Shown in pieces: positions 1-64,000 of a DNA stretch of 64,000 nucleotides. The notes beneath the pieces are model-generated. The model ran no database searches and was not told the origin of the DNA. It worked only from the letters and a program-made list of their open reading frames with translations. Position 1 is the stretch's first letter, and each line of letters begins with the position of its first letter. The position numbers and the translations under genes are program-made. The DNA comes from Aquisphaera giovannonii (GTDB taxonomy: Bacteria > Planctomycetota > Planctomycetia > Isosphaerales > Isosphaeraceae): contig NZ_CP042997.1 of the NCBI RefSeq assembly GCF_008087625.1, positions 9,920,001 to 9,984,000 of the forward strand, written 5' to 3'.

Positions 1-1
1 C

Positions 2-3000
2 CGCCCGCTCTACAAGACCGAGCGCCACCTCTACGCGATCGGCGCGAACCTCGCCCAGGGGAGGCTGGACGTCTCCTGCTACGACCTGATGGCGTCCGAG
101 TCCTGCCTCACCAGCTACCTGACGGTCGCCCGCGGAGACGCCCCGCGGAAGCACTGGTTCCAGCTCGGCCGGCCGTTCATCCGGGCCGCCGGGCGGACCG
201 GCCTGCTCTCCTGGGGCGGGACGATGTTCGAGTACCTGATGCCCCGGCTGCTCCTCCGCAGCCTGCCCGGCACCCTGATGGCGGAGGCCGTCGAGACGGC
301 CGTGGCCCGGCAGGTCGAGTACGGCCGCCAACTCGGCATCCCCTGGGGCGTCTCCGAGAGCGCCTTCGCGGCCCAGTACATCGACGGCGACTACCGCTAC
401 CAGTCCTTCGGCGTCCCCGGGCTGGGCCTCAAGCGGGGCCTGGAGGAGGACCGCGTCGTCGCGCCGTACGCCACGCTGATGGCCACGATGATCGCCCCGC
501 GCGAGGCCCTGGCGAACCTCCGCCGGCTGACGCGGGAGGGGGCCGAGGGGCCCTACGGGTACTACGAGGCGATCGACTTCACCCCCGCGCGGCTCTCGGC
601 CGGGCAGCCCTCGGCGGTGGTGAAGTCGTACATGGCCCACCACCAGGGGATGAGCCTCGTCGCGCTGACGAACGTGCTCCGCGGGGAGGTCATGCCCCGG
701 CGGTTCCACGCCGACCCCACGGTCCGCGCCGCCGACCTCCTGCTCCAGGAGCGGATCCCCCCGGAGACGCCGATCGTCGAGCCCCCGCGCGCCGCGGGCC
801 ACGCCGCCGACGCGGAGGGCGAGGGGGACGGGGCGCCGGCCGGCGCCGGCGGCTCGCTCCTGAGCCGGCGGCTGACGTCGCCGTTCACGTCGGGGCCGCG
901 GACGCACCTGCTCTCCGCCGGCCGCTTCCACGTGATGATCACCAACGGGGGATCCGGCTACAGCCGCTGCGACGGCCGGGACGTCGTCCGCTGGCGGGCG
1001 GACGCGACGTGCGAGCGCTGGGGGCAGTTCTTCTACGTCCGCGACGTGGGCTCCGGGGCGTTCTGGTCCGCGGCCCACCAGCCGACGTGCCGCCCGGCGG
1101 ACGACTACGAGGTGGTCTTCTCCGCGGACAAGGCCTCCTTCCGCCGCCGCGACGGCGAGGTCGAGACCCTGCTGGAGGTCACGGTGTCCTCCGAGCAGCT
1201 CGCGGAGGTCCGCCGCCTGACCGTGACCAACCACGGTCCGGCCCCCCGCGAGGTCGAGCTGACCAGCTACATGGAGCCGGTCCTCGCCCACCCCGGCTCG
1301 GACCTGGCGCACCCGGCGTTCGTGAAGCTCTTCCTCGAGACGCAGTTCGTGCCGACGAGCGAGTCCCTGATCTGCCGCCGCCGGCCCCGGGCGGCCGGGG
1401 AGCCGGCGCACTGGGGCGTGCACGTGATGGCGGTCGACCGCTCGGCGCCGGGCTGCGAGGCCGTCGGGCCGGTCCAGTACGAGACCGACCGCGCGCGGTT
1501 CATCGGCCGCGGCCGGACGCTCGCGGCCCCGGCGGCGATGGGCCCCGGCGCGGCCCTCTCGGGGACGACCGGCCCGGTGCTCGACCCGGCGTTCAGCCTG
1601 CGGCGGCGGTTCCGGATCGCGCCGGGAGGCTCCGCCGTGGCCGGCTTCACCCTGGCCGTCGCGGAGTCCCAGGACGAGGCCCTGGCCCTGGCCGACAAGT
1701 ACCACGGCATCAGCGCCGTGGCCCGGGCCTTCGAGCTGGCGTGGGCCCAACGCCAGGTGGAGCACGGCCACGGCAGCGCCGCCTCGGAGGAGGCCCACCT
1801 GTTCCAGCGGCTGGGGGCCCACCTGCTCTTCGACGGCGCCACCCTGCGGGGCCACGGCCAGGCCCCCCCGGAGGTCGCCTCCGGGGGCGGGTTCGCCGCC
1901 CTGGAGCGCCTCGGGCTGTCGATCTACCGGCCCATCCTCCTGCTCCGCGTGGCGGAATCCGGCGAGCTCTCCCTGCTCCGCCAGCTCCTGGCCGCGCACG
2001 GGTTCCTCCGCGCCCGGGGGCTGGAGTCGGACCTCGTCGTCGTCAACGAGGAGCAGCAGTCCGGCGAGGCCGAGGCCCTCGGCGGCCAGATCGAGGCCAT
2101 GGCCCGGGAGGCCGTCGGCGAGCTCGCCAACGCCCCCGGGGGCGTCTTCATCCTCCGCCGCGACCACCTGGCCGACCGCGAGGCCGCGACCCTGGAGGCG
2201 GCCGCCCGCGCCGCCTTCGACGGCGCGCGGGGCGCCCTCGCCGGGCAGCTCGAGCGGATCGACTGGGCCCGCGCCCTGCCGGAGCCCTTCGAGGCCTCCC
2301 GCCCGGTCCAGGACCGGCCGCCGATGCCGCCTCCCGACGCCGGCCCCCTGCTCTTCCCCAACGGCCTGGGCGGCTTCTCCGAGGACGGCCGCGACTACGT
2401 CATCCTCGCGGGGCCGACCGCGGGCCAGGCCCGCGACGCCGGGGCGGGCCCGCCGCTGCCGCCGGCCCCCTGGGTCAACGTGATCGCCAACCCGTCCTTC
2501 GGGTTCGTCGTCTCCGAGTCCGGCTCCGGCTTCACCTGGGCGGGGAACAGCCAGACCAACCGCCTGACTCCCTGGAGCAACGACCCGGTCATCGACCCGC
2601 CCGGCGAGGCCCTCTACGTCCGCGACGAGCTGACCGGCGAGGCCTGGTGCCCCACCCCGCTGCCGATCCCCTCGGACTCCCCCACCGTCGTCCGCCACGG
2701 CCCGGGGGCCACCACCTTCGCCCGCAACACCCACGGCATCGAGCACGAGCTCTGCCTGGCCGTGCCCCCGGCCGACCCCGTCAAGCTGATCCGGCTCCGG
2801 CTGGGGAACCCCGGCGACCGGCCGCGGTCGCTCTCGGTCACCTTCTTCGCCGAGTGGGTCCTCGGGCCCAACCGGACCTTCGCCGCGGCCCACGTCGCGA
2901 CCGAGCTGGATCCGGACACCGGCGCCCTGCTCGCCCGCAACGCCTTCCGCCAGGACTACTCCGGGCGCGTGGCCTTCGCCGACGTCAACCGCCGGCCCCG

Positions 3001-4777
3001 CGCCGTGACCGCCGACCGCGCGGAGTTCCTCGGCCGCCACGGCTCGCCCGCCGCCCCCGCGGCCCTGGGCCGGGCGGGCCTCTCCGGCCGCACCGGCCCC
3101 GCGCTCGACCCCTGCGCCGCGATACAGGCGGCCGTCGAAATCCCCCCCGGCGAGTCCGTCGAGCTCACGTTCCTCCTGGGCGAGGCGGACGACGTGGAGG
3201 CCGCCCGCGCCCTGGTCCGCCGCTACTGGGAGCCGGCCGAGGTCGAGCGGGCGATCGCCGCCGCGCGGGCCCGCTGGGACGAGATCCTGGGCGCCGCGAG
3301 GGTCCGCACGCCCGACCCGGCCTTCGACCTGATGATGAACCGGTGGCTCGTCTACCAGGCGGTCGCCTGCCGGCTGTTCGCCCGCTCGGGCTTCTACCAG
3401 TCCGGCGGCGCCTTCGGCTTCCGCGACCAGCTCCAGGACGTGCTCGCCCTGCTCCACGCCGCGCCGGGGCTCGCCCGCGAGCAGATCCTGCTGGCGGCCT
3501 CGCGGCAGTACGCCGAGGGGGACGTCCAGCACTGGTGGCATCCCCCGGCGGGCCGCGGCGTCCGCACGCGGATCTCCGACGACCTGCTCTGGCTCCCCTT
3601 CGTGACCTCGCTCTACATCCGGGCCACCGGCGACGCCGCGATCCTCGACGCACCTTCGCCGTTCCTCGTCGGGCCGGAGCTGGCGCCCGGCCAAGAGGAC
3701 CAGTTTCAGGAGCCGGCGGCCTCCAAGGAGTCCGCCCCGCTCTACGAGCATTGCCTCCGGGCCCTGGAGCGGGGCTCGACCCGGGGCCGCCACGGCCTGC
3801 CCCTGATCGGCTCCGGCGACTGGAACGACGGCATGAACCGCGTGGGCATCGAGGGCCTCGGCGAGAGCGTCTGGCTCGCCTGGTTCCTCGCCGTCTGCCT
3901 CCGCGAGTTCGCCGGCATCGCCGAATCCCGGGGCGACGCCCCCCGCGCCGGCCGCTTCCGAGAGCGGGCCGACGCCCTCGTCGCCGCGGCCGAGGCCCAC
4001 GCCTGGGACGGCTCGTGGTACCTCCGCGCCTTCACCGACGACGGCACGCCGCTCGGCTCCGCAAGCTCGCAGGACTGCCAGATCGACTCGATCGCCCAGT
4101 CCTGGAGCGTCTTCGCGGGGGCCGACCCGGCGCGATCCCGCGCGGCGATGCAGTCCGTCCTGGAGAGGCTCGTCCGCGAGAACGACGGCCTGATCCTCCT
4201 GCTCACGCCCCCCTTCGAGGCCGGCCCGGTCGAGCCCGGCTACATCAAGGGCTACCTGCCGGGCATCCGCGAGAACGGCGCCCAGTACACCCACGCCGCG
4301 ACCTGGGTGGTGAGGGCGTTCGCCGCCCTCGGCGAGGGGGATCGGGCGGCGGACCTCTTCCGGCTCGTCAACCCGATCCTGCACGCGAGCACGCCGGAGG
4401 GAACGCAGCGATACGTCGTCGAACCGTACGTGATGGCCGGCGACGCCTACAGCCGGCCCCCGCACGTCGGCCGGGGCGGCTGGACCTGGTACACCGGCGC
4501 CGCCGGCTGGCTGTATACGACGGGGCTGGAATCCATCCTCGGAATCGGGCGATCGGCCGGCTCGCTCACCATCGAGCCGTGCATACCCGCGAGCTGGGAC
4601 CGCTTCGAGGTGGATTACCGCTTCGGCTCCGCCACCTATCACATCACCGTGGAGAACCCGGCCGGGGTGCAGCGGGGCGTCGCCGAGCTGACCCTCGACG
4701 GACATTCTTGCGAGGGATGTAAGATCTCCCTGATCGACGACGGCCGGTCCCACGAGGTGCGCGTCAAGCTGGGATGA
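2..4777 (+). CDS. Cyclic beta-1,2-glucan synthase-like protein, C-terminal part (5' end outside window)
   Basis: The gene enters from beyond the left edge: 1591 codons are open from base 2 and no start lies inside the window. It encodes the C-terminal part of an NdvB/ChvB-type protein, a family that polymerises glucose from UDP-glucose and processes the chain into cyclic glucan. Visible residues ~1-270 resemble the glycoamylase-like domain (YKTERHLYAIG, GVSESAF). Two GH94 beta-sandwich domains follow (~300-560 and ~790-1080), then a GH94 (alpha/alpha)6 catalytic domain (~1110-1560) with GDWNDGMN near 3815-3838, which holds the family's catalytic Asp. The membrane glycosyltransferase part must lie upstream. 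The ABC exporter at 5863 is a plausible export partner, as NdvA is for NdvB; that link is inferred. The family call is firm. Confidence 0.9.
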   Translation, partial: RPLYKTERHLYAIGANLAQGRLDVSCYDLMASESCLTSYLTVARGDAPRKHWFQLGRPFIRAAGRTGLLSWGGTMFEYLMPRLLLRSLPGTLMAEAVETAVARQVEYGRQLGIPWGVSESAFAAQYIDGDYRYQSFGVPGLGLKRGLEEDRVVAPYATLMATMIAPREALANLRRLTREGAEGPYGYYEAIDFTPARLSAGQPSAVVKSYMAHHQGMSLVALTNVLRGEVMPRRFHADPTVRAADLLLQERIPPETPIVEPPRAAGHAADAEGEGDGAPAGAGGSLLSRRLTSPFTSGPRTHLLSAGRFHVMITNGGSGYSRCDGRDVVRWRADATCERWGQFFYVRDVGSGAFWSAAHQPTCRPADDYEVVFSADKASFRRRDGEVETLLEVTVSSEQLAEVRRLTVTNHGPAPREVELTSYMEPVLAHPGSDLAHPAFVKLFLETQFVPTSESLICRRRPRAAGEPAHWGVHVMAVDRSAPGCEAVGPVQYETDRARFIGRGRTLAAPAAMGPGAALSGTTGPVLDPAFSLRRRFRIAPGGSAVAGFTLAVAESQDEALALADKYHGISAVARAFELAWAQRQVEHGHGSAASEEAHLFQRLGAHLLFDGATLRGHGQAPPEVASGGGFAALERLGLSIYRPILLLRVAESGELSLLRQLLAAHGFLRARGLESDLVVVNEEQQSGEAEALGGQIEAMAREAVGELANAPGGVFILRRDHLADREAATLEAAARAAFDGARGALAGQLERIDWARALPEPFEASRPVQDRPPMPPPDAGPLLFPNGLGGFSEDGRDYVILAGPTAGQARDAGAGPPLPPAPWVNVIANPSFGFVVSESGSGFTWAGNSQTNRLTPWSNDPVIDPPGEALYVRDELTGEAWCPTPLPIPSDSPTVVRHGPGATTFARNTHGIEHELCLAVPPADPVKLIRLRLGNPGDRPRSLSVTFFAEWVLGPNRTFAAAHVATELDPDTGALLARNAFRQDYSGRVAFADVNRRPRAVTADRAEFLGRHGSPAAPAALGRAGLSGRTGPALDPCAAIQAAVEIPPGESVELTFLLGEADDVEAARALVRRYWEPAEVERAIAAARARWDEILGAARVRTPDPAFDLMMNRWLVYQAVACRLFARSGFYQSGGAFGFRDQLQDVLALLHAAPGLAREQILLAASRQYAEGDVQHWWHPPAGRGVRTRISDDLLWLPFVTSLYIRATGDAAILDAPSPFLVGPELAPGQEDQFQEPAASKESAPLYEHCLRALERGSTRGRHGLPLIGSGDWNDGMNRVGIEGLGESVWLAWFLAVCLREFAGIAESRGDAPRAGRFRERADALVAAAEAHAWDGSWYLRAFTDDGTPLGSASSQDCQIDSIAQSWSVFAGADPARSRAAMQSVLERLVRENDGLILLLTPPFEAGPVEPGYIKGYLPGIRENGAQYTHAATWVVRAFAALGEGDRAADLFRLVNPILHASTPEGTQRYVVEPYVMAGDAYSRPPHVGRGGWTWYTGAAGWLYTTGLESILGIGRSAGSLTIEPCIPASWDRFEVDYRFGSATYHITVENPAGVQRGVAELTLDGHSCEGCKISLIDDGRSHEVRVKLG

Positions 4778-5084
4778 GGCTGACGATTGCACGGGAGGAC
4801 GGGCGCGTCGCGGCCGCCGCCGGCCGCGGCACGGTCGCCCGCGACTCGGTCGATGGACCCGACGCGATCGCGTGGGATCGCGGGCGGCGCACGACGGCCC
4901 GGCGAGGCGGCTGGCCTCGCCGGCTTCGCGTGCAACGCGCGTGTAGGCGGCATGAAGCCTTCGCGAGATCTTCACCGCGGGCCGGGGTCGCCCGGGGTGG
5001 CAGGGCGTCGGGATGCGGGGAGTGGCGGCCGGGGGGGAAGGGAGGGTACCCGGATCGCCCTCGCGACGGGATGCGGAGGTGCGC
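4778..5084. other. Gene-free stretch with one hairpin
   Basis: No convincing gene is seen here. A perfect 8-bp hairpin (GGCGAGGC / GCCTCGCC) lies at 4901-4921, about 125 bases after the glucan synthase stop. It has no good T-run after it, so a terminator role is only possible. Confidence 0.4.
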
Positions 5085-5336
5085 TCAGCGGCTGCGGAGC
5101 ATGCCCCGCATCTGGAGGTGGCTCACGGGCAGGGACGCATCCTTGAGGATCCGCGTGAGCTTGGTTTCCACGACCTGGGCCGGCCGGAGGGACGAGCGCT
5201 CGTCGACGACGAGGGCCTCGTCGCGCGAGATCAGGGCCGGCCGCTCCATCGCCTCGGCCCGCGAGCGCGGCCGCGCGGTGCGGGCCGACGACGAGAGCTT
5301 GGAGGGGGCGGGCAGGACACTGTCACTCGGAATCAT
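5085..5336 (-). CDS. Small protein of unknown function (83 aa)
   Basis: I do not recognise this protein. It is 83 residues long, Ser/Arg-rich at the N terminus (SSSARTARPRSR) and ends in a basic tail (MRGMLRSR). The middle (ISRDEALVVDERSSLRPAQ) looks like ordinary coding sequence. It has no signal peptide or membrane segment. The start is supported by AAAGGA nine bases upstream of the ATG. It lies alone between the glucan synthase and the ABC exporter, and it is transcribed away from the exporter, so the 5337-5862 gap would serve both. The reading frame could still be chance in such GC-rich DNA; the ribosome site is the main argument for it. Confidence 0.5.
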   Translation of the reverse strand: MIPSDSVLPAPSKLSSSARTARPRSRAEAMERPALISRDEALVVDERSSLRPAQVVETKLTRILKDASLPVSHLQMRGMLRSR

Positions 5337-5862
5337 GGATGTTAATCCTTTATAAGAAATCAGGTTCGACTCCGCCGACTAGCAGCAACAACTGCGCCAG
5401 GAAGGGCATCCGCCCTCATTTCCTGCCGACGATCGCGGCCTCGAAGTCATGCATGACTTGGACCCGGCGGGCGAGCGATTGGATGGTGGCTGGCCCCGAT
5501 CGGGGCACTCCGTCCCTCCATTAGATACGTAAGAACGGGTCGCCGCGTGGGGCCGGGGGAAAAAAAGAAAATCGGCTCAAAATCCTCGGCGGAATCTACG
5601 TACTATTTCAAAGACGACGCGGGGGACGGGCCCGATCGGGCGGATCTCCCGCTTCCTCTCCTCTTCTCCGGTCACGCGAGATCGGCCCCGTGATGAAGCG
5701 GGATCAATTTGGGACGAGACGAGCCCGGCCGGGCGGGCCGGGATGTCGCCGGGAGGATCTCGGCGGCCGGCGTGGCTAGGGATCGAAGGGAATCGGGCGG
5801 AGAGTCGGGGCGAGTCGAGGACGTTGCAGGCGGGGGTCGGCGGGCCTCCTCGGGGGGATAGA
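5337..5862. other. Divergent intergenic region, AT-richer than its surroundings
   Basis: This 526-base gap separates the small minus-strand gene from the ABC exporter. It contains patches that are clearly richer in A and T than the rest of the window (around 5338-5370 and 5560-5610), as expected of promoters for both flanking genes. I cannot fix a -35/-10 pair. A T-loop-like GGTTCGACTCC occurs at ~5363 but has no tRNA around it. Confidence 0.4.
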
Positions 5863-7833
5863 ATGGTTCCGAGCTGGACGGTGCGGTTGCGCGAGGTCGG
5901 CCGCGAGCTGGGGCAGATCGGCCGGCGTGGGCGTCAGGTCTGGAGGCTGGTGCCCTCCCGGCACCGCTGGGCGCTCGGCGGCGCGCTCCTGGTGATGTTC
6001 CTCGCCAGCGCGGGGGGGACGGCGATCGCGGTCGGCACGGGCATGCTCGTGGACTCCGTGGATCCCCGGAACACCGCCGGCCTGTCGCGCGAGGCGATCC
6101 TCCGCTCCGCCGCGTTCTACCTGGCCCTCATCGGCCTGGCCTACCTGACGCGGGAGTCGATGAACGTCCTCCGCCGCTACCTGGTGGAGAACACCTGCAC
6201 GCGGATCAATCGGGACATGACCGTCCGCCTGGTCGGCCACCTCATGAAGGTGGACCTCTCCACCCTGGCCCAGGACCAGGTCGGCGGGTTGTACGGCCGG
6301 ATCAACCGCAGCTCCGAGGGCTTCGTCCGGTTCCTCCGGATCAGCTTCCTGGACTTCGTCCCGGCGCTGATGACCGGGGCGATGGCGATCTCCGCGGTGC
6401 TCACCAAGCAGCCGAAGGTCGCGCTGGTGATGGCCGGCGTGATCCCGATCTCGCTCGCCCTGACGATCTGCCAGCTCATCACCCAGAAGGGGATCCGCCT
6501 GGACCTGCTCCGGACGCGGGAGCGGATGGACGGCACGGTGGTGGAGCTCCTCTCGGGCATCGACTACGTCCGGGCCGCCAACACCCACCGGCGGGAGACC
6601 CGCCGCGTCGCCAGGACGGCGGAGCGGATGCGTTCCAAGGAGATCCGCCACCACTTCGAGATGTCCCTCTTCGGCTCCGGCAAGGCGCTCAACGAGGGCT
6701 TCTTCCACCTGCTGGTGCTCGGGTTCGCGGTCTACCTGTTCGTCGGCGGGCAGATCGCCTTCGGCGACATCGTGGCGTTCTCCATCCTCTACCTGAACGT
6801 CATGTGCCCGCTCAACGAGGTGCACCGGTTCATCGACGAGGCCCACGAGAGCAGCATCCGGATCGGCGACCTCGTGGACCTGCTCCGCACCCCCGCCGAC
6901 CGCTCCTTCCGCCCGGCCGAGCCCCGCGAGCCGGTGCTGGCGCTGGGCCGGCCGCTCTTCACCGCGGACGGCCTGACGGTGGCCTACCCCGGCCGCGGCG
7001 ACCGCGCCCGGCCGGCGCTCGACGACCTGGACATGACGATCCGCCACGGCGAGACGATCGGCGTCGCCGGCCGCTCCGGCTGCGGCAAGACGACCTGGCT
7101 CCGCGCCCTCATGCGGCTGGTCCACCCGACCGGCGGCTCGGCCACGCTCGGCGGCGTCTCGCTGGAGTCCGTCTCCCGCGAGTCGATCGGCCGCCTGATC
7201 GGCTACGTCGGCCAGAACCCGTTCGTCTTCTCGGGGACGATCGAGGCGAACATCGCCTACGGCACGAAGGGCGCCACGCCGGAGAGCATCCGCGAGGCCG
7301 CCCGGCTCGCGTGCATCGACGACGAGATCATGGGCATGCCCGGCGGCTACAAGGCCCGGGTCGCGGAGCGGGGCCAGAACCTCTCCGGCGGCCAGCGCCA
7401 GCGGCTCGCGCTGGCGAGGGTCTTCCTCCGCAACCCGCCGATCCTGATCCTCGACGAGGGCACCAGCGCCCTGGACAACATCAGCGAGAAGAGGATCCAG
7501 CAGGCGATCGACGCCGCCCGCGGCCGGCACACCGTGATCCTCGTCGCCCACCGGCTGACGACCCTGCTGGACACCGACCGGATCCTCGTCTTCGAGGACG
7601 GCCGCGTCGTCGAGAGCGGCCGCTACGGCGAGCTCCTCCAGAAGGACGGCGCCTTCGCCGAGCTCGTCCGCTCCGCCGGCGGCAACGTCCAGGAGGCCGA
7701 GCCATTCGCCCCGGCCGCCGAGGGCGAGCACGGCCTCGACCACGAGTTCGACCTCGCCGTGGGCGGCCCGCTCGAGTTCGCCTTCGAGCACGAGCACGAC
7801 GAGGAGCCCGAGCTCGCCCTGGCCCACGGCTGA
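5863..7833 (+). CDS. ABC transporter, fused permease and ATPase (exporter type)
   Basis: This 656-residue half-transporter uses ATP to move a substrate out across the inner membrane and should act as a dimer. Residues ~35-330 form the six-helix exporter membrane domain. The ATPase domain follows with Walker A GRSGCGKTT, the signature LSGGQRQR, Walker B ILILDEGTSALD and the H-loop VAHRLTT. I chose the ATG at 5863 because GGGGGG lies just upstream; an in-frame ATG at 5743 would add 40 residues of unconvincing sequence. The last ~45 residues are an unusual acidic, His-containing tail (FEHEHDEEPELALAHG). The neighbouring glucan synthase suggests a glucan exporter of NdvA type, but the substrate is not readable from sequence. 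Confidence 0.9.
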   Translation: MVPSWTVRLREVGRELGQIGRRGRQVWRLVPSRHRWALGGALLVMFLASAGGTAIAVGTGMLVDSVDPRNTAGLSREAILRSAAFYLALIGLAYLTRESMNVLRRYLVENTCTRINRDMTVRLVGHLMKVDLSTLAQDQVGGLYGRINRSSEGFVRFLRISFLDFVPALMTGAMAISAVLTKQPKVALVMAGVIPISLALTICQLITQKGIRLDLLRTRERMDGTVVELLSGIDYVRAANTHRRETRRVARTAERMRSKEIRHHFEMSLFGSGKALNEGFFHLLVLGFAVYLFVGGQIAFGDIVAFSILYLNVMCPLNEVHRFIDEAHESSIRIGDLVDLLRTPADRSFRPAEPREPVLALGRPLFTADGLTVAYPGRGDRARPALDDLDMTIRHGETIGVAGRSGCGKTTWLRALMRLVHPTGGSATLGGVSLESVSRESIGRLIGYVGQNPFVFSGTIEANIAYGTKGATPESIREAARLACIDDEIMGMPGGYKARVAERGQNLSGGQRQRLALARVFLRNPPILILDEGTSALDNISEKRIQQAIDAARGRHTVILVAHRLTTLLDTDRILVFEDGRVVESGRYGELLQKDGAFAELVRSAGGNVQEAEPFAPAAEGEHGLDHEFDLAVGGPLEFAFEHEHDEEPELALAHG

Positions 7834-7865
7834 GGCGGCCCCCGCATCGCGGCCTTCGAAACGCA

Positions 7866-7912
7866 GGACGGGCGGCCCCCGGGAAATCGTCCGAGGGCCG
7901 CCCGTCCTTCTT
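7866..7912 (+). terminator. Strong bidirectional-type terminator hairpin
   Basis: A 13-bp GC-rich stem (GGACGGGCGGCCC paired with GGGCCGCCCGTCC) is followed by TTCTT. It lies 32 bases after the ABC exporter stop and in the gap between two convergent genes, which is where an intrinsic terminator is expected. Confidence 0.75.
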
Positions 7913-7915
7913 CGT

Positions 7916-7950
7916 GTAGGAGCCGGCTCCGCCCGGCGGCCGGGCGGGCC
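7916..7950 (+). repeat. Palindromic repeat family C, copy 1
   Basis: This 35-base unit contains two adjacent palindromes, GAGCCGGCTC and GCCCGGCGGCCGGGC. Four other copies occur at 9143-9177, 55667-55701, 55775-55809 and 55849-55883. This copy sits directly after the terminator, between convergent genes, and is in the opposite orientation to the copy on the other side of the PDZ gene. Confidence 0.75.
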
Positions 7951-7966
7951 TTCGCCGGCGGGGGGA

Positions 7967-9070
7967 TTACTTGCGATCCTTGACCGCCCTGGTCAGTTCC
8001 TCCACGGCCTTGTGCAGCTCCTTCACCTCGGCGACCAGGGCATCGACCCTGGGATCGATCGTCTGGGCTCCCGTGTAGGGCTGCGTCAGAGCGTAGGTGA
8101 GATTCCCGTTGATACCGGACGGCTGCACGTACGGCAGCAAGTCGGCCACCCAGCTCCCGTTCTGTTCGCCCTGCTGCCAGACCACGCCCGGGCGGCCGGC
8201 CACCACGGCCTGGAAGAGCACGTCCGCCCGGTTGTCATGGTCCACATCGTCCTTCCGCGGCTCCGGCGTCAGCTCGATCTCCTTGCGCTCGCCGCCCCGG
8301 ACGATCGCCAGCCTCACGGGCTTGCCGGCATTCTTCTGGACGAGGTCCACGAGCGCGGACTGGTCGCCCACGGGCTTGTCGTTGACCTTCATGAGGATGT
8401 CGTGCACCGCGACGCCCGCCTTCTCCGCGGGGCCGCCCTTGATCACGTCGGTCGCGATCAGGCCGTTCGCGTCGAGCCCGAGCTGCGCCTTCAGGACCGG
8501 CGGGGCCGGGGCCACGCTCACCCCGATCCAGTAGGCCGGGGGCTTCGGCTCGACGGGGCCGAAGGTCGCGAGGATCCGCGGCTGGACCGTCAGCGAGACC
8601 GGCTTGCCCTTGCGGAGCAGGACCAGCACCAGGGGTTTGTCCCCGGAGGCCTTGAGCCGGGCCTCCAGGTCCTGGGCCTTCGCGATCGGGGCGTCGTCGA
8701 GCGTCAGCAGGATGTCATCCTTCTGCACGCCCGCGGCCGCGGGGCCGTGGAACGGGGCCCCGGCGACGACGAGCCCCCGGCCCTCGGGGAGCTTGAGCTG
8801 CACGCGGGCGGCGGCGTCCAGGGGCACGAGCTGGAGGCCCGTCGCCTGGTTCGGGTCGCCGTTCCACGCGTCCCGGGTCGTGACGAATCGCAGGTAATCC
8901 GCCGCGGGGAGCGGGGATTCCTGGTACTCGAACCACCCGGCCGCGGGGGCAGGCTGCGCGGCCTTCGCGGCTGGGGCGTTGTCCGGAGCCTGGGCGGAGG
9001 CCCGAGGGGCCGCAAGCCCCACGGCGAGGCCGAGGCATCCCGCCAACGCGAGGCTGTTGCACGAACGCAT
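7967..9070 (-). CDS. Secreted protein with two PDZ domains
   Basis: The 367-residue product begins with a signal peptide (SLALAGCLGLAVGLAAPRASA) and is probably periplasmic or exported. Two PDZ domains can be seen: one around residues 75-160 (GRGLVVAGAPFHGPAAAGVQ, DDILLTLDDAPI) and one around 175-260 (GPAEKAGVAVHDILMKVNDKPV). No serine protease domain is present, so it is a PDZ-only scaffold or chaperone-like protein rather than a DegP protease. The C terminus (VAEVKELHKAVEELTRAVKD) is a predicted short coiled coil. AAAGGATC upstream of the ATG supports the start. It is flanked on both sides by inverted copies of repeat family C. The binding target is unknown. Confidence 0.8.
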   Translation of the reverse strand: MRSCNSLALAGCLGLAVGLAAPRASAQAPDNAPAAKAAQPAPAAGWFEYQESPLPAADYLRFVTTRDAWNGDPNQATGLQLVPLDAAARVQLKLPEGRGLVVAGAPFHGPAAAGVQKDDILLTLDDAPIAKAQDLEARLKASGDKPLVLVLLRKGKPVSLTVQPRILATFGPVEPKPPAYWIGVSVAPAPPVLKAQLGLDANGLIATDVIKGGPAEKAGVAVHDILMKVNDKPVGDQSALVDLVQKNAGKPVRLAIVRGGERKEIELTPEPRKDDVDHDNRADVLFQAVVAGRPGVVWQQGEQNGSWVADLLPYVQPSGINGNLTYALTQPYTGAQTIDPRVDALVAEVKELHKAVEELTRAVKDRK

Positions 9071-9142
9071 GATCTGATCCTTTCAATGGGAGGAGGAGAC
9101 GGACGGCGAGCGCGACCGCGGGACGGATTCCCGACCGGCCCA

Positions 9143-9177
9143 GGCTCGCCCGGTCGCCGGGCGGAGCCGGCTCCCGC
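9143..9177 (-). repeat. Palindromic repeat family C, copy 2
   Basis: This is the inverse-orientation match of the unit at 7916-7950 (GGCTCGCCCGG...GAGCCGGCTCCC). It lies between the start of the PDZ gene and the stop of the anti-sigma-like gene. Confidence 0.75.
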
Positions 9178-9181
9178 GGGG

Positions 9182-10087
9182 TTACAGCGGACTGTTGCCG
9201 ACGTAGCGGAGTCGGACGCGATCGATGGGGACCGCCGCGGTGCGGCCGTCACCCAGGCGGAAGGGCACGAGCCGCCGGTCCTGCTTCAGCTCGTAGCCCT
9301 CGGCCCGCAGGGCGGCCTGCTGGTAGTCGGAGACGACCGGCGGCTGCTCCAGGAGTCGGCGCGCGTCGAGCCCCGGGCCGTCGAGGATGGGCACTTCCGC
9401 GCCCCCCGGGCCCTCGCCGAGCCGCAGCCGGGCGACCTCGCGGACGGTCGGCAGCCGGTGGGCCGGCAGGCCCGGGATCTCCCCGGGCGCGAGCGGGGGA
9501 GGCGATGCCGGGGCGTCCGGCTTCGGCCCGGGACTCGCCGCGATCCGGGGTGATTCCGGGGCCGCGGCCGGCGACGCCCCGCGCCTCGCGGCGGCCGCGC
9601 CCAGCCAGCCGAGGGCGCCGCCGAAGGCGAGCACAATCGAGGCGGCCACGGCGATCATCCACGCGGAAGCCGCGGGCCTCGACCTTGTGACCACGGGCGT
9701 GAGCCCGTGGTTCGGACGGGCGGAGCCCCCAGCCTCGCACGTGAGTGCGATTCCCCGATGGGCGGCGACGACTCCCGGCATGGGTACCGGCTCCGTTCCC
9801 GCCTCCCTGTCGACATCCGGATCGGGCTGACGCCCGAGGCTGGAGACTGCGCCCGTCCGAACCGCCCGCTCACGCGGGTGGTCACCGAGGTCACCGATGG
9901 GGATGAGGAAGCCGTCCGAAGACCGCATCGCGTCTCCCCAGCACTGGGCCTCCAGGAAGGCGAGCCCGCAGCGCCGCCAACCCTGCCCGTCGGGCACGCC
10001 GTCCAGCCGGGCGACGGCCTCGCGGAGCTCGGCCGGCGGGAGCGGGCCGTCCACCATGCGGTCGATCAGGGCTTCGAGCGATTCCAT
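9182..10087 (-). CDS. Anti-sigma factor-like single-pass membrane protein
   Basis: The protein is about 301 residues. Its N-terminal ~90 residues are cytoplasmic in type (LIDRMVDGPLPPAELREAV). One membrane segment follows (WMIAVAASIVLAFGGALGW), then a Pro/Ala-rich outer part with a conserved-looking end (LRLGEGPGGAEVPILDGPG). The layout and position right after an ECF sigma gene suggest it holds that sigma factor at the membrane. I prefer the ATG at 10087, which has GAGG upstream; a GTG at 10108 would overlap the sigma gene by 11 bases. The linker between residues ~75 and ~140 is built from two inverted palindromic elements (9687-9752 and 9820-9885), so that part of the protein may be spliced-in repeat DNA. 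No canonical zinc-binding HxxxCxxC motif is seen. Confidence 0.65.
   Translation of the reverse strand: MESLEALIDRMVDGPLPPAELREAVARLDGVPDGQGWRRCGLAFLEAQCWGDAMRSSDGFLIPIGDLGDHPRERAVRTGAVSSLGRQPDPDVDREAGTEPVPMPGVVAAHRGIALTCEAGGSARPNHGLTPVVTRSRPAASAWMIAVAASIVLAFGGALGWLGAAAARRGASPAAAPESPRIAASPGPKPDAPASPPPLAPGEIPGLPAHRLPTVREVARLRLGEGPGGAEVPILDGPGLDARRLLEQPPVVSDYQQAALRAEGYELKQDRRLVPFRLGDGRTAAVPIDRVRLRYVGNSPL
9687..9752 (+). repeat. Two-hairpin repeat unit, copy 1 (inside coding sequence)
   Basis: The unit holds two stem-loops with GTGA loops: CCACGGGC-GTGA-GCCCGTGG and TCGCAC-GTGA-GTGCGA. A conserved spacer (TTCGGACGGGCG ... CCAGCC) joins them. It is the inverted partner of the unit at 9820-9885 and is translated as part of the anti-sigma-like linker. 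Confidence 0.75.
9820..9885 (-). repeat. Two-hairpin repeat unit, copy 2 (inside coding sequence)
   Basis: Read on the minus strand, it matches copy 1 in spacer and loops but has different stems: CCACCCGC-GTGA-GCGGGCGG and TCGGGC-GTCA-GCCCGA. Most stem differences are compensated on the other arm, with one A-C mismatch. It faces copy 1 across 67 bases. Confidence 0.75.
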
Positions 10088-10097
10088 GGGTTGAACC

Positions 10098-10685
10098 TCA
10101 TGCCTCACGGGCGTGCACGTCCTCGATCCCGACCGCGAGCGTCGCGAGCTCGGCCCGGAGCTTGCCGCGGGCCCGGTGCAGGCGGGCCTCGACGGCGGCG
10201 AGGCCCACGCCCAGGCGGTCGGCCAGGTCGCGGGCGCTCCAGCCCTCGGCGTACTTGAGCATCAGCAAGTCCGCGTCGCGCGGGTGGAGCCTCTCCAGGG
10301 CAATCCGGACAAGGTCCCGCCGCTCGTCGCGCAGCAGCCAGGCCAGGGGCGAGGGATTCGGATCCTCCTCGCCGCGGGGCTCGCGCCCGGCATAGCGGCC
10401 CACCAGGGCCCGCCGCCGGCCCGCCCTGCGGCGGTACAGCAGCGCCTGCCGGATCGCCAGCCGGTAGAGCCAGCCGGCCTGCCGGGACGAATCCAGCAGC
10501 GGGGCCCGCTGGGCGATCGCGGCGAGCGCGACCTCCTGCATGACCTCGTCCACCGCCTGCTCCTCACGCACCCGCGCCGCCACGACCCGCCGCAACCAAC
10601 GGTCATGCGCCGAGAGGGCGGCCGGCCAGTCGGGCTCGCCGCTTCCTCCGGCTCCAGTCGTGGGCACGGGCTCGAGGGTTTCCAT
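10098..10685 (-). CDS. ECF-family RNA polymerase sigma factor
   Basis: This 195-residue alternative sigma factor directs RNA polymerase to a specific promoter set. Region 2 spans ~residues 25-90 (VVAARVREEQAVDEVMQEV, WLYRLAIRQALLYRRR) and region 4 spans ~125-180, with a clear helix-turn-helix (WSARDLADRLGVGLAAVEARLHRARGKL). GAGGAG upstream of the ATG supports the start. The anti-sigma-like gene begins 10 bases after its stop (ATG start) and is probably co-transcribed. ECF sigma genes often control their own promoter; here that would lie in the 10686-10854 gap shared with the divergent glycosyltransferase. The target regulon is unknown. Confidence 0.9.
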   Translation of the reverse strand: METLEPVPTTGAGGSGEPDWPAALSAHDRWLRRVVAARVREEQAVDEVMQEVALAAIAQRAPLLDSSRQAGWLYRLAIRQALLYRRRAGRRRALVGRYAGREPRGEEDPNPSPLAWLLRDERRDLVRIALERLHPRDADLLMLKYAEGWSARDLADRLGVGLAAVEARLHRARGKLRAELATLAVGIEDVHAREA

Positions 10686-10854
10686 GACTCCTCAATATCG
10701 TTGCCGCGGCGAAGAATTCCTTGCACGGGGTCCGCCGTCCCGCGCCATTTCGCGCCGGCCGGCAGACAGGAGTCGGGGCTTCCATTAGACTTGCGGGCGA
10801 ACCCGCGATTCCCGAGTGCGCCCGCGACGGTCGAGATCCCATTCGGAGGCAACG

Positions 10855-12045
10855 ATGCTCGGCAAGGTCCTGGTCCTGTCCGCCAGCGCCGGCGCGGGGC
10901 ACATCCGCGCGGCCGACGCGATCGAGAAGGCCCTGCACGCCCGGGGGCTCGCCTCCGATGTGCAGAACGTGGACGTGCTGAAGTACACCAATCAGGTCTT
11001 CCGGCACCTCTACTCGCGCGCCTACCTCGACCTCGTCAACAAGGCGCCGGAGGTCCTCGGCTGGCTCTATGACCGCCTGGACACCCCCGGCAAGAACGAG
11101 AACATCCGCCTGGCCTTCGACCGGTTCAACACGGGCCCGTTCGTCAAGTTGCTGGACACGTACCGCCCGGACGTCGCGATCTGCACCCACTTCCTGCCGT
11201 CGGAGATCATCGGCTGGCTCAAGCGGAAGGGGCGGGTGGACATCGTCAACGCCGTGATCGTCACCGATTTCGACGTCCACGCGATGTGGCTGAACCGCGG
11301 CTCCGACCACTACTTCGTGGCCCTGGAGGAGACGCGCGAGCACCTCGTCGCGCTGGGCGTCCCCGGGGAGGCCGTGACGATCTCGGGCATCCCCATCGAT
11401 CCCGTGTTCTCCGAGCGCAAGGACCCGAGGTCGATGCGGCGGAAGCACGGCCTGGAGGAGGGCCCGTTCACGATCCTGGTCTCCGCCGGCGGCTTCGGCG
11501 TCGGCCCGGTGGAGCACATCATCGAGGCCCTGGGCCGGCTGCCGTCGCGGGCCCAGGCGGTCGTCGTCTGCGGCCGCAACGAGGAGCTGAAAAAGAAGCT
11601 GGCCGCCGCGGTCCGCAGGCTGGGGCCCGCGAACGTCACGTTCCACCTGGTCGGGTTCACGACCGAGATGGACGAGCTGATGACCGCCGCCGACCTGTTC
11701 GTCGGCAAGCCCGGCGGCCTGACCACCTCGGAGTCCCTCGCGAAGGGGCTCCCCATGGTCGTGATCAACCCGATCCCCGGCCAGGAGGAGCGGAACTCCG
11801 ACCACCTCCTGGAGGAGGGGATCGCCATCCGCTGCAACAACCTCCCCACGCTCCCCTACAAGATCGACCGCCTGATCCGCGACCCCGGCAAGCTCCACCT
11901 GATGCGCGCCAACGCCCTGGCGCTGGCACGCCCCCACGCCGCCTTCACCGTCGTCGAGGCCCTGGACGCCCTGAACGCCGGCCGCCCCTCGTCGGCTCCC
12001 TCGGCCGCCACGCCGAAGCGGAGGCGGCGGAAGCTCGTCCTCTGA
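10855..12045 (+). CDS. MGDG synthase/UgtP-type glycosyltransferase
   Basis: The 396-residue protein has the N-terminal monogalactosyldiacylglycerol-synthase domain (LVLSASAGAGHIRAADAIEK, ~residues 5-165) and a C-terminal GT28-type sugar-nucleotide domain (~190-375) with GKPGGLTTSESLAKGLP. Relatives move glucose or galactose from a UDP-sugar to diacylglycerol at the cytoplasmic face of the membrane, forming glycolipids. The exact sugar and acceptor are not readable. The start at 10855 is supported by GGAGG ten bases upstream; a longer frame starting at 10816 adds only Arg-rich sequence. It is divergent from the sigma factor gene. The basic C terminus (PKRRRRKLVL) could help membrane contact. 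Confidence 0.85.
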   Translation: MLGKVLVLSASAGAGHIRAADAIEKALHARGLASDVQNVDVLKYTNQVFRHLYSRAYLDLVNKAPEVLGWLYDRLDTPGKNENIRLAFDRFNTGPFVKLLDTYRPDVAICTHFLPSEIIGWLKRKGRVDIVNAVIVTDFDVHAMWLNRGSDHYFVALEETREHLVALGVPGEAVTISGIPIDPVFSERKDPRSMRRKHGLEEGPFTILVSAGGFGVGPVEHIIEALGRLPSRAQAVVVCGRNEELKKKLAAAVRRLGPANVTFHLVGFTTEMDELMTAADLFVGKPGGLTTSESLAKGLPMVVINPIPGQEERNSDHLLEEGIAIRCNNLPTLPYKIDRLIRDPGKLHLMRANALALARPHAAFTVVEALDALNAGRPSSAPSAATPKRRRRKLVL

Positions 12046-12072
12046 TTCGAACAGATCCAGATTTCATCTTCT

Positions 12073-12218
12073 TTTGTAGGGTGCGTCTCGACGCACCGCG
12101 ACCGCCTCGTCATCCGGGACGGGCGGGGATGGAGCATTCGCCGAGCCTGCCGTGTCCGCGATCCCGGCCCTCCCGCGGCGACGAGCCGGTCGCGGTGCGT
12201 CGAGACGCACCCTACAAA
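12073..12218. repeat. Palindromic repeat family A, complete inverted pair (146 bp)
   Basis: Two ~32-base arms, TTTGTAGGGTGCGTC... and its inverse ...GACGCACCCTACAAA, face each other across about 85 bases. Each arm also folds on itself (GGTGCGTC-TC-GACGCACC). Other copies are at 19017-19185 and 34592-34753, with a solitary arm at 14460-14484. It lies between the convergent glycosyltransferase and first DUF2961 gene. Confidence 0.85.
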
Positions 12219-12240
12219 TCTACGAATCTTCTCTTACCTG

Positions 12241-12278
12241 CTTCTCTGTGCCCTCCGTGCCTCTGTGGTGATTCCGCC
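12241..12278 (-). repeat. 38-base repeat downstream of DUF2961 gene 1
   Basis: The minus-strand reading includes CACAGAGGCACGGAGGGCAC. It matches 14560-14597 with two differences. Both copies sit three to four bases after the stop codon of a DUF2961 gene. Confidence 0.7.
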
Positions 12279-12281
12279 TTC

Positions 12282-14339
12282 CTACCGGGCCGCCGGCGTC
12301 AGCTTGACCCAGTCCAGCCCGAGCATGTAGCCGACGCTCCCCGCGTTCCTTCCCGTCGCCCGGGCGCCCAGGACGTGGCTGCCGGCGTCGAGCGTGGCCG
12401 TGCCCAGGGGCACCTCGCCGGTGTGCAGGACGTTCGGCTTCGGCGCGTAGAGGTCGATCTCCTTCAGCGGCTTTCCGTCCAGCGTCAGCTCGAAGGTGCC
12501 GTAGTCGCAGGCCTTCGTGAACGCCGCGGAGATCGCGTAGGCGCCGGCCTTCTCGACGGGCAACTCCAGCTCGAGCTTCGCCCCGGCCTCGGCGGGCCGC
12601 CACCAGAGCTGGTCGTCGCCCGACCAGCCGTCGCTGAAGCCGGACATCGGCTGGTTGGAGATGTCCCCGGCCGTCTTCGACAGCACCTTCAGCGCCTCCC
12701 CCTCCAGGACGCCCGCCACGCGGAAGACCGGCGGCTTCGGGTACACCTTGCGCCCTGAGAGATCCGGCACGCCCGGCTCGACCTTCGCGCCGGGGCCCGC
12801 GTAGACGAACGCGAGCGTCCCGTACTGGACCTTCACCGCCTCCCAGTGCCAGAGCTCGATGTCGAACGCCAGAGACGAGCGGAACGGCACCGCGTCCAGC
12901 ACCTGGTAGCGAATCTCGCTGCTGTTCCCCTTGTTGCCGGGCCCGTCGCAACGCGTCTGAGCGTGGAACGGATTCATGTAAGGCTGAGGGCTGCACCAGG
13001 CATAGCCGAAGTAGTCCTCGGTTCCCGTGCCGATCGTGCTGGGGAAGCTCTCGCCGTCCACGTAGATCTTCTCGTCCCCCTCGCCCCACCAGGCCTTCAC
13101 CGGGTTGTAGACGTCCAGCAGGAGCCCGACAAACCGGCCCGGCGCACCCGACACGCGGAGCGACGGCCAGTCCAGCGTGCCGTCGCCCTTCCTCGTCTGG
13201 ACGCCGTCACGCTGCGTCCAGCGGGCGTGGAAGGTGAGCGTGCCGGCGGGTGGCTCGTCGGAATCGCCGAAGACCGCGGCCGAGACCTTCGCCGGGCCGG
13301 AGCCGAAGTTCTTCAGGTGGGCCTTCACCGACCTGCGATAAGGCATGTACCAGCGGGCGGTCATCGTCCCGTCCTTCTCGACGGTGTGGATGGCCGTCCG
13401 GAAAGGGTTGACGCCCGGGCCGGTGCCGAAGAAGTCGCCCAGCGGCACCGCGACCTGCGGCTCCGCCGCGCCGTCGAAGGTGATCGTCAGCAGCGTCTTC
13501 GCCAGCGCCTCATCCACGTCCTGCCCCGCGACCTTCACGGTCATGGAACGGATCGCGCCGGCCCCCTCGCGGGCCAGCAGTTCCGCCTCGCCCCCGGCGG
13601 GCACGGCCGCGGTGGGCGTCTGCTGCCAACCGGAGCCGGACGAGGGCCGGCCCGTGGCCGGGTTCAGCAGGGCCTCGCGCACCTCTTCGATCACCGGTGC
13701 CGCGCGCCTCAGCACTTCCGGCGAGTAGCTCTCCACCTTCGTGCCCGGCGCGAAGGTCGTCACGGCGACCTGGAAGTACTGGTCGCCCTTCGTCGTCGTG
13801 ATCTTGATCGACTTCGCGAACGGGAACGGGAAATAGAGGTTCCGGCCCATGGAGGCGTTGTGCCCGAACGGCTCGGTGAACGGCGCGACCCGGCCCTCGG
13901 TGATCGCCTGGAAGGGAGCGGCGAGCACCGGCGTGGCGGCGCCGTCGATGTAGATCCGAAGGTCCCCCGCCGGGTTGGCGCTCCAGACCCGCGAGACGTA
14001 TCCGGGGCCCTGCGACTCCGCCAGGACGAACTCCTTCCGGTCCCCCTCGCCCTCGACCCGCAGGTAATGGCCGCAGTCGCCGTTGGCGAACGGGTTGACG
14101 ATCTTGCCGCCTTCGATCTTCGTCGCTCGGTCGTAGCTGGAGAACTGCACCGTGCGCTCCCCCTCCGCCAGCGGCGAGGCCAGCCAGCGGGTGTCGGCCA
14201 TCCGCCCCAGCAGGGACTCGACGGTGATGGCCCCCTCGTCGGCCGCGCGGATGGCCGGCCCGCACGCCAGGAGCATCGCCACCGCCCCCAGCCGGAGCAT
14301 GGCGAGGCGGTTGCGCGGGGATGCGTCAGCTCGGGTCAT
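12282..14339 (-). CDS. DUF2961 / GH172-type glycoside hydrolase, secreted (paralogue 1)
   Basis: The 685-residue protein carries a signal peptide (LGAVAMLLACGPAIRA) and the DUF2961 fold, the basis of family GH172, whose studied members cleave fructo- or arabinofuranosides. The core runs from ~residue 45 to ~430, with GEGDEKIYVDGE and GTGTEDYFGYAWC. Two Glu residues, in GEGDE and GTED, are 21 apart, matching my memory of the catalytic pair in characterised GH172 enzymes. A C-terminal beta domain (~550-685) resembles a carbohydrate-binding or SLAM-type module (LELELPVEKAGAYAISAAF). I chose the ATG at 14339, which has GAGG upstream and aligns with the two paralogues. It precedes paralogue 2's stop by 262 bases on the same strand. 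The substrate is unknown. Confidence 0.85.
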   Translation of the reverse strand: MTRADASPRNRLAMLRLGAVAMLLACGPAIRAADEGAITVESLLGRMADTRWLASPLAEGERTVQFSSYDRATKIEGGKIVNPFANGDCGHYLRVEGEGDRKEFVLAESQGPGYVSRVWSANPAGDLRIYIDGAATPVLAAPFQAITEGRVAPFTEPFGHNASMGRNLYFPFPFAKSIKITTTKGDQYFQVAVTTFAPGTKVESYSPEVLRRAAPVIEEVREALLNPATGRPSSGSGWQQTPTAAVPAGGEAELLAREGAGAIRSMTVKVAGQDVDEALAKTLLTITFDGAAEPQVAVPLGDFFGTGPGVNPFRTAIHTVEKDGTMTARWYMPYRRSVKAHLKNFGSGPAKVSAAVFGDSDEPPAGTLTFHARWTQRDGVQTRKGDGTLDWPSLRVSGAPGRFVGLLLDVYNPVKAWWGEGDEKIYVDGESFPSTIGTGTEDYFGYAWCSPQPYMNPFHAQTRCDGPGNKGNSSEIRYQVLDAVPFRSSLAFDIELWHWEAVKVQYGTLAFVYAGPGAKVEPGVPDLSGRKVYPKPPVFRVAGVLEGEALKVLSKTAGDISNQPMSGFSDGWSGDDQLWWRPAEAGAKLELELPVEKAGAYAISAAFTKACDYGTFELTLDGKPLKEIDLYAPKPNVLHTGEVPLGTATLDAGSHVLGARATGRNAGSVGYMLGLDWVKLTPAAR

Positions 14340-14459
14340 GGATCGTGTCCTCATCCTGTTCGGATCGGGTCCCTGGGATCTTCTCCAATGGCAACACAGC
14401 TCGGGTCCCGATGCAATGCCGAGGGCCCCGGGGGTTCGCGCGTCGGCGAGCGGCGGTCC

Positions 14460-14484
14460 GCTGCGTCAAGACGCACCCTACAAA
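14460..14484. repeat. Solitary arm of repeat family A
   Basis: This 25-base piece (TGCGTCAAGACGCACCCTAC core) equals the right arm of the family A element at 12073-12218. I see no left arm upstream. It lies between DUF2961 genes 1 and 2. Confidence 0.6.
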
Positions 14485-14559
14485 TTCATGAATCGACAAA
14501 TCCACGATCGACGGCCTGGGCGACCGCCCGTCCTCTCGCTTCCCGTCTCCTCTTCCCCG

Positions 14560-14597
14560 CTTCTCCGTGCCCTCCGTGCCTCTGTGGTGAGTCCGCC
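14560..14597 (-). repeat. 38-base repeat downstream of DUF2961 gene 2
   Basis: It is the second copy of the 12241-12278 repeat, in the same place relative to a DUF2961 stop codon. The shared flank suggests the gene was duplicated together with its 3' end, or that the repeat is a dispersed element. Confidence 0.7.
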
Positions 14598-14600
14598 TCC

Positions 14601-16655
14601 CTACCGGGCCGTCGGGGCCAGCTTGATCCAGTCGAGGCCGAAGAAGTAGCCGCGGCTCTCCGGGTTCTTGCCCGAGACGCGGACGCCCAGCACGTGGACT
14701 CCTGCGTCGAGCGTGGCGGTCCCCAGCGCCATCGGCACGGAACCGGTCCGGAAGTCCTCGCGCCTCGGCTGGTAGAGGTCCACCCACTTCAAGGGCCGGC
14801 CGTCCAGGGTCACCTCGAACCGGCCGTAGTCGGGCGCCATCGTGAACGCCGCGGAGATCGCGTAGGCCCCGGCCCTCTCCACGGGCAGTTCCAGCTCGAG
14901 CTCCGCCCCGTCCTCGCGGGGCCGCCACCAGAGCTGGTCCTCGCCCGACCAGCCGTCGCCGAACGCGTGCGTGGGCTGGTTCGAGACGTCCCCGGCCGTC
15001 CTCGAGCGCACCTTCAGGGCCTCGCCCTCCAGGGCCCCGGGCTCCCGGTAGATCGGAGGCTTCGGGTGCACCCTGCGGGTCGAGAGGTCCGGGATGCCCG
15101 GTTCCACCTTTGCCGCGGCGCCCGCGTAGAAGTACGCGAGGGTCGCGAACTGCACCCTCACCGCCTCCCAGTGCCACAGCTCCATGTCGAACGCCAATGA
15201 GGAATGGAACGGTATCGCGTCCAGGACGTGGTATCGGACCTCGCTGCTGTTCCCCTTGTTCCCGGGCCCGTCGCAGCGGGTCTGCGCGTGGAAGGCGTTC
15301 GCGTAAAGCTGGGGGCTGCACCAGGCGTAGCCGAAGTAGTCCTCCGTCCCCGTGCCGAAGGTGCTTGGGAAGGCCTCGCCGTCCACGTAGACCTTCTCGT
15401 CCCCCTCGCCCCACCAGGCGGAGACAGGATTATAAATGTTCAACTGCAAGCCCACGAACCGCCCCGGCGCGCCGGACACGCGGAGGCATGGCCAGTCCAG
15501 CGTCCCATCCTCCCGCTTCGTCGGGATGTCGTCCCGCTGGAGCCAGCGGGCATATAAGGTCAGCGCGCCGGGCGGCGGGTCCTCGACGTCCCCCTGGACC
15601 TCCAGGGTGATCCGGGCCGCCTTCGTGGTGAAGCACCTCACCTTGACCGTCGCGGACTCGCGGTAGGGCATGTACCAGCGCGCGGTCATCGTCCCGTCCT
15701 CGCGGACGCTGCTGATCAGCGACCGGAAGGGATTGACGCCCGGCCCGCTGCCGAAGAAGTCGCCCAGCGGCACCGCGACCTGCGGCTCCGCCGCGCCGTC
15801 GAAGGCGATCGTCAGCAGCGTCTTCGCCAGCACCTCCTCCACATCCTCACCGCTGACGTTCGCCGAGATCGACCGGATCGCGCCGTGCCCCACCTGGCCC
15901 GTCCCCGCCTCGGCCCCGGCCCGGACGGCCGGGGTGAGGGTATCCTTCCAGGCCCGACCGGTGTCGAGGATCGTGGACTCCGGGTTCAGCAGCGCCTTGC
16001 GCACCTCCTCGATCGCCGGCGCGGCCCGGCGGAGCACGTCCGGCGAGTAGCTCTCCACTTCCGTCCCGGGCGCGAACGTCGTCACGGCGACGTGGTAGCA
16101 CGCGTACGGGACCGTCGTCGAGATCTTGATCGACTTCGCGAACGGGAACGGGAAGTAGAGGTTCCGGCCCATGGCCGACTCGTGGCCGAAGGGGGCCGTG
16201 AACGGCGCGATGCGGCCCTCGGTGAGGGGCGTGAACGGCGCCGCGAGGGCCGGCGTGGCCGCGCCGTCGACGGTGATCCGCAACTCGCCGCCCTGGGTGG
16301 CGGTCCAGATGAGGGACACGTAGCCGGGCCCCTGGGCCTCGGCCATGACGTACTCGCGGTTATCCCGGTCCCCTTCGATCCTCACGTAATGGCCCCCGTC
16401 GCGGTTGGCGAACGGGTTCACGATCCGGCCGTCCTCCAGCCGGGTCGCGCGGTCGTAGCTGGAGAACTGCACGGTGCGCTCGCCGGCCGCCGGCGGCGAG
16501 GACAGCCATCTCGTGTCGGCCATGCGCCGGAGGAGCGACTCGACGGTGATCCGCCCGTCGGCCGCCCGGGCCGGCAGGCCGGACAGCAGGAGCACGATCA
16601 TCGCGGGCGCGACCCTCGCGGGGCGGATGCGGAGGAATGCGTCGTCTCGTGCCAT
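14601..16655 (-). CDS. DUF2961 / GH172-type glycoside hydrolase, secreted (paralogue 2)
   Basis: The 684-residue protein has a signal peptide (APAMIVLLLSGLPARA), the same GH172 core (GEGDEKVYVDGE, GTGTEDYFGYAWC) and the same C-terminal beta domain as paralogues 1 and 3. A GGAGG site precedes the ATG at 16655. It is divergent from the GH50 gene at 16868, so the pair may share regulation. A 72-base stretch at 15375-15446 is identical to paralogue 3 at 19962-20033. It includes AT-rich codons (AACATTTATAATCCTGTC) that are rare in this genome, which suggests recent exchange between the two copies. It probably acts with GH50 on a polysaccharide outside the cytoplasm; the substrate is inferred only from the neighbours. 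Confidence 0.85.
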   Translation of the reverse strand: MARDDAFLRIRPARVAPAMIVLLLSGLPARAADGRITVESLLRRMADTRWLSSPPAAGERTVQFSSYDRATRLEDGRIVNPFANRDGGHYVRIEGDRDNREYVMAEAQGPGYVSLIWTATQGGELRITVDGAATPALAAPFTPLTEGRIAPFTAPFGHESAMGRNLYFPFPFAKSIKISTTVPYACYHVAVTTFAPGTEVESYSPDVLRRAAPAIEEVRKALLNPESTILDTGRAWKDTLTPAVRAGAEAGTGQVGHGAIRSISANVSGEDVEEVLAKTLLTIAFDGAAEPQVAVPLGDFFGSGPGVNPFRSLISSVREDGTMTARWYMPYRESATVKVRCFTTKAARITLEVQGDVEDPPPGALTLYARWLQRDDIPTKREDGTLDWPCLRVSGAPGRFVGLQLNIYNPVSAWWGEGDEKVYVDGEAFPSTFGTGTEDYFGYAWCSPQLYANAFHAQTRCDGPGNKGNSSEVRYHVLDAIPFHSSLAFDMELWHWEAVRVQFATLAYFYAGAAAKVEPGIPDLSTRRVHPKPPIYREPGALEGEALKVRSRTAGDVSNQPTHAFGDGWSGEDQLWWRPREDGAELELELPVERAGAYAISAAFTMAPDYGRFEVTLDGRPLKWVDLYQPRREDFRTGSVPMALGTATLDAGVHVLGVRVSGKNPESRGYFFGLDWIKLAPTAR

Positions 16656-16867
16656 GCGATCCCGTCCCCTCCCCGAGCGGCCGGATGCCTCGTCAGGCCT
16701 CGATGAAAGCAGACGCCGCGGCCCGTTGCAATGCGAGCGGCCCCCGGCACGCTGGGGACTCTCGGCGGGCCGTCGCGCGGACTATACTCGGGGGATCAAT
16801 CCCTCCCCTGCCCCGCCCCTCCGGGCGGGCCCGCGCGAGGCGACTTCCCCGCGATGAGGGTCGAACG

Positions 16868-18991
16868 ATGATGACGCGGCTACGGCTCCCCTCGATGGCC
16901 CTCGCCCTGGCGATCTGTGCGCCGTCGACCGCGCGGGCCGATGCGCCCGCCCCGGGCCCCCGGCCCGTCAACCTCTGGGCCCACGAGCGGAGCCACGCGC
17001 GGGTCGGATACGGAGCCAAGCCGGAGATGGTCCGCGTGACGTTCGAGCCGGCGGAATGGCCCCACATCCGCTTCCCGGCCCCCGGCGGCAGGGCGTGGGA
17101 CTGGAGCGGACGCTCGCTCGTGCTGGAGGTCCGGAACCTGGACCCGAAGGACGTCGAGGTCCACGTCCGGATCGACGACGACCCGTCGGCCGACGGCGTC
17201 CACCACTGCCGGACCGGCCGCGCGACGCTCGCCCCCAACCAGGCGACGACGCTGGCGTTCCCCCTGAGCCGGAAGGACCCCATGGCCTTCGGCATGCGAG
17301 CCCTGCCCGGCTCGCCGAACGTCCGCACGGTCCAGGCCTCCGGCGACGACTCCTTCAACCCCGCGCACGTCACCATGTTCCAGGTCTTCCTCCAGAACCC
17401 GACGGAGCCCCGGCAGGTCGAGCTGCGGTCGGCGTCGATCGCGACGGCGGAGGACGCCTCCCTCGATGGCATCGTCGACGCCTTCGGCCAGTACGCCCGC
17501 GCCGAATGGCCGGGCAAGGTGCACTCCGTGGCCGAGCTGAAGGCACGCCACGAGGCCGAGGCCGCCGACCTCCTCGCCCATCCCGAACCGGGCGACCGCG
17601 ACCGGTTCGGCGGCTGGAGGGACGGGCCGAAGGAGACGCCCACAGGCTTCTTCCGGACGGCCCACCGCGACGGCAAATGGTGGCTCGTGGATCCCGAGGG
17701 CGCCCTATTCGTGTCCCTGGGCGTGGACGTGGTGACCACGAGCGAGCAGACGATCCTCGACGGCCGGAGTTCCCTGTTCACGGGCCTCCCCGGCAAGGGC
17801 GATCCGCTGTCGCGGCACTACGGGATGGCCTTCGGCATCCATTCCGGCCCGGTCAAGCAGGGCCGGACGTTCAACCTCTACGCGGCCAACCTGGAACGGA
17901 CCTACGGCCGCGACTACCTCAACCACTGGCGCGTGCGGACCTTCGAGCGCCTCAGGTCGTGGGGCTTCAATACGATCGCCAACTGGTCCGACCCGTGGTT
18001 CTACGGCAACGGCCGGATCCCGTACACCGCGACCGTCGGCATCGAGGGCAAGCACGCGAGGGTCAGCAGCGGGTCGGACTACTGGGGCAGGATGCACGAC
18101 CCGTTCGACCCGGAGTTCGCCCGCGACGTGAGGGCGAGCCTCGCCCGGGTCGTCCCCAAGGTGAAGGGCGACCGCTGGTGCATCGGCTACTTCGTGGACA
18201 ACGAGCTGAGCTGGGGCGGCTTCGGCGACCAGGCCGGGCGCCTCGGCCTGGCGATCGGCTCGCTCTCGGCCCCGGCCGAGGGCTCCCCGGCCAAGCGCGC
18301 GATCGTCGCCCAGCTCCGGGCGAAGTACGGCGAGATCGCGAAGCTGAACGCAGGCTGGAAGACGGACCTTGCCGACTGGAAGGCCCTGGAGGCCCCGTGG
18401 CACCCGCCCCTACCGGCGAGATGGACGGAGGCCTTCCGTTCCGACATGAAGGCGTTCGTCACGGAGTTCGCGAGGGCCTACTTCCGGACGATCCGCGACG
18501 AGCTGAAGGCCCAGGATCCGGACCACCTCTACCTCGGCTGCCGGTTCGCCTGGCGGACCGAGGAGGCGATCGCCGCCGCGGCGGAGATCTGCGACGTCGT
18601 CAGCTTCAACATCTACGAGCGCCGGGTCGATCCCGCGAAGTGGGCGTTCCTGAGCGACCTGAAGAAGCCCGCGATCATCGGCGAGTTCCACGTCGGCGCG
18701 CTCGACCGCGGGATGTTCCACACCGGCCTCGTCTCCGCCTCCAGCCAGGAGGAGCGGGCGGCGATCTACCGCGACTTCGTGGGGAGCGTCCTGGACCACC
18801 CTGCGCTCGTCGGCTGCCACTGGTTCCAGTACGTGGACGAGCCGATCACCGGCCGGTCGTACGACGGCGAGAACTACAACATAGGCTTCCTCACCGTCAC
18901 CGACACCCCCTACCCCGAGCTGGTCTCCGCCGCCCGGGCCATCCACGCTAAGGCCTACGCGTGGCGGGCGAGGGCCGGGGCCACGCGGTGA
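16868..18991 (+). CDS. GH50 beta-agarase-like glycoside hydrolase, secreted
   Basis: This 707-residue enzyme has a signal peptide (MALALAICAPSTARA). An N-terminal carbohydrate-binding-like beta domain (~30-210) is followed by a (beta/alpha)8 domain (~250-690) typical of GH50 agarase-like enzymes (GFFRTAHRDGKWWLVDPEG). The likely acid/base is Glu446 in DNELSWG and the likely nucleophile is Glu606 in GEFHVG. Studied members release oligosaccharides from agarose or related red-algal galactans, but soil planctomycetes may use it on another beta-galactan. The start pairs an ATG-ATG at 16868 with a weak GAGGG upstream. It sits inside a group of three DUF2961/GH172 genes, which points to joint degradation of one complex glycan. 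Confidence 0.85.
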   Translation: MMTRLRLPSMALALAICAPSTARADAPAPGPRPVNLWAHERSHARVGYGAKPEMVRVTFEPAEWPHIRFPAPGGRAWDWSGRSLVLEVRNLDPKDVEVHVRIDDDPSADGVHHCRTGRATLAPNQATTLAFPLSRKDPMAFGMRALPGSPNVRTVQASGDDSFNPAHVTMFQVFLQNPTEPRQVELRSASIATAEDASLDGIVDAFGQYARAEWPGKVHSVAELKARHEAEAADLLAHPEPGDRDRFGGWRDGPKETPTGFFRTAHRDGKWWLVDPEGALFVSLGVDVVTTSEQTILDGRSSLFTGLPGKGDPLSRHYGMAFGIHSGPVKQGRTFNLYAANLERTYGRDYLNHWRVRTFERLRSWGFNTIANWSDPWFYGNGRIPYTATVGIEGKHARVSSGSDYWGRMHDPFDPEFARDVRASLARVVPKVKGDRWCIGYFVDNELSWGGFGDQAGRLGLAIGSLSAPAEGSPAKRAIVAQLRAKYGEIAKLNAGWKTDLADWKALEAPWHPPLPARWTEAFRSDMKAFVTEFARAYFRTIRDELKAQDPDHLYLGCRFAWRTEEAIAAAAEICDVVSFNIYERRVDPAKWAFLSDLKKPAIIGEFHVGALDRGMFHTGLVSASSQEERAAIYRDFVGSVLDHPALVGCHWFQYVDEPITGRSYDGENYNIGFLTVTDTPYPELVSAARAIHAKAYAWRARAGATR

Positions 18992-19016
18992 CCACCAGTC
19001 GGATCGTCAAAGTATC

Positions 19017-19185
19017 AATTGTAGGGTGCGTCAAGCGGAGCGCGGACGCACCGGGACCGGCGCGTCACCGCGGGAGGCCACGGCGGCGCGAGCATGCGAG
19101 GCCCGCGCGCTGACTCGTCCGCGCAGACTCGAAGTGACGGGGCGGTCCGGTGCGTCCGCGTTCCGCTTGACGCACCCTACAAATT
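19017..19185. repeat. Palindromic repeat family A, complete inverted pair (169 bp)
   Basis: The arms GTAGGGTGCGTCAAGCGGAG and their inverse face each other. Each arm keeps the GGTGCGTC/GACGCACC stem but has a 12-base loop (AAGCGGAGCGCG) instead of TC. The right end lies 8 bases from the stop codon of DUF2961 paralogue 3, and the left end 25 bases after the GH50 stop, so it fills the whole convergent gap. Confidence 0.85.
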
Positions 19186-19193
19186 GACAAATC

Positions 19194-21242
19194 TTACCGG
19201 GTGGTCGGCGTCAGCTTGACCCAATCCAGGCCGAAGAGGAAGCCGGTGCTCCTCGGGTTCTTGCCGGTCACGCGGACGCCCAGGGCGTGGTTGCCCGCAT
19301 CGAGTTGGACCGTGCCCAGCGCGATCGGCCCGGTGTGGACGACCCGAGGGGCCGGCTCGTACAGGTCCACGGTCTGGAGCGGCTTCCCATCCAGGCTCAG
19401 GCCGAACGTGCCGTAATCGCCGGCCTTCGTGAAGGCCGCGGCCAGGTCGTACGTCCCGGCCTTCGCCACGGGAAGCTCCAACTCGATCGTCGCGTCCTGC
19501 TGGCGGACGGGCCAGATGAGCTGGGAGTCGCCGGACCAGGCTTCTCCGAATCCCCCCATCGCCTGCTCCGTGACATCCCCGGACGACTTTGAGAGGACCT
19601 TGAGGCGCTCGCCCTCGACCACGCCCGGCTCCCGATGGATCGGCGGCTTCGGGTACACCTTGCGGCCGGACAGGTCGGGCACTCCGGGCTCGACCTTCGC
19701 GCCGGGGCCCGCGTAGAAGTAGGCGAGCGTCGCGAACTGGACCTTCACCGCCTCCCAGTGCCACAGCTCGATGTCGAACGCCAGCGACGAGCGGAACGGC
19801 ACGGCGTCCAGGATCTGGTAGCGGACCTCGCTGTTGTTCCCCTTGCTGCCGGGGCCGTCGCAGCGCGTCTGCGCGTGGAAGGCGTTCGTGTAGGGCACCG
19901 GGCTGCCCCAGGCGTAGCCGAAGTAGTCCTCCGTGCCGGTGCCGAAGGTGCTGGGGAAGCTCTCGCCGTCCACGTAGACCTTCTCGTCCCCCTCGCCCCA
20001 CCAGGCGGAGACAGGATTATAAATGTTCAACTGAAGGCCGACGAACCGCCCCGGCGCGCCGGACACGCGGAGCGACGGCCAGTCGAGCGTTCCGTCGCCC
20101 TTCTTCGTCTGGACGCCGTCCCGCTGCAGCCAGCGGGCATGGAAGTACATCGAGTCGGCGGGCGGCCGCGAGAAGTCCCCCTGCACTACGGACTTGATCG
20201 TCGTCGGCTTCGCCCCGAGGTTCTTGACGCTTACCTTCGCCGACTTCCGGTAGGGCATGTACCAGCGGGACTTCATCGTCCCGTCCTTCATCACGGTGTG
20301 CACGGCCGACCGGAAGGCGTTGGCCCCCGGCCCCGTGCCGAAGAAGTCCCCCAGAGGCACGGCGACCTGGGGGGACTCCGCGTCGTCGAAGGTGATCGTC
20401 AGCAGAGTCTTCGCCAGGGCCTCTTCGAGGTCCTCGCCGGCGACCTGCACGGCCATCGTGTGGATCGCGGCCGGCCCCCTGCGGGTCGGCAGTTCGGCCT
20501 CCCGCCCGGGTGCCAGCGTCGCGCTCTGGTCGGCCCGCCAGCTCCCCTCCTCCAGATCGCGATCGGGATTGAGCAGCGCCTGCCGCACCTCGTCGATCAC
20601 GGGCGCGGCCTGGCGCAGGACCTCCGGCGAGTAGCTCTCCACCTTCGTCCCCGGCGCGAACGTCGTCACGGCGACCTGGAAGTACTGCTTGCCCGTCGTG
20701 GTCGTGATCTTGATCGACTTCGCGAACGGGAAGGGGAAGTAGAGGTTCCGCCCGCGCGAGGCGTCGTGGCCGAAGGGGGCGGAGAACGGCGCGACCTCGC
20801 CGTTGGTGATCCGCGCGAACGAGGCCGCGAGCGCAGGCGTCGCCGCGCCGTCGATGTAGATCCGCAGCTCGCCGTCGGGGTTGGCGCTCCAGATCCTCGA
20901 GACGTATCCGGGCCCTTGAGACTCCGCCAGGACGAATTCCTGCCGAGCCCCCTCCCCCTCGACTCGGAGGTAGTTACCGACGTCGGCATTTGCAAACGGA
21001 TTGATGATCCTGCCGTCCACGAGCCTCGTCGCGCGGTCGTAGCTGGAGAACTGCACCGTGCGCTCGCCGGCCTCGAGCGGGGAGGCCAGCCACCGCGTGT
21101 CGGCCATCCCGCGCAGCAGGGACTCCACCGTGATCGGTTCGTCGTCGGCCCTGGCGGGCAGGCCGCCGGCCAGCAGCATGGCCAGCGTCGCCAGCCCAAG
21201 GGCAACGGCGTGGCCGCGGGGCCTTGCGTCGTCTCGTCTCAT
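19194..21242 (-). CDS. DUF2961 / GH172-type glycoside hydrolase, secreted (paralogue 3)
   Basis: The 682-residue protein starts with a signal peptide (LATLAMLLAGGLPARA) and keeps the GH172 core (GEGDEKVYVDGE, GTGTEDYFGYAWG) with both putative catalytic Glu residues. The C-terminal beta domain is shared with paralogues 1 and 2. I chose ATG 21242 (MRRDDARPRG), which has GAGAGG upstream; a longer frame to 21338 adds sequence unlike the paralogues. It is convergent with GH50. Part of its coding sequence is identical to paralogue 2, consistent with gene conversion. A repeat of family B lies upstream at 21294-21408. Confidence 0.85.
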   Translation of the reverse strand: MRRDDARPRGHAVALGLATLAMLLAGGLPARADDEPITVESLLRGMADTRWLASPLEAGERTVQFSSYDRATRLVDGRIINPFANADVGNYLRVEGEGARQEFVLAESQGPGYVSRIWSANPDGELRIYIDGAATPALAASFARITNGEVAPFSAPFGHDASRGRNLYFPFPFAKSIKITTTTGKQYFQVAVTTFAPGTKVESYSPEVLRQAAPVIDEVRQALLNPDRDLEEGSWRADQSATLAPGREAELPTRRGPAAIHTMAVQVAGEDLEEALAKTLLTITFDDAESPQVAVPLGDFFGTGPGANAFRSAVHTVMKDGTMKSRWYMPYRKSAKVSVKNLGAKPTTIKSVVQGDFSRPPADSMYFHARWLQRDGVQTKKGDGTLDWPSLRVSGAPGRFVGLQLNIYNPVSAWWGEGDEKVYVDGESFPSTFGTGTEDYFGYAWGSPVPYTNAFHAQTRCDGPGSKGNNSEVRYQILDAVPFRSSLAFDIELWHWEAVKVQFATLAYFYAGPGAKVEPGVPDLSGRKVYPKPPIHREPGVVEGERLKVLSKSSGDVTEQAMGGFGEAWSGDSQLIWPVRQQDATIELELPVAKAGTYDLAAAFTKAGDYGTFGLSLDGKPLQTVDLYEPAPRVVHTGPIALGTVQLDAGNHALGVRVTGKNPRSTGFLFGLDWVKLTPTTR

Positions 21243-21604
21243 CGCTCGCGTCCTCTCATGATGCCGGGCACTCTTCCTCGAAAACGAGCCGCGGGGTGGC
21301 TGAGGTGGAGCGCAGCGACGCCACGGCTGGCGGGCCATCGCCGGCCCCGAGACATACCGCCGAGCCGGGGCGATGCCGTGGTGTCGCTGCGCTCCGCCAC
21401 AGCCACCCGGGAACGTGCGGACGCAGGCCGAGGGTCCGTCGCGGCCCTCATATCGGAACAGGCCGAAGCCTCTCGTGCAACGAGCCAGCCCGGTCCCCCC
21501 AGCCGCGCCCGATTGCCTCGCACTTCGCGCTCCTTGCCGGTGCCGCGAGCCTGTGTTAACGTCGGGGCGTGACCCGGAGGCACGTCGGAGCAGGGAGAGT
21601 CGCG
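21243..21604. other. Divergent intergenic region carrying repeat family B
   Basis: No gene is supported in these 362 bases between divergent genes. The family B inverted repeat (21294-21408) takes up about a third of it. The remainder should hold the promoters of DUF2961 paralogue 3 and the lactonase-like gene, but I see no clear boxes. Confidence 0.5.
21294..21408. repeat. Palindromic repeat family B, inverted pair (115 bp)
   Basis: The left arm GGGTGGCTGAGGTGGAGCGC... mirrors the right arm ...GCGCTCCGCCACAGCCACCC with a few mismatches. The arms flank about 45 bases. The design is like family A (two facing arms), but the sequence is unrelated. Confidence 0.75.
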
Positions 21605-22846
21605 ATGCCGGATTCGTCGGTGAATCGTCGTCCCGCGGTGTGGATGGGATCCTTGATCCGTGCGTTCGCGAGCGCGGCGGCGATGGCCGCCGCGGCGTCC
21701 GCCGTCGCGGGGGAGGCGCCCTCGACGGCGTCCCGGGACGAGGCGAAGGGGACCTACTGGGCGTACGTCGGCACGTACACCGAGGGGAAGTCGCCCAGCC
21801 AGGGGATCTACCTCCTGGAGCTCGACCCGGCCTCGGGCAAGGTCACCGAGTACGGCCCCGTGGCCAACGTGCCGAACCCCTCCTTCCTAGCGATCCGCCC
21901 CGGCGGCAAGGAGCTCTACGCGGTCAGCGAGGTGGGCCGGTTCAACAACAAGCCGGGCGGCGGCGTCACCGCGCTGGCGATCCACCCGATCACCGGCAAG
22001 CTCACCGCGCTGAACCAGGAGTCTTCCGTGGGCGAGGGCCCGTGCCACGTCGCGGTGGACCGCACCGGGAAGAACGTGCTGGTCGCCAACTACAACAACG
22101 GCGTCGTGGCGTGCCTGCCCATCGACGAGGCCGGCCGCCTCAGGCCGGCCTCGAGCTCGATCCAGCACGAGGGCTCGAGCGTGGACAGGGGCCGCCAGGG
22201 TGGCCCGCACGCGCACTCGATCAACGTGGACCCGTCGAACCGCTTCGCGCTGGCCGCGGACCTCGGCCTGGACAAGGTCCTGGTCTATCGCCTCGACGCC
22301 GAGAAGGGGACGCTCACGCCCAACGACCCGCCGTCCGCCTCGGTGAAGCCGGGCTCGGGCCCGCGGCACCTGGCCTTCCACCCGAACGGCCGCTTCGTGT
22401 ACGTGATCAGCGAGATGGGCAACACGCTGACCGCGTTCGCGTACGACGGCGAGAAGGGCGAGCTGAAGGAGATCGAGGCCGTGTCCACGCTCCCGGCGGA
22501 CTTCCGCGGGAAGAGCTACACGGCCGACGTGCACGTGCACCCCTCCGGCAAGTTCGTCTACGGGTCGAACCGGGGGCACGACAGCATCGCGATCTTCGCC
22601 ATCGACCAGGCCACGGGCAAGCTGACGCCCGCCGGGCATGTGCCGACGGGGGGGAAGACGCCGCGGAACTTCGCGATCGACCCGACGGGCTCGTGTCTGC
22701 TGGCGGAGAACCAGGGTTCCGACACGATCGTCGTCTTCCGAATCGACGCGTCCACCGGCGGGCTGACCCGCGTGGGCGAGCCGATCAAGGTGCCGATGCC
22801 CGTCTGCATCCAGATGATCCCGAGGCCGACCCAGCCGCCGGAATGA
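21605..22846 (+). CDS. Lactonase-family seven-bladed beta-propeller, secreted
   Basis: The 413-residue protein has an N-terminal export signal (FASAAAMAAAASAVAG) and then a propeller of the 6-phosphogluconolactonase/YbhE type: YWAYVGTYTEGKSPSQGIYL, repeated blades ending in HPNGRFVYVISE and HPSGKFVYGSNRG. Cytoplasmic relatives hydrolyse 6-phosphogluconolactone. An exported copy is unlikely to do this and may act on another lactone or simply bind a ligand. The ATG at 21605 is preceded by GGGAGAG; an upstream GTG at 21569 is possible but adds nothing conserved. It may be co-transcribed with the SprT-like gene 59 bases downstream. Confidence 0.8.
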   Translation: MPDSSVNRRPAVWMGSLIRAFASAAAMAAAASAVAGEAPSTASRDEAKGTYWAYVGTYTEGKSPSQGIYLLELDPASGKVTEYGPVANVPNPSFLAIRPGGKELYAVSEVGRFNNKPGGGVTALAIHPITGKLTALNQESSVGEGPCHVAVDRTGKNVLVANYNNGVVACLPIDEAGRLRPASSSIQHEGSSVDRGRQGGPHAHSINVDPSNRFALAADLGLDKVLVYRLDAEKGTLTPNDPPSASVKPGSGPRHLAFHPNGRFVYVISEMGNTLTAFAYDGEKGELKEIEAVSTLPADFRGKSYTADVHVHPSGKFVYGSNRGHDSIAIFAIDQATGKLTPAGHVPTGGKTPRNFAIDPTGSCLLAENQGSDTIVVFRIDASTGGLTRVGEPIKVPMPVCIQMIPRPTQPPE

Positions 22847-22905
22847 GGGGGGGCGCGACGCCGAGCCGAGCGAGACGAGCCGTGCCGAGCCGAGGCCCGC
22901 ACGCG

Positions 22906-23733
22906 ATGAGACCGAATCCCCTCACGGACGACGCCCCGGGGCCGGGGCGTGAACGCCAGGCCAAGCTCGCGGCGCTGCTCTTCCCCGCCGACGAGGTCGC
23001 CGTCCGCGCCCGGCGGATCCACGACGCGATGCTGGAGCAGTCCCCCCAGCTCCGCACCGCGAACTTCACGGTGATCGGCACCGACGACCTCGAGGCCCTG
23101 TTCGCGCTCTACGACCGGGAGTTCTTCCGCGGCCTGCTCGGGGAGATGCTCATGGAGGACGGGGCCCATCCCATGGGCTTCCGCCTCTCCCGGCGCCTGA
23201 CCCGGGCCGGCGGCCAGACGATGCGGCAGGTCCGCCAGGTCAGGAAGGGCTCCAGGACGGTCCAGCAGGTCGAATACGAGATCTCGGTCTCGACAACCCT
23301 GCTATTCAGCACGTTCCAGAACGTCGAGCGCGAGGTGATCGTGGGCGGCCTCGTCTGCCGCAACCGGCTGGAGTCGCTGCAGCGGATCTTCGAGCACGAG
23401 CTGCTGCACCTGGCCGAGTTCCTGGGCTGGGGCCGCTCAAGCTGCACCGCGGAGAATTTCCACCGCCTCTCGCGCCGGATCTTCGGCCACGAGGGCGTGA
23501 CGCACGACCTGGTGACCCCCCGCGAGCAGGCGGCCGTCGCCTTCGACGTCCGCGTCGGCGACACCGTCCGCTTCGACCTCGAGGGCGTCACCTACCGCGG
23601 CCGAGTCAACCGCATCACCCGCCGCGCCACCGTCCTCGTCGAGAGCCCCCACGGCGAGGAATTCACCGACGGCCGCCGCTACCTGACCTTCTACGTCCCC
23701 CTGCCGCTGCTGCGGAAGGACCGGGCGGGGTAG
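22906..23733 (+). CDS. SprT-like zinc metalloprotein
   Basis: The 275-residue cytoplasmic protein has an HExxH-type zinc site in FEHELLHLAEFLG (~residues 165-177), in a SprT-like setting. An upstream region (LEALFALYDREFFRGLLGEML, ~60-85) matches the start of SprT-like domains. A C-terminal small beta domain (VRVGDTVRFDLEGVTYRGRV, ~215-265) looks like an SH3-type fold. SprT relatives are proteases that cut DNA-protein crosslinks or zinc peptidases of unknown target. The ATG at 22906 was chosen because the frame upstream is the shadow of the lactonase gene. Its stop is only 6 bases from the convergent vapC stop. Confidence 0.75.
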   Translation: MRPNPLTDDAPGPGRERQAKLAALLFPADEVAVRARRIHDAMLEQSPQLRTANFTVIGTDDLEALFALYDREFFRGLLGEMLMEDGAHPMGFRLSRRLTRAGGQTMRQVRQVRKGSRTVQQVEYEISVSTTLLFSTFQNVEREVIVGGLVCRNRLESLQRIFEHELLHLAEFLGWGRSSCTAENFHRLSRRIFGHEGVTHDLVTPREQAAVAFDVRVGDTVRFDLEGVTYRGRVNRITRRATVLVESPHGEEFTDGRRYLTFYVPLPLLRKDRAG

Positions 23734-23739
23734 ATTCCA

Positions 23740-24159
23740 TCACGCGGTCCAATCCTCGACGACCAGTCCGGGGACCCGCCGGAAGTCCACCATGTTTCGA
23801 GTCACGAGGGTTGCCCCGATGGCGATGGAGGCGATCTTGAGATCCATCGAGCCGATCCGCGGCCGAGCGTTCGACAGGCGTTGAAACTCGGCAGCGGCCT
23901 TCGAATCGAAATCGAGCAGCGGGATGGCCCGATCATTCTCGACCAGGCGTGTCAGCCTGGCATAGGCCTCGCCCTGCCTCGACAGGCCACGCGCACGAGC
24001 CAGGTAGGCGAGCCAGCCACGAGTCTGCTCCTCGAAGGAGATGATCGTCACGGCGACGTCGGCGCCATCGAGGCCTCTCAGACGGGCCTTCAACCGATCG
24101 GCCTCCCTGCCCTCCCCGCGCTCGAGGAGCGAGACATGGTCCGTATCCAGGATGAACAC
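23740..24159 (-). CDS. vapC: PIN-domain toxin, VapC type
   Basis: This 139-residue PIN-domain RNase is of the kind that cuts tRNA or rRNA when released from its antitoxin. The start FILDTDHVSLLERG gives the first two acidic metal ligands, and SMDLKIASIAIG near residue 108 gives a later one. The phrase TIISFEEQTRGWLAYL is typical of a VapC subgroup in cyanobacteria and planctomycetes. It starts with GTG, one base after the stop of the antitoxin gene, so the two are surely co-translated. All core acidic residues appear present, so the toxin is likely active. It is convergent with the SprT-like gene. Confidence 0.85.
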   Translation of the reverse strand: MFILDTDHVSLLERGEGREADRLKARLRGLDGADVAVTIISFEEQTRGWLAYLARARGLSRQGEAYARLTRLVENDRAIPLLDFDSKAAAEFQRLSNARPRIGSMDLKIASIAIGATLVTRNMVDFRRVPGLVVEDWTA

Positions 24160-24160
24160 G

Positions 24161-24370
24161 TCAACCGGCCCCCGCCCCCGACTTCGAGGAGCCGGATGAC
24201 TCGCGATACCTCCGGCCCAGCCGCATGGCCTCTTCGTGCGCCGGATCGCCGGCGAAACTCCCCTCGATTCGCTCCCACCAGGGCTTCACCGCCCCGTCTA
24301 CCTTCTCCTTCAGGCGAGAGACGTCCTTCTCGATCGCCTCCAGCCGCGTTTCCATCTCGATCGGTGACAT
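24161..24370 (-). CDS. Antitoxin partner of the VapC toxin
   Basis: The 69-residue protein has an N-terminal coiled coil (METRLEAIEKDVSRLKEKV) and a conserved C-terminal toxin-binding stretch (PWWERIEGSFAGD, EEAMRLGRRYRESS). This layout is typical of small antitoxins encoded before this VapC subgroup. No DNA-binding domain is obvious. I chose ATG 24370; longer readings upstream look non-coding. The stop lies one base before the toxin start. Like other antitoxins it should block the PIN active site and may help autoregulate the operon. Confidence 0.8.
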   Translation of the reverse strand: MSPIEMETRLEAIEKDVSRLKEKVDGAVKPWWERIEGSFAGDPAHEEAMRLGRRYRESSGSSKSGAGAG

Positions 24371-24457
24371 CGCAACGGTCCTCGGCAAGCCAGGTCCCCG
24401 GGTTGGTTCATCGCCTCGAGGACGTCGGCGGGCATCCATCCGTCGACGACATTCGAG

Positions 24458-24463
24458 TATAAT
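24458..24463. promoter_or_regulatory. Possible bidirectional -10 element
   Basis: AGTATAAT reads TATAAT on the plus strand (42 bases before the small gene at 24505) and TATACT on the minus strand (87 bases before the antitoxin gene). I see no matching -35 boxes, so this is weak. Confidence 0.3.
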
Positions 24464-24504
24464 TCCCTTCGCCGAGCGGCGGTAGCGGCCAGGAATCGCT
24501 CCCG

Positions 24505-24693
24505 ATGCGAGGCGGCCCGCACTTCTCGTCAATGAACTGCGACGAGTGGCTCGCAGCGATGGACGCGATCGCGCCCCAGGAGATGACCGACGCTGAGATC
24601 ATCTCCTGGCAGGCCGCCAGGCATTCGCGACGAGGGGGCGAGGCGCCCCACGTCGCGGCCCATGCCGACTCGCTCCGTGGAGAGTGGGCATGA
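24505..24693 (+). CDS. Small orphan antitoxin-like protein (62 aa)
   Basis: The 62-residue product (CDEWLAAMDAIAPQEMTDAE, then ISWQAARHSRRGGEAP and AAHADSLRGEW) resembles short planctomycete antitoxin-like proteins with a DEWxAAMD start and a charged helical end that normally precede PIN or similar toxin genes. Here no toxin gene follows: the next 288 bases have no open frame that looks like one. It is divergent from the vapC operon and may be a relic. Resemblance is from memory of the family, so the call is tentative. Confidence 0.45.
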   Translation: MRGGPHFSSMNCDEWLAAMDAIAPQEMTDAEIISWQAARHSRRGGEAPHVAAHADSLRGEWA

Positions 24694-24981
24694 CGGGATT
24701 CCGCCTCGCATTGGGCTTGCGGCCGCCCTCGGCCATGGCGATGGCTCCCCTCGGCGTGCTGGAGAGTAGGATGTGCCGCACCCCGCGCGCCATATCTGGT
24801 CTATTCCTCGACCCCGTGACGGACTCAACGAGGCAACGAGGCCCAGGGGCAGGTTTATGATTGACGCGGCCCCCCCGCTCGTCTCATCCTGGTCCCCTCT
24901 CGGGCGGAGGATCGTGACCCGCTCCTCCGTCCAGGAGGCGTAGAGGATACCGACAGGGCTAGCGATCCGGGGACATGAATC

Positions 24982-26151
24982 ATGCAGAGACGCGACTTCC
25001 TCGCCGCCGGCATGGCGGCGGCCGCACTCGCCGCGACGACGCGGTCCGCCGAGGCCGGCGATTCCAGCTTCATGAACAACGTGCCCGACCCGCTGCTCGC
25101 CGGGCATGAACTGCCGACGTTCAAGTTCGAGCTCGAGAAGTCCGAGGGCAAGGTCATCGGCGGAAGCTACGGCAAGGAGGCGACCGTCACGCAGCTGCCC
25201 ATCTCCAAGGGCATCGCCGGCGTCTCCATGAAGCTGGAGCCGGGCGCCATGCGCGAGCTGCACTGGCACGCGACGGCCGCCGAGTGGGCGTTCGTCCTAG
25301 AAGGCCGCGTCCGCACGACGGTCATCGACCCGCAAGGCGGCGCGGAGACGGACGACTTCAACCCCGGCGACGTCTGGTACTTCCCCCGGGGCCATGGGCA
25401 TATGCTCGAATGCCTGGGGGATTCGCCCTGCCACTTCATCCTGATCTTCGACAACGGGTACTTCTCCGAGTTCGGCACGTTCAGCATCTCGGACTGGATG
25501 GGCCACATTCCCAGCCCGCTCCTCGCCAAGAACTTCGGCCTGCCCGAATCGGCCTTCGACGGCTTCCCCAAGGACGAGGTCTACTTCGCCCGCGGCGCGA
25601 AGCCGCCGGAGGAACCGGCCACGCCCTTGCAGGGCTGGAAAGCCCCCGCGCTGACGCACCGCTACGAGCTGCTCAAGCGCCCGCCCCACCGCACCTTCAA
25701 GGGAGGCCGCGAGTGGCGCGTGGACTCGACCGCGTTCCCGATCTCGAAGACCGTCACGGGCGTGGTCCTGGACCTGGAGCCCGGCGCGCTCCGCGAGCTG
25801 CACTGGCACCCCACGGCCGACGAGTGGCAGTACGTCATCTCCGGCGACGTGAACGTCACCCTCTTCGGCTCGCACGGGCGCTTCCGCACCGAGCCCCTGG
25901 GCAAGGGCGACGTCGGCTACATCCCGCAGGGCTACGGGCACTCGATCGAGAACGTCGGCAAGACGCCGAGCCGGGTCCTGATCGGCTTCAACACGGGCGT
26001 GTACGAGACGATCGACCTCTCCCAGTGGATCGCGGGCAACCCGGCGGACGTGCTGGCCACGAACTTCGGCAAGCCGGCCGAGCTGTTCGCGAAGTTCCCG
26101 CATCGCGACGTCTTCATCGCCCCGCCGGGCGGAGGGGGCGGGGACGATTGA
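24982..26151 (+). CDS. Bicupin, oxalate decarboxylase-like, Tat-exported
   Basis: The 389-residue protein starts with a twin-arginine signal (QRRDFLAAGMAAAALAA) and holds two cupin domains (~65-170 and ~245-360). Each keeps the manganese ligands: HWH and E in RELHWHATAAEW (His94, His96, Glu101) with His140, and again in RELHWHPTADEW with GYGHSIE. Oxalate decarboxylase splits oxalate to formate and CO2. The lid loop, SENS in the Bacillus enzyme, reads SEFG here, keeping the key Glu163. The Tat route fits a protein folded with its metal in the cytoplasm. Oxalate decarboxylase is the best guess; other bicupins are possible. Confidence 0.75.
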   Translation: MQRRDFLAAGMAAAALAATTRSAEAGDSSFMNNVPDPLLAGHELPTFKFELEKSEGKVIGGSYGKEATVTQLPISKGIAGVSMKLEPGAMRELHWHATAAEWAFVLEGRVRTTVIDPQGGAETDDFNPGDVWYFPRGHGHMLECLGDSPCHFILIFDNGYFSEFGTFSISDWMGHIPSPLLAKNFGLPESAFDGFPKDEVYFARGAKPPEEPATPLQGWKAPALTHRYELLKRPPHRTFKGGREWRVDSTAFPISKTVTGVVLDLEPGALRELHWHPTADEWQYVISGDVNVTLFGSHGRFRTEPLGKGDVGYIPQGYGHSIENVGKTPSRVLIGFNTGVYETIDLSQWIAGNPADVLATNFGKPAELFAKFPHRDVFIAPPGGGGGDD

Positions 26152-26211
26152 CGACCGCCGCGGCGAGGAGGGCCAGCGCGAGTTGGCCGCGGCCGACCCT
26201 CCCGGAGGGCC

Positions 26212-28500
26212 TCAGTCCACGCCGCGGCCGCTCTTGCGGACGCCCTCGGCGATCCGGCGGCCCTGGTCGGTGCCGATGGCGTCGTGCTCCTTCAGCCAGG
26301 TCAGCTTCACCCAGTTGTGGAGCAGGCCCTCGATCTCGGCGATGCTCTTCATGAACCGCTTCCAGGGCGCGGGGACGGCGAACTCCTCGAGCGGGGCCTC
26401 CAGCGGCACGGCGGAGAGGTCCTGCTCCAGGACGAAGCCGAAGGCCTGCGGGCCGTCGTCGCCCTTGGCCACGACGATCTTCCAGAACGCCTTGGGGATC
26501 TTCACCTCCGCCGGGCCGCGGCGGTCGCGGCCCTGGAAGGTCCGGTCGTCGTCGGCCAGGACCGGGCCGGAGAAGATGCAGACCGTCTCCGCGCTGGTCT
26601 CCTTCTGGATCAGGTTCTCCAGGTCGCCCCAGTTGTCCTCGCCGTTGGCCGACCGATTGAACCCGGCCACCTGCGGCGTGCAGTTGGTGGTGTGGAAGGT
26701 GTCGCCGTTGCCCTTCTGCATCTCCGCGAAGTCGGCGCCCCAGGTGACGTCGTCCCGGCGGACGACGTGCCCCTTGTCGAAGGCGCCGCCGTCCTTCGTG
26801 AAGAAGACGTCCGGGAGCTGGTTCGCGTCCGGGATCCGCGGGTCGGTGACCCACTGCTCCTGGTCGTTGGGCCCCAGGCCGGTCAGCTCCTTGCGGCTGG
26901 GCTTGCGGCCGTTGATGAGCCGCATGGCGGGCTGGTAGTCCACGTTCGACGCGGTGAAGAGCGGCAGCCGCCGCTGCTTGTTCACGACCACGGAGAAGTG
27001 CTGGTACTTCAGCTCCGAGGTGCCGTCTTCCAGCTTCGCCACGACCTTCTTGCCGGCCGGGGTCAGGTCGGGCAGCGGGACGAGCTCCCCGTTGGGGAGT
27101 CCGAGGAAGTCCGGCTTATAGCCGGGCCGCGAGGCCAGGTCCGGCGCGATGACCGGCACCTGGAGCTTCTCCTGCACCTCCCCGGCCTGCGGCGGGGCGG
27201 CGACGGCGGCCTGCACGACCGCGGCGGGCTGGCCGATGGCGATCGTGACCTGGAGCGGGATGGTCCAGGTGACCGCCCCGGCCCCCACGGCAACACTGGT
27301 GGCCGTGCCCGTACCCGTGGCCGGGCCGGCGGGCTGCTGCTGCGAGAGGTCGGGCGGAGGCGGAGGCGGCGGGGGCGTGGACCGGTCGGCGACCCGCTCG
27401 ACGTCCTGCAGCCGGGCCCAGGCGGCGTCGGTGTCCGTGGAGGGGGGCAGCTTGCCGTCGAAGTTCAGGCCGGCGTCCACGACGCGGGGGTCGCGGGCCA
27501 GCTCGTAGGCCGGCACGGCGTAATTGGCCTTGAGGTAGAGGCCCGCGAAGTGGAGGCCGACGACCTGCCCGGTCCTCACGTCGATCACGGCGGAGCCGGA
27601 ATTGCCGCCGAGCGTGGAGCTGTCGTGCGTGATCGCCGAGACCGTGTTCTCGAAGCTGCGGATCGAGTCGCGGCGGAGGAGCTTGCCGGGCATGAGCCGC
27701 TTGACGGCGTAGACCCCGCCGAAGATTCGGTCCTGCACGTTGAGGTCGTTGCGGATGTCCCGCGCCGGGTAGCCGATGGCCACCACGTCGCGGCCGGCGA
27801 GGTCGTCCGGGGAGGCTGTGGAGAGCGTCAGCGGCCTGCGGGCCGGGGGCAGGCCCTCCACGCGGAGCAGGGCCATGTCCCAGTAGGGGTGGATCATCAC
27901 GACCTGCTTGACCACCAGGGAGGCCGAGCTGTCGTCGGGCCGGGTGCTCCGCTCGTGCAGGAAGTCGATCGCGGCGTCGCCGGAGGTGTAGATGAGGTTC
28001 TTGAGGCCCAGCCCGGCGGTGAACAGCGCGCCGACGTGCCGGTTGGTCATCAGCAGGCCGTCGCCGACGACGAACCCGGTGCCGCCGTAGGGGATCTGGA
28101 GCGAGTTCGGCAGGTCCACCCGGCCGATCGAGGCGAACAGGGGCTGGATCTTCGCGCGCATCGCCGGGTCGTTGAGCGAGGTCCAGGGGTTGGGGAGGTC
28201 GCCGTACTTGCCGCCGTCGATGAAGACCGCCGGCCGCCCCTCGGTCAGGACGATCGCCTCCAGGCCGTTCAGCTCGTCGTCGCTGACGTCCTGATCCCGA
28301 TCCGTCAGGACCTTCTCGATGCCCTTCCTGGCGTCCTCGGGCCTCGCCAGCGGGGGCGGTGCGGGCAGCGGGGCCTCGATCGACTCGAAGCCCGCCCGCT
28401 CCTCGGCCTGGTCGGCGAGGGACGTCGCGTCGGTCTCGCCGCCGTGGATCCGGCGGATGATGGTCTTCAGCCGGGCGAGCTTCTCCTGGCGTGAAAGCAT
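26212..28500 (-). CDS. Trypsin-like protease fused to DNA/RNA non-specific endonuclease
   Basis: The 762-residue protein joins two degradative domains. Residues ~80-350 form a trypsin-like protease with His155 (MTNRHVG), Asp208 (YWDMALLRV) and Ser301 (GGNSGSAV), all intact. A Pro-rich linker (~365-385) and a beta region lead to a NUC1/NucA-type endonuclease (~475-720) with DKGH (His578 as general base) and the metal site around TNCTPQVAGFN and NWGDLE. The N-terminal ~50 residues form a helical tail that might be an adaptor. There is no signal peptide, so both activities would act inside the cell. It is divergent from the adaptor-trypsin operon at 28823. Together with it, this looks like a conflict system whose effectors attack proteins and nucleic acids. 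GAGG precedes the ATG. Confidence 0.85.
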   Translation of the reverse strand: MLSRQEKLARLKTIIRRIHGGETDATSLADQAEERAGFESIEAPLPAPPPLARPEDARKGIEKVLTDRDQDVSDDELNGLEAIVLTEGRPAVFIDGGKYGDLPNPWTSLNDPAMRAKIQPLFASIGRVDLPNSLQIPYGGTGFVVGDGLLMTNRHVGALFTAGLGLKNLIYTSGDAAIDFLHERSTRPDDSSASLVVKQVVMIHPYWDMALLRVEGLPPARRPLTLSTASPDDLAGRDVVAIGYPARDIRNDLNVQDRIFGGVYAVKRLMPGKLLRRDSIRSFENTVSAITHDSSTLGGNSGSAVIDVRTGQVVGLHFAGLYLKANYAVPAYELARDPRVVDAGLNFDGKLPPSTDTDAAWARLQDVERVADRSTPPPPPPPPDLSQQQPAGPATGTGTATSVAVGAGAVTWTIPLQVTIAIGQPAAVVQAAVAAPPQAGEVQEKLQVPVIAPDLASRPGYKPDFLGLPNGELVPLPDLTPAGKKVVAKLEDGTSELKYQHFSVVVNKQRRLPLFTASNVDYQPAMRLINGRKPSRKELTGLGPNDQEQWVTDPRIPDANQLPDVFFTKDGGAFDKGHVVRRDDVTWGADFAEMQKGNGDTFHTTNCTPQVAGFNRSANGEDNWGDLENLIQKETSAETVCIFSGPVLADDDRTFQGRDRRGPAEVKIPKAFWKIVVAKGDDGPQAFGFVLEQDLSAVPLEAPLEEFAVPAPWKRFMKSIAEIEGLLHNWVKLTWLKEHDAIGTDQGRRIAEGVRKSGRGVD

Positions 28501-28822
28501 GGAAACCTCGGGAGGGGGACGAGCGAAGGCACGGCCACGACCGCGGGGCGAGGGGCAACCCCCCCGGTCCTCTCCCGCGATCGATGGCCCGGCGCCCAGT
28601 TCAACGCGTCGCTGCCGTGCTTATCCAGACGGCCGCCTCCCCCCCGAAGGATTTATGGCCGGATTCGCATCGGGTATCGCCCAGGTTCGCTGATAATAGC
28701 CGAAGGAGCCCGTCCCGTGCCCAAGGGCGTCGCCTCACGTCGAACGGGCCAAACAGGGCCAATCGGGCCGGCACTCGGGCCGGATGGGGCCGGCACATCT
28801 CCCGGCCCGGCGGGGGGCGGCG
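28501..28822. other. Divergent promoter region of the protease/TIR locus
   Basis: This 322-base gap must hold promoters for both the trypsin-nuclease gene and the plus-strand operon. A GATAAT at 28692-28697 is a possible plus-strand -10, without a good -35. The last 80 bases repeat GGGCC(G/A) several times. No gene is seen. Confidence 0.45.
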
Positions 28823-29848
28823 ATGAAGAACGACCCGAAGATCATCTCCCTCTTCAGCGAAGCGATCCTCTCGGCCCTGCCCAACGAAGGCGACGCGGAC
28901 GTGCTCGCGTTCAAGGCGGGGCTCCAGAGGGACTGGACCAACTTCAAGAGCTCCTCGCCGCAGCTCGAGCTGACGATGAACCGATTCCTCGCGCGGGCCG
29001 AGGCCAGGCTCAAGCTCGTGGACGTCATCGACGCCGCGCTCGCGATGAGCGACCGTTCCCCGGACCTCCAGGCCCTGGCGGACCGATACCTGCGACCGAT
29101 CGCCGGGCCGCTGGAGTCGATGGGGGCGAAGCTCGGCGACTACGAGAAGGTGCTCTTCAAGGACGCGGGGTTCGCGGACATCGCAGGGTGGATCGACGCC
29201 CTCGGCCGGGTGCGCCGGGCGGTCGGCCTGGTCCGGCCGAACCCGGGCTCGATCCAGGGGTGCGGGACGGGCTTCCTGGTGGGGCCGGACCTCCTCCTGA
29301 CGAACTGGCACGTGGCCGGCCCGTTCTGGGGCGACGACGAGGCCGCCGCGCACGTCGCCGTGGAGTTCGACCGCGAGATCGGCCCCGATGGCGAGCTGCG
29401 GGCGGCCGCGGCTCCCTGCCGGCTGAGGCCGGAGTGGGGCCTGCCGAGGAGTCCCGTCCAGGAGAGCGACTTCGCGCTGCTGCGGCTGGACCGCAAGGCG
29501 GCCGAGGACGAGGTCGACGGCAAGCCGCGGCGTTACCTGAGCCTCTCGGGCCGGGGCGAGGCGGACCTCGCCGCCTCGCTGCCGCCGGGGGCCCCGATGC
29601 TCATCGTGCAGCACCCGATGGCGGAGCCGCTGAAGCTGGCCCTGGGCGAGGCGGACCAGGTCGCGGACGCCCGCTACCTCTGGCACAAGGTCAACACCGA
29701 GCCGGGCTCGTCGGGCTCGCCGTGCTTCTCCCAGTCCCTGGAGGTGATCGGCCTTCACCATTACGGGAACGACACGAGGAACCGGGCGGTCCTCGCCAGC
29801 TCGATCGAGCCGGGGATCCGCGAGGCGGTGCGGGCGGCCGGGGCCTGA
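28823..29848 (+). CDS. Trypsin-like protease with N-terminal helical adaptor region
   Basis: The 341-residue protein has ~135 helical residues at the N terminus, resembling effector-associated (adaptor) domains of bacterial conflict systems, and a trypsin-like domain (~138-335). The triad is complete: His163 (TNWHVAG), Asp216 (ESDFALLRL) and Ser297 (GSSGSP). No signal peptide is present, so it should act in the cytoplasm. The ATG at 28823 follows a G-rich site. The next gene starts 16 bases after the stop and encodes a paralogue that matches through both regions, so the pair arose by tandem duplication. I infer that the adaptor region lets the protease dock with the paralogue or a sensor. Target proteins are unknown. 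Confidence 0.8.
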   Translation: MKNDPKIISLFSEAILSALPNEGDADVLAFKAGLQRDWTNFKSSSPQLELTMNRFLARAEARLKLVDVIDAALAMSDRSPDLQALADRYLRPIAGPLESMGAKLGDYEKVLFKDAGFADIAGWIDALGRVRRAVGLVRPNPGSIQGCGTGFLVGPDLLLTNWHVAGPFWGDDEAAAHVAVEFDREIGPDGELRAAAAPCRLRPEWGLPRSPVQESDFALLRLDRKAAEDEVDGKPRRYLSLSGRGEADLAASLPPGAPMLIVQHPMAEPLKLALGEADQVADARYLWHKVNTEPGSSGSPCFSQSLEVIGLHHYGNDTRNRAVLASSIEPGIREAVRAAGA

Positions 29849-29864
29849 ATGAGGAGGCGTGCCG

Positions 29865-32321
29865 ATGAAGAATGATCCCGCCCTGTTCGCCGGCCTCAAC
29901 GAGGCGATCCTGTCGGTCTTCGCCGTGGAGGGGGACGTCGACAACCTGGCCTACGCGGCCGGCCTCCAGAGGGAGTGGGTCGAGTTCAAGACGACCTCCG
30001 CCCAGCTCGAGCTGGCCCTGAACCGGTTCCTCCAGCGGGTCGAGGCGAAGCGGGCCCTGGTCGGGTTCATCGACGCCGCGCTGAAGAAGAGCGGCGGGGC
30101 GCCGGAGTTCCAGGCCATCGCCGACCACTACGTCCGGCCGGCCCGGGAGCCGCTGGAGGCCCTGGGGGCGAAGCTGGAGGACCTCGAGAAGGTGCTCTTC
30201 GGCGACGTCGGGCTCCCGGCGGTGGCCGCCTGGGCCGATCGGCTGCTCGCGATGAGCCGGGCCGTCTGCCTGATCCGCCCCGACCCGGGCTCGACGCAGG
30301 CCGCCGGCACGGGCTTCCTGGTGGGGCCGGACCTCGTCCTCACGAGCTGGGGCGCGGCCGCCCCGTTCTGGGGCAAGGACGACCTGGCCGCCCGGGCGTC
30401 CGTGGAGTTCGACGGCGAGGCCGCGGCCGGCGGGGCGGCGCCCCCCTGCCGCCTGAAGCCGGAGTGGGCCCTGCCGAGCAGCCCCGCCGGCGAGAGCGCC
30501 TTCGCGCTGCTGCGGCTGGACCGGAGGGCGGCCGAGGATCCCGTCGGCGGCAAGACGCGCGACTATCTGAAGCTCTCGGAGAGAAGCGTGGGGGACCTCG
30601 CCGACCTCCTCGCCAAGGGCGAGGCGGTGCTCTTCCTCCTGCACGGGCAGGCCCGGTCGTCGCGGCTGCGGCTCGCGCAGTCGCCCCGCCCGGATGGGGG
30701 CCGGTTCTTCCGGTACGAGGCGGACGCGGCCGACGGCTCGGCCGGCGCGCCGTGCTTCTCGCAGACCCTGGAGGTGATCGGCCTGAACGGCGATGGGGGG
30801 GCTTCCCCGGACCGGGGCATCCTCGCCAGCGCCGTCGGGCCCTCGATCCGCGATGCGGTAAGGAGGTCCCAAGTGCCCGGTCCCGCCGCGGCGATCGCGC
30901 CGCTCCAGACGCCCACGGCCGCCCCGGCCAGGAAGAGGGCCCTGTTCATCCAGCCGGCGGCGCGCGGCCTCATGGCCAGGGCGCGGGCCGACGCGATCTG
31001 GGCCGAGCTGATCACGCCGGCCTTCGAGGATACCGACTACGAACCGGCCCGCTCCAACGACGTGAAGGACGGCGACGACCTGGAGCCGCTCGTCTCGCCG
31101 CTCTCGGTCGATCCGCTGGTGGTCGCCGACCTGGGCGGCCCGCCCTGGGACCCGCGGGTCATGATGGAGGTCGGCTTCCGGATCGCCAACGCCAAGCCCC
31201 TCATCCTGATCGCCGACGCCAACGGCGCGGGCACGGCCTACCCCGGGATGCTCGAGGACCTGGGCGTCATCCGGATCGACCCCGACGACATCGCCGCGTC
31301 CCTGCCGCATCTCCGCTCCAAGATCGCCGAGTACCGCCCGGGGACGGCCGACTTCTGGTCCAGCCAGTACCCCTACGTGGACTTCCAGATGCCGCTGGAC
31401 GACCCCTCCCAGGCGGTCTACATCCACGCCAATGACGCCGCGGCGCGGCTCTACGGCCTGGACCGGGCCGACGACCTCGTCGGCAAGAGGGTCGACGAGT
31501 ACGACGACCGGCTCTACCAGTTCATGCCCGAGCCCCAGCGCGCGGAGTTCGTGGACGAGCAGGTCCTGCTGCTGGGCACCATCCTCTGGCCGCAGAAGCT
31601 CCAGACGGGGAAGAGCAACGGGGCGGTCAACGCCTCGGTGCGGATCCCGCTGTGGCTGGCCAACCACGCCAAGCCGGAGTTCCAGGGCAAGATCTACCTT
31701 CCGCTGCTCGTCCAGCACAAGATCCAGAAGAGCCGCGGCGTGGTGCTGATGCGGAGCGTGTTCGTGGACATCAGCTCGTGGGCGGCCCCCGGCCTGAGCA
31801 GCCGGTCCACCTCCACCGTGCTCTCGCTGCCGGAGATCTTCCGGCACGTCCGGGATTACCAGTTCGACGTCTTCCTGCCCTGCGACGCCGACGAGGCCGA
31901 CTACGTCCGGCACATCCGCGACACGATCGAGGACCTGAACTGCACCGTCTGGTTCAAGGGGGGCGGCGCCGAGGACCCGAGCCTCAAGGCCGACGAGGTG
32001 GCCCGGAGCCTCTGCGGGGCGAGGATGGCGGCCATCCCCATCAGCCGCCGCGGGCTGGGCAGGTGGGAGCAGAGGCCGGGGGTCCGCGACGCGCTCAAGT
32101 CCTACCTGAACGCCTCCTACCCGCACCTCTTCCTCATCCTCCCCGACGTCCCGGATCCGGACGGCTGGAAGGCCCTGCTCCCCGCGGACTACGCCGGGCT
32201 CGTCGCCGACAGCCTCTTCCTGCCGCTGCAGAAGCTCGAGGGCTCCATCAACCCCGTGCCGGTCTCGGTCTTCGTCGAGCGGATCGTCCGCGAGCTGTTC
32301 AAGGTGTTCAGGCAGCAGTGA
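29865..32321 (+). CDS. Multidomain protein: adaptor, dead trypsin, NDT-like, PAS-like and TIR-like domains
   Basis: The 818-residue protein aligns with its upstream neighbour over residues 1-335, but every catalytic residue is replaced: His to Gly163, Asp to Ala212, Ser to Ala293. Residues ~356-490 resemble nucleoside 2-deoxyribosyltransferases (VADLGGPPWDPRVMMEVGF), with Glu435 in the catalytic Glu position. Residues ~500-640 look PAS-like (VYIHANDAAARLYGL). Residues ~664-810 resemble a TIR domain (YQFDVFLPCDADEADYVRHI, TVWFKGG); the usual NADase Glu is not clear. ATG 29865 has GAGGAGG seven bases upstream and matches the paralogue start; a GTG at 29859 is less likely. I infer a sensor/regulator or nucleotide-acting effector working with the active protease. 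The order of domains is unfamiliar to me. Confidence 0.75.
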   Translation: MKNDPALFAGLNEAILSVFAVEGDVDNLAYAAGLQREWVEFKTTSAQLELALNRFLQRVEAKRALVGFIDAALKKSGGAPEFQAIADHYVRPAREPLEALGAKLEDLEKVLFGDVGLPAVAAWADRLLAMSRAVCLIRPDPGSTQAAGTGFLVGPDLVLTSWGAAAPFWGKDDLAARASVEFDGEAAAGGAAPPCRLKPEWALPSSPAGESAFALLRLDRRAAEDPVGGKTRDYLKLSERSVGDLADLLAKGEAVLFLLHGQARSSRLRLAQSPRPDGGRFFRYEADAADGSAGAPCFSQTLEVIGLNGDGGASPDRGILASAVGPSIRDAVRRSQVPGPAAAIAPLQTPTAAPARKRALFIQPAARGLMARARADAIWAELITPAFEDTDYEPARSNDVKDGDDLEPLVSPLSVDPLVVADLGGPPWDPRVMMEVGFRIANAKPLILIADANGAGTAYPGMLEDLGVIRIDPDDIAASLPHLRSKIAEYRPGTADFWSSQYPYVDFQMPLDDPSQAVYIHANDAAARLYGLDRADDLVGKRVDEYDDRLYQFMPEPQRAEFVDEQVLLLGTILWPQKLQTGKSNGAVNASVRIPLWLANHAKPEFQGKIYLPLLVQHKIQKSRGVVLMRSVFVDISSWAAPGLSSRSTSTVLSLPEIFRHVRDYQFDVFLPCDADEADYVRHIRDTIEDLNCTVWFKGGGAEDPSLKADEVARSLCGARMAAIPISRRGLGRWEQRPGVRDALKSYLNASYPHLFLILPDVPDPDGWKALLPADYAGLVADSLFLPLQKLEGSINPVPVSVFVERIVRELFKVFRQQ

Positions 32322-32378
32322 TGGGGACGGTGGCGGGCGGCCGCGACGGCCCCGCCCTGCCCCCGGCCCCGGGAGGGG

Positions 32379-33308
32379 ATGCACCCGATGTCGAAGACTC
32401 GCGACGGACCGGGCACCGAGATCCTGACGGACGGCCGCATCGCGGCGCTGGACCGCGGCGCCGCGAGGCCGGAAGGCTGGGCCAGCCGCGCCCTGTATGT
32501 CGGCGAGGAGGGGGCGCGGAACTGGCTGGCGGTCGTCCACGAGCCGGGCTATCCGCTCCGCGACCCCGACGCGCTGGCCCTGCGCGCGAACCGGGCGGCG
32601 GCGATCGCGGCGTTGCGGTTCCGGACGCTCGTGTCGCTGGGCCCGGGGGACGGCTCGGCGGACGCGGACCTCGTCTCCGCCCTGGCGGGGCGGCCGACGT
32701 ACGTCGCCGTGGACCTCTCCCGGCCGCTCCTGGAGGCGGCGATCGAGCGGCTCCGGCCGCTCGCCGGGCCCGTCCGCGGGGTGCTCTGCGATTTCGAGGA
32801 CGACGGCGGGTTCCTCGGCGCGTCCCTACGAGGCCACGCCGAGCCGCCGGTCCTGTATGCGCTGCTGGGCGGGACCCTGGGCAACCTCGACCGCGGCGAG
32901 CGCCCGCTCCTGGAGACGCTCCGCGGGCTGATGGGCCCGGGCGACGCGATCCTCCTGGATGTCCCCCTGGCCGGGCCGGGCTGGTCGGCCGCGGTCGAGC
33001 CCCGGATGCGGCCGGAGGCCTACACGCCGGCCTTCCGCGCGTTCCTCGTCGGCGACGGGGCCGGGGACGCCTCCTTCGAGGAGCGCGTCCGCCTCGCGAG
33101 CCATCGGGACGACCAGACCGGGGCGGAGGTGGTCGAGGTCGCCGACCGGTCGAGCGGGCGCCGGCTGCTCGCCTTCCGCCGCTATCGGTGGGACGCCATC
33201 ATCGGATGGCTCGCCGGCCTCGGCTTCGACGTCGCGTCCGCGAGGTCCGCGTTCGCCCCCCCGACGTCGGCGTTCGGAATGGGCGTGGTGTTGTTGACGA
33301 AGGCGTGA
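32379..33308 (+). CDS. EgtD-like (histidine-specific type) methyltransferase
   Basis: The 309-residue protein belongs to the EgtD-like SAM-dependent family (Methyltransf_33). The SAM motif is TLVSLGPGDGSADADLV (~residues 85-101), followed by YVAVDLS and LLGGTLGNLDRGERPLL, a typical family stretch. Studied EgtD trimethylates histidine for ergothioneine, but no egtB-like gene is near and the context is a protease/TIR locus, so the substrate here may differ. GGGAGGGG lies directly before ATG 32379; a second ATG is at 32388. It starts 57 bases after the TIR gene and 13 bases before the next methyltransferase, suggesting one operon. Confidence 0.75.
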   Translation: MHPMSKTRDGPGTEILTDGRIAALDRGAARPEGWASRALYVGEEGARNWLAVVHEPGYPLRDPDALALRANRAAAIAALRFRTLVSLGPGDGSADADLVSALAGRPTYVAVDLSRPLLEAAIERLRPLAGPVRGVLCDFEDDGGFLGASLRGHAEPPVLYALLGGTLGNLDRGERPLLETLRGLMGPGDAILLDVPLAGPGWSAAVEPRMRPEAYTPAFRAFLVGDGAGDASFEERVRLASHRDDQTGAEVVEVADRSSGRRLLAFRRYRWDAIIGWLAGLGFDVASARSAFAPPTSAFGMGVVLLTKA

Positions 33309-33321
33309 CGGCCCCCGTTCG

Positions 33322-34569
33322 GTGACGACCCCGGGAGATCCAGCCTTGGACGCGAGGAAAGCGGAGCCCAACCCCCGGCCGGCGGCCATGAGCGTCGGCA
33401 CCTACTACGCGCGGACCCCCGCGCTGACCATCGACCCGGCCGGGACGGTCGCGGATGTCAACGCCGCCTGCCACGAGCTGTTCGGAGCCGGGATCGATGC
33501 CTGCAAGGGGCGAGACTTCCTCGAGGTCGAACGGCGGCTCGTCGGCGAGGGTGCCACCGGCCTCTTCCCGGCGGGCGGCCTGACGCGGCGACGGCGGATG
33601 GCGATGCAGGGGGACGCGGGGGGCGGGCCTTCCGACGGGCCCTTCCTCCTCCAGACCGAGGAGATCCGCGCAGTCGTCGCGGAGTGTACCGTGGCGACCG
33701 GCCCGTTCGGCCCGGCCCGCCTGCGGTGCTGCGAGATGCCGATCCTGGACCCGGAGACCGGGCTGTGCGTCGGCTCCTCGCTCGGCCTGGAAGTCGCGGA
33801 GATGGCCGACGTCGAGTCCTTCCGCAGGGCCGTGGACCTGCGGCTGGGCCACGACCTGCTCTGGGACGTGTACGCCGCCAGCTACGACCGGATCCTCACC
33901 GAGATGCCCTTCTACCTGGAGGTCCTGGACCGCCACCGCGAGGCCCTCTCGCCCGACGCGGTCGGCTCGGTCCTGGACCTGGGCGCGGGGACGGGGAACC
34001 TGGCCCTGCAGTTGCTGGACCTCGGCAAGGCCGTCGTCGCCGTGGACGTCGGGCGTGCCATGCTCGACCGGCTGAGGCGGAAGCTCGGAGGCTCCCACGC
34101 CGGGCGGATCGTCGTCGTCGAGGGCTCGGCGGAGGAACTGCCGGGCCTGGCCGACGGGAGCTTCGACGGGGTCAACATCCTGCTCGCGCTCTTCGACATG
34201 GCCGATCCGGCCCGGGCGCTCGCCGAGGCGATCCGCACCCTGAGGCCGGGCGGGGTCCTCGCCGTCACCGAGCCCCGGGCCTGCTTCGACGTCGACCGCC
34301 TGATGGCCTTCGCGGAGGAGGCCCTGCACGCCCGCGGCGTCTACGAGAGCCTGGCCGAGGACTGGACCCGGATCCGGGCGGTGGCCCCGCTGATTCACGA
34401 CGTCATCGCCGATTCCGAGGGGCACGCCGCGATCAAGAAGGGCAAGACCCTCCACGCCGAGGCCATCCTCGACCGGCTTCGTGCCGAGGGCTTCGAGCAC
34501 CTGACCTTCCGCGAGTCCCACCACGGCAACTGCGCGACGATCACGGGCACCAAGCCGCGTCCATCCTGA
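33322..34569 (+). CDS. PAS-like domain fused to class I SAM methyltransferase
   Basis: The 415-residue product has an N-terminal PAS-like sensor (~residues 25-175: LTIDPAGTVADVNAACHELF, then LRCCEMPILDPETG) and a class I methyltransferase (~185-410) with VLDLGAGTGNLALQLLDLG, AVDVG and LRPGGVLAVTEP. The first codon is GTG at 33322, 13 bases after the previous stop. An ATG at 33388 with no good ribosome site is the alternative and would still keep the PAS-like part. The substrate is unknown. As the last gene of the 28823-34569 run, it may add a second methylation step or respond to the same signal as the PAS-like domain in the TIR protein. Confidence 0.7.
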   Translation: MTTPGDPALDARKAEPNPRPAAMSVGTYYARTPALTIDPAGTVADVNAACHELFGAGIDACKGRDFLEVERRLVGEGATGLFPAGGLTRRRRMAMQGDAGGGPSDGPFLLQTEEIRAVVAECTVATGPFGPARLRCCEMPILDPETGLCVGSSLGLEVAEMADVESFRRAVDLRLGHDLLWDVYAASYDRILTEMPFYLEVLDRHREALSPDAVGSVLDLGAGTGNLALQLLDLGKAVVAVDVGRAMLDRLRRKLGGSHAGRIVVVEGSAEELPGLADGSFDGVNILLALFDMADPARALAEAIRTLRPGGVLAVTEPRACFDVDRLMAFAEEALHARGVYESLAEDWTRIRAVAPLIHDVIADSEGHAAIKKGKTLHAEAILDRLRAEGFEHLTFRESHHGNCATITGTKPRPS

Positions 34570-34962
34570 CTGCCATCGACACATCCTCTTCTGTAGGGTG
34601 CGTCAAGCGGAGCGCGGACGCACCGGACCGGCGCATCATCAAGGACGGCGCCGAGCTTTCCTCGCATGCGATCGTCGCGTGCCCCCTCGCCCCGCTCGAT
34701 GCACGTGACGCGGCGGTCGCGGTGCGTCCGCGCTCCGCCTGACGCACCCTACACAATCATTTTTCAATCGAACTTCTATCATATCCTAGCATATCTCTGC
34801 GTCCCACTTCGCGTCCGATGGCGTTCTCGGCGGGGATGGGCTACCGCCGGCGGCGGGGCCACCTCACCGTCCGCGCGCGACGCGTCCGCGACGCCGGCCG
34901 GGAGAGGGAGGCCGACGCCGCGGACGCGTCCGCTCGGGAGAGGGGATGCCGGTCCGCGCGGC
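34570..34962. other. Convergent intergenic region with repeat family A
   Basis: These 393 bases lie between convergent genes. The family A element takes up 34592-34753. The remainder includes an AT-rich stretch (34754-34800) and GC-rich sequence with no supported gene. Confidence 0.5.
34592..34753. repeat. Palindromic repeat family A, complete inverted pair (162 bp)
   Basis: The arms TGTAGGGTGCGTCAAGCGGA and their inverse match the 19017-19185 element closely, including the long-loop form. It again lies just after a stop codon in a convergent gap. Confidence 0.85.
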
Positions 34963-37900
34963 TCAGCCGCGGCGGATCGCGGCGTGGACGCGGGAGGCCT
35001 GCGCGACGGCGGCCTTCACCGTGGCCGAGTTCCGCACCGCGCGGAGGGCGGTCGAGGCCTTCCCCACGACGGCGGCCTTCGCGGCGCCGGCGTGGGACGC
35101 GACCTTCGCCGTCACCCTGGCGGCGGCCGTTTTGGTCCGGTCGTAGACGTCGCTGATCCGGATGACCTTCGTCCCGAGCGTGGGCACCCAGTACCGCGCC
35201 AGGCTGGCCTTCGGATAGGTCCCCTTGCCCCACGGGATCTGGCCCGCGGCGATGCTCGGGGCGAGGTTCGGGTGGGCGCGGGTGAAGGCCGTCGGGTTCG
35301 ACGCGTACTCGGCCTCCTGCCGGGCGAAGGTGCGGCCGACGTGGAACGCCAGGGTGCGGAGCCGGCAGGTCGGCTGCTGGAGCTCGCCGAAGAGGTAGCC
35401 GGTGCCGGACGAGCAGCCGGGGACGTCGATGCCCTTGATGGCATCCCGGGTGGCCGTCCCGCCGAGCGTGCCCGCCGTGTTCTGATAGCGGCGGAAGAGG
35501 CCGGGCTGGGTGCGGGTGATCTGGTACGCGCCCGGCCGCAGGCCGGTGAACGAGAAGGTGCCGTCGTCCCCGGTCGTCATCTTCTGCGTGACGGCCTGGC
35601 CGCGGTCGTCGGTGCCCGTCAGCGTCACTACCACGTGGGCGATCCCGAAGTCCGTCACCCCCATCGCGCCGTCGTGGTTCAGGTCGTAGTAGACGACGCC
35701 CGAGAGCGAGCTCGGCAGCAGGACCGCGAAGTTGTAGCCGGTGGCCGACTCGGCCAGGTTGATGTTCGAGATGGTGGTCGTGCCCGCCGTCCCGCCGGCC
35801 GTGCCCGGCGTGCTCTTGCCGTCGAGGTAGCCCGAGGGGACCGCCATCGTCACGGTGTACACGCCCGGGAGGCCGGTCAGGTCGAAGGCGTAGTGGCCGA
35901 CCGCGTCCGTGGTGGTGGTCATGCTGACCGACTGCCCGTCGGCGTCCGTCCCGGAGAGCGTCACCACGACGTTCGCCAGCGTCGTCTCGCCGAGCGCCGG
36001 CTCATACACGCCGTTGTTGTTGCACTCGTGGAAGACCGTGCCGGCGATGGTGATCACCGGCGGGGCCGGGGGGGCGGACGGGAAGTTGGCGTAGTGGCTG
36101 ATGTCCGAGGCCGCCAGGCTCGTGCCCGCGACGGTCACCGTGCCCGTGTTCTGGTAGACGTTGCGGGTGTTGCCCGTGCCGTTCGGGTCGCCGCCGGGCA
36201 CGACCACGACCGTCGGCGGCAGCGTGCCCGTGAGATCCAGCGCCGTGCCGGTCGCCGTGTAGACCCACGTCTCGCCCGGGTCGAGCAGGCCGTTGCCGTT
36301 CGCGTCCCCGCTCGTGTACGACGGGTTCACGCCGCTGACGCTGTCCGAGACGGCCACGTTCGCCCTCGCGAACGAGACGTTCCCCGTGTTGGCCACGTCG
36401 TACGTCCAGGTCAGCGCCGCGCCCGGATTGACGATGACGAGCTCGTTGCCGTTGGGATCCGTGTCGCGGACGCCGTTGGTGAGCTTCTGGATCGTGATGC
36501 CCGGCGCTGCGGGATTCGCGTAGTGGCTGACGTCGGAGGACGTGAGGCTGAATGCGGCGACGGTGACGGTGCCGGTGTTCTCGTAGACGTTGCGGGTGTT
36601 ACCCGTGCCGTTCGGGTCGCCGCCGGGCACGACCTTCACGGCCAGCGGCAGCGTGCCGGAGAGGTCCAGCGCCGTGCCCGTCGCGGTGTAGGTCCAGGTC
36701 TCGTTGGGGTCGAGGATCCCGTTGTTGTTGACGTCGCCGCTGGTGTACGCCGGGGTCACGCCCGTCACGCTGTCGGTCACGGCCACGTCGGCCTTCGGGA
36801 AGGCCACGCCGCCGGTGTTCGAGACCTGGTAGGTCCAGGTCACGGCCGCCCCGGGGCCGAGGACCACGAGGTCGCTGCCGTTGGGGTTGGTGTCGTGGGC
36901 CCCGTTCGTGAACTTCTGGATGGTCACGCTGGGGGTCGGCGGCGGGGCGGGGTTGGCGTAGTGGCTGACGTCGGAGGCGGTGAGCTCGGTCCCGGTGATC
37001 GTCACCGTGCCGGTGTTCTGGTAGACCGGCCGGGTGGCGCCGGTCCCGCCGGTGTCGCCGCCGGGGACGACCACGACGGAGGGCGGCAGCGTGCCGGAGA
37101 GGTCCAGCGCCGTGCCGGTCGCCGTGTAGACCCACGTCTCGCCGGGATCGAGCATGTCGTTCCCGTTGGTGTCGCCGCCGGTGAGGGTGGGATTCAGGCC
37201 GTCCACGCTGTCGGCGACGACGACGTCGGCCTTGGCGAAGGCGACGTTCCCCGTGTTGGCGACGTCGTAGGTCCAGGTGATCGCGGCGCCCGGGCTGGCG
37301 ATGACGAGGTTGGAGCCGTTGGGGTCGGTGTCGCGGACGCCGTTGGTGAACTTCTGGATCGTGACGCCCGGCGCGGGGGGCGAGGCGGCGTTCACGAAGT
37401 TCAGCATCATCGGGGCGATCAGGCCCTGGGAGCCGCCGGGGCGGCCGGAGGTCGACAGGCCGTTCAGGAAGACGGCCTCCTCATCCTTGCCCTGCGCGAT
37501 GTTGAGGAAGTTCTGGGCGTAGGTCGCCTCGGGCGAGGACGCCGTGAGGCCCTGGGCGAAGAACGAGCCGTCGAGGACGTTATAGGTGCCGGAGGTCTCG
37601 TACTCCAGCTCCCAGATGGCGAGCTGGAAGCCCGCGGCCTCCTGGACCGGGACGTAGCCGGAGGGCGTGGTGCTCCAGGTCGAGGCGATGTGGTTGTAGA
37701 GGTAGGCGATCTCGCCGGCGTTCTGGGGGTTCTTGATGCTGGGTATCGATGCCAGCGCGGTGCTCAGCGGCATCATCGAGTAGGGAAGGTTCTGCTCCCC
37801 GGTGAAGATGTCGCGGAAGAAATCGACGCAGATCGAGGAGAACAGCGGCGAGGTCGAGCCGATGTCCGGCTGGTTCACGGTGATGTTCGACTGGCCGATC

Positions 37901-38367
37901 AGGGACGGCTGGGTCTTGCCGTCGTTCGTGATGGTCAGGACCTTCTTGTTGTGGCTCGGGTAGGAGACGGTCAGGCCGTCGCCGCCGCCGACCCGGACGT
38001 CGATGGAGCTGGCCGTGGTGGCGGTCACCGGGGTGAGCGGCGAGTTGGCCTCGGTGGAGGCGTTCACGTAGCCGGTCGGCGGGGTCTCCGTGAGGCGATA
38101 CGACCCGGCGTCGAGCCCCGTGAAGAGGTAGTTGCCGGAGGCGTCCGTGGTCGTCGTCCGGTCCGCGGCCGCGGCGTCCAGCCGGTGCAGGAGGATTGTC
38201 GCGCCGGCGAGCCCCTGGCCCGTGGTGCCCACCGTGACGGCCCCCTGGAGGAAGCCGGTGGCCATGAGGAGCCGCCCCTCGCAGGCATCGACGCGAGGCG
38301 CGAGCCGGTCTCGCCGCGTGCGGCGGGCGCGAGGCATCTTCGAGGGTTTGCGGGCGAGGGCGAGCAT
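34963..38367 (-). CDS. Large surface protein with thioester-like and SdrD B-like domains
   Basis: The 1134-residue protein starts with a basic stretch and a planctomycete-type LxxRxxACEGRLLMA motif instead of a plain signal peptide. Residues ~40-110 form a Cna-B/SdrD-B-like domain. Residues ~120-330 look like a thioester-type domain: Cys180 (SSICVDFFRD) and Gln248 (GFQLAIWELEYE) occupy the Cys and Gln positions of TQxA-type domains. Three ~120-residue repeats follow (TIQKFTNGVRDTDPNGS, DPGETWVYTATGTALDL), then two SdrD-B domains (VFHECNNNGVYEPALGE, VYYDLNHDGAMG). The tail (~1080-1134) is Ala/Lys-rich and very basic. AAGGAG precedes ATG 38367. It lies downstream of exosortase E but lacks a VPEID tail. 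Adhesion or surface anchoring is inferred. Confidence 0.8.
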   Translation of the reverse strand: MLALARKPSKMPRARRTRRDRLAPRVDACEGRLLMATGFLQGAVTVGTTGQGLAGATILLHRLDAAAADRTTTTDASGNYLFTGLDAGSYRLTETPPTGYVNASTEANSPLTPVTATTASSIDVRVGGGDGLTVSYPSHNKKVLTITNDGKTQPSLIGQSNITVNQPDIGSTSPLFSSICVDFFRDIFTGEQNLPYSMMPLSTALASIPSIKNPQNAGEIAYLYNHIASTWSTTPSGYVPVQEAAGFQLAIWELEYETSGTYNVLDGSFFAQGLTASSPEATYAQNFLNIAQGKDEEAVFLNGLSTSGRPGGSQGLIAPMMLNFVNAASPPAPGVTIQKFTNGVRDTDPNGSNLVIASPGAAITWTYDVANTGNVAFAKADVVVADSVDGLNPTLTGGDTNGNDMLDPGETWVYTATGTALDLSGTLPPSVVVVPGGDTGGTGATRPVYQNTGTVTITGTELTASDVSHYANPAPPPTPSVTIQKFTNGAHDTNPNGSDLVVLGPGAAVTWTYQVSNTGGVAFPKADVAVTDSVTGVTPAYTSGDVNNNGILDPNETWTYTATGTALDLSGTLPLAVKVVPGGDPNGTGNTRNVYENTGTVTVAAFSLTSSDVSHYANPAAPGITIQKLTNGVRDTDPNGNELVIVNPGAALTWTYDVANTGNVSFARANVAVSDSVSGVNPSYTSGDANGNGLLDPGETWVYTATGTALDLTGTLPPTVVVVPGGDPNGTGNTRNVYQNTGTVTVAGTSLAASDISHYANFPSAPPAPPVITIAGTVFHECNNNGVYEPALGETTLANVVVTLSGTDADGQSVSMTTTTDAVGHYAFDLTGLPGVYTVTMAVPSGYLDGKSTPGTAGGTAGTTTISNINLAESATGYNFAVLLPSSLSGVVYYDLNHDGAMGVTDFGIAHVVVTLTGTDDRGQAVTQKMTTGDDGTFSFTGLRPGAYQITRTQPGLFRRYQNTAGTLGGTATRDAIKGIDVPGCSSGTGYLFGELQQPTCRLRTLAFHVGRTFARQEAEYASNPTAFTRAHPNLAPSIAAGQIPWGKGTYPKASLARYWVPTLGTKVIRISDVYDRTKTAAARVTAKVASHAGAAKAAVVGKASTALRAVRNSATVKAAVAQASRVHAAIRRG

Positions 38368-38512
38368 GGGGCTTCTCCTTGACCGGGCGCGGCGCTCCAG
38401 AGAGGCAGGCGACTCGGGTCGTTGATCGTCCATCATCGGGGGTGGTACTTAGCGGATCATCCAGGAAGGTTCCCCGGGTTCGGGGTTGTAGCGTCGGTAT
38501 CGTCTCGCGCAT

Positions 38513-40240
38513 TCAGGCCCAGAGCCACCAGGCGCCGCCGGCCAGCACCCGGGCCGCGATCAGCGCATTGGTCGCGGCGTGGGCCAGCACCGCGTCGCCG
38601 AGGCGGCCGCGGCGGAGGGCGGCGGCGGCGTAGAGCATGCCCGCCGCCGTCCCGGCGATCCACCGCTGGTGCATCAGGCCGAAGGCCAGCGAGGGGCCCA
38701 GGAAGGAGAGCCAGGTGAACTCGCGGGGCGACGCCGCCTCGAAGTCCGCGTCGACCAGGCGCCGCTGCAGGTAGCCCCGGAACGCCAGCTCCTCCGCCAG
38801 CGGGACCACGGCCACGGAGCCCAGCACGCGGGCCGACAGCCAGGCCGCGGCGGCGGCCGGGCCCATCGCCGCCAGCGCCGCCGGGATCGCCAGGCCCCGG
38901 GCCGTCCCGCCGGCCGCGACCTCCGGGGCCGGCTCCAGCGCGACCCAGATGAGATAGGCCGCGACGCCGATGGCGATCGGCGTCGCCGCCGAGGCGGGGG
39001 CCAGGCCCGCCGCCCACGACCGGATCGGATAGGCGCCCCGGTACACCCAGAGGACCGCGCAGGCCGCCGCGATCCGCGCGGGGTAGAGGAGGTCGAACGC
39101 GCCGTCGGAGGCCGCGCCGGTGACCATGGCGACCGCGAGGAGCGCCATCAGCGGCCCGAGGTACGCGGCCGTCGGATTGACGGTCGGCCCCGAGTCCTCC
39201 GCATCGGAGCGGGCCTTCGAGAAGGCCCCCAGGCCGCGACTGCCGGCGATCAGGCCCAGGCCCACGAGGTTGAAGGCCAGCCAGCCGGCCTGCGAGTGGA
39301 ACCCCCCGACCGCCACCCGCGGGCGGCCGTGCGCGCCGATCAGGACCAGGGCCACGATCCGCAGCACGTTCAGCGAGGCGATGAGGGCCGCCCCGGCGGG
39401 CAGGAGCACCAGGGCCTGCGGGAACTTCAGCTCATCCCGGCAGACGATCAGGTACCCGGACAGGAGGGCGAGGATCAGCCCGATCCCCTCGTAACCGGAG
39501 CAGACCGGCGCGATCGTCACCGAGAAGCCGCCGGCCCCGAGTTCCCTCGCGGCCGGGTCGCAGAGGACGTCCGGCTCGATCCGGCTGAGGATCCAGGCCG
39601 CCGCCGCGAACGTCCCGGAATGGAGGGAGGCCCAGAGCCGGCCCGTCAGCCCGCCCGCCCAGACGGCGCCGCAGCCCGCCACCAACGCCACGGCCAGCAC
39701 CTTCCACGATCCCCTCGCCAGGCGGAGCCAGGCCCCCGCCGGACGCGCGGCCAGCATCCAGGCCGCGAGCGTCGCGGCGCCGGCCGCCGCCCACACGAGT
39801 GCCACCGGGGCGACGTCCCCGCCGCCGTTCATGGCCGCGACCAGGCGGCCGGTGGCGGCGTAGAAGGCCGCGAAGGCCGCCAGGTGACCGGACGTCCACC
39901 AGGCCGAGGACGGCGAGCCCGTCGAGCGCCGCGCGGGCCCCCCTCGCCGCGCCGTCGCCAGGAACGCCGCCGCCAGGACGCTGGCCATGCACGCCGCCGC
40001 CCGGATCAACGCGGAGGAGTGCGCGACCAGCCAGACGATCGCCCCCCGGCCCTCGGCCCGACCCGCCGGGATCGCGACGTCGAACGAGAACGAGAGCGAC
40101 AGGACCTCGGCGATGAGCACGGCCAGCCAGGCCAGGTCCAGCAGCCCGCGACGGGGACCGGACGCCGGAGACGATCCGATGGACTCCGCAAGAGACACGT
40201 CGGTTGCCACTCGAGGGGGAAGGAGGTCAAGGAGGAGCAT
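38513..40240 (-). CDS. xrtE: Exosortase E fused to CPBP (CAAX-type) intramembrane protease
   Basis: The 575-residue membrane protein joins an exosortase (N-terminal ~345 residues, about eight membrane helices) to a CPBP glutamic protease (~390-575). The exosortase triad is Cys247 (APVCSGYEGIG), Arg294 (LNVLRIVAL) and His315 (GGFHSQAGW). The protease motif is EELAFRGYLQRR (Glu483-484) with a later FGLMHQRW. This fusion is the hallmark of the exosortase E/VPEID-CTERM system, which cuts and sorts proteins bearing a C-terminal VPEID signal. The ATG at 40240 follows a TTG; no strong ribosome site is seen. A VPEID substrate gene lies 162 bases upstream. Confidence 0.9.
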   Translation of the reverse strand: MLLLDLLPPRVATDVSLAESIGSSPASGPRRGLLDLAWLAVLIAEVLSLSFSFDVAIPAGRAEGRGAIVWLVAHSSALIRAAACMASVLAAAFLATARRGGPARRSTGSPSSAWWTSGHLAAFAAFYAATGRLVAAMNGGGDVAPVALVWAAAGAATLAAWMLAARPAGAWLRLARGSWKVLAVALVAGCGAVWAGGLTGRLWASLHSGTFAAAAWILSRIEPDVLCDPAARELGAGGFSVTIAPVCSGYEGIGLILALLSGYLIVCRDELKFPQALVLLPAGAALIASLNVLRIVALVLIGAHGRPRVAVGGFHSQAGWLAFNLVGLGLIAGSRGLGAFSKARSDAEDSGPTVNPTAAYLGPLMALLAVAMVTGAASDGAFDLLYPARIAAACAVLWVYRGAYPIRSWAAGLAPASAATPIAIGVAAYLIWVALEPAPEVAAGGTARGLAIPAALAAMGPAAAAAWLSARVLGSVAVVPLAEELAFRGYLQRRLVDADFEAASPREFTWLSFLGPSLAFGLMHQRWIAGTAAGMLYAAAALRRGRLGDAVLAHAATNALIAARVLAGGAWWLWA

Positions 40241-40402
40241 CAACGAGGACGGACGCGCGCACGGTCAGCCATCGCCCCGGAAGCTGTGGCCCGGAGGCCA
40301 CGACGGGGCGTACCGCGATCGTCCGTCAACGCCGAGGGCGACGGATCACCGCCCGGCGTCGCACCGTACCGCACCGCATCGGCCGACCCGCCACGACGGG
40401 GT

Positions 40403-40609
40403 TCAGGCCCGTCGCCGCCGGCCGGTGAGTATCAGGAGCCCGCCGCAGAGCAAGGACAGGGCGCTGGACATGGTCCCCGCATCGATCTCAGGGACGGGCT
40501 CATTCGCCCCCGCCACCCCGCAGAAGGCCGAGAGCACGAGCACCATGCCCGCCGGACCGGCGAGCACGCGAAGTCGCTGCACGCCGCGAACGATTCGACC
40601 ACCAATCAT
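40403..40609 (-). CDS. Tiny VPEID-CTERM sorting-signal protein (68 aa)
   Basis: The 68-residue protein has a signal peptide (GMVLVLSAFCGVAGA, predicted cut after residue 35) followed almost at once by VPEID (residues 39-43), a membrane helix (ALSLLCGGLLILTG) and an Arg cluster (RRRR). This is the full tripartite VPEID-CTERM signal. Only about three residues lie between the two signals, so the processed product would be very short. AGGAGG lies eight bases upstream of the ATG. It precedes exosortase E on the same strand and is presumably its local substrate. A sigma-54-like promoter is visible upstream. Confidence 0.85.
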   Translation of the reverse strand: MIGGRIVRGVQRLRVLAGPAGMVLVLSAFCGVAGANEPVPEIDAGTMSSALSLLCGGLLILTGRRRRA

Positions 40610-41112
40610 GGGACAACCCTCCTGGATGGTTCTGGCGCTTCGTCCTGGAAGAAACAATCGTGCCAAAGCTCGCGTGAACGCAAGGCCACTCACCAGCAAC
40701 CCATGACGCAGGGCGTCGTGAGTGATTCCGGACAATCCCTTTACGAAGTCGGGTGGGTCTTGTGATCACGGGAGCGGAAGCGATTCTCTTTCTTCTACCC
40801 TGATCTTTCCGGTCCGGGGCTCACAACTCCGTCGCTTTTCAACCGCAAGGCTCCGACGACGTCCAAGCCTGTGATTGTTTGCTGGCAACCCTGGCCCGAT
40901 TGTACGAAGCGATGTTTCGGGATACCAGACGCAACCGCGACAATCCGCAGGGTCTCATACGTCATCTCACTGGTACGACATCAGCCGGCCCGTCGGCCCG
41001 GCCAGTCGCATGTCGGATACCGGATGAAGCCGTCCGGTGCAACATGCGATTGGCGGGACTTTCATCATCCCGCGGCGGGCCGACGACGAGCCCCTCCCGG
41101 GAGTTCCTCCGG
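40610..41112. other. Gene-free region upstream of the VPEID/exosortase genes
   Basis: These 503 bases hold no supported gene. They contain a sigma-54-like site (40650-40666) and a small hairpin, GCGGGA/TCCCGC, at 41053-41073, about 40 bases after the stop of the minus-strand gene at 41113. Sequence around 40780-40960 is less GC-rich than average. Confidence 0.5.
40650..40666 (-). promoter_or_regulatory. Sigma-54-like promoter before the VPEID gene
   Basis: The minus strand reads TTGGCACGATTGTTTCT, which fits the sigma-54 consensus TGGCACG-N4-TTGC with one mismatch (TTTC for TTGC). It lies about 42 bases before the VPEID start. Exosortase substrates in other bacteria are known to be under sigma-54 control, which makes this match more credible. 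Confidence 0.45.
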
Positions 41113-41568
41113 TCAGCGGAGGAGCTGATAGTAGTATCTCGCAAGATAGCGGCTGTCCCCGCCACCCATGTAATACCACGACCAGCGGTCGCCGGGGTTG
41201 CCGTACGCCCTCCCGTGGAACGGGAACTGGTCCGCGTCCGAATAGGGGACGTATCCCCGCGCCTGCCCCGGTGGTGCCACCCAGTAGCTGTACGGATAGA
41301 CGCCGCCCTGCACCGGGCCCGACACGACGCCGTTCGCCACCGGCGAGCCGACGACCACGCCGTCCGTGACCGTCGAGCCGGCCACCGGGGTGCCGACGAT
41401 CGTCCCGTTCGAGATGGGGGCGCCGACGACGGTCCCGCCCAGCATGGAGCCGACCACGATCGTCCCCGCCGGGGCCCCCTGGCACGCGCAGCCCGATTGG
41501 GCCCTCGCGCCGTCCCCGAGGCCAAGCCCCAGAACCATCCCGAGAATCCCGATTCCCAATCTTCTCAT
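41113..41568 (-). CDS. Small secreted protein with GTxVxG-type repeats, unknown function
   Basis: I do not recognise a family. The 151-residue protein has a signal peptide (RLGIGILGMVLGLGLGDGARA) and then about ten short repeats of the pattern GTIVGTPVAGSTVTDGVVVG, which could form a beta-solenoid. The C-terminal third is Tyr/Trp-rich (YPYSYWVAPP, RWSWYYMGGG, YLARYYYQLLR). It has Cys residues just after the signal (SGCACQG), but no classical lipobox. AAGGACACC precedes the chosen ATG at 41568. It is divergent from the M61 peptidase gene. A surface or matrix role is a guess. Confidence 0.65.
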   Translation of the reverse strand: MRRLGIGILGMVLGLGLGDGARAQSGCACQGAPAGTIVVGSMLGGTVVGAPISNGTIVGTPVAGSTVTDGVVVGSPVANGVVSGPVQGGVYPYSYWVAPPGQARGYVPYSDADQFPFHGRAYGNPGDRWSWYYMGGGDSRYLARYYYQLLR

Positions 41569-41803
41569 CCTGGTGTCCTTTCTCCGCGGTTTCGCGCCGC
41601 AGGTGCCCCCTGCGACGCCGACTATCTGTCGATGCAAGCGAATAGTTTACCAATTCGCCGGCCTTTTTCTATTTTCCCCATCCTCCGCACGACAAGGATT
41701 GGGGAGCGTGCCTGGTCGGGCGGCGCGGGGGCTTCGTAAGATGGGGGCGGCGAGCGTGACTTGCCGTCCCCGCCAGGGATGCTCGACGAGTCAGGGGGTC
41801 GGG

Positions 41804-43720
<1,917 letters not shown>

Positions 43721-43790
43721 CGAGGGACCGGGCCGCCGCGGGCGTCCCGCCGGTGGATGGTGGGTCGGGCCCCGCGGAGGTCGCCGAGCC

Positions 43791-44522
43791 ATGGACCAGG
43801 ATAAGGAACGCCTCCGCCTCGTCGAGCAGGCCCACGCGTACCTGGAATCGGCGGGGAACCCGCGGCTGGTCATGCTGGGCGTGCTCAGCATGAGCCTCGC
43901 GGCCGGGTTCCTGGCCTCGATCGCGATGGTCCACCTCGGGGTCCTGAGGATGCCGATCCGCTACCCGATCGCGGTCGCAGCCGCCTACGCGACGTTCCTG
44001 GGGATGCTCCGGAGCTGGCTGCGCAAGCAGTCCCTCGCGGCCGACCTCTCCGACGACCCGGAGGGCCTCCTGGCCCCGGGCGCCGCCGCCTTCGGCGCCG
44101 CCGCCACCCTCGCCAAGGCCGGCGAGCCGGAGCCGGGCCGGCCGGAGGAGAAGAAGAAGAGCAACCCCTTCGGCGGCGGGGACCTCAGCGGGCTGGGCGA
44201 CCTCGGCGGCGAGGGCTGCGGCCTGCTCGTGGTCCTCGTCCTCATCGCGGGCCTCTGCACGCTGCTCGTCAGTTGCTACCTCATCGTCACCTCCCCCATG
44301 CTCCTGGCCGAGCTCCTGGTGGACGGCCTCCTCCTGGGCGCCATGTCCCGGGCCGTCATCGCGGATCGCCCGCCCCACTGGTCGCGGTCGGTCCTCCGGC
44401 GGACCTGGCTCCCCGCGCTCATCACGGCCGTCGTCTTCGGCCTCGTCGGCTGGGGCATCGAGCGCGTCGCCCCCGGCGCCAACACCCTCGCCCAGGCCTG
44501 GGCGATCGACCAGCGACGCTGA
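43791..44522 (+). CDS. Integral membrane protein of unknown function
   Basis: The 243-residue protein has about four or five membrane segments: ~27-52 (VMLGVLSMSLAAGFLASIAM), ~57-75 (YPIAVAAAYATFLGML), ~145-190 (LLVVLVLIAGLCTLLVSCYL and the next helix) and ~205-225 (LITAVVFGLVGWGI). A Lys/Gly-rich loop (EEKKKSNPFGGGDLSGLGDL) lies in the middle. I recognise no family. It follows the M61 peptidase by 70 bases and could be in the same transcript. Confidence 0.7.
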   Translation: MDQDKERLRLVEQAHAYLESAGNPRLVMLGVLSMSLAAGFLASIAMVHLGVLRMPIRYPIAVAAAYATFLGMLRSWLRKQSLAADLSDDPEGLLAPGAAAFGAAATLAKAGEPEPGRPEEKKKSNPFGGGDLSGLGDLGGEGCGLLVVLVLIAGLCTLLVSCYLIVTSPMLLAELLVDGLLLGAMSRAVIADRPPHWSRSVLRRTWLPALITAVVFGLVGWGIERVAPGANTLAQAWAIDQRR

Positions 44523-44850
44523 GCGCCCGGACGCGGTTGCACCGGGGATCACCCCTCCGAATGGCCCGGAGCCGCGTCGCGACGGAAGTTCCGCCAGCCG
44601 CGGGGCGATGCGCGGCGAGCTGGCCGAACGCAGCGCGGGCGGGCCGGGTCGGCCGGCCTCCCGGGCCGCAATGGCCCTGCCCGCCGGGGGATCCCCGGCC
44701 CGCGGCCCTCGCCGGGGGCGGATCGGGCCGGCCCGATTCCGGGCCACGAGTTCTCATCGCCGCATCGCCCGTCCTAGATTCGGGATGCCGCCCATCCGCG
44801 ACATGCGACAAGGTCCGCCCAGGACGCCCGACCTCAACAAGGAAGCCTCC
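44523..44850. other. Intergenic region before the multicopper oxidase gene
   Basis: No gene is supported in these 328 bases. The last 40 contain AAGGAA, the ribosome site of the next gene. An in-frame extension of that gene to 44608 exists but reads as Arg/Gly/Pro-rich non-coding sequence. Confidence 0.45.
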
Positions 44851-47502
44851 ATGCCCCGCACCCGCCCGGCCTTGAGCAAGACCCGGCCCCGCCTGCGCAT
44901 CCACGCGATCGAGCGCCTGGAGGCGCGGATTAATCGGTCGGCCTTCGCCGAGCCGGTGATGCTCTCGAGCGTCGCCGGGACGCTCGAGGTGACGCTCGAC
45001 GCCCACCGGTCGAGCCAGGTCATCGAGGTCGCCCAGCCCGGCAACCCCATGGCGCCCGGCGTGCCGACGCTCGTGGACGGCTTCATGACCTACGCCTGGA
45101 CCCTGGAGCGCGGGTCGTCCAGCGACGGGAAGGCCAGCGGCGACGGCTACCCGTCGCCGACGCTCAAGGTCAACCCGGGCGACACGCTCATCATCCACCT
45201 GGAGAACGACCTCGGGGACCAGCCCACCAACCTGCACACCCACGGGCTGGACATCTCCCCGTCCGGCAACAGCGACAACGTCCTGCTCGACGTGCCCCCC
45301 GGGATGTCCAACACCTACACCTATCAGATCCCCGCGGACGAGGCCCCGGGGATGGATTGGTACCACCCCCACCGCCACGAGCACGTCGAGGAGCAGGTCT
45401 ACCGGGGCCTGGCCGGGGTCCTGATCATCGGCCAGGCCGACAGCGAGATCCAGCAGGTCCAGGACCTCCCCACGCGGATCATGGACGTCCAGCTCCAGCG
45501 CATCGAGGCCGACCCCGCCACCGGGCGTCCCACGCTCCAGTTCCCGCTGCCCGTGACGGACTTCGCCCACTCGCAGTACACCGTCAACGGCCAGTACATG
45601 CCCGACCTCCAGATGACCGGCCCCTACGAGAAATTCGCGACCCTCTCGCTCGACCCCCACGACCTGACGCGGACGTACATCCCCCCCTCGAACGACCCGA
45701 GCACCTGGAACTTCAGCGACCCGGCCAACCAGGCGGCCTACTACGTCGCCCAGGACAGCAACGCGTTCCCCAGGACCGTCCTCAAGACCCGGGCGGCCCA
45801 GGCCCCCGGCAAGCGGATCGTCGAGATCGACTCGGCCCCGGCCGACGGCGTCACCAAGTACTTCGCGATCACCGGCATCATCCCGGCCGGGAACCTCGAC
45901 CGGATGTATACGCAGCCGCTGATCCGCCTCCACGGCACCGGCCAGGGGGGCGACCCGCAGCGATGGAACGACGTGGCGCTGACCAGCCCCTCGCCCTTCG
46001 TCGACCTGTCCGACATGCCGGTCGCGCAGGAGCGGTACGTCGTCTTCTCGTCCGACTTCTCGTCGAGCACGCCGCGGTTCCTCGTCAACGGCGAGACCTT
46101 CCCGAATAACCCGGTCTTCCAGCCGCAGCTCGGGACGGTCGAGGAGTGGACGATCGTCAACAAGGATCCGGTCCCCCACCCGCTCCACATCCACATGCAC
46201 GCCTTCCAGGCGATGCCGGGCTCGGGGACGGTGACCCTCCCCGACGGCTCGAGCTACCCCTACGACCCGGCTCTGCCGCACCCCTACGACCAGGACGTCT
46301 TCTACATCGAGCCCCAGTCGGCCGTCCGCATCCGGATCAAGTGGGACGACTACCTCGGCGAGGCCGTGCTCCACTGCCACAACCTGGAGCACGAGGACAT
46401 GGGGATGATGTCGCTCCTGAACGTCATCCCCGCGCAGCCGCTGGCGGCGGCGGCCCCCGGGCCGGGCGGCTCGACGGCCCAGTTCTTCCGGCTCGACGCC
46501 AACGGCCAGCCGGTCGGGTCCGCGGTGGCCTCGGTGGCCCCGTTCGGCCCGAACTATCGCGGCGGCATGACCGTGGCCATGGCCGACGTCAACCGCGACG
46601 GCGTCCCCGACGCCATCTTCGGCGGGATCGGCCGGGTCGTCGTCCGCGACGGCGCCTCGAACTTCACCAGGACCCTCGCCGACTTCCGCCCCCGGGGCCG
46701 GGCCTTCCGCGGCGCGCTCAACGTGGCCGGCGGCGACCTGAACGGCGACCTCTACGGCGACATCATCATCGCCAACGCCCAGGGCAAGCCCGCGGTCCGG
46801 GCCTACTCCGGCCGGGACGGTGCCGCCATCGCCGAGTTCTCGCCGCTGGGCCGGGGGGGACGCGGCGGCGTCTCCGTGGCGGCCGCCGACGTCGACGGCT
46901 CGGGGCGCATCCGGATCGTGACCGCCGCCGGGGCCGGCTCGGCGCCCCGGGTGCAGGTCTGGGGCTGGGACCTGTTCACCCCGATCGGCCGGCCGCCGGC
47001 CGACCCGTCGCGGCTGGGGGCCCCCCGGCTCGTCACCGAGTTCCTGGCCGGCCCGAAGTCCGCCCGGGGCGGGCTGAGCGTCGCGGCCGGATACTACGAC
47101 GCGGCGTCCGGCGGCTTCCCGCGGATCATCACCGCCTCGCGGGGCTCCGACTCGACCGTGACCGTATGGAAGATGGACACCCACATGGACGCGATGGCGA
47201 TGGCCATGGCCGACGACTCCGGGGCCATGTCCGCGGCCCCCATGGCGACGGACATGGCGGCCGGGATGCCGCAACCCCGGGTGCTGGCCCGGTTCCGGGT
47301 GCCGGGCCATCCGGGCTCCCGGAAGGGCCTCGCGGTCGGCTCGATCAACACGCCGACCGGCAGCCTGGTGACCGTCGCCCCGGACGCCAAGGGGCCCGGG
47401 ATGGTCCAGTTCTTCGGCCCCGACTCCGCGGGCATGCCCTCGCTCGTCGGCAACGTCCGGCTGGATGGGCGGGGGCGGGGCGTGCGCCTGGGAGGGAGCT
47501 GA
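44851..47502 (+). CDS. Multicopper oxidase fused to FG-GAP repeats, secreted
   Basis: The 883-residue protein begins with a basic stretch and AIERLEARINRSAF, a planctomycete export-type start. Residues ~30-530 form a multicopper oxidase with all four copper-binding clusters: HTHG, WYHPHRHEH, HPLHIHMH and HCHNLEHEDMGMM (T1 Cys plus likely axial Met). Residues ~545-880 form FG-GAP/VCBS-type repeats (MADVNRDGVPDAIFGG, GGDLNGDLYGDIIIA). Within them, a loop has nine or more Met in ~33 residues (around 47185-47280: MDAMAMAMADD). Such oxidases use O2 to oxidise Cu(I), Mn(II) or phenols. The Met-rich loop points to copper, but that is inference. AAGGAA precedes the ATG. Confidence 0.85.
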   Translation: MPRTRPALSKTRPRLRIHAIERLEARINRSAFAEPVMLSSVAGTLEVTLDAHRSSQVIEVAQPGNPMAPGVPTLVDGFMTYAWTLERGSSSDGKASGDGYPSPTLKVNPGDTLIIHLENDLGDQPTNLHTHGLDISPSGNSDNVLLDVPPGMSNTYTYQIPADEAPGMDWYHPHRHEHVEEQVYRGLAGVLIIGQADSEIQQVQDLPTRIMDVQLQRIEADPATGRPTLQFPLPVTDFAHSQYTVNGQYMPDLQMTGPYEKFATLSLDPHDLTRTYIPPSNDPSTWNFSDPANQAAYYVAQDSNAFPRTVLKTRAAQAPGKRIVEIDSAPADGVTKYFAITGIIPAGNLDRMYTQPLIRLHGTGQGGDPQRWNDVALTSPSPFVDLSDMPVAQERYVVFSSDFSSSTPRFLVNGETFPNNPVFQPQLGTVEEWTIVNKDPVPHPLHIHMHAFQAMPGSGTVTLPDGSSYPYDPALPHPYDQDVFYIEPQSAVRIRIKWDDYLGEAVLHCHNLEHEDMGMMSLLNVIPAQPLAAAAPGPGGSTAQFFRLDANGQPVGSAVASVAPFGPNYRGGMTVAMADVNRDGVPDAIFGGIGRVVVRDGASNFTRTLADFRPRGRAFRGALNVAGGDLNGDLYGDIIIANAQGKPAVRAYSGRDGAAIAEFSPLGRGGRGGVSVAAADVDGSGRIRIVTAAGAGSAPRVQVWGWDLFTPIGRPPADPSRLGAPRLVTEFLAGPKSARGGLSVAAGYYDAASGGFPRIITASRGSDSTVTVWKMDTHMDAMAMAMADDSGAMSAAPMATDMAAGMPQPRVLARFRVPGHPGSRKGLAVGSINTPTGSLVTVAPDAKGPGMVQFFGPDSAGMPSLVGNVRLDGRGRGVRLGGS

Positions 47503-47696
47503 CGCCCTCCGATCGGGGCCGGCGTACGCCCTCCCGAGCGAGGGGCGGTGATCGCCGGCCCCGGAGCGCCCGACGGCCAGGCCACCGCATCCTCCGGACG
47601 GTCCTTGTTCGATCCGCGCCTCGGGGCTACTCTGGGTGGACGAAGGGGCCCGAGACGCCGATCCGCCGGCGGGGCGGCATGGAAGGGCGCAAGGCC

Positions 47697-47891
47697 ATGA
47701 CGATGGGCAGGCCCCTCCTCGAGCGCACTCGGCTGATCGTCGAACACATCCTCTCCGAGATGGCCGCCGGCATGACCGACGCCGAGATCCTCGACGACAA
47801 CGACGACGACACGCTGCGCCCCCGGAGCATCCGCACCACGATCCTCCGTACCTCGACGGGACGTCCGGAGAAACGGAACCGGACATCATGA
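47697..47891 (+). CDS. DUF433-like small antitoxin-type protein
   Basis: The 64-residue protein contains a DUF433-like pattern: RLIVEHILSEMAAGMTDAEI followed by LRPRSIRTTILRTS, comparable with LxxLxAGMSxEEIL and LTxEDIRAAL in known members. DUF433 proteins are usually antitoxins next to a PIN-type or DUF5615 toxin. Here the stop overlaps the start of the choline-kinase-like gene by four bases (ATGA), so the two are translationally coupled. AAGG lies upstream of ATG 47697; an alternative ATG is at 47679. Confidence 0.55.
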   Translation: MTMGRPLLERTRLIVEHILSEMAAGMTDAEILDDNDDDTLRPRSIRTTILRTSTGRPEKRNRTS

Positions 47892-48871
47892 CGACCTCGA
47901 TCGACCAGGTCCTCGACCGCATCCCGGCCTGGTCGGGCCGGTCGCCGGTGGCCACGCCGCTCGCCGGGGGCCTGACGAACCGGATCTACCGCGTGGACGT
48001 GGCGGGCGCGTCCTACGTCGTCCGGATCCCGGGCGAGGACACGCACCTGCTGGCGATCGATCGCGGCAACGAGCTCCACAACACGAGGGCCGCGGCGGAG
48101 ACGGGCATCTCCCCTCGCGTCGTCCACCACATCCCCGACCTGGACGTGCTGGTCCTCGAGTACATCGACGCCGAGACGATGACCGCCGCGACGATGCACC
48201 GCCCCGGGAGGCCCGCCCAGCTCGCCGGTGCGCTGAGGCGGCTCCACGCGGGGCCCCGCTTCCGGGACGACTTCGACATGTTCCGGATCACGCGGCGGTA
48301 CCTTCACATCTGCCGGGAGCGGCGCATCCGCATCCCGGACGACTATCTCGACGCCCTGCCCCACGTCGCCCGGATCGAGGCCGCCTTCGCCCGCCGCCCG
48401 TTGCCGACGGTCCCCTGCCACAACGACCTCCTGGCGGCGAACATCCTGGACGACGGCCGGCGGCTCTGGCTGATCGACTTCGAATACAGCGGCAACAACG
48501 ACCCGACCTTCGAGCTGGGCAACACCTGCCAGGAGCTCGGCTACGACGAGCCCCGGATCGCCGAGCTGTGCGCCTCGTACTTCGGCGAGCCCCAGCCCGA
48601 GATGCTCGCGCGGATGCGCCTGAACATGGTCCTGTCCGACATCGGCTGGACCCTCTGGTCCGCCATCCAGGCCGCCGTCTCCGCCATCGAGTTCGACTTC
48701 TGGTCCTGGGTCGACGAGCGCTGGGACCGCGCCCGCGCCGCGGTCGATTCGGCCGACTTCGCGAGGTGGCTCCAGACGCTCGAGGCCGCGGGGGCCATCG
48801 AGTCGCCCCGGCCCTCCCCCGTCGCCGGCCCTTCGACTCGCGGCGATGGGATTGAGGCGCCCCGGCTGTAA
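47888..48871 (+). CDS. Choline kinase/APH-type phosphotransferase
   Basis: The 327-residue protein has the choline/ethanolamine kinase and aminoglycoside phosphotransferase fold. The ATP site starts with PLAGGLTNRIYRVDV, the catalytic loop is CHNDLLAANIL (~residues 177-187), and the metal-binding segment is LIDFEYSGNNDP. Members phosphorylate choline, ethanolamine or small-molecule hydroxyls with ATP in the cytoplasm. The ATG at 47888 overlaps the DUF433-like stop. The last ~25 residues are Pro/Ser-rich and may be disordered. The substrate is unknown; a role as the active half of a two-gene stress module is only speculation from the overlap. Confidence 0.8.
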   Translation: MTTSIDQVLDRIPAWSGRSPVATPLAGGLTNRIYRVDVAGASYVVRIPGEDTHLLAIDRGNELHNTRAAAETGISPRVVHHIPDLDVLVLEYIDAETMTAATMHRPGRPAQLAGALRRLHAGPRFRDDFDMFRITRRYLHICRERRIRIPDDYLDALPHVARIEAAFARRPLPTVPCHNDLLAANILDDGRRLWLIDFEYSGNNDPTFELGNTCQELGYDEPRIAELCASYFGEPQPEMLARMRLNMVLSDIGWTLWSAIQAAVSAIEFDFWSWVDERWDRARAAVDSADFARWLQTLEAAGAIESPRPSPVAGPSTRGDGIEAPRL

Positions 48872-48921
48872 CGCGAGGCCGGCGGAAGCCTCCCGGGCGT
48901 TCGCGTTCGGCGTGGCCCCGA

Positions 48922-49152
48922 TCAGGCGATCCGCGGGACGAGGTCGCCGCCCGCCGTGGGCGGGGGCAATGGGCGTCCTTCCTGGCGCGCGATCTCGAGC
49001 CATTCCTCGACGATCTCGCAGAGCTCCCTGTAGACCTCGACCTCGTCCGTCCCGTGGCAGCACGGGCCGATGATCCCGGGGCACTGGCCGACGAAGACGC
49101 CGTCTTCTTCCGACCACTCGACAATCTTGATGTACCGGGCGGAATCCGTCAC
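48922..49152 (-). CDS. hicB: HicB-family antitoxin
   Basis: The 76-residue protein has the partial RNase-H-like fold of HicB: YIKIVEWSEEDGVFVGQCPG, then a CHGTDEVEVYRELCEIVEEW helix. HicB proteins bind and block the HicA RNase. The start is a GTG at 49152 that overlaps the hicA stop (GTGA). No C-terminal DNA-binding domain is visible. With its toxin gene frameshifted, this antitoxin may now be unneeded or may act against another HicA. Confidence 0.75.
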   Translation of the reverse strand: MTDSARYIKIVEWSEEDGVFVGQCPGIIGPCCHGTDEVEVYRELCEIVEEWLEIARQEGRPLPPPTAGGDLVPRIA

Positions 49153-49342
49153 GCTTCGGCCTCCTCGATCACCCTGCAGACCTCCTTCTCCTGATACGGC
49201 TTGGCATCGTCTCCGGTCTGGCCGAAGATCGTGATCCGAATCCCCCGCGCGTGCTGGAAGTTGCGATGCTGCCCTTGCCGCCACGGCCGACGAATCCCGC
49301 CCGGATGCGATCCCTGATCAGGTCCCGCACCTTCCGCGGCAT
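49149..49342 (-). pseudogene. hicA: Frameshifted hicA toxin gene
   Basis: The reading starts MPRKVRDLIRDRIRAGFVGR-GGKGS, a clear HicA N terminus, and then shifts frame. The expected continuation RNFQHARGIRITIFGQTGD and AKPYQEKEVC is intact in the next frame and ends with TGA overlapping hicB. One base appears missing where GGCAGC is followed by ATCGC. Restoring a C would give GSHRNF, so the lost base falls exactly in the codon of the catalytic His. It could be true decay or an assembly error. Confidence 0.75.
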
Positions 49343-49572
49343 GAATGCGATGTCTTCCTCGAGGCCAGGCGCCCCCGAAACCATTCCAGCCGAAGACTCA
49401 TCCCCGTCCATCATCCCGGTTCGCCCGCGACCCTTCAATCCCGGCACGCCCCATCGGAGCCGCGGCCTATGCCCTCGCGGCGCACGCCTCGCTTCGCATC
49501 GAAATGCGGGAGGATGCCCGCAAGACGTGTATGACGCCGAACTGACCGCGGAGCCCGATGGCGCCGGCGGCC

Positions 49573-50571
49573 TCATTCCTCCGCGGGGAAGATGACCTTC
49601 CAGTCCCGCCTCATGTCCACGACGGTCCAGCCGCGGGCCGGGGCCTCGTCCAGGGCCCGGGCCAGCCGGCCGACGAGGGAGTCGCGGTCGTAGGCGTACT
49701 CGCGGTCGGCGTCGGTGTGGTGGACGATCAGGCCGAGCCGACGGCCCGGCCCCGCGGTGACGTAGCGGAGCATCTCGTAGTCGCCGTCGGAGTTGCCGAA
49801 GGCGGCGAGCGGGCGCCTGCCGATGGCCCTGCCGATGCCGACGGGTTTGCCGGCGTGGTCGTCCACGAAATCGACCTCGGGCAGCCGCATGAGGACCGGG
49901 GTGTCGCCCCGTAGCTCGTAACGCGTGCGGACCGTGCTGCCGACGACCCGGTCCGGGGGAATGCCGTAGGCGGGCTCGGCCCAGACGCGCATGAACTCGG
50001 CGCCCCCTCCCGAGACGAGGAAGGTCTCGAAGCCGTGGGCCCGCAGGTAGGCGAGCAATTCGAGCATGGGCTGGTAGACGCACCGCGTGTAGGGACGCCT
50101 GAAGCGCGGGTGCCTCGCCGTCGCGATCCAGTCCCGCACCAGCGCGGAGAACTCCTCGCTCGTCATCCCGGCGTGCGTCGCGGTGACGATGTCCACGAGC
50201 CCCTTCTCAGCGATGCCGGCCACGGCCGCGCGGTCATCCTCGAGCAGCGCCTTGAAGGGTTGTTCCCGCTTCCATTCGGGATGGCCCGGCGCCATCGCCC
50301 GGAGGCGGTCCCGGATGAACACCGCCTGGGGGTACATCGGCTGCTCGCACCAGAGGGTGCCGTCGTTGTCGAAGACCGCGATCCGGCCCGGGACGGCCAC
50401 GAAGTCGGGCGACCCCGGCTCGGTCACGGCGGCGACGAACGCGAGGATGGCCTTCCTGGACGCCCCGTCCTTCCAGGACGGCAGCGGGTCGTCCGCGGCG
50501 AGGGCCGCGTTCATCCCGAACGCGACGAGGAGGGCGGCCAGGCGGACCGAGGGACGGAACCCGATTCTCAT
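49573..50571 (-). CDS. Exported HAD-family phosphatase
   Basis: The 332-residue protein has a signal peptide (VRLAALLVAFGMNAALA) and a HAD hydrolase domain. Motif I is FDNDGTLWCEQ (~residues 63-73), motif II is FLVSGGG, and the acidic motif is AFGNSDGDYEM. Exported members of this type remove phosphate from small molecules or phosphoserine-like substrates; the target is unknown. AGGAGC precedes ATG 50571. It lies 225 bases downstream of the SUMF1-type gene on the same strand. Confidence 0.8.
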   Translation of the reverse strand: MRIGFRPSVRLAALLVAFGMNAALAADDPLPSWKDGASRKAILAFVAAVTEPGSPDFVAVPGRIAVFDNDGTLWCEQPMYPQAVFIRDRLRAMAPGHPEWKREQPFKALLEDDRAAVAGIAEKGLVDIVTATHAGMTSEEFSALVRDWIATARHPRFRRPYTRCVYQPMLELLAYLRAHGFETFLVSGGGAEFMRVWAEPAYGIPPDRVVGSTVRTRYELRGDTPVLMRLPEVDFVDDHAGKPVGIGRAIGRRPLAAFGNSDGDYEMLRYVTAGPGRRLGLIVHHTDADREYAYDRDSLVGRLARALDEAPARGWTVVDMRRDWKVIFPAEE

Positions 50572-50796
50572 GGAAGGCTCCTGACGACGGAGAGACGAAG
50601 ACCCGGGCGGGCATGGGACGCCTCGCACGCCGCCCCGCGTCGCGGCGAGGAGTCGACGTTCGACGAGCATCGCGGATGGACCGATCGCCGCCCGATCTCG
50701 CTCGCCTCCGGATCGGCTCGCGCGGATCGGTCGTTCGCCAATTAGCGCATGGAGGGGCTCGCATCGAAAGGCCTCCCCGGACTCAAGGCCCCGACA

Positions 50797-51819
50797 TCAG
50801 GGGTCCGGCCGGCGGACCCGGGATCGGAGGCCCTTCAGGTCGTCCTGCTCCTCCACGGCCCTCGCCATGCGGAAGCCGACGAAGTCGGCGTCCCACAGCC
50901 ACCAGATGCTCCCGTCCGGGTCGGTCTGATTCCAGGAGGGGTGCGAGCTCCGGCGGGCGGCGCTCCGGCACGCCTCGGCGCGATCGGCCCAGCTGCCGCC
51001 GCGGGCGACGTGCGGGAAGGGGGCGGCCCCCGGCGGCAGGACCGGCCCCGAGGTGGGCCGGTCGGTCGGGAACCTCGAGTAGGCGTTCCCGAGGTAGCGG
51101 TCGAGGCACCACTCGGCGACGTTGCCGTGGATGTCGTGGAGGCCCCACGGATTGGGCTTCTTCTTGCCGACGGGCTGGGGCTTCTCGGCGTTCTCCGCGT
51201 ACCAGGCGTGGTCGCCCAGCCTGGACGCGTCCTCGCCGAACGAGTAGGGGGTCCCGGAGCCGGCCCTCGCGGCGTACTCCCACTCGGCCTCGGTGGGAAG
51301 CCGGTACCTCCTGCCGGTCTTCTTCGAGAGCCAGTGGCAGTATTCCATCGCCGCGTGGTGGCTGATCCCGATGGCCGGATAGCCGGCGCGTCCGTAGCCG
51401 CGCGTCTCGTCGGGATACGCCGGGGTGGGGCGGGTGACGGCGTCGGCATCCCTGGCGATCGCCTCGGCATTCGTCCGGTTCGAGACGAAACCGCCCTTGC
51501 GGAACTCGTCGTACTCGTCCCAGGTGACCTCCGTCCTCCCCATCCAGAAGGGCCGGATCGCGACGGGATGCCTCGGCCCCTCATTGTCCCTGCGCCCCTG
51601 CTCCCCCGGCGGGCTGCCCATCGAGAACGTGCCGCCGGGGATGCCCACCATCTCGAATTTGACGGCAGTCCCCGGGATGGCCTCGGTGTAGTTCGATGGG
51701 CGTGCAGGTTCGTCCGCCCGGATCGGCGATGCGTCGGATGACAAAACCAGGACCAGGCCCATGGCCGCCATCCCGCCGGCCGACCGGGCCCTACCCCCGG
51801 ACACCGTGAAGAACCTCAT
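50797..51819 (-). CDS. SUMF1/FGE-type protein, secreted, lacking one active-site Cys
   Basis: The 340-residue protein has a signal peptide (GGMAAMGLVLVLSSDASP) and a formylglycine-generating-enzyme-like domain (~55-325): FEMVGIPGGTFSMGSPPGE, LPTEAEWEYAARAG, NVAEWCLDRY and VARGGSWADRAEACRSAARR. True FGE binds copper with two Cys, spaced five residues apart after GGSW. Here the first position is Asp and only the second Cys remains. It is therefore unlikely to make formylglycine and may serve in binding, like many planctomycete SUMF1 proteins. It is divergent from the FrnE-type gene. The start is ATG 51819. Confidence 0.8.
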   Translation of the reverse strand: MRFFTVSGGRARSAGGMAAMGLVLVLSSDASPIRADEPARPSNYTEAIPGTAVKFEMVGIPGGTFSMGSPPGEQGRRDNEGPRHPVAIRPFWMGRTEVTWDEYDEFRKGGFVSNRTNAEAIARDADAVTRPTPAYPDETRGYGRAGYPAIGISHHAAMEYCHWLSKKTGRRYRLPTEAEWEYAARAGSGTPYSFGEDASRLGDHAWYAENAEKPQPVGKKKPNPWGLHDIHGNVAEWCLDRYLGNAYSRFPTDRPTSGPVLPPGAAPFPHVARGGSWADRAEACRSAARRSSHPSWNQTDPDGSIWWLWDADFVGFRMARAVEEQDDLKGLRSRVRRPDP

Positions 51820-52020
51820 GGACCAGTCCCTCACCTGCCGCCCGCCCCCGCCGCCCGTTTCGATCATCCTACGCCTCATCCCACCCGCGTCCACCACGGC
51901 GGGCGGACATGTCGACGGGCTGGGGGACCGAGGCCATCGGCGAGCCGACCGGGCCCGGCGGCACGCGGTTCGCTTCCTTGTTCCGGATCGGTGCCCATCT
52001 TCGGGAAAGGGGGACGGACC

Positions 52021-52635
52021 ATGCCGCTGAAGATCCTCGTATACTCGGATTACGTCTGACCGTTCTGCTACCTGGCGGAGTTTCCGCTGGCCCAGGCGGT
52101 CCGGGGAAGGGATGTCGAGGTCGAGTGGATGCCGTTCGAGCTCCGGCCCGAGCCGCACCCCACCCTGCGCCCTGAGGGGGAGTACCTCCGCACGGCCTGG
52201 GCGCAGGCGGTCTACCCGATGGCCCGGAGCATGGGCGTGCCGATCGTGCTCCCCGGGGTGTCGCCCCAGCCGCATACCCACCTGGCCTTCGAGGGCTACC
52301 AGTACGCCAGGGAGCATGGCAAGGGGAACGAATACAACCGCCGCGTCCTGGAGGCGTTCTTCGTCGAGGGCCGGGACATCGGCGACGTCGGCGTCCTGAC
52401 GGACCTGGCCGGCGAGGTCGGGCTGGACCGGCCCGAGTTCGAAGCGGCGATCCGAAACCGCACCTATCGGGACGCGCATCGGAGAGCCCTGCATCATGCC
52501 TATCACGACGTCGGGGTGACCGGCGTGCCGATGTTCGTCATCGGCGACCGGAAATTGAGCGGCGTGCAGGACCGCCAGACGCTCGAGGTCGCCATCGACG
52601 AACAACTGGCGAGAAGGGCACCGCGCCGGACCTGA
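52021..52635 (+). CDS. frnE: FrnE/DsbA-family oxidoreductase, candidate selenoprotein (in-frame TGA at 52057-52059)
   Basis: Translation from ATG 52021 gives KILVYSDYV-TGA-PFCYLAEFPL, i.e. the DsbA-like thioredoxin motif CPFC with TGA in place of the first Cys (residue 13). The frame then stays open to 52635, giving 204 residues, normal for FrnE. The body includes FELRPEPHP, HRRALHHAYHDVGVTGV and the cis-Pro loop TGVPMFVIG. A G-rich ribosome site (AAAGGGGGAC) supports ATG 52021. A stem-loop with a GTT loop begins right after the TGA, as bacterial SECIS elements do. I read this as selenocysteine in a UPFC active site. The alternatives are a nonsense mutation or a sequencing error. No selA, selB or selC is visible in this window. 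Confidence 0.75.
52072..52090 (+). promoter_or_regulatory. Candidate bacterial SECIS stem-loop
   Basis: Bases CTGGCGGA pair with TCCGCTGG (six Watson-Crick pairs and two G-U wobbles) around a GTT loop at 52080-52082. The loop starts 20 bases after the TGA and begins with G. Both features match what is known of bacterial SECIS elements (loop 16-37 bases downstream, G in the first two loop positions). Confidence 0.6.
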
Positions 52636-52661
52636 CGGGCCGGCCCATCGAGGAGACCACC

Positions 52662-52889
52662 ATGTCGAACCCCGCCGCGCCGAAGCCCGACCACGATCCG
52701 TTCCCCGGTCGCGATACGGCCGAGACCGTGCCCGCCCCCGACCCGGACATCCCGAACCCGTTCGGCCCCGACGCCATGAACGTCCGGGATGACGACCCGC
52801 CCGGCGGACAGGCCGCCCCCGAGGCGCCTCCCCCGGGGCCCCCGTCGGTCGCGCTCGATGACGACGACTTCGCGCCGGATGAAACCTGA
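52662..52889 (+). CDS. Small acidic, Pro-rich protein, unknown function
   Basis: The 75-residue product is rich in Pro and Asp (PAPDPDIPNPFGPDAMN, ALDDDDFAPDE) and is probably disordered. GAGGAG lies seven bases upstream of the ATG, and the gene begins 26 bases after the FrnE-type stop, so it is likely in the same transcript. I recognise no family. Confidence 0.55.
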   Translation: MSNPAAPKPDHDPFPGRDTAETVPAPDPDIPNPFGPDAMNVRDDDPPGGQAAPEAPPPGPPSVALDDDDFAPDET

Positions 52890-52930
52890 GCGGCCTCCAA
52901 CCGGCCAGGTCGCGGGAAGAGGGCTCCTCC

Positions 52931-53974
52931 TCATGGCTCGCGGGTCAGCGTCCAGCCCGAAGCGTCCGCCCGGAGGCCTCGATGGCCCGCGTGCTCGTCG
53001 TACACGCGGTTCATCTCGTCGATCGAGTCGAAGTACCCGGTGAGGTACGCGGCACCGAACGTCTCGCTCGGCTTCACGGGCCGTCCTCCAACCTCCTGGA
53101 TCATGCAGACGTACCCGCGCTGGTGGCACCACGCCTCGCTCACGACCGACGGGTCCAGGGTCAGGGCCGCCAGCCAGGGGCCGTCCTTGCCCGTCTTCGG
53201 GTCCCGGAGGTGGTAGCCGCGGATGATCCGAGACGGGACCTTGCCCTCCTCGCGGACGTAGAGGAACTTCTCGTCCGGCGGAAAGTCCCGGAGGAACTCC
53301 CGCGACGGGATGAGCCCGCGATAGCTCAGGTACACCTCGCTGAACGTGTCGCCCGCCCTATGGCGGATGTGGCCGGGCATGTCGATCCGAAGGAAGAGGC
53401 CCTCGCTCGCGTTCACGCTGGTGACCCTGTCGGCGGCGAGGAAGTACCGCTTCCCCGCAGGGAATACGAGCGTCTGCTCCCACCGGGAGCCGGCCTTCTT
53501 CCCGGGCGCCGCGAGCGTGTACGCGTGCCCCTGCCGCACGGCCACGAAGTCCCGGCCGGTGATCACGACCGGCTCCAGCCTCTTCGCCTGCGTGCAGACC
53601 TGCGGCCCCTCGATGGAACGCTTGGGCCGCTTCCCGTGCACGAGGTTGTTGTAGGAATAAGGAAGATCGCCGGGGAGCTTGTCCCGATAGGCGTCGTCCG
53701 GCCCGTTTTCCATCAGCCAGTCCACGATATCCAGCCCGAAGCCCGGGTCGCGGAAGCCGGTCCGGACATCCAGGAAACTCTGGGCCTCGACCCCGCTGAC
53801 ATACCCCCACTTCCGTATCGCCGCCTCCAGCGAGGGCCCGGTGATGACGATCCGCTCGGCCTCCTCCCGGACCCGGAACGCCGGGCCGTCGCCGCCCATC
53901 GCAGACACAGCCATGTGCAGGAAGACCGCCACGATCGCGACGAGGCTCCACAGCTCTTTTCCCAATGTCATCAT
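52931..53974 (-). CDS. Secreted protein of unknown function
   Basis: The 347-residue protein has a signal peptide (LVAIVAVFLHMAVSAMGG). The remainder looks like a beta-rich single domain (FRVREEAERIVITGPSLEA, GFGLDIVDWLMENGPDDAYR, PYSYNNLVHGKRPKRS). It has three Cys in the processed part and no catalytic motif that I can name. An ATG-ATG pair at 53974 follows AAGGAAG; a longer frame to 54043 adds doubtful sequence. It is convergent with the small acidic gene. The function is unknown. Confidence 0.65.
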   Translation of the reverse strand: MMTLGKELWSLVAIVAVFLHMAVSAMGGDGPAFRVREEAERIVITGPSLEAAIRKWGYVSGVEAQSFLDVRTGFRDPGFGLDIVDWLMENGPDDAYRDKLPGDLPYSYNNLVHGKRPKRSIEGPQVCTQAKRLEPVVITGRDFVAVRQGHAYTLAAPGKKAGSRWEQTLVFPAGKRYFLAADRVTSVNASEGLFLRIDMPGHIRHRAGDTFSEVYLSYRGLIPSREFLRDFPPDEKFLYVREEGKVPSRIIRGYHLRDPKTGKDGPWLAALTLDPSVVSEAWCHQRGYVCMIQEVGGRPVKPSETFGAAYLTGYFDSIDEMNRVYDEHAGHRGLRADASGWTLTREP

Positions 53975-54157
53975 CTTCCTTACCCCCGTTACTCGGGCCA
54001 ACGAGGCCCACGGCGGCGTCCTCGCAGCACGACCGACCGGCAATATAGTCCTTCCACGAGCTCAAAGCCACGAAGCCGAACCGAACGAGGGCGAGCCGGG
54101 GCGTCGCATCACCGCCTGGCCTCCTCATCTCGACGGATCGCCCGCTGGAGGTAAGGA

Positions 54158-55441
54158 TCAGATCCAGCGCGGATGATCGACTCCCAGGTCGTCGATGCCG
54201 CGGGTGATGAGGCGGGGATGGCCTCCGTCGGAATCCATGATCCAGAGGGCGGGCGGGCCGCCGGTCGGGGCGCGGCAGAGGGCGATGAGGCGGGCGTCGG
54301 GGGACTCGCTGGAGCGGAAGTCCCAGGTGTTCGGCCCAGGGTTCGAGAGGGCGGTGATCCGGCCGTCGCTCGGATCGAGGCGGCAGATCTCCACGCCGCC
54401 GCGGGCCAGGTCGGGCTTGTAGTCGCGGTTGAAGTGATCGAGATCCGGGCGGTTCGACTGGTACTCCCAGGGGACCCTGGAGCCGGGGAGCCGGCGGGGG
54501 AAGAGGATCGAGCCGGCGCGGGTCCAGGCGGGGACGTTGGAACCGCCGCCGCGGGTCTTGGGGTCGCCGTACGTGGCGGCGAACCACATGGATTGCCCCG
54601 TGGTCAATACGCGATGCGCGGAGCCGTCGGCGCGGCCGATGCAGACGTCGGCCCAGTCGTGGCCCGGGTCCGCGTGATAGTGGCAGTCGACGTAGACGAC
54701 CCAGCGGCCGTCGGGCGACCAGCTCGTGCCGAAGTAGAGGTGATCCGCACCCGCCGCGAGGCGGACGCGGTTCGAGCCGTCCACGTCACTCGTCCAGACC
54801 TGATAGCCCTCCGGGCCCGCCAGGTGGAACGCGACGCGGCGGCGGTCGGGGCTGAGGCTCAGGCCGTACGGGAGCCCCTCGCCGGCCCGCGTGAACGGGC
54901 GGGCGTGGCTGCCGTCCAGCCGCACGCTGAAGATCTGGCCGACCTTGTTCCGGACCACCTGGACCAGCAGCCGGTCCTCGCCGATCAGGAGCGCGGGCGT
55001 GACGAACGGCGCGAGCCGGTCCTTGGTGACGATCTCCCGGAGCGATTGCGTCTCCAGGTCGTAGATCCAGATGTGCGTCGGCGTCTGCGTGTAGTATTCC
55101 TCGAAGGACCGACCCGGGCCGTCGCGCCGTGGCTCCATGCTGAGGAGGATCAGGCGGCGGCCGTCCGGGAACGCCGCCCCGACCTGCCAGGTCGCCTGGC
55201 CCGGCCGGTCGAACTCGAAGTACCGCACGCCGGTGCCGTCCGCGTTGACGATCCCGGTCTTGCCGCGCGAGGTGAAGACGAGCCGGCCCCTCCGGACATC
55301 CTCCGCCCCATCGGCCCCGAGCCCCATCCTTGAGGGTAGCGCGGCGAGCAGCGGCCACGCCCCGGCCCCGGCGAGGAGTCGGCGGCGGCCCAGGTCCGGC
55401 GTGCTCGGCCTGCCGTCGCGGTGAAGTTCGCAGGACATCAT
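54158..55441 (-). CDS. Tat-exported PD40/TolB-like beta-propeller protein
   Basis: The 427-residue protein starts with a twin-arginine-like signal (GRRRLLAGAGAWPLLAALP). A PD40-type propeller follows, with repeats such as GLSLSPDRRRVAFHLAG, TSWSPDGRWVVYVDCHY and ALCRAPTGGPPALWIMDSDG. Oligogalacturonate lyases share this fold and several His residues (VDCHYHADPGHDW), but I cannot confirm their metal site here. GGGGAAC precedes the ATG-ATG at 55441. The role may be glycan binding or lysis outside the cell; both are inference. Confidence 0.7.
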   Translation of the reverse strand: MMSCELHRDGRPSTPDLGRRRLLAGAGAWPLLAALPSRMGLGADGAEDVRRGRLVFTSRGKTGIVNADGTGVRYFEFDRPGQATWQVGAAFPDGRRLILLSMEPRRDGPGRSFEEYYTQTPTHIWIYDLETQSLREIVTKDRLAPFVTPALLIGEDRLLVQVVRNKVGQIFSVRLDGSHARPFTRAGEGLPYGLSLSPDRRRVAFHLAGPEGYQVWTSDVDGSNRVRLAAGADHLYFGTSWSPDGRWVVYVDCHYHADPGHDWADVCIGRADGSAHRVLTTGQSMWFAATYGDPKTRGGGSNVPAWTRAGSILFPRRLPGSRVPWEYQSNRPDLDHFNRDYKPDLARGGVEICRLDPSDGRITALSNPGPNTWDFRSSESPDARLIALCRAPTGGPPALWIMDSDGGHPRLITRGIDDLGVDHPRWI

Positions 55442-55666
55442 GGAGTTCCCCCGAGAGGCCGACGAGGTCGAATCGCCCAGTCGAGGGTCACCAAGGGCCC
55501 TCGCTCGATCCACGGGGAGGATAGACGATCGGCAAGGGGGGATCACCGGGGAAGTGCGCGAGTCGGAGTATCCATCTCCCGGCGAGTGGTGGCGAGCGCC
55601 TCCGCCCCAATCAGCATCAGGTTAAGCCGCCGGGGGGAATAACGAAGTTGGCGAGGAGCAAGCCCC

Positions 55667-55701
55667 GTGGGAGCCGGCTCCGTCCGGCGACCGGCCGAGC
55701 C
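55667..55701 (+). repeat. Palindromic repeat family C, copy 3
   Basis: It carries GTGGGAGCCGGCTCCGTCC and then a CCGG/CCGG-type second palindrome, in the same orientation as the 7916-7950 copy. Confidence 0.75.
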
Positions 55702-55774
55702 TTGTGCGAGCGTGCAGATCACCGCGTTCCGGCCGGGCCGGCCGGTCACCGCGCGGCATCCCCTTGACAGCCTT

Positions 55775-55809
55775 GGCTCGCCCGGCCGCCGGACGGAGCC
55801 GGCTCTCAC
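55775..55809 (-). repeat. Palindromic repeat family C, copy 4
   Basis: This is the inverse orientation (GGCTCGCCCGGCC then GGAGCCGGCTCTCAC), facing copy 3 across 73 bases, so the two could form one large hairpin. Confidence 0.75.
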
Positions 55810-55848
55810 GCGGCCGGCGGACCTGACACGGCTCGGCCTCCGGGCGGT

Positions 55849-55883
55849 GGCTCACCCGGTCGCCGGGCGGAGCCGGCTCCCAC
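55849..55883 (-). repeat. Palindromic repeat family C, copy 5
   Basis: It has the same orientation as copy 4, with GGCTCACCCGGTCGCCGGGC followed by GGAGCCGGCTCCCAC. Copies 2 and 5 are nearly identical. Confidence 0.75.
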
Positions 55884-56118
55884 GGGGCCGGCCCGTGTCC
55901 TCCACTCGGGGGATTCGTCCGGACCTGATGCCCATGCGGCGAGCGGGACGCGGACGCACCTTGCAAGAGTCGGTCCGGGTCGTCGCGGCTGAACCTGATG
56001 CCCATGACGGCGAGCGCCTCCGCCCCCACCTCGCCGGGCGGCATCCGGCCCCGGCCTCGCGGAAGGCCGGGGCACCGGAGAAGGAGCCGGGCGGGGTCGG
56101 GACTCCGCCCCACGCAGG

Positions 56119-58737
56119 TCAACCGAGAGGGAGCCGGGACGAGGGCCTGGCTCGCGTTGCGGTGCCACGGATCAGCTCGGTGGCGAGGAACGTCAGCTCC
56201 TGATCGCTCAAGGAAGCACCCGTAACGAGAGTAGGCGACTCCCGCGTGATGGCGATCGAGGAGGGGGCGGCGGGCGTCCCGGCACCCCCGGCGAATGGCC
56301 GGGCCTTCCGCGAGCCCGGGATCGCCGCGTGGGGGGTGGCGCCCGGGCCGGCCGGCGGGTCGGCGATCCCCTGCGGGTTGGCATTGCCGGCGGCCAGCGC
56401 GAAGCTCGCCGAGGGGGATTGCGACCCGGAGGTGCGGCCCCGCGCGTTGTCGAACTGGTAGACGCGGTCCGTCCCGCTGTCGACGACCCACAACGCCCCG
56501 CCGCCCGAGGGATCGAGCGTGATCCCCGTCGGGCTCGACCCGGCGCCGGAGATGGTCCAGCTCCCGACCAGCGAGCCGGAGAGCGTGTACTTGAAGACCT
56601 TGTCGGTCGTGGAGTCGTTGACGACCCACAGGTTTGTCCCGTCGGTGACGATGTCTTTCGGGCCGGCGTTGCCGCTGTTCAGGGCGAAGCTGCTCGCGGC
56701 GTTCTGGCTGCCCGAGAGGCGACCCGCCGCGCCGGCGTAGCGGAAGACCTTGCCCTGCCGGCCGTCGACGATCCAGACGTCGGTGCCGTTGGTGGCGATC
56801 CCCTCCACCGTGGCATTGGACGCCAGGCCGCCGGCCGCCCAGGAGCCGAGGAGGCTGCCGCCTGCGTCGTAGACGTAGACCGTCTTGTTGGCGTCGATGA
56901 CCCAGACCTTGTCGCCGGCCGCGGTGCTGGCTGCGCCACGCGGGGCGGTGTTGCCGGCGGCGACCGAATAGCGTTCCGCCGGCGTGCCGAGGGCCGTGTA
57001 TTCGTAGGTGGAGTTGGCCGAGGCATCGTCGACCACGTAGAACTTGGTGATCGGCGATGGGGAGGGCTTCCCGTAAACGATGTAGGCGCGGCCCGCGTCG
57101 ACCAGGCCGTTCGGGTCGTCGGTCTCGGCCCCGACTCGGATGTCGGCGAACCCGTCGCCGTTGACGTCGCCGATCCCCGCGGGCCTCGTGCTCTGGCCGG
57201 TCGAGAATCCGTTCAGGACGAACCCGGCCGACCCGTCGCCACCGTTGGCGGCCAGCAGGTTCGAGAGGTTGAAGCTCGGCCCGTAGTTCCGCCGGCCGTA
57301 CACGACGAAGCTCCGGCCGGCGTCGGTGATCCCATTGGTATCGGCGGATGCCGCGCCGATGATCAGGTCGTCCAGGCCGTCTCCGTTCACGTCGCCCGCG
57401 CCGCTGACGGGGCCGCCGGTGCTCTCGTAGGCGGCGACGCCGAACATGGCGAACCCGTTGGCCCCGTTGAGCGTGCTCACCTCGATGACGGCCGGGAAGC
57501 CGGCAGGCTTGCCGAGGACGACGTAGACCGCGCCGCTGCGAGCCCCCGCCGCGTTGCTCGCGATCGTGGCCCCGATCGCCACGTCGTCGAGGCCGTCGCC
57601 GTTCACGTCGCCGGCGCCGTCCACCGAATAGCCGAGGAAGTCGTTCGCCACCGCCCCGTTGACCGTGAATCCGTTGGTGCCGTTGAGCGTCGCGACGTTG
57701 AGGCTGGCGGCGAAGCTCCTCCGGCCGAAGATGATGTAAGCCTGGCCGGCATAACCTCGCCCGCCCGGGGCGGCCATGTAGTCTCCGATGACCAGGTCGT
57801 CGAGGCCGTCGCCATTGACATCGCCCGCGCCCCCGGCGTTTCCGAAGCCGGACGTATTCGTGTTGGAGCTGACGATCGCAAATCCGTTCGTCCCGTTCAG
57901 CGTGGACAACTCGAGCGTCGCCGGGAAGACATCCCCCCTGGACGAGTCGCGCCCGAAGACCACGTAGCTCCTGGCCGGGGTGCCGCGGCCGCCGATGATC
58001 AGGTCATCGACGTGATCTCCGTTCACGTCGCCGATCCCGACGGCCCGGCCGGCGCCCTCCCCCGCCGCGGAGCCGTTGGCGACGAAGCCGTGCGTGCCGT
58101 CCAGGGACTGGAGCTGGATCTGGCCGTCCCGCGAGCCGTCCGCGAGGTCGAGCGCGGCCAGGTGGGCGGCGCCGCCGTACAGGACGAACGACTGGCCGGC
58201 GCGCGGCCGGTCGGGCGACGGGGTTGCCCAGACGGCCCCGAGGACGAGGTCGGGGGCGCCGTCGCGGTTCAGGTCCCCTGCCCCGCCGCCCACGAATCCG
58301 ATGGCGTCGCCGAGGGCGGCGTCGTGGATGGCGTAGCCCGTCGTGCCGTCGAGCGATGCGAGGTTGAAGGCGGCGGGGAAACCCCCGGACTGGCCGAAGA
58401 CCAGGTAGGCGTCGCTCCGCGTCGGGAGTTGCGACGAACCGGTGTTTCCCAGCCCGGGCGCCGCGAGGAGCAGGTCATCCACGCCGTCGCCGTTGACGTC
58501 GCCGACCTGCTCATAGGTGAAGCGAGGCTGACCGAAGATCCCGCCCTCGACGATCCCGTCGACGACGAAGCCGGCCGAGCCGTTCCCGCCGTTGGCCGGC
58601 AACAGGCTGCTCAGCTCGAAGTCTGCGTACGACAGGGCGAGGCGTTCCTCCAGGCGTTCCGGCGCCACGAGGCTCCGGCGGGGAACTCGACGCCGCCGGT
58701 CGAGGGATCGGGGACGCGTCGCGAATGGCTGCCACAT
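56119..58737 (-). CDS. Secreted FG-GAP (integrin-like) and NHL-type repeat protein
   Basis: The 872-residue protein starts with a very basic stretch and APERLEERLALS, the planctomycete export-type motif. Seven or so FG-GAP repeats follow (~20-540), each with DVNGDGxDDLxIG calcium-binding loops (for example GVGDVNGDHVDDLIIGGRG). The next region (~555-790) has NHL/SBBP-like repeats (TNGTDVWIVDGRQGKVFRY, DGTNLWVVNDSTTDKVFKY). The C-terminal ~90 residues are disordered in type. GAGGAG precedes ATG 58737. A surface protein with a ligand-binding or adhesive propeller is likely, with no enzyme motif seen. Confidence 0.85.
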   Translation of the reverse strand: MWQPFATRPRSLDRRRRVPRRSLVAPERLEERLALSYADFELSSLLPANGGNGSAGFVVDGIVEGGIFGQPRFTYEQVGDVNGDGVDDLLLAAPGLGNTGSSQLPTRSDAYLVFGQSGGFPAAFNLASLDGTTGYAIHDAALGDAIGFVGGGAGDLNRDGAPDLVLGAVWATPSPDRPRAGQSFVLYGGAAHLAALDLADGSRDGQIQLQSLDGTHGFVANGSAAGEGAGRAVGIGDVNGDHVDDLIIGGRGTPARSYVVFGRDSSRGDVFPATLELSTLNGTNGFAIVSSNTNTSGFGNAGGAGDVNGDGLDDLVIGDYMAAPGGRGYAGQAYIIFGRRSFAASLNVATLNGTNGFTVNGAVANDFLGYSVDGAGDVNGDGLDDVAIGATIASNAAGARSGAVYVVLGKPAGFPAVIEVSTLNGANGFAMFGVAAYESTGGPVSGAGDVNGDGLDDLIIGAASADTNGITDAGRSFVVYGRRNYGPSFNLSNLLAANGGDGSAGFVLNGFSTGQSTRPAGIGDVNGDGFADIRVGAETDDPNGLVDAGRAYIVYGKPSPSPITKFYVVDDASANSTYEYTALGTPAERYSVAAGNTAPRGAASTAAGDKVWVIDANKTVYVYDAGGSLLGSWAAGGLASNATVEGIATNGTDVWIVDGRQGKVFRYAGAAGRLSGSQNAASSFALNSGNAGPKDIVTDGTNLWVVNDSTTDKVFKYTLSGSLVGSWTISGAGSSPTGITLDPSGGGALWVVDSGTDRVYQFDNARGRTSGSQSPSASFALAAGNANPQGIADPPAGPGATPHAAIPGSRKARPFAGGAGTPAAPSSIAITRESPTLVTGASLSDQELTFLATELIRGTATRARPSSRLPLG

Positions 58738-58858
58738 GGCTCGGCTCCTCAAGATCATGGGGTTCGTTGCGGGTCAGGGAAACGTCGGCGCGCACCCCGA
58801 GCGTTCGGGGCGTGCGCCCGCGTCAGAGATCGATCGACTTCACTCCGTCGCGGAAGCC

Positions 58859-61798
58859 CTACGGGGCCGGCTTCGGCGGGCCGCCCGGCGGGGCCGGCCG
58901 ACGCGGCTCCACGATCTTCGCCTCGCCGAGCAGGGAGCTCGCCTCGTCGACGAGCCAGGGCGGCGTGTCGGCCAGGCTCCCGCCGGCCGCGATCCGCGAC
59001 GCGGCCTTGGCGTACCATTCACGGGCCTTCTCGGGGTCACCTCGCCGCCAGTGCGCGGAGGCCAGGACGAGGTAGAGGAAGGCCCAGCCGTCCCCCGCGC
59101 GGATCGCGATGTTCTTCTCCTCGGCCCGGATGGCGGCGTCCCAGTTCCCGGCCGCGTACTCGGCCAGCCCCAGCCACTTCCAGCCGAGCTCCTGGCCGGG
59201 ATTCACCTCGCACGCGCGGCGGGCGAGGTGGACGGCCTCCGCGGGCTCCCGCCGGGAGGCATCGGCGGCGATGAGCCGCCGCTGGGCTTCGTTGGTGAGG
59301 AACTCGGCGAATTTCCGGCGATAGTCCACCCGGTCGGGGAAGGCGGTCATCAGGGGTAGCCAGACCTCATGGGCGCGTCGGGCCGATTGTTTCCCCCGCT
59401 CGACTTCGCCGGCCTCGTACTGGCAGACCGCCATCAAGTCGAGTGCGTCGGCGACCATGGCCCGGTAGTCGGGGATCGACGGGAATTCGGCCGCGAGCCG
59501 CTCGGCCGTGGCGATGGCCTCGCCGCCGACTCGCTTCGCCTCGTTGAGCTTGCCGAGTTCCTTGAGCGTGATGGCATGGTTCGACCGGCTGATCGAGAGG
59601 AGCTCCCGATACCTGGGCCGGTCCGGGAACTCCTCGGCCAGCTTGGCCAGGATCTCGATGATGCGGATGTCACGATCGTTGATTTGCTGCCTGTCCGACG
59701 AGACGGTATTGAGGTTGATCAGCCCGATCGCGAGGCCGCTCCGATAACCCGGATTGCCCCGATCCACGGCGAGCAGTTGCTCGTAGAGCCCGACGGAGCG
59801 ACGCAAGGCGGCCTCGGCGTCCGCGTGCCGTCCCGACCGGTCCCAGGCACGCCCCACGCTGTCCTCGGTCAGCGCCAGCTTGGCGGTGACCTCGCCGTCG
59901 TCGGGGGCCTCTTCATGGAGCCGCGTGAGCATCTCGCGGGCCCGGACGAACGCGGCCTCGGCCTCGGTATTCCGGCCGACGTCGGCGCAGGTCACCCCCA
60001 GGTTGTGGAGTGTGACGGCGAGTCGATAGCGATAATCCCGGTTCCCGGGGGCCCGGGCGACGAGGGTTTCGCAGATCCGGATCGATCGCCTCTCCAGGTC
60101 CTCCGCATCCCGGTGCCGGTTGTGCCTGGAATGGACGACGGCCAGTTGCGCCAGCGTCCAGGCGAGCTCCTCGCCGCAGCTCGGGTCGTCGGGGTGCCGG
60201 GCCGAGAGGGCCTCGAGCTCCCGGGTCATCGCCCGGTAGGTCGCCTCGGCCCGGTCGTCGTGGCCGAGCGCCTCCTCGATCATCGCGACCCGCTTCCGGG
60301 CGCGGAGGGCCTCGAGCTGGGCCGGGAGGTCCTCGCCCTGCTCGTCCGCGAACTGCCGATAGAACGCGAGGGCCTCCTCGAGGAACTCTCGCTGCAAGCC
60401 GGTCAGCTTCGCCTGCTGGGACAGCCACTTCTCCGCGACCTGCGTGTACATGCGATCGACGGCCTTCCGAGCCAGCTGAGAGCGGGCCTCGGCTCGCCGC
60501 TCGGCCCGGGTGGCGCGGACCGCCTGCCATGCGCTCACTCCCGCCCCGATGAGCAGGGCGAGGACGACGAGGAGCCCCGCGACCAGCGTGGGCCGGTTCC
60601 GCCGGGCGAACTTGGAGAAGCGGTAGAGCGGGGACGGCGGGCACGCCTCGACCGGCTGATCGTTGAGGTACCGCATCACGTCGGCCGCGAGGTCGTTGGC
60701 CGTCTCGAAGCGTCTCCGCCGGTCCTTCTCCAGCGCCTTCATGACGACCCAGTCGAGCTCCCCGCGGAGCGACGCGACCAGCCGCCTCGGGTCGGCCTTA
60801 CGCCGGGCCGAGGCGGTCGAGAGCGACGCCCCGAGGGAGCTGAGGCGTGTGCTCGGCCTCGCCGGCTCCTCCTCGCGGATGATCCTCCGCATCTCGTCCA
60901 GGGCCGCCGCGCGGAGCGTCGCGGGGTCGAAGGGAGTCGTGCCGGTCAGCAGCTCGTAGAGCAGCACGCCCAGGCTGTAGATATCGCTCCGGGTGTCCAC
61001 GTCCAGGCCCGAGAGGTCGGCCTGCTCCGGGCTCATGTACAGCGGCGTCCCCACGAGCTGCAGGAAGCCGGTGTAGATCGTCTTCTCGGTGAGGCTCTGG
61101 CCGACGGCCTTGGCGATCCCGAAGTCGATCACCTTGGGGACCGGCACGCCGTCGTGCAGGGTCACCAGGATGTTGGAGGGCTTCAGGTCCCGGTGGATCA
61201 CCCCCTTCTGGTGCGCATGCTGCACCGCGCGGCAGGCCAGCACGAACAGCTCCAGCCGCTCCGGGACCGACAACTGCTCCCGGTCGCAATACTCGGTGAT
61301 CGGGATGCCGCGGACCAGTTCCATGACGAAGTAGGGGCGGCCCTGCTCGGTGGTGCCGGCGTCGAGCACCCGCGCGATGTTGGGGTGGTCCATCAGCGCC
61401 AGGGCCTGCCGCTCGGCCTCGAACCGGGCGACGACCGCCCTCGAATCCATCCCGGGCTTGATCAGCTTCAAGGCGACGTCCCGACGGACCGGCTCGACCT
61501 GCCTGGCGACGTAGACGACGCCCATGCCCCCCTCGCCGATCGTCTCCATGAGGCGGTACGGGCCGATCCGCTCGGCGGGGGCCTCGGCCGCGGCGGCCCG
61601 GTCCGTCGTCGCCGCGCAGGCCGGCACGTCGAGGAAGCTCGCCTCCTCCTCGCAGACCCGCAACAGCCGCTCCACCCGGCGCCGGAGGGCCGCGTCGGCC
61701 CCGCAGGCCTGCCCGAGGTAGGCTGTCCGCGCCGACGGGCTGGCGATCCGGCGGGCCACCTGGAAGATCGCCTCCTCGTCGAATGGATCGGCGTTCAT
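58859..61798 (-). CDS. Membrane Ser/Thr protein kinase with TPR repeats
   Basis: The 979-residue kinase has an N-terminal ~75-residue helical region. A Hanks-type kinase domain follows (~80-370) with IGEGGMGVVYVA, the Lys in VALKLIKPG, HRDLKPSNIL and IDFGIAKA. One membrane segment (TLVAGLLVVLALLIGAGVSAW, ~420-440) leads to a large TPR-rich part (~460-970: EEALGHDDRAEATYRAM, AGNWDAAIRAEEKNIAI). All catalytic residues are present. The TPR region is probably outside the membrane and senses or binds proteins. An ECF sigma factor gene lies 97 bases upstream on the same strand, a pairing often seen in planctomycetes. ATG 61798 has no strong ribosome site. Confidence 0.9.
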   Translation of the reverse strand: MNADPFDEEAIFQVARRIASPSARTAYLGQACGADAALRRRVERLLRVCEEEASFLDVPACAATTDRAAAAEAPAERIGPYRLMETIGEGGMGVVYVARQVEPVRRDVALKLIKPGMDSRAVVARFEAERQALALMDHPNIARVLDAGTTEQGRPYFVMELVRGIPITEYCDREQLSVPERLELFVLACRAVQHAHQKGVIHRDLKPSNILVTLHDGVPVPKVIDFGIAKAVGQSLTEKTIYTGFLQLVGTPLYMSPEQADLSGLDVDTRSDIYSLGVLLYELLTGTTPFDPATLRAAALDEMRRIIREEEPARPSTRLSSLGASLSTASARRKADPRRLVASLRGELDWVVMKALEKDRRRRFETANDLAADVMRYLNDQPVEACPPSPLYRFSKFARRNRPTLVAGLLVVLALLIGAGVSAWQAVRATRAERRAEARSQLARKAVDRMYTQVAEKWLSQQAKLTGLQREFLEEALAFYRQFADEQGEDLPAQLEALRARKRVAMIEEALGHDDRAEATYRAMTRELEALSARHPDDPSCGEELAWTLAQLAVVHSRHNRHRDAEDLERRSIRICETLVARAPGNRDYRYRLAVTLHNLGVTCADVGRNTEAEAAFVRAREMLTRLHEEAPDDGEVTAKLALTEDSVGRAWDRSGRHADAEAALRRSVGLYEQLLAVDRGNPGYRSGLAIGLINLNTVSSDRQQINDRDIRIIEILAKLAEEFPDRPRYRELLSISRSNHAITLKELGKLNEAKRVGGEAIATAERLAAEFPSIPDYRAMVADALDLMAVCQYEAGEVERGKQSARRAHEVWLPLMTAFPDRVDYRRKFAEFLTNEAQRRLIAADASRREPAEAVHLARRACEVNPGQELGWKWLGLAEYAAGNWDAAIRAEEKNIAIRAGDGWAFLYLVLASAHWRRGDPEKAREWYAKAASRIAAGGSLADTPPWLVDEASSLLGEAKIVEPRRPAPPGGPPKPAP

Positions 61799-61895
61799 GC
61801 GCGGGGCTCCGATGGACTCGCTGGGTATCCCCCGCAGGGCAATGCGAAATCGGCGCGCGGGCGACCCGATGCAGCCCGTCGGAATTTCGGACGCG

Positions 61896-62471
61896 TCAGC
61901 CCGCCGCCCCGTTGGCCTCGTCGCCGAGCATGGCCAGCCGCAGCCAGCTCCGGGCATAGGCCCAGTCGTTGTCTGCCGTCGAGGGGGAGATGCCGAGCGC
62001 CGCGGCGGCCTCGTCCACGGACAGCCCGGCGAAGTAGCGGAGTTTGACGAGCTGCGCCTTGCGCGGGTCCCTGGCCTCCAGCGCCGCCAGGGCCTCGTCC
62101 AGGGCCAGCAGGTCGAGCTTCGGCCCCTCGACGGCCAGGTCCACCGCGGCCAGGTCGAGCCGCTGACGCCCGCCGCCGGCCTTGATGGCGGCCTTGCGGC
62201 GGGCGTTCTCGACGAGGATCCGTCGCATCGCCTCGGCCGCCGCGGCGAAGAAGTGGCCCCGGCCGTCCCAGCCCGGGTCCGCGGAGCCGACCAGCCGGAG
62301 GTAGGCGTCGTGGACCAGGGCCGTGGCCTGGAGCGTCTGCCCCGGCTTCTCGCGGCCGAGCTTGTGCGCCGCGAGCTTGCGCAGCTCGTCGTAGACCAGC
62401 GGCAGGAGGCACTCCGCCGCCCCGGGGTCGCCCCGCCCAATCGCCGAAAGGACCCTCGTCACGTCGTCCAT
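61896..62471 (-). CDS. ECF sigma factor of the kinase-linked type
   Basis: The 191-residue sigma factor has region 2 (PLVYDELRKLAAHKLGRE, HDAYLRLVG, FFAAAAEAMRRILVENARR) and region 4 (LRYFAGLSVDEAAAALGISP and then WAYARSWLR). This sequence type, common in planctomycetes and acidobacteria, typically lies next to Hanks-type kinase genes and lacks a separate anti-sigma factor. The kinase gene follows after 97 bases, suggesting control by phosphorylation; that is inferred from the pairing. The start is ATG 62471. Confidence 0.9.
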   Translation of the reverse strand: MDDVTRVLSAIGRGDPGAAECLLPLVYDELRKLAAHKLGREKPGQTLQATALVHDAYLRLVGSADPGWDGRGHFFAAAAEAMRRILVENARRKAAIKAGGGRQRLDLAAVDLAVEGPKLDLLALDEALAALEARDPRKAQLVKLRYFAGLSVDEAAAALGISPSTADNDWAYARSWLRLAMLGDEANGAAG

Positions 62472-63082
62472 CGCGTCGACTCACGGTGAAGGATCGGGAT
62501 CGTACGCTCGCCGACGGGCCCCGACGGGAGGACGTCGGGATCGCCGGTCGGTATACCTTCGTGCCCTGCCACGGTCTGCTTCCCGGGGGGCGGGGCTCGG
62601 AACCGAGCTCCAGGACGTCGGGAAGCGCCGGCCGCGTCTCGCGCGGCCATCCCGGGTGACGGGAATGCGCGGGTCCAATTCGCCTCTCCCGGTTCCACCT
62701 GCCCGCAACGACCGCTCATACGCCGCATCACCGTCCCGACCCGGTGGGTCCGGTCATCGGCCGCCACCCAATGCGGCCGGGGGAAGCCATGGCGCCGAAG
62801 CCGCCGCTCGCGCGGCCCGCGGCGTCGAGGCCGTCGCCCCACCTGACATGAATCCGTCCCCACCGCCCTTCCCCGGAGGGGCGGATCGTTGGCCCGGTCC
62901 AGCTCACGGACGGACGCCGGATCGCATCGCCCCGGCCCGACTGCTCAGCCGCAATTTATTGAAAGTTATCACGTCCGCACACTTGCTTGGAAGGGAAACT
63001 GAGGACGGTTTTCGAGTCCATCCACGATGGGCGGGGGCAGGGCGGGCGAGGCCGTCAGGCCGTCCCGGGCCGTGACGCCCCC
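62472..63082. other. Gene-free region upstream of the sigma/kinase genes
   Basis: This 611-base gap contains open frames but none looks like a gene. The stretch 62950-62995 is AT-rich (AATTTATTGAAAGTTATC) and could be a promoter. It also contains the 3' flank of the endonuclease-like gene, with no clear terminator. Confidence 0.45.
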
Positions 63083-64000
63083 TCAGGGGACGGGGGCGAG
63101 CTCGACGACCACGGGCCTGTGGGCCGAGCCCACGTCGGGGCCCACCGCGCAGGAGCGGGGCAGCCAGCGCGAGCCGCAGAGGACGTGATCGATCCGGAGG
63201 CCGATCAGGCGGGTGAACATGGTGTGCCCCAGGCCCCAGCCGGTCCAGGCGAAGGCGTCGCGGTAGGACGACCAGTCGCGCCGGAAGAGGGGCTGCTCGG
63301 CCGTCAGGTTGAAATCCCCGGCGAGGACGAGGCTCTCGGGGGCCCTCTCGACCCAGCGACGGAGGAGTTCCGACTCGTAGCTTTGGGTCGCGGCGATCTC
63401 CCGGAAGGCGGCGAGGCCGGTCACCTTCGTCTCCACGAGCGGCTCGAGCCCCCGGCGCGGGGTCAGCAAGTGGACCGACGCGATGGGGACGTCGCCCCCC
63501 GGGCGCACCAGCCGGGCGCGGACGGCGATGATGCGATACGACTTGTCCGGCCGGCGGAGCTCCGCGAACTCCTCGATCGGGAAGCGGCTCGCCAGGCAGT
63601 GCTCGCCGGCCGTCCGCGCCTGCCAGCCCTCCAGCCCGAGGGTCGCGATCGGGTCGCTCAGCGTACACTCCTGGAGGCAGATGACGTCCGGGCGTGCCTC
63701 CCGGATCAGGGTCGCCAGGACGTCCGCCTTCAGGTCCTTCCCCTGGACGTTGCAGGTCAGCACGCGGAGGGGCTCGCCGGGCCTCGGCGGCGAGGCCAGA
63801 GGGGTCCCCCAGGGGACGTTGAATCCCGAGACGCCGACGAACCCGACGAGGCCCAGCCCCACCGCCGCAGCGGACCAAGGCCGCCGCAGCCAGGCCACCA
63901 GGGGGATCAGGACGACCGCCGGCAGGGCCGCGACCCAGGCGGGCCCGTAGAGCAGCAGGTGGACCGGCCAGGATGAGGCGGGAGACAGCCGGGCGATGGC
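63083..64000 (-). CDS. Membrane-anchored endonuclease/exonuclease/phosphatase protein (5' end outside window)
   Basis: The frame is open through the right edge, so the true start lies beyond it; 305 residues are visible. The first ~65 are hydrophobic (YGPAWVAALPAVVLIPLVAW and AAVGLGLVGFVGVSGF), giving two membrane segments. The catalytic EEP domain follows with RVLTCNVQGKDLKADVL, VICLQECTL, LVLAGDFNLT, RIDHVLCG and SAHRPVVVEL. These cover the metal-binding Asn, Glu, Asp-Asn and His positions. Relatives cleave phosphodiesters in nucleic acids or lipids; the substrate is not clear. Confidence 0.85.
   Translation of the reverse strand, partial: AIARLSPASSWPVHLLLYGPAWVAALPAVVLIPLVAWLRRPWSAAAVGLGLVGFVGVSGFNVPWGTPLASPPRPGEPLRVLTCNVQGKDLKADVLATLIREARPDVICLQECTLSDPIATLGLEGWQARTAGEHCLASRFPIEEFAELRRPDKSYRIIAVRARLVRPGGDVPIASVHLLTPRRGLEPLVETKVTGLAAFREIAATQSYESELLRRWVERAPESLVLAGDFNLTAEQPLFRRDWSSYRDAFAWTGWGLGHTMFTRLIGLRIDHVLCGSRWLPRSCAVGPDVGSAHRPVVVELAPVP

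Follow-up and report, generated by a model that had tools for sequence, protein, structure and literature searches.

A predicted selenocysteine-containing FrnE-type oxidoreductase in Aquisphaera giovannonii, with a hairpin common to planctomycete and Bacillales homologues

DsbA-like selenoproteins with a UxxC motif (COG2761/PF01323) were described in 2005 in the Sargasso Sea selenoproteome, according to the available text of that study (PMC1088965), and the novelty that the original prediction attached to such a protein was therefore overstated. The available portions of two other papers count DsbA-like selenoproteins in 41 organisms (PMC5029168) and use the name 'DsbA-like protein form 1' (PMC13188914). 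In planctomycetes, selenoproteomes have been reported for the Porphyra-associated P1 and P2, selenocysteine (Sec) genes are present in Isosphaera pallida and Gemmata obscuriglobus, and horizontally acquired selenoproteins have been noted (PMC4807772); DsbA is absent from the main text of that paper. Our literature search for FrnE as a selenoprotein returned no relevant paper, and the connection between the two is made via COG2761 (PMC1088965). FrnE of Deinococcus radiodurans (DR_0659) is described as a cytoplasmic disulfide reductase, the loss of which increases sensitivity to cadmium and diamide, and regeneration of the active site has been proposed as the role of its C-terminal CxxxxC motif (239-244) (PMC8945050).

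The window analysed here is a stretch of 64,000 nucleotides of the Aquisphaera giovannonii genome (contig NZ_CP042997.1, positions 9,920,001 to 9,984,000). It contains a gene interrupted by an in-frame TGA, with the following features.

52003..52018, plus strand: purine-rich stretch resembling a ribosome-binding site, preceding ATG 52021 (sequence only)
52021..52635, plus strand: FrnE/DsbA-type oxidoreductase gene of 204 codons with predicted Sec (TGA) at residue 13, motif U-P-F-C (Pfam DSBA, FrnE match)
52057..52059, plus strand: in-frame TGA, predicted Sec codon, replacing the first Cys of CPFC (homologue alignment)
52066..52098, plus strand: predicted SECIS element with core 52075-52079/52083-52087 and loop G52080; 52073-52074/52088-52089 form outer pairs, and 52066-52070/52094-52098 a weaker lower helix (conservation, covariance search)
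52129..52635, plus strand: 168-aa fragment of standard gene calling, active site missing (table 11 translation)

The frame runs from ATG 52021 through a single internal TGA, which lies at the first Cys of the redox motif (DYV-U-PFC), to the next stop, TGA 52633-52635, and is otherwise intact for 204 residues, as had been predicted. The purine-rich sequence GGGAAAGGGGGACGG immediately upstream of the ATG resembles the anticipated ribosome site. The expectation that annotation would call only the fragment from 52129 also held, since translation with table 11 gave 168 aa and lost the active site.

The protein belongs to the DsbA family, with a Pfam DSBA (PF01323) score of 110.1 bits against a gathering cut-off of 25.6, and a search of the 10.5-Mb genome detected no second gene with a DSBA domain. 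The closest solved protein by sequence was D. radiodurans FrnE (E 1e-21), whose CPWC aligned with UPFC at residues 13-16. The AlphaFold model (pLDDT 96) placed residue 13 immediately N-terminal to the first helix, and its five best PDB matches were all FrnE structures, with 5cnw at the top (E 4e-14). D. radiodurans FrnE (PDB 5cnw, 5cp1) was thus the best match in both sequence and fold, and it carries Cys where the window protein would have Sec. The assignment to COG2761, which we take to be the FrnE orthologous group, is based on this nearest solved relative with its aligned CxxC, that is, on sequence and fold matches rather than on a COG/CDD model. Another candidate family, the Rcas_1661 family thioredoxin-like (seleno)lipoprotein (NF041057), matched the C-terminal part only and scored 35.6 bits against a curated cut-off of 190, and was rejected.

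The C-terminal CxxxxC of FrnE was absent from the window protein, which ends in RRAPRRT; it is also missing in FrnE of D. maricopensis and S. roseofulvus (PMC8945050). Because the motif is present in many, though not all, FrnE proteins, it does not define membership. Unlike D. radiodurans FrnE, the planctomycete proteins have no CxxxxC tail and so probably need an external reductant. Several Bacillales Sec homologues (L030, L034, L037 and L087) end in CGxDGC, which resembles the regenerating CxxxxC.

The product is most likely a thioredoxin-fold enzyme that reduces or isomerises disulfides through a Sec-Pro-Phe-Cys centre, and it is probably cytosolic, since the N-terminus runs directly into the first strand and leaves no room for a signal peptide. 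Sec13 would act as the nucleophile that attacks disulfides and Cys16 as the resolving residue, with the cis-Pro loop (Pro170, GVPMF segment) adjoining. The in-frame ATG at 52129 raises the alternative that the cell uses only the short protein, with the sequence before it acting as a regulatory leader. However, the N-terminal strand and the active site were as conserved as the rest of the protein in the homologue alignment, with D10, V12, P14 and C16 invariant, and by the AlphaFold model the short protein would miss the first strand and the catalytic helix of its thioredoxin fold, which makes this alternative extremely improbable.

A search of the genome for selA, selB, selD and tRNA-Sec, proposed as a check, detected all four. 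The scores were 475 bits for selA, 331 bits for selB (370 with its C-terminal part, over the cut-off), 350 bits for selD and 77 bits for tRNA-Sec, which ARAGORN also identified as tRNA-SeC (anticodon TCA, 99 nt). The four loci lie dispersed along the chromosome; planctomycete P1 likewise has a complete Sec machinery with scattered genes (PMC4807772). Within the host's family, selA was found in 31 of 45 genomes. The selD gene has an in-frame TGA of its own at the usual SelD Sec position (NCAG-U-AGK), followed by a strong hairpin with a GUC loop (L098, ~2340-2440, minus strand), and would thus be a second, textbook user of UGA as Sec in this genome.

We collected homologues from the best 80 loci of the genome collection and by scanning 397 genomes from the order to which Bacillus L030 belongs. 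TGA occupied the same codon in 46 homologue matches, 38 of them distinct and close, and these 38 (four planctomycete genes including that of the window, and 34 from Bacillales) were set against 82 distinct homologues with Cys. In the 80-locus set, TGA was present at this codon in the planctomycete loci L009, L010 and L011 (76-78% identity) and in ten Bacillaceae loci, and the remaining readable homologues had TGC or TGT. The suggested check of relatives therefore found TGA or Cys at this position, with nearly all TGA frames intact and no random stops. All 12 tested genomes with a TGA gene contained selA, versus 11 of 36 with a Cys gene (Fisher p 2e-5, which is descriptive only because the genomes are related).

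Since the frame stays open if TGA encodes any residue, UGA might instead be read through as an ordinary amino acid, or be reassigned to sense in this organism. Against this, the gene's own terminator is TGA, no other TGA of the window in a UxxC, CxxU or UxxS/T setting resembled a redox protein, the full Sec system is present, and the TGA genes track selA. Moreover, close homologues without TGA all have Cys, the chemical match to Sec, at this position. We consider ordinary readthrough or reassignment very unlikely.

A stem-loop with a G-first loop had been predicted 20 bases past the TGA. The hairpin GCGGA-GUU-UCCGC (52075-52087) was found there with G52080 first in the loop and the 20-nt spacing, but taken alone it was unremarkable. 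Of positions drawn at random from this GC-rich window, ~12% had an equally good stem within the allowed range, the single-sequence folding z-score was only -0.3 (not significant), and the 54-nt fold of the planctomycete homologue L011 favoured another structure. The bSECIS rules, as given in the available text of PMC13188914, are a loop of 3-9 nt, a stem of 4-16 bp, a G within the first two nucleotides of the loop and a distance of 16-37 nt from UGA; as to loop and spacing, the hairpin has a 3-nt loop with G first and then U and lies within 16-37 nt.

The hairpin core GCGGAGNNNCCG lay downstream of the redox codon at constant spacing in 38 of 38 distinct TGA homologues versus 2 of 82 distinct Cys homologues. 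GCGGAG NNN CCG occupied codons +6 to +9 past the TGA in all 38, forming a GCGGA/UCCGC stem closed by a loop of the GUU, GGU or GGC type; the last A-U pair was open in a few TGA genes, such as L032. In the Bacillales TGA genes, the hairpin codons GCG, GAG and CCG were each used in 34 of 34 cases, whereas over the rest of those genes their shares within their codon families were 16%, 30% and 29%. No pair changed on both sides in the alignment of TGA homologues, and compensatory change could not be demonstrated because the core never varies. With a non-significant single-sequence fold and no covariation, the argument for the putative SECIS is one of synonymous-site conservation and absence from Cys genes, and it is through comparison with homologues, and only so, that it becomes compelling. 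A covariance search of the genome with the SECIS model detected this locus (E 4e-9) and no further selenoprotein gene, as expected since SECIS elements differ between genes, and an Rfam search of the window gave no matches.

These comparisons bear on two further explanations of the TGA. A change of a single base would suffice to turn TGC or TGT into TGA by sequencing or assembly error. The probability of this is negligible, since the same TGA is present in three other planctomycete and many Bacillales genomes, all independently sequenced; that TGA and hairpin recur together in four separate planctomycete genomes, as well as in many Bacillales, excludes such an error. Under table 11 the TGA breaks the gene, as in a pseudogene whose redox Cys codon had mutated to a stop. 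Such a mutation would not account for TGA at the same codon in 38 distinct homologues from two phyla with nearly all frames intact, nor for the conserved third codon positions of the hairpin. When the TGA was omitted, dN/dS between the four copies from planctomycetes was 0.17-0.25 (dN ~0.10-0.16, dS ~0.66-0.83), a sign of purifying selection and hence not of a pseudogene, and a genuine decaying copy in Litchfieldia salsa looks different, with a second TGA at the conserved Trp36 and loss of the cis-Pro. We therefore regard a pseudogene as extremely unlikely.

The Sec machinery, the conserved TGA and hairpin, and the link to selA support the prediction that the organism decodes UGA as Sec. The gene almost certainly encodes a DsbA selenoprotein of the FrnE (COG2761) branch in which the UGA codon for residue 13 specifies selenocysteine. 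SelB carrying Sec-tRNA would bind the hairpin, which begins ~15 nt past the UGA, as the ribosome reaches this codon, and would insert Sec13.

The planctomycete Sec proteins formed one fully supported clade within a mostly Bacillota tree. A close copy was present in 3 of the 45 genomes of the host's family (that of A. giovannonii and those holding L009 and L010), L011 comes from a further MAG labelled Gemmataceae, and no close copy was detected at E 1e-40 elsewhere among the genomes sampled from the phylum. This patchy distribution suggests horizontal gain, and the planctomycete gene was probably acquired in this way. Placement of all Sec sequences in one clade was tried and rejected by the AU test (p-AU 0.005), so that several Sec/Cys changes or transfers are needed. 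Because the hairpin is common to separate Sec clades, the sequences favour an ancient Sec form, later transferred and converted to Cys several times, rather than Sec having been gained independently again and again.

Two Paenibacillus Cys homologues (L026 3031-3090 and L027 3031-3090, both TGT) kept the hairpin as GCGGAGGTKCCG, and selA was not detected in their genomes (G452 and G453). These hairpins are likely SECIS relics left after a Sec-to-Cys change. We give an even chance to a broader scenario, in which the FrnE selenoprotein gene with its built-in SECIS moved as a unit between Bacillota and Planctomycetota, across very different GC contents, and turned to Cys where selA was lost, leaving a fossil SECIS as in these Paenibacillus genes.

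Other copies were also observed. The decaying L. salsa selenoprotein gene (L041 3001-3600, the same as L148) is a second copy with TGA at the Sec codon, beside an intact copy (L136). Four Bacillales genomes each contain one Cys and one TGA copy (L129/L149, L135/L151, L139/L154 and L118/L159). Genome G013 of the host's family has a distant (32%) FrnE-like gene in which TGA likewise replaces the first redox Cys (SDYI-U-PFC) but the downstream sequence differs (L105 1515-1600, minus strand); it may represent a separate Sec branch or stem from contamination of G013 (9%).

Compared by description rather than by sequence, the DsbA-like selenoproteins (COG2761) in the available literature texts have the same domain as the window gene, a UxxC with Sec first and a downstream bacterial SECIS; those texts describe neither a member from planctomycetes or Bacillales nor a common hairpin sequence. 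The window gene is thus not a new family, and Sec machinery in planctomycetes was already known. New are this member, the strictly conserved SECIS common to two phyla, the patchy planctomycete distribution and the likely relic hairpins of Paenibacillus; the planctomycete and Bacillales presence, the invariant cross-phylum hairpin and the relics were not found in the available main texts of the literature. The locus adds a well-supported candidate selenoprotein to the planctomycete lineage, and the sole DSBA-domain gene found in a 10.5-Mb genome would otherwise be annotated without its active site. The SECIS of two phyla, together with the likely relic hairpins in Cys homologues, provides a clean natural series on the gain, transfer and loss of a Sec gene.
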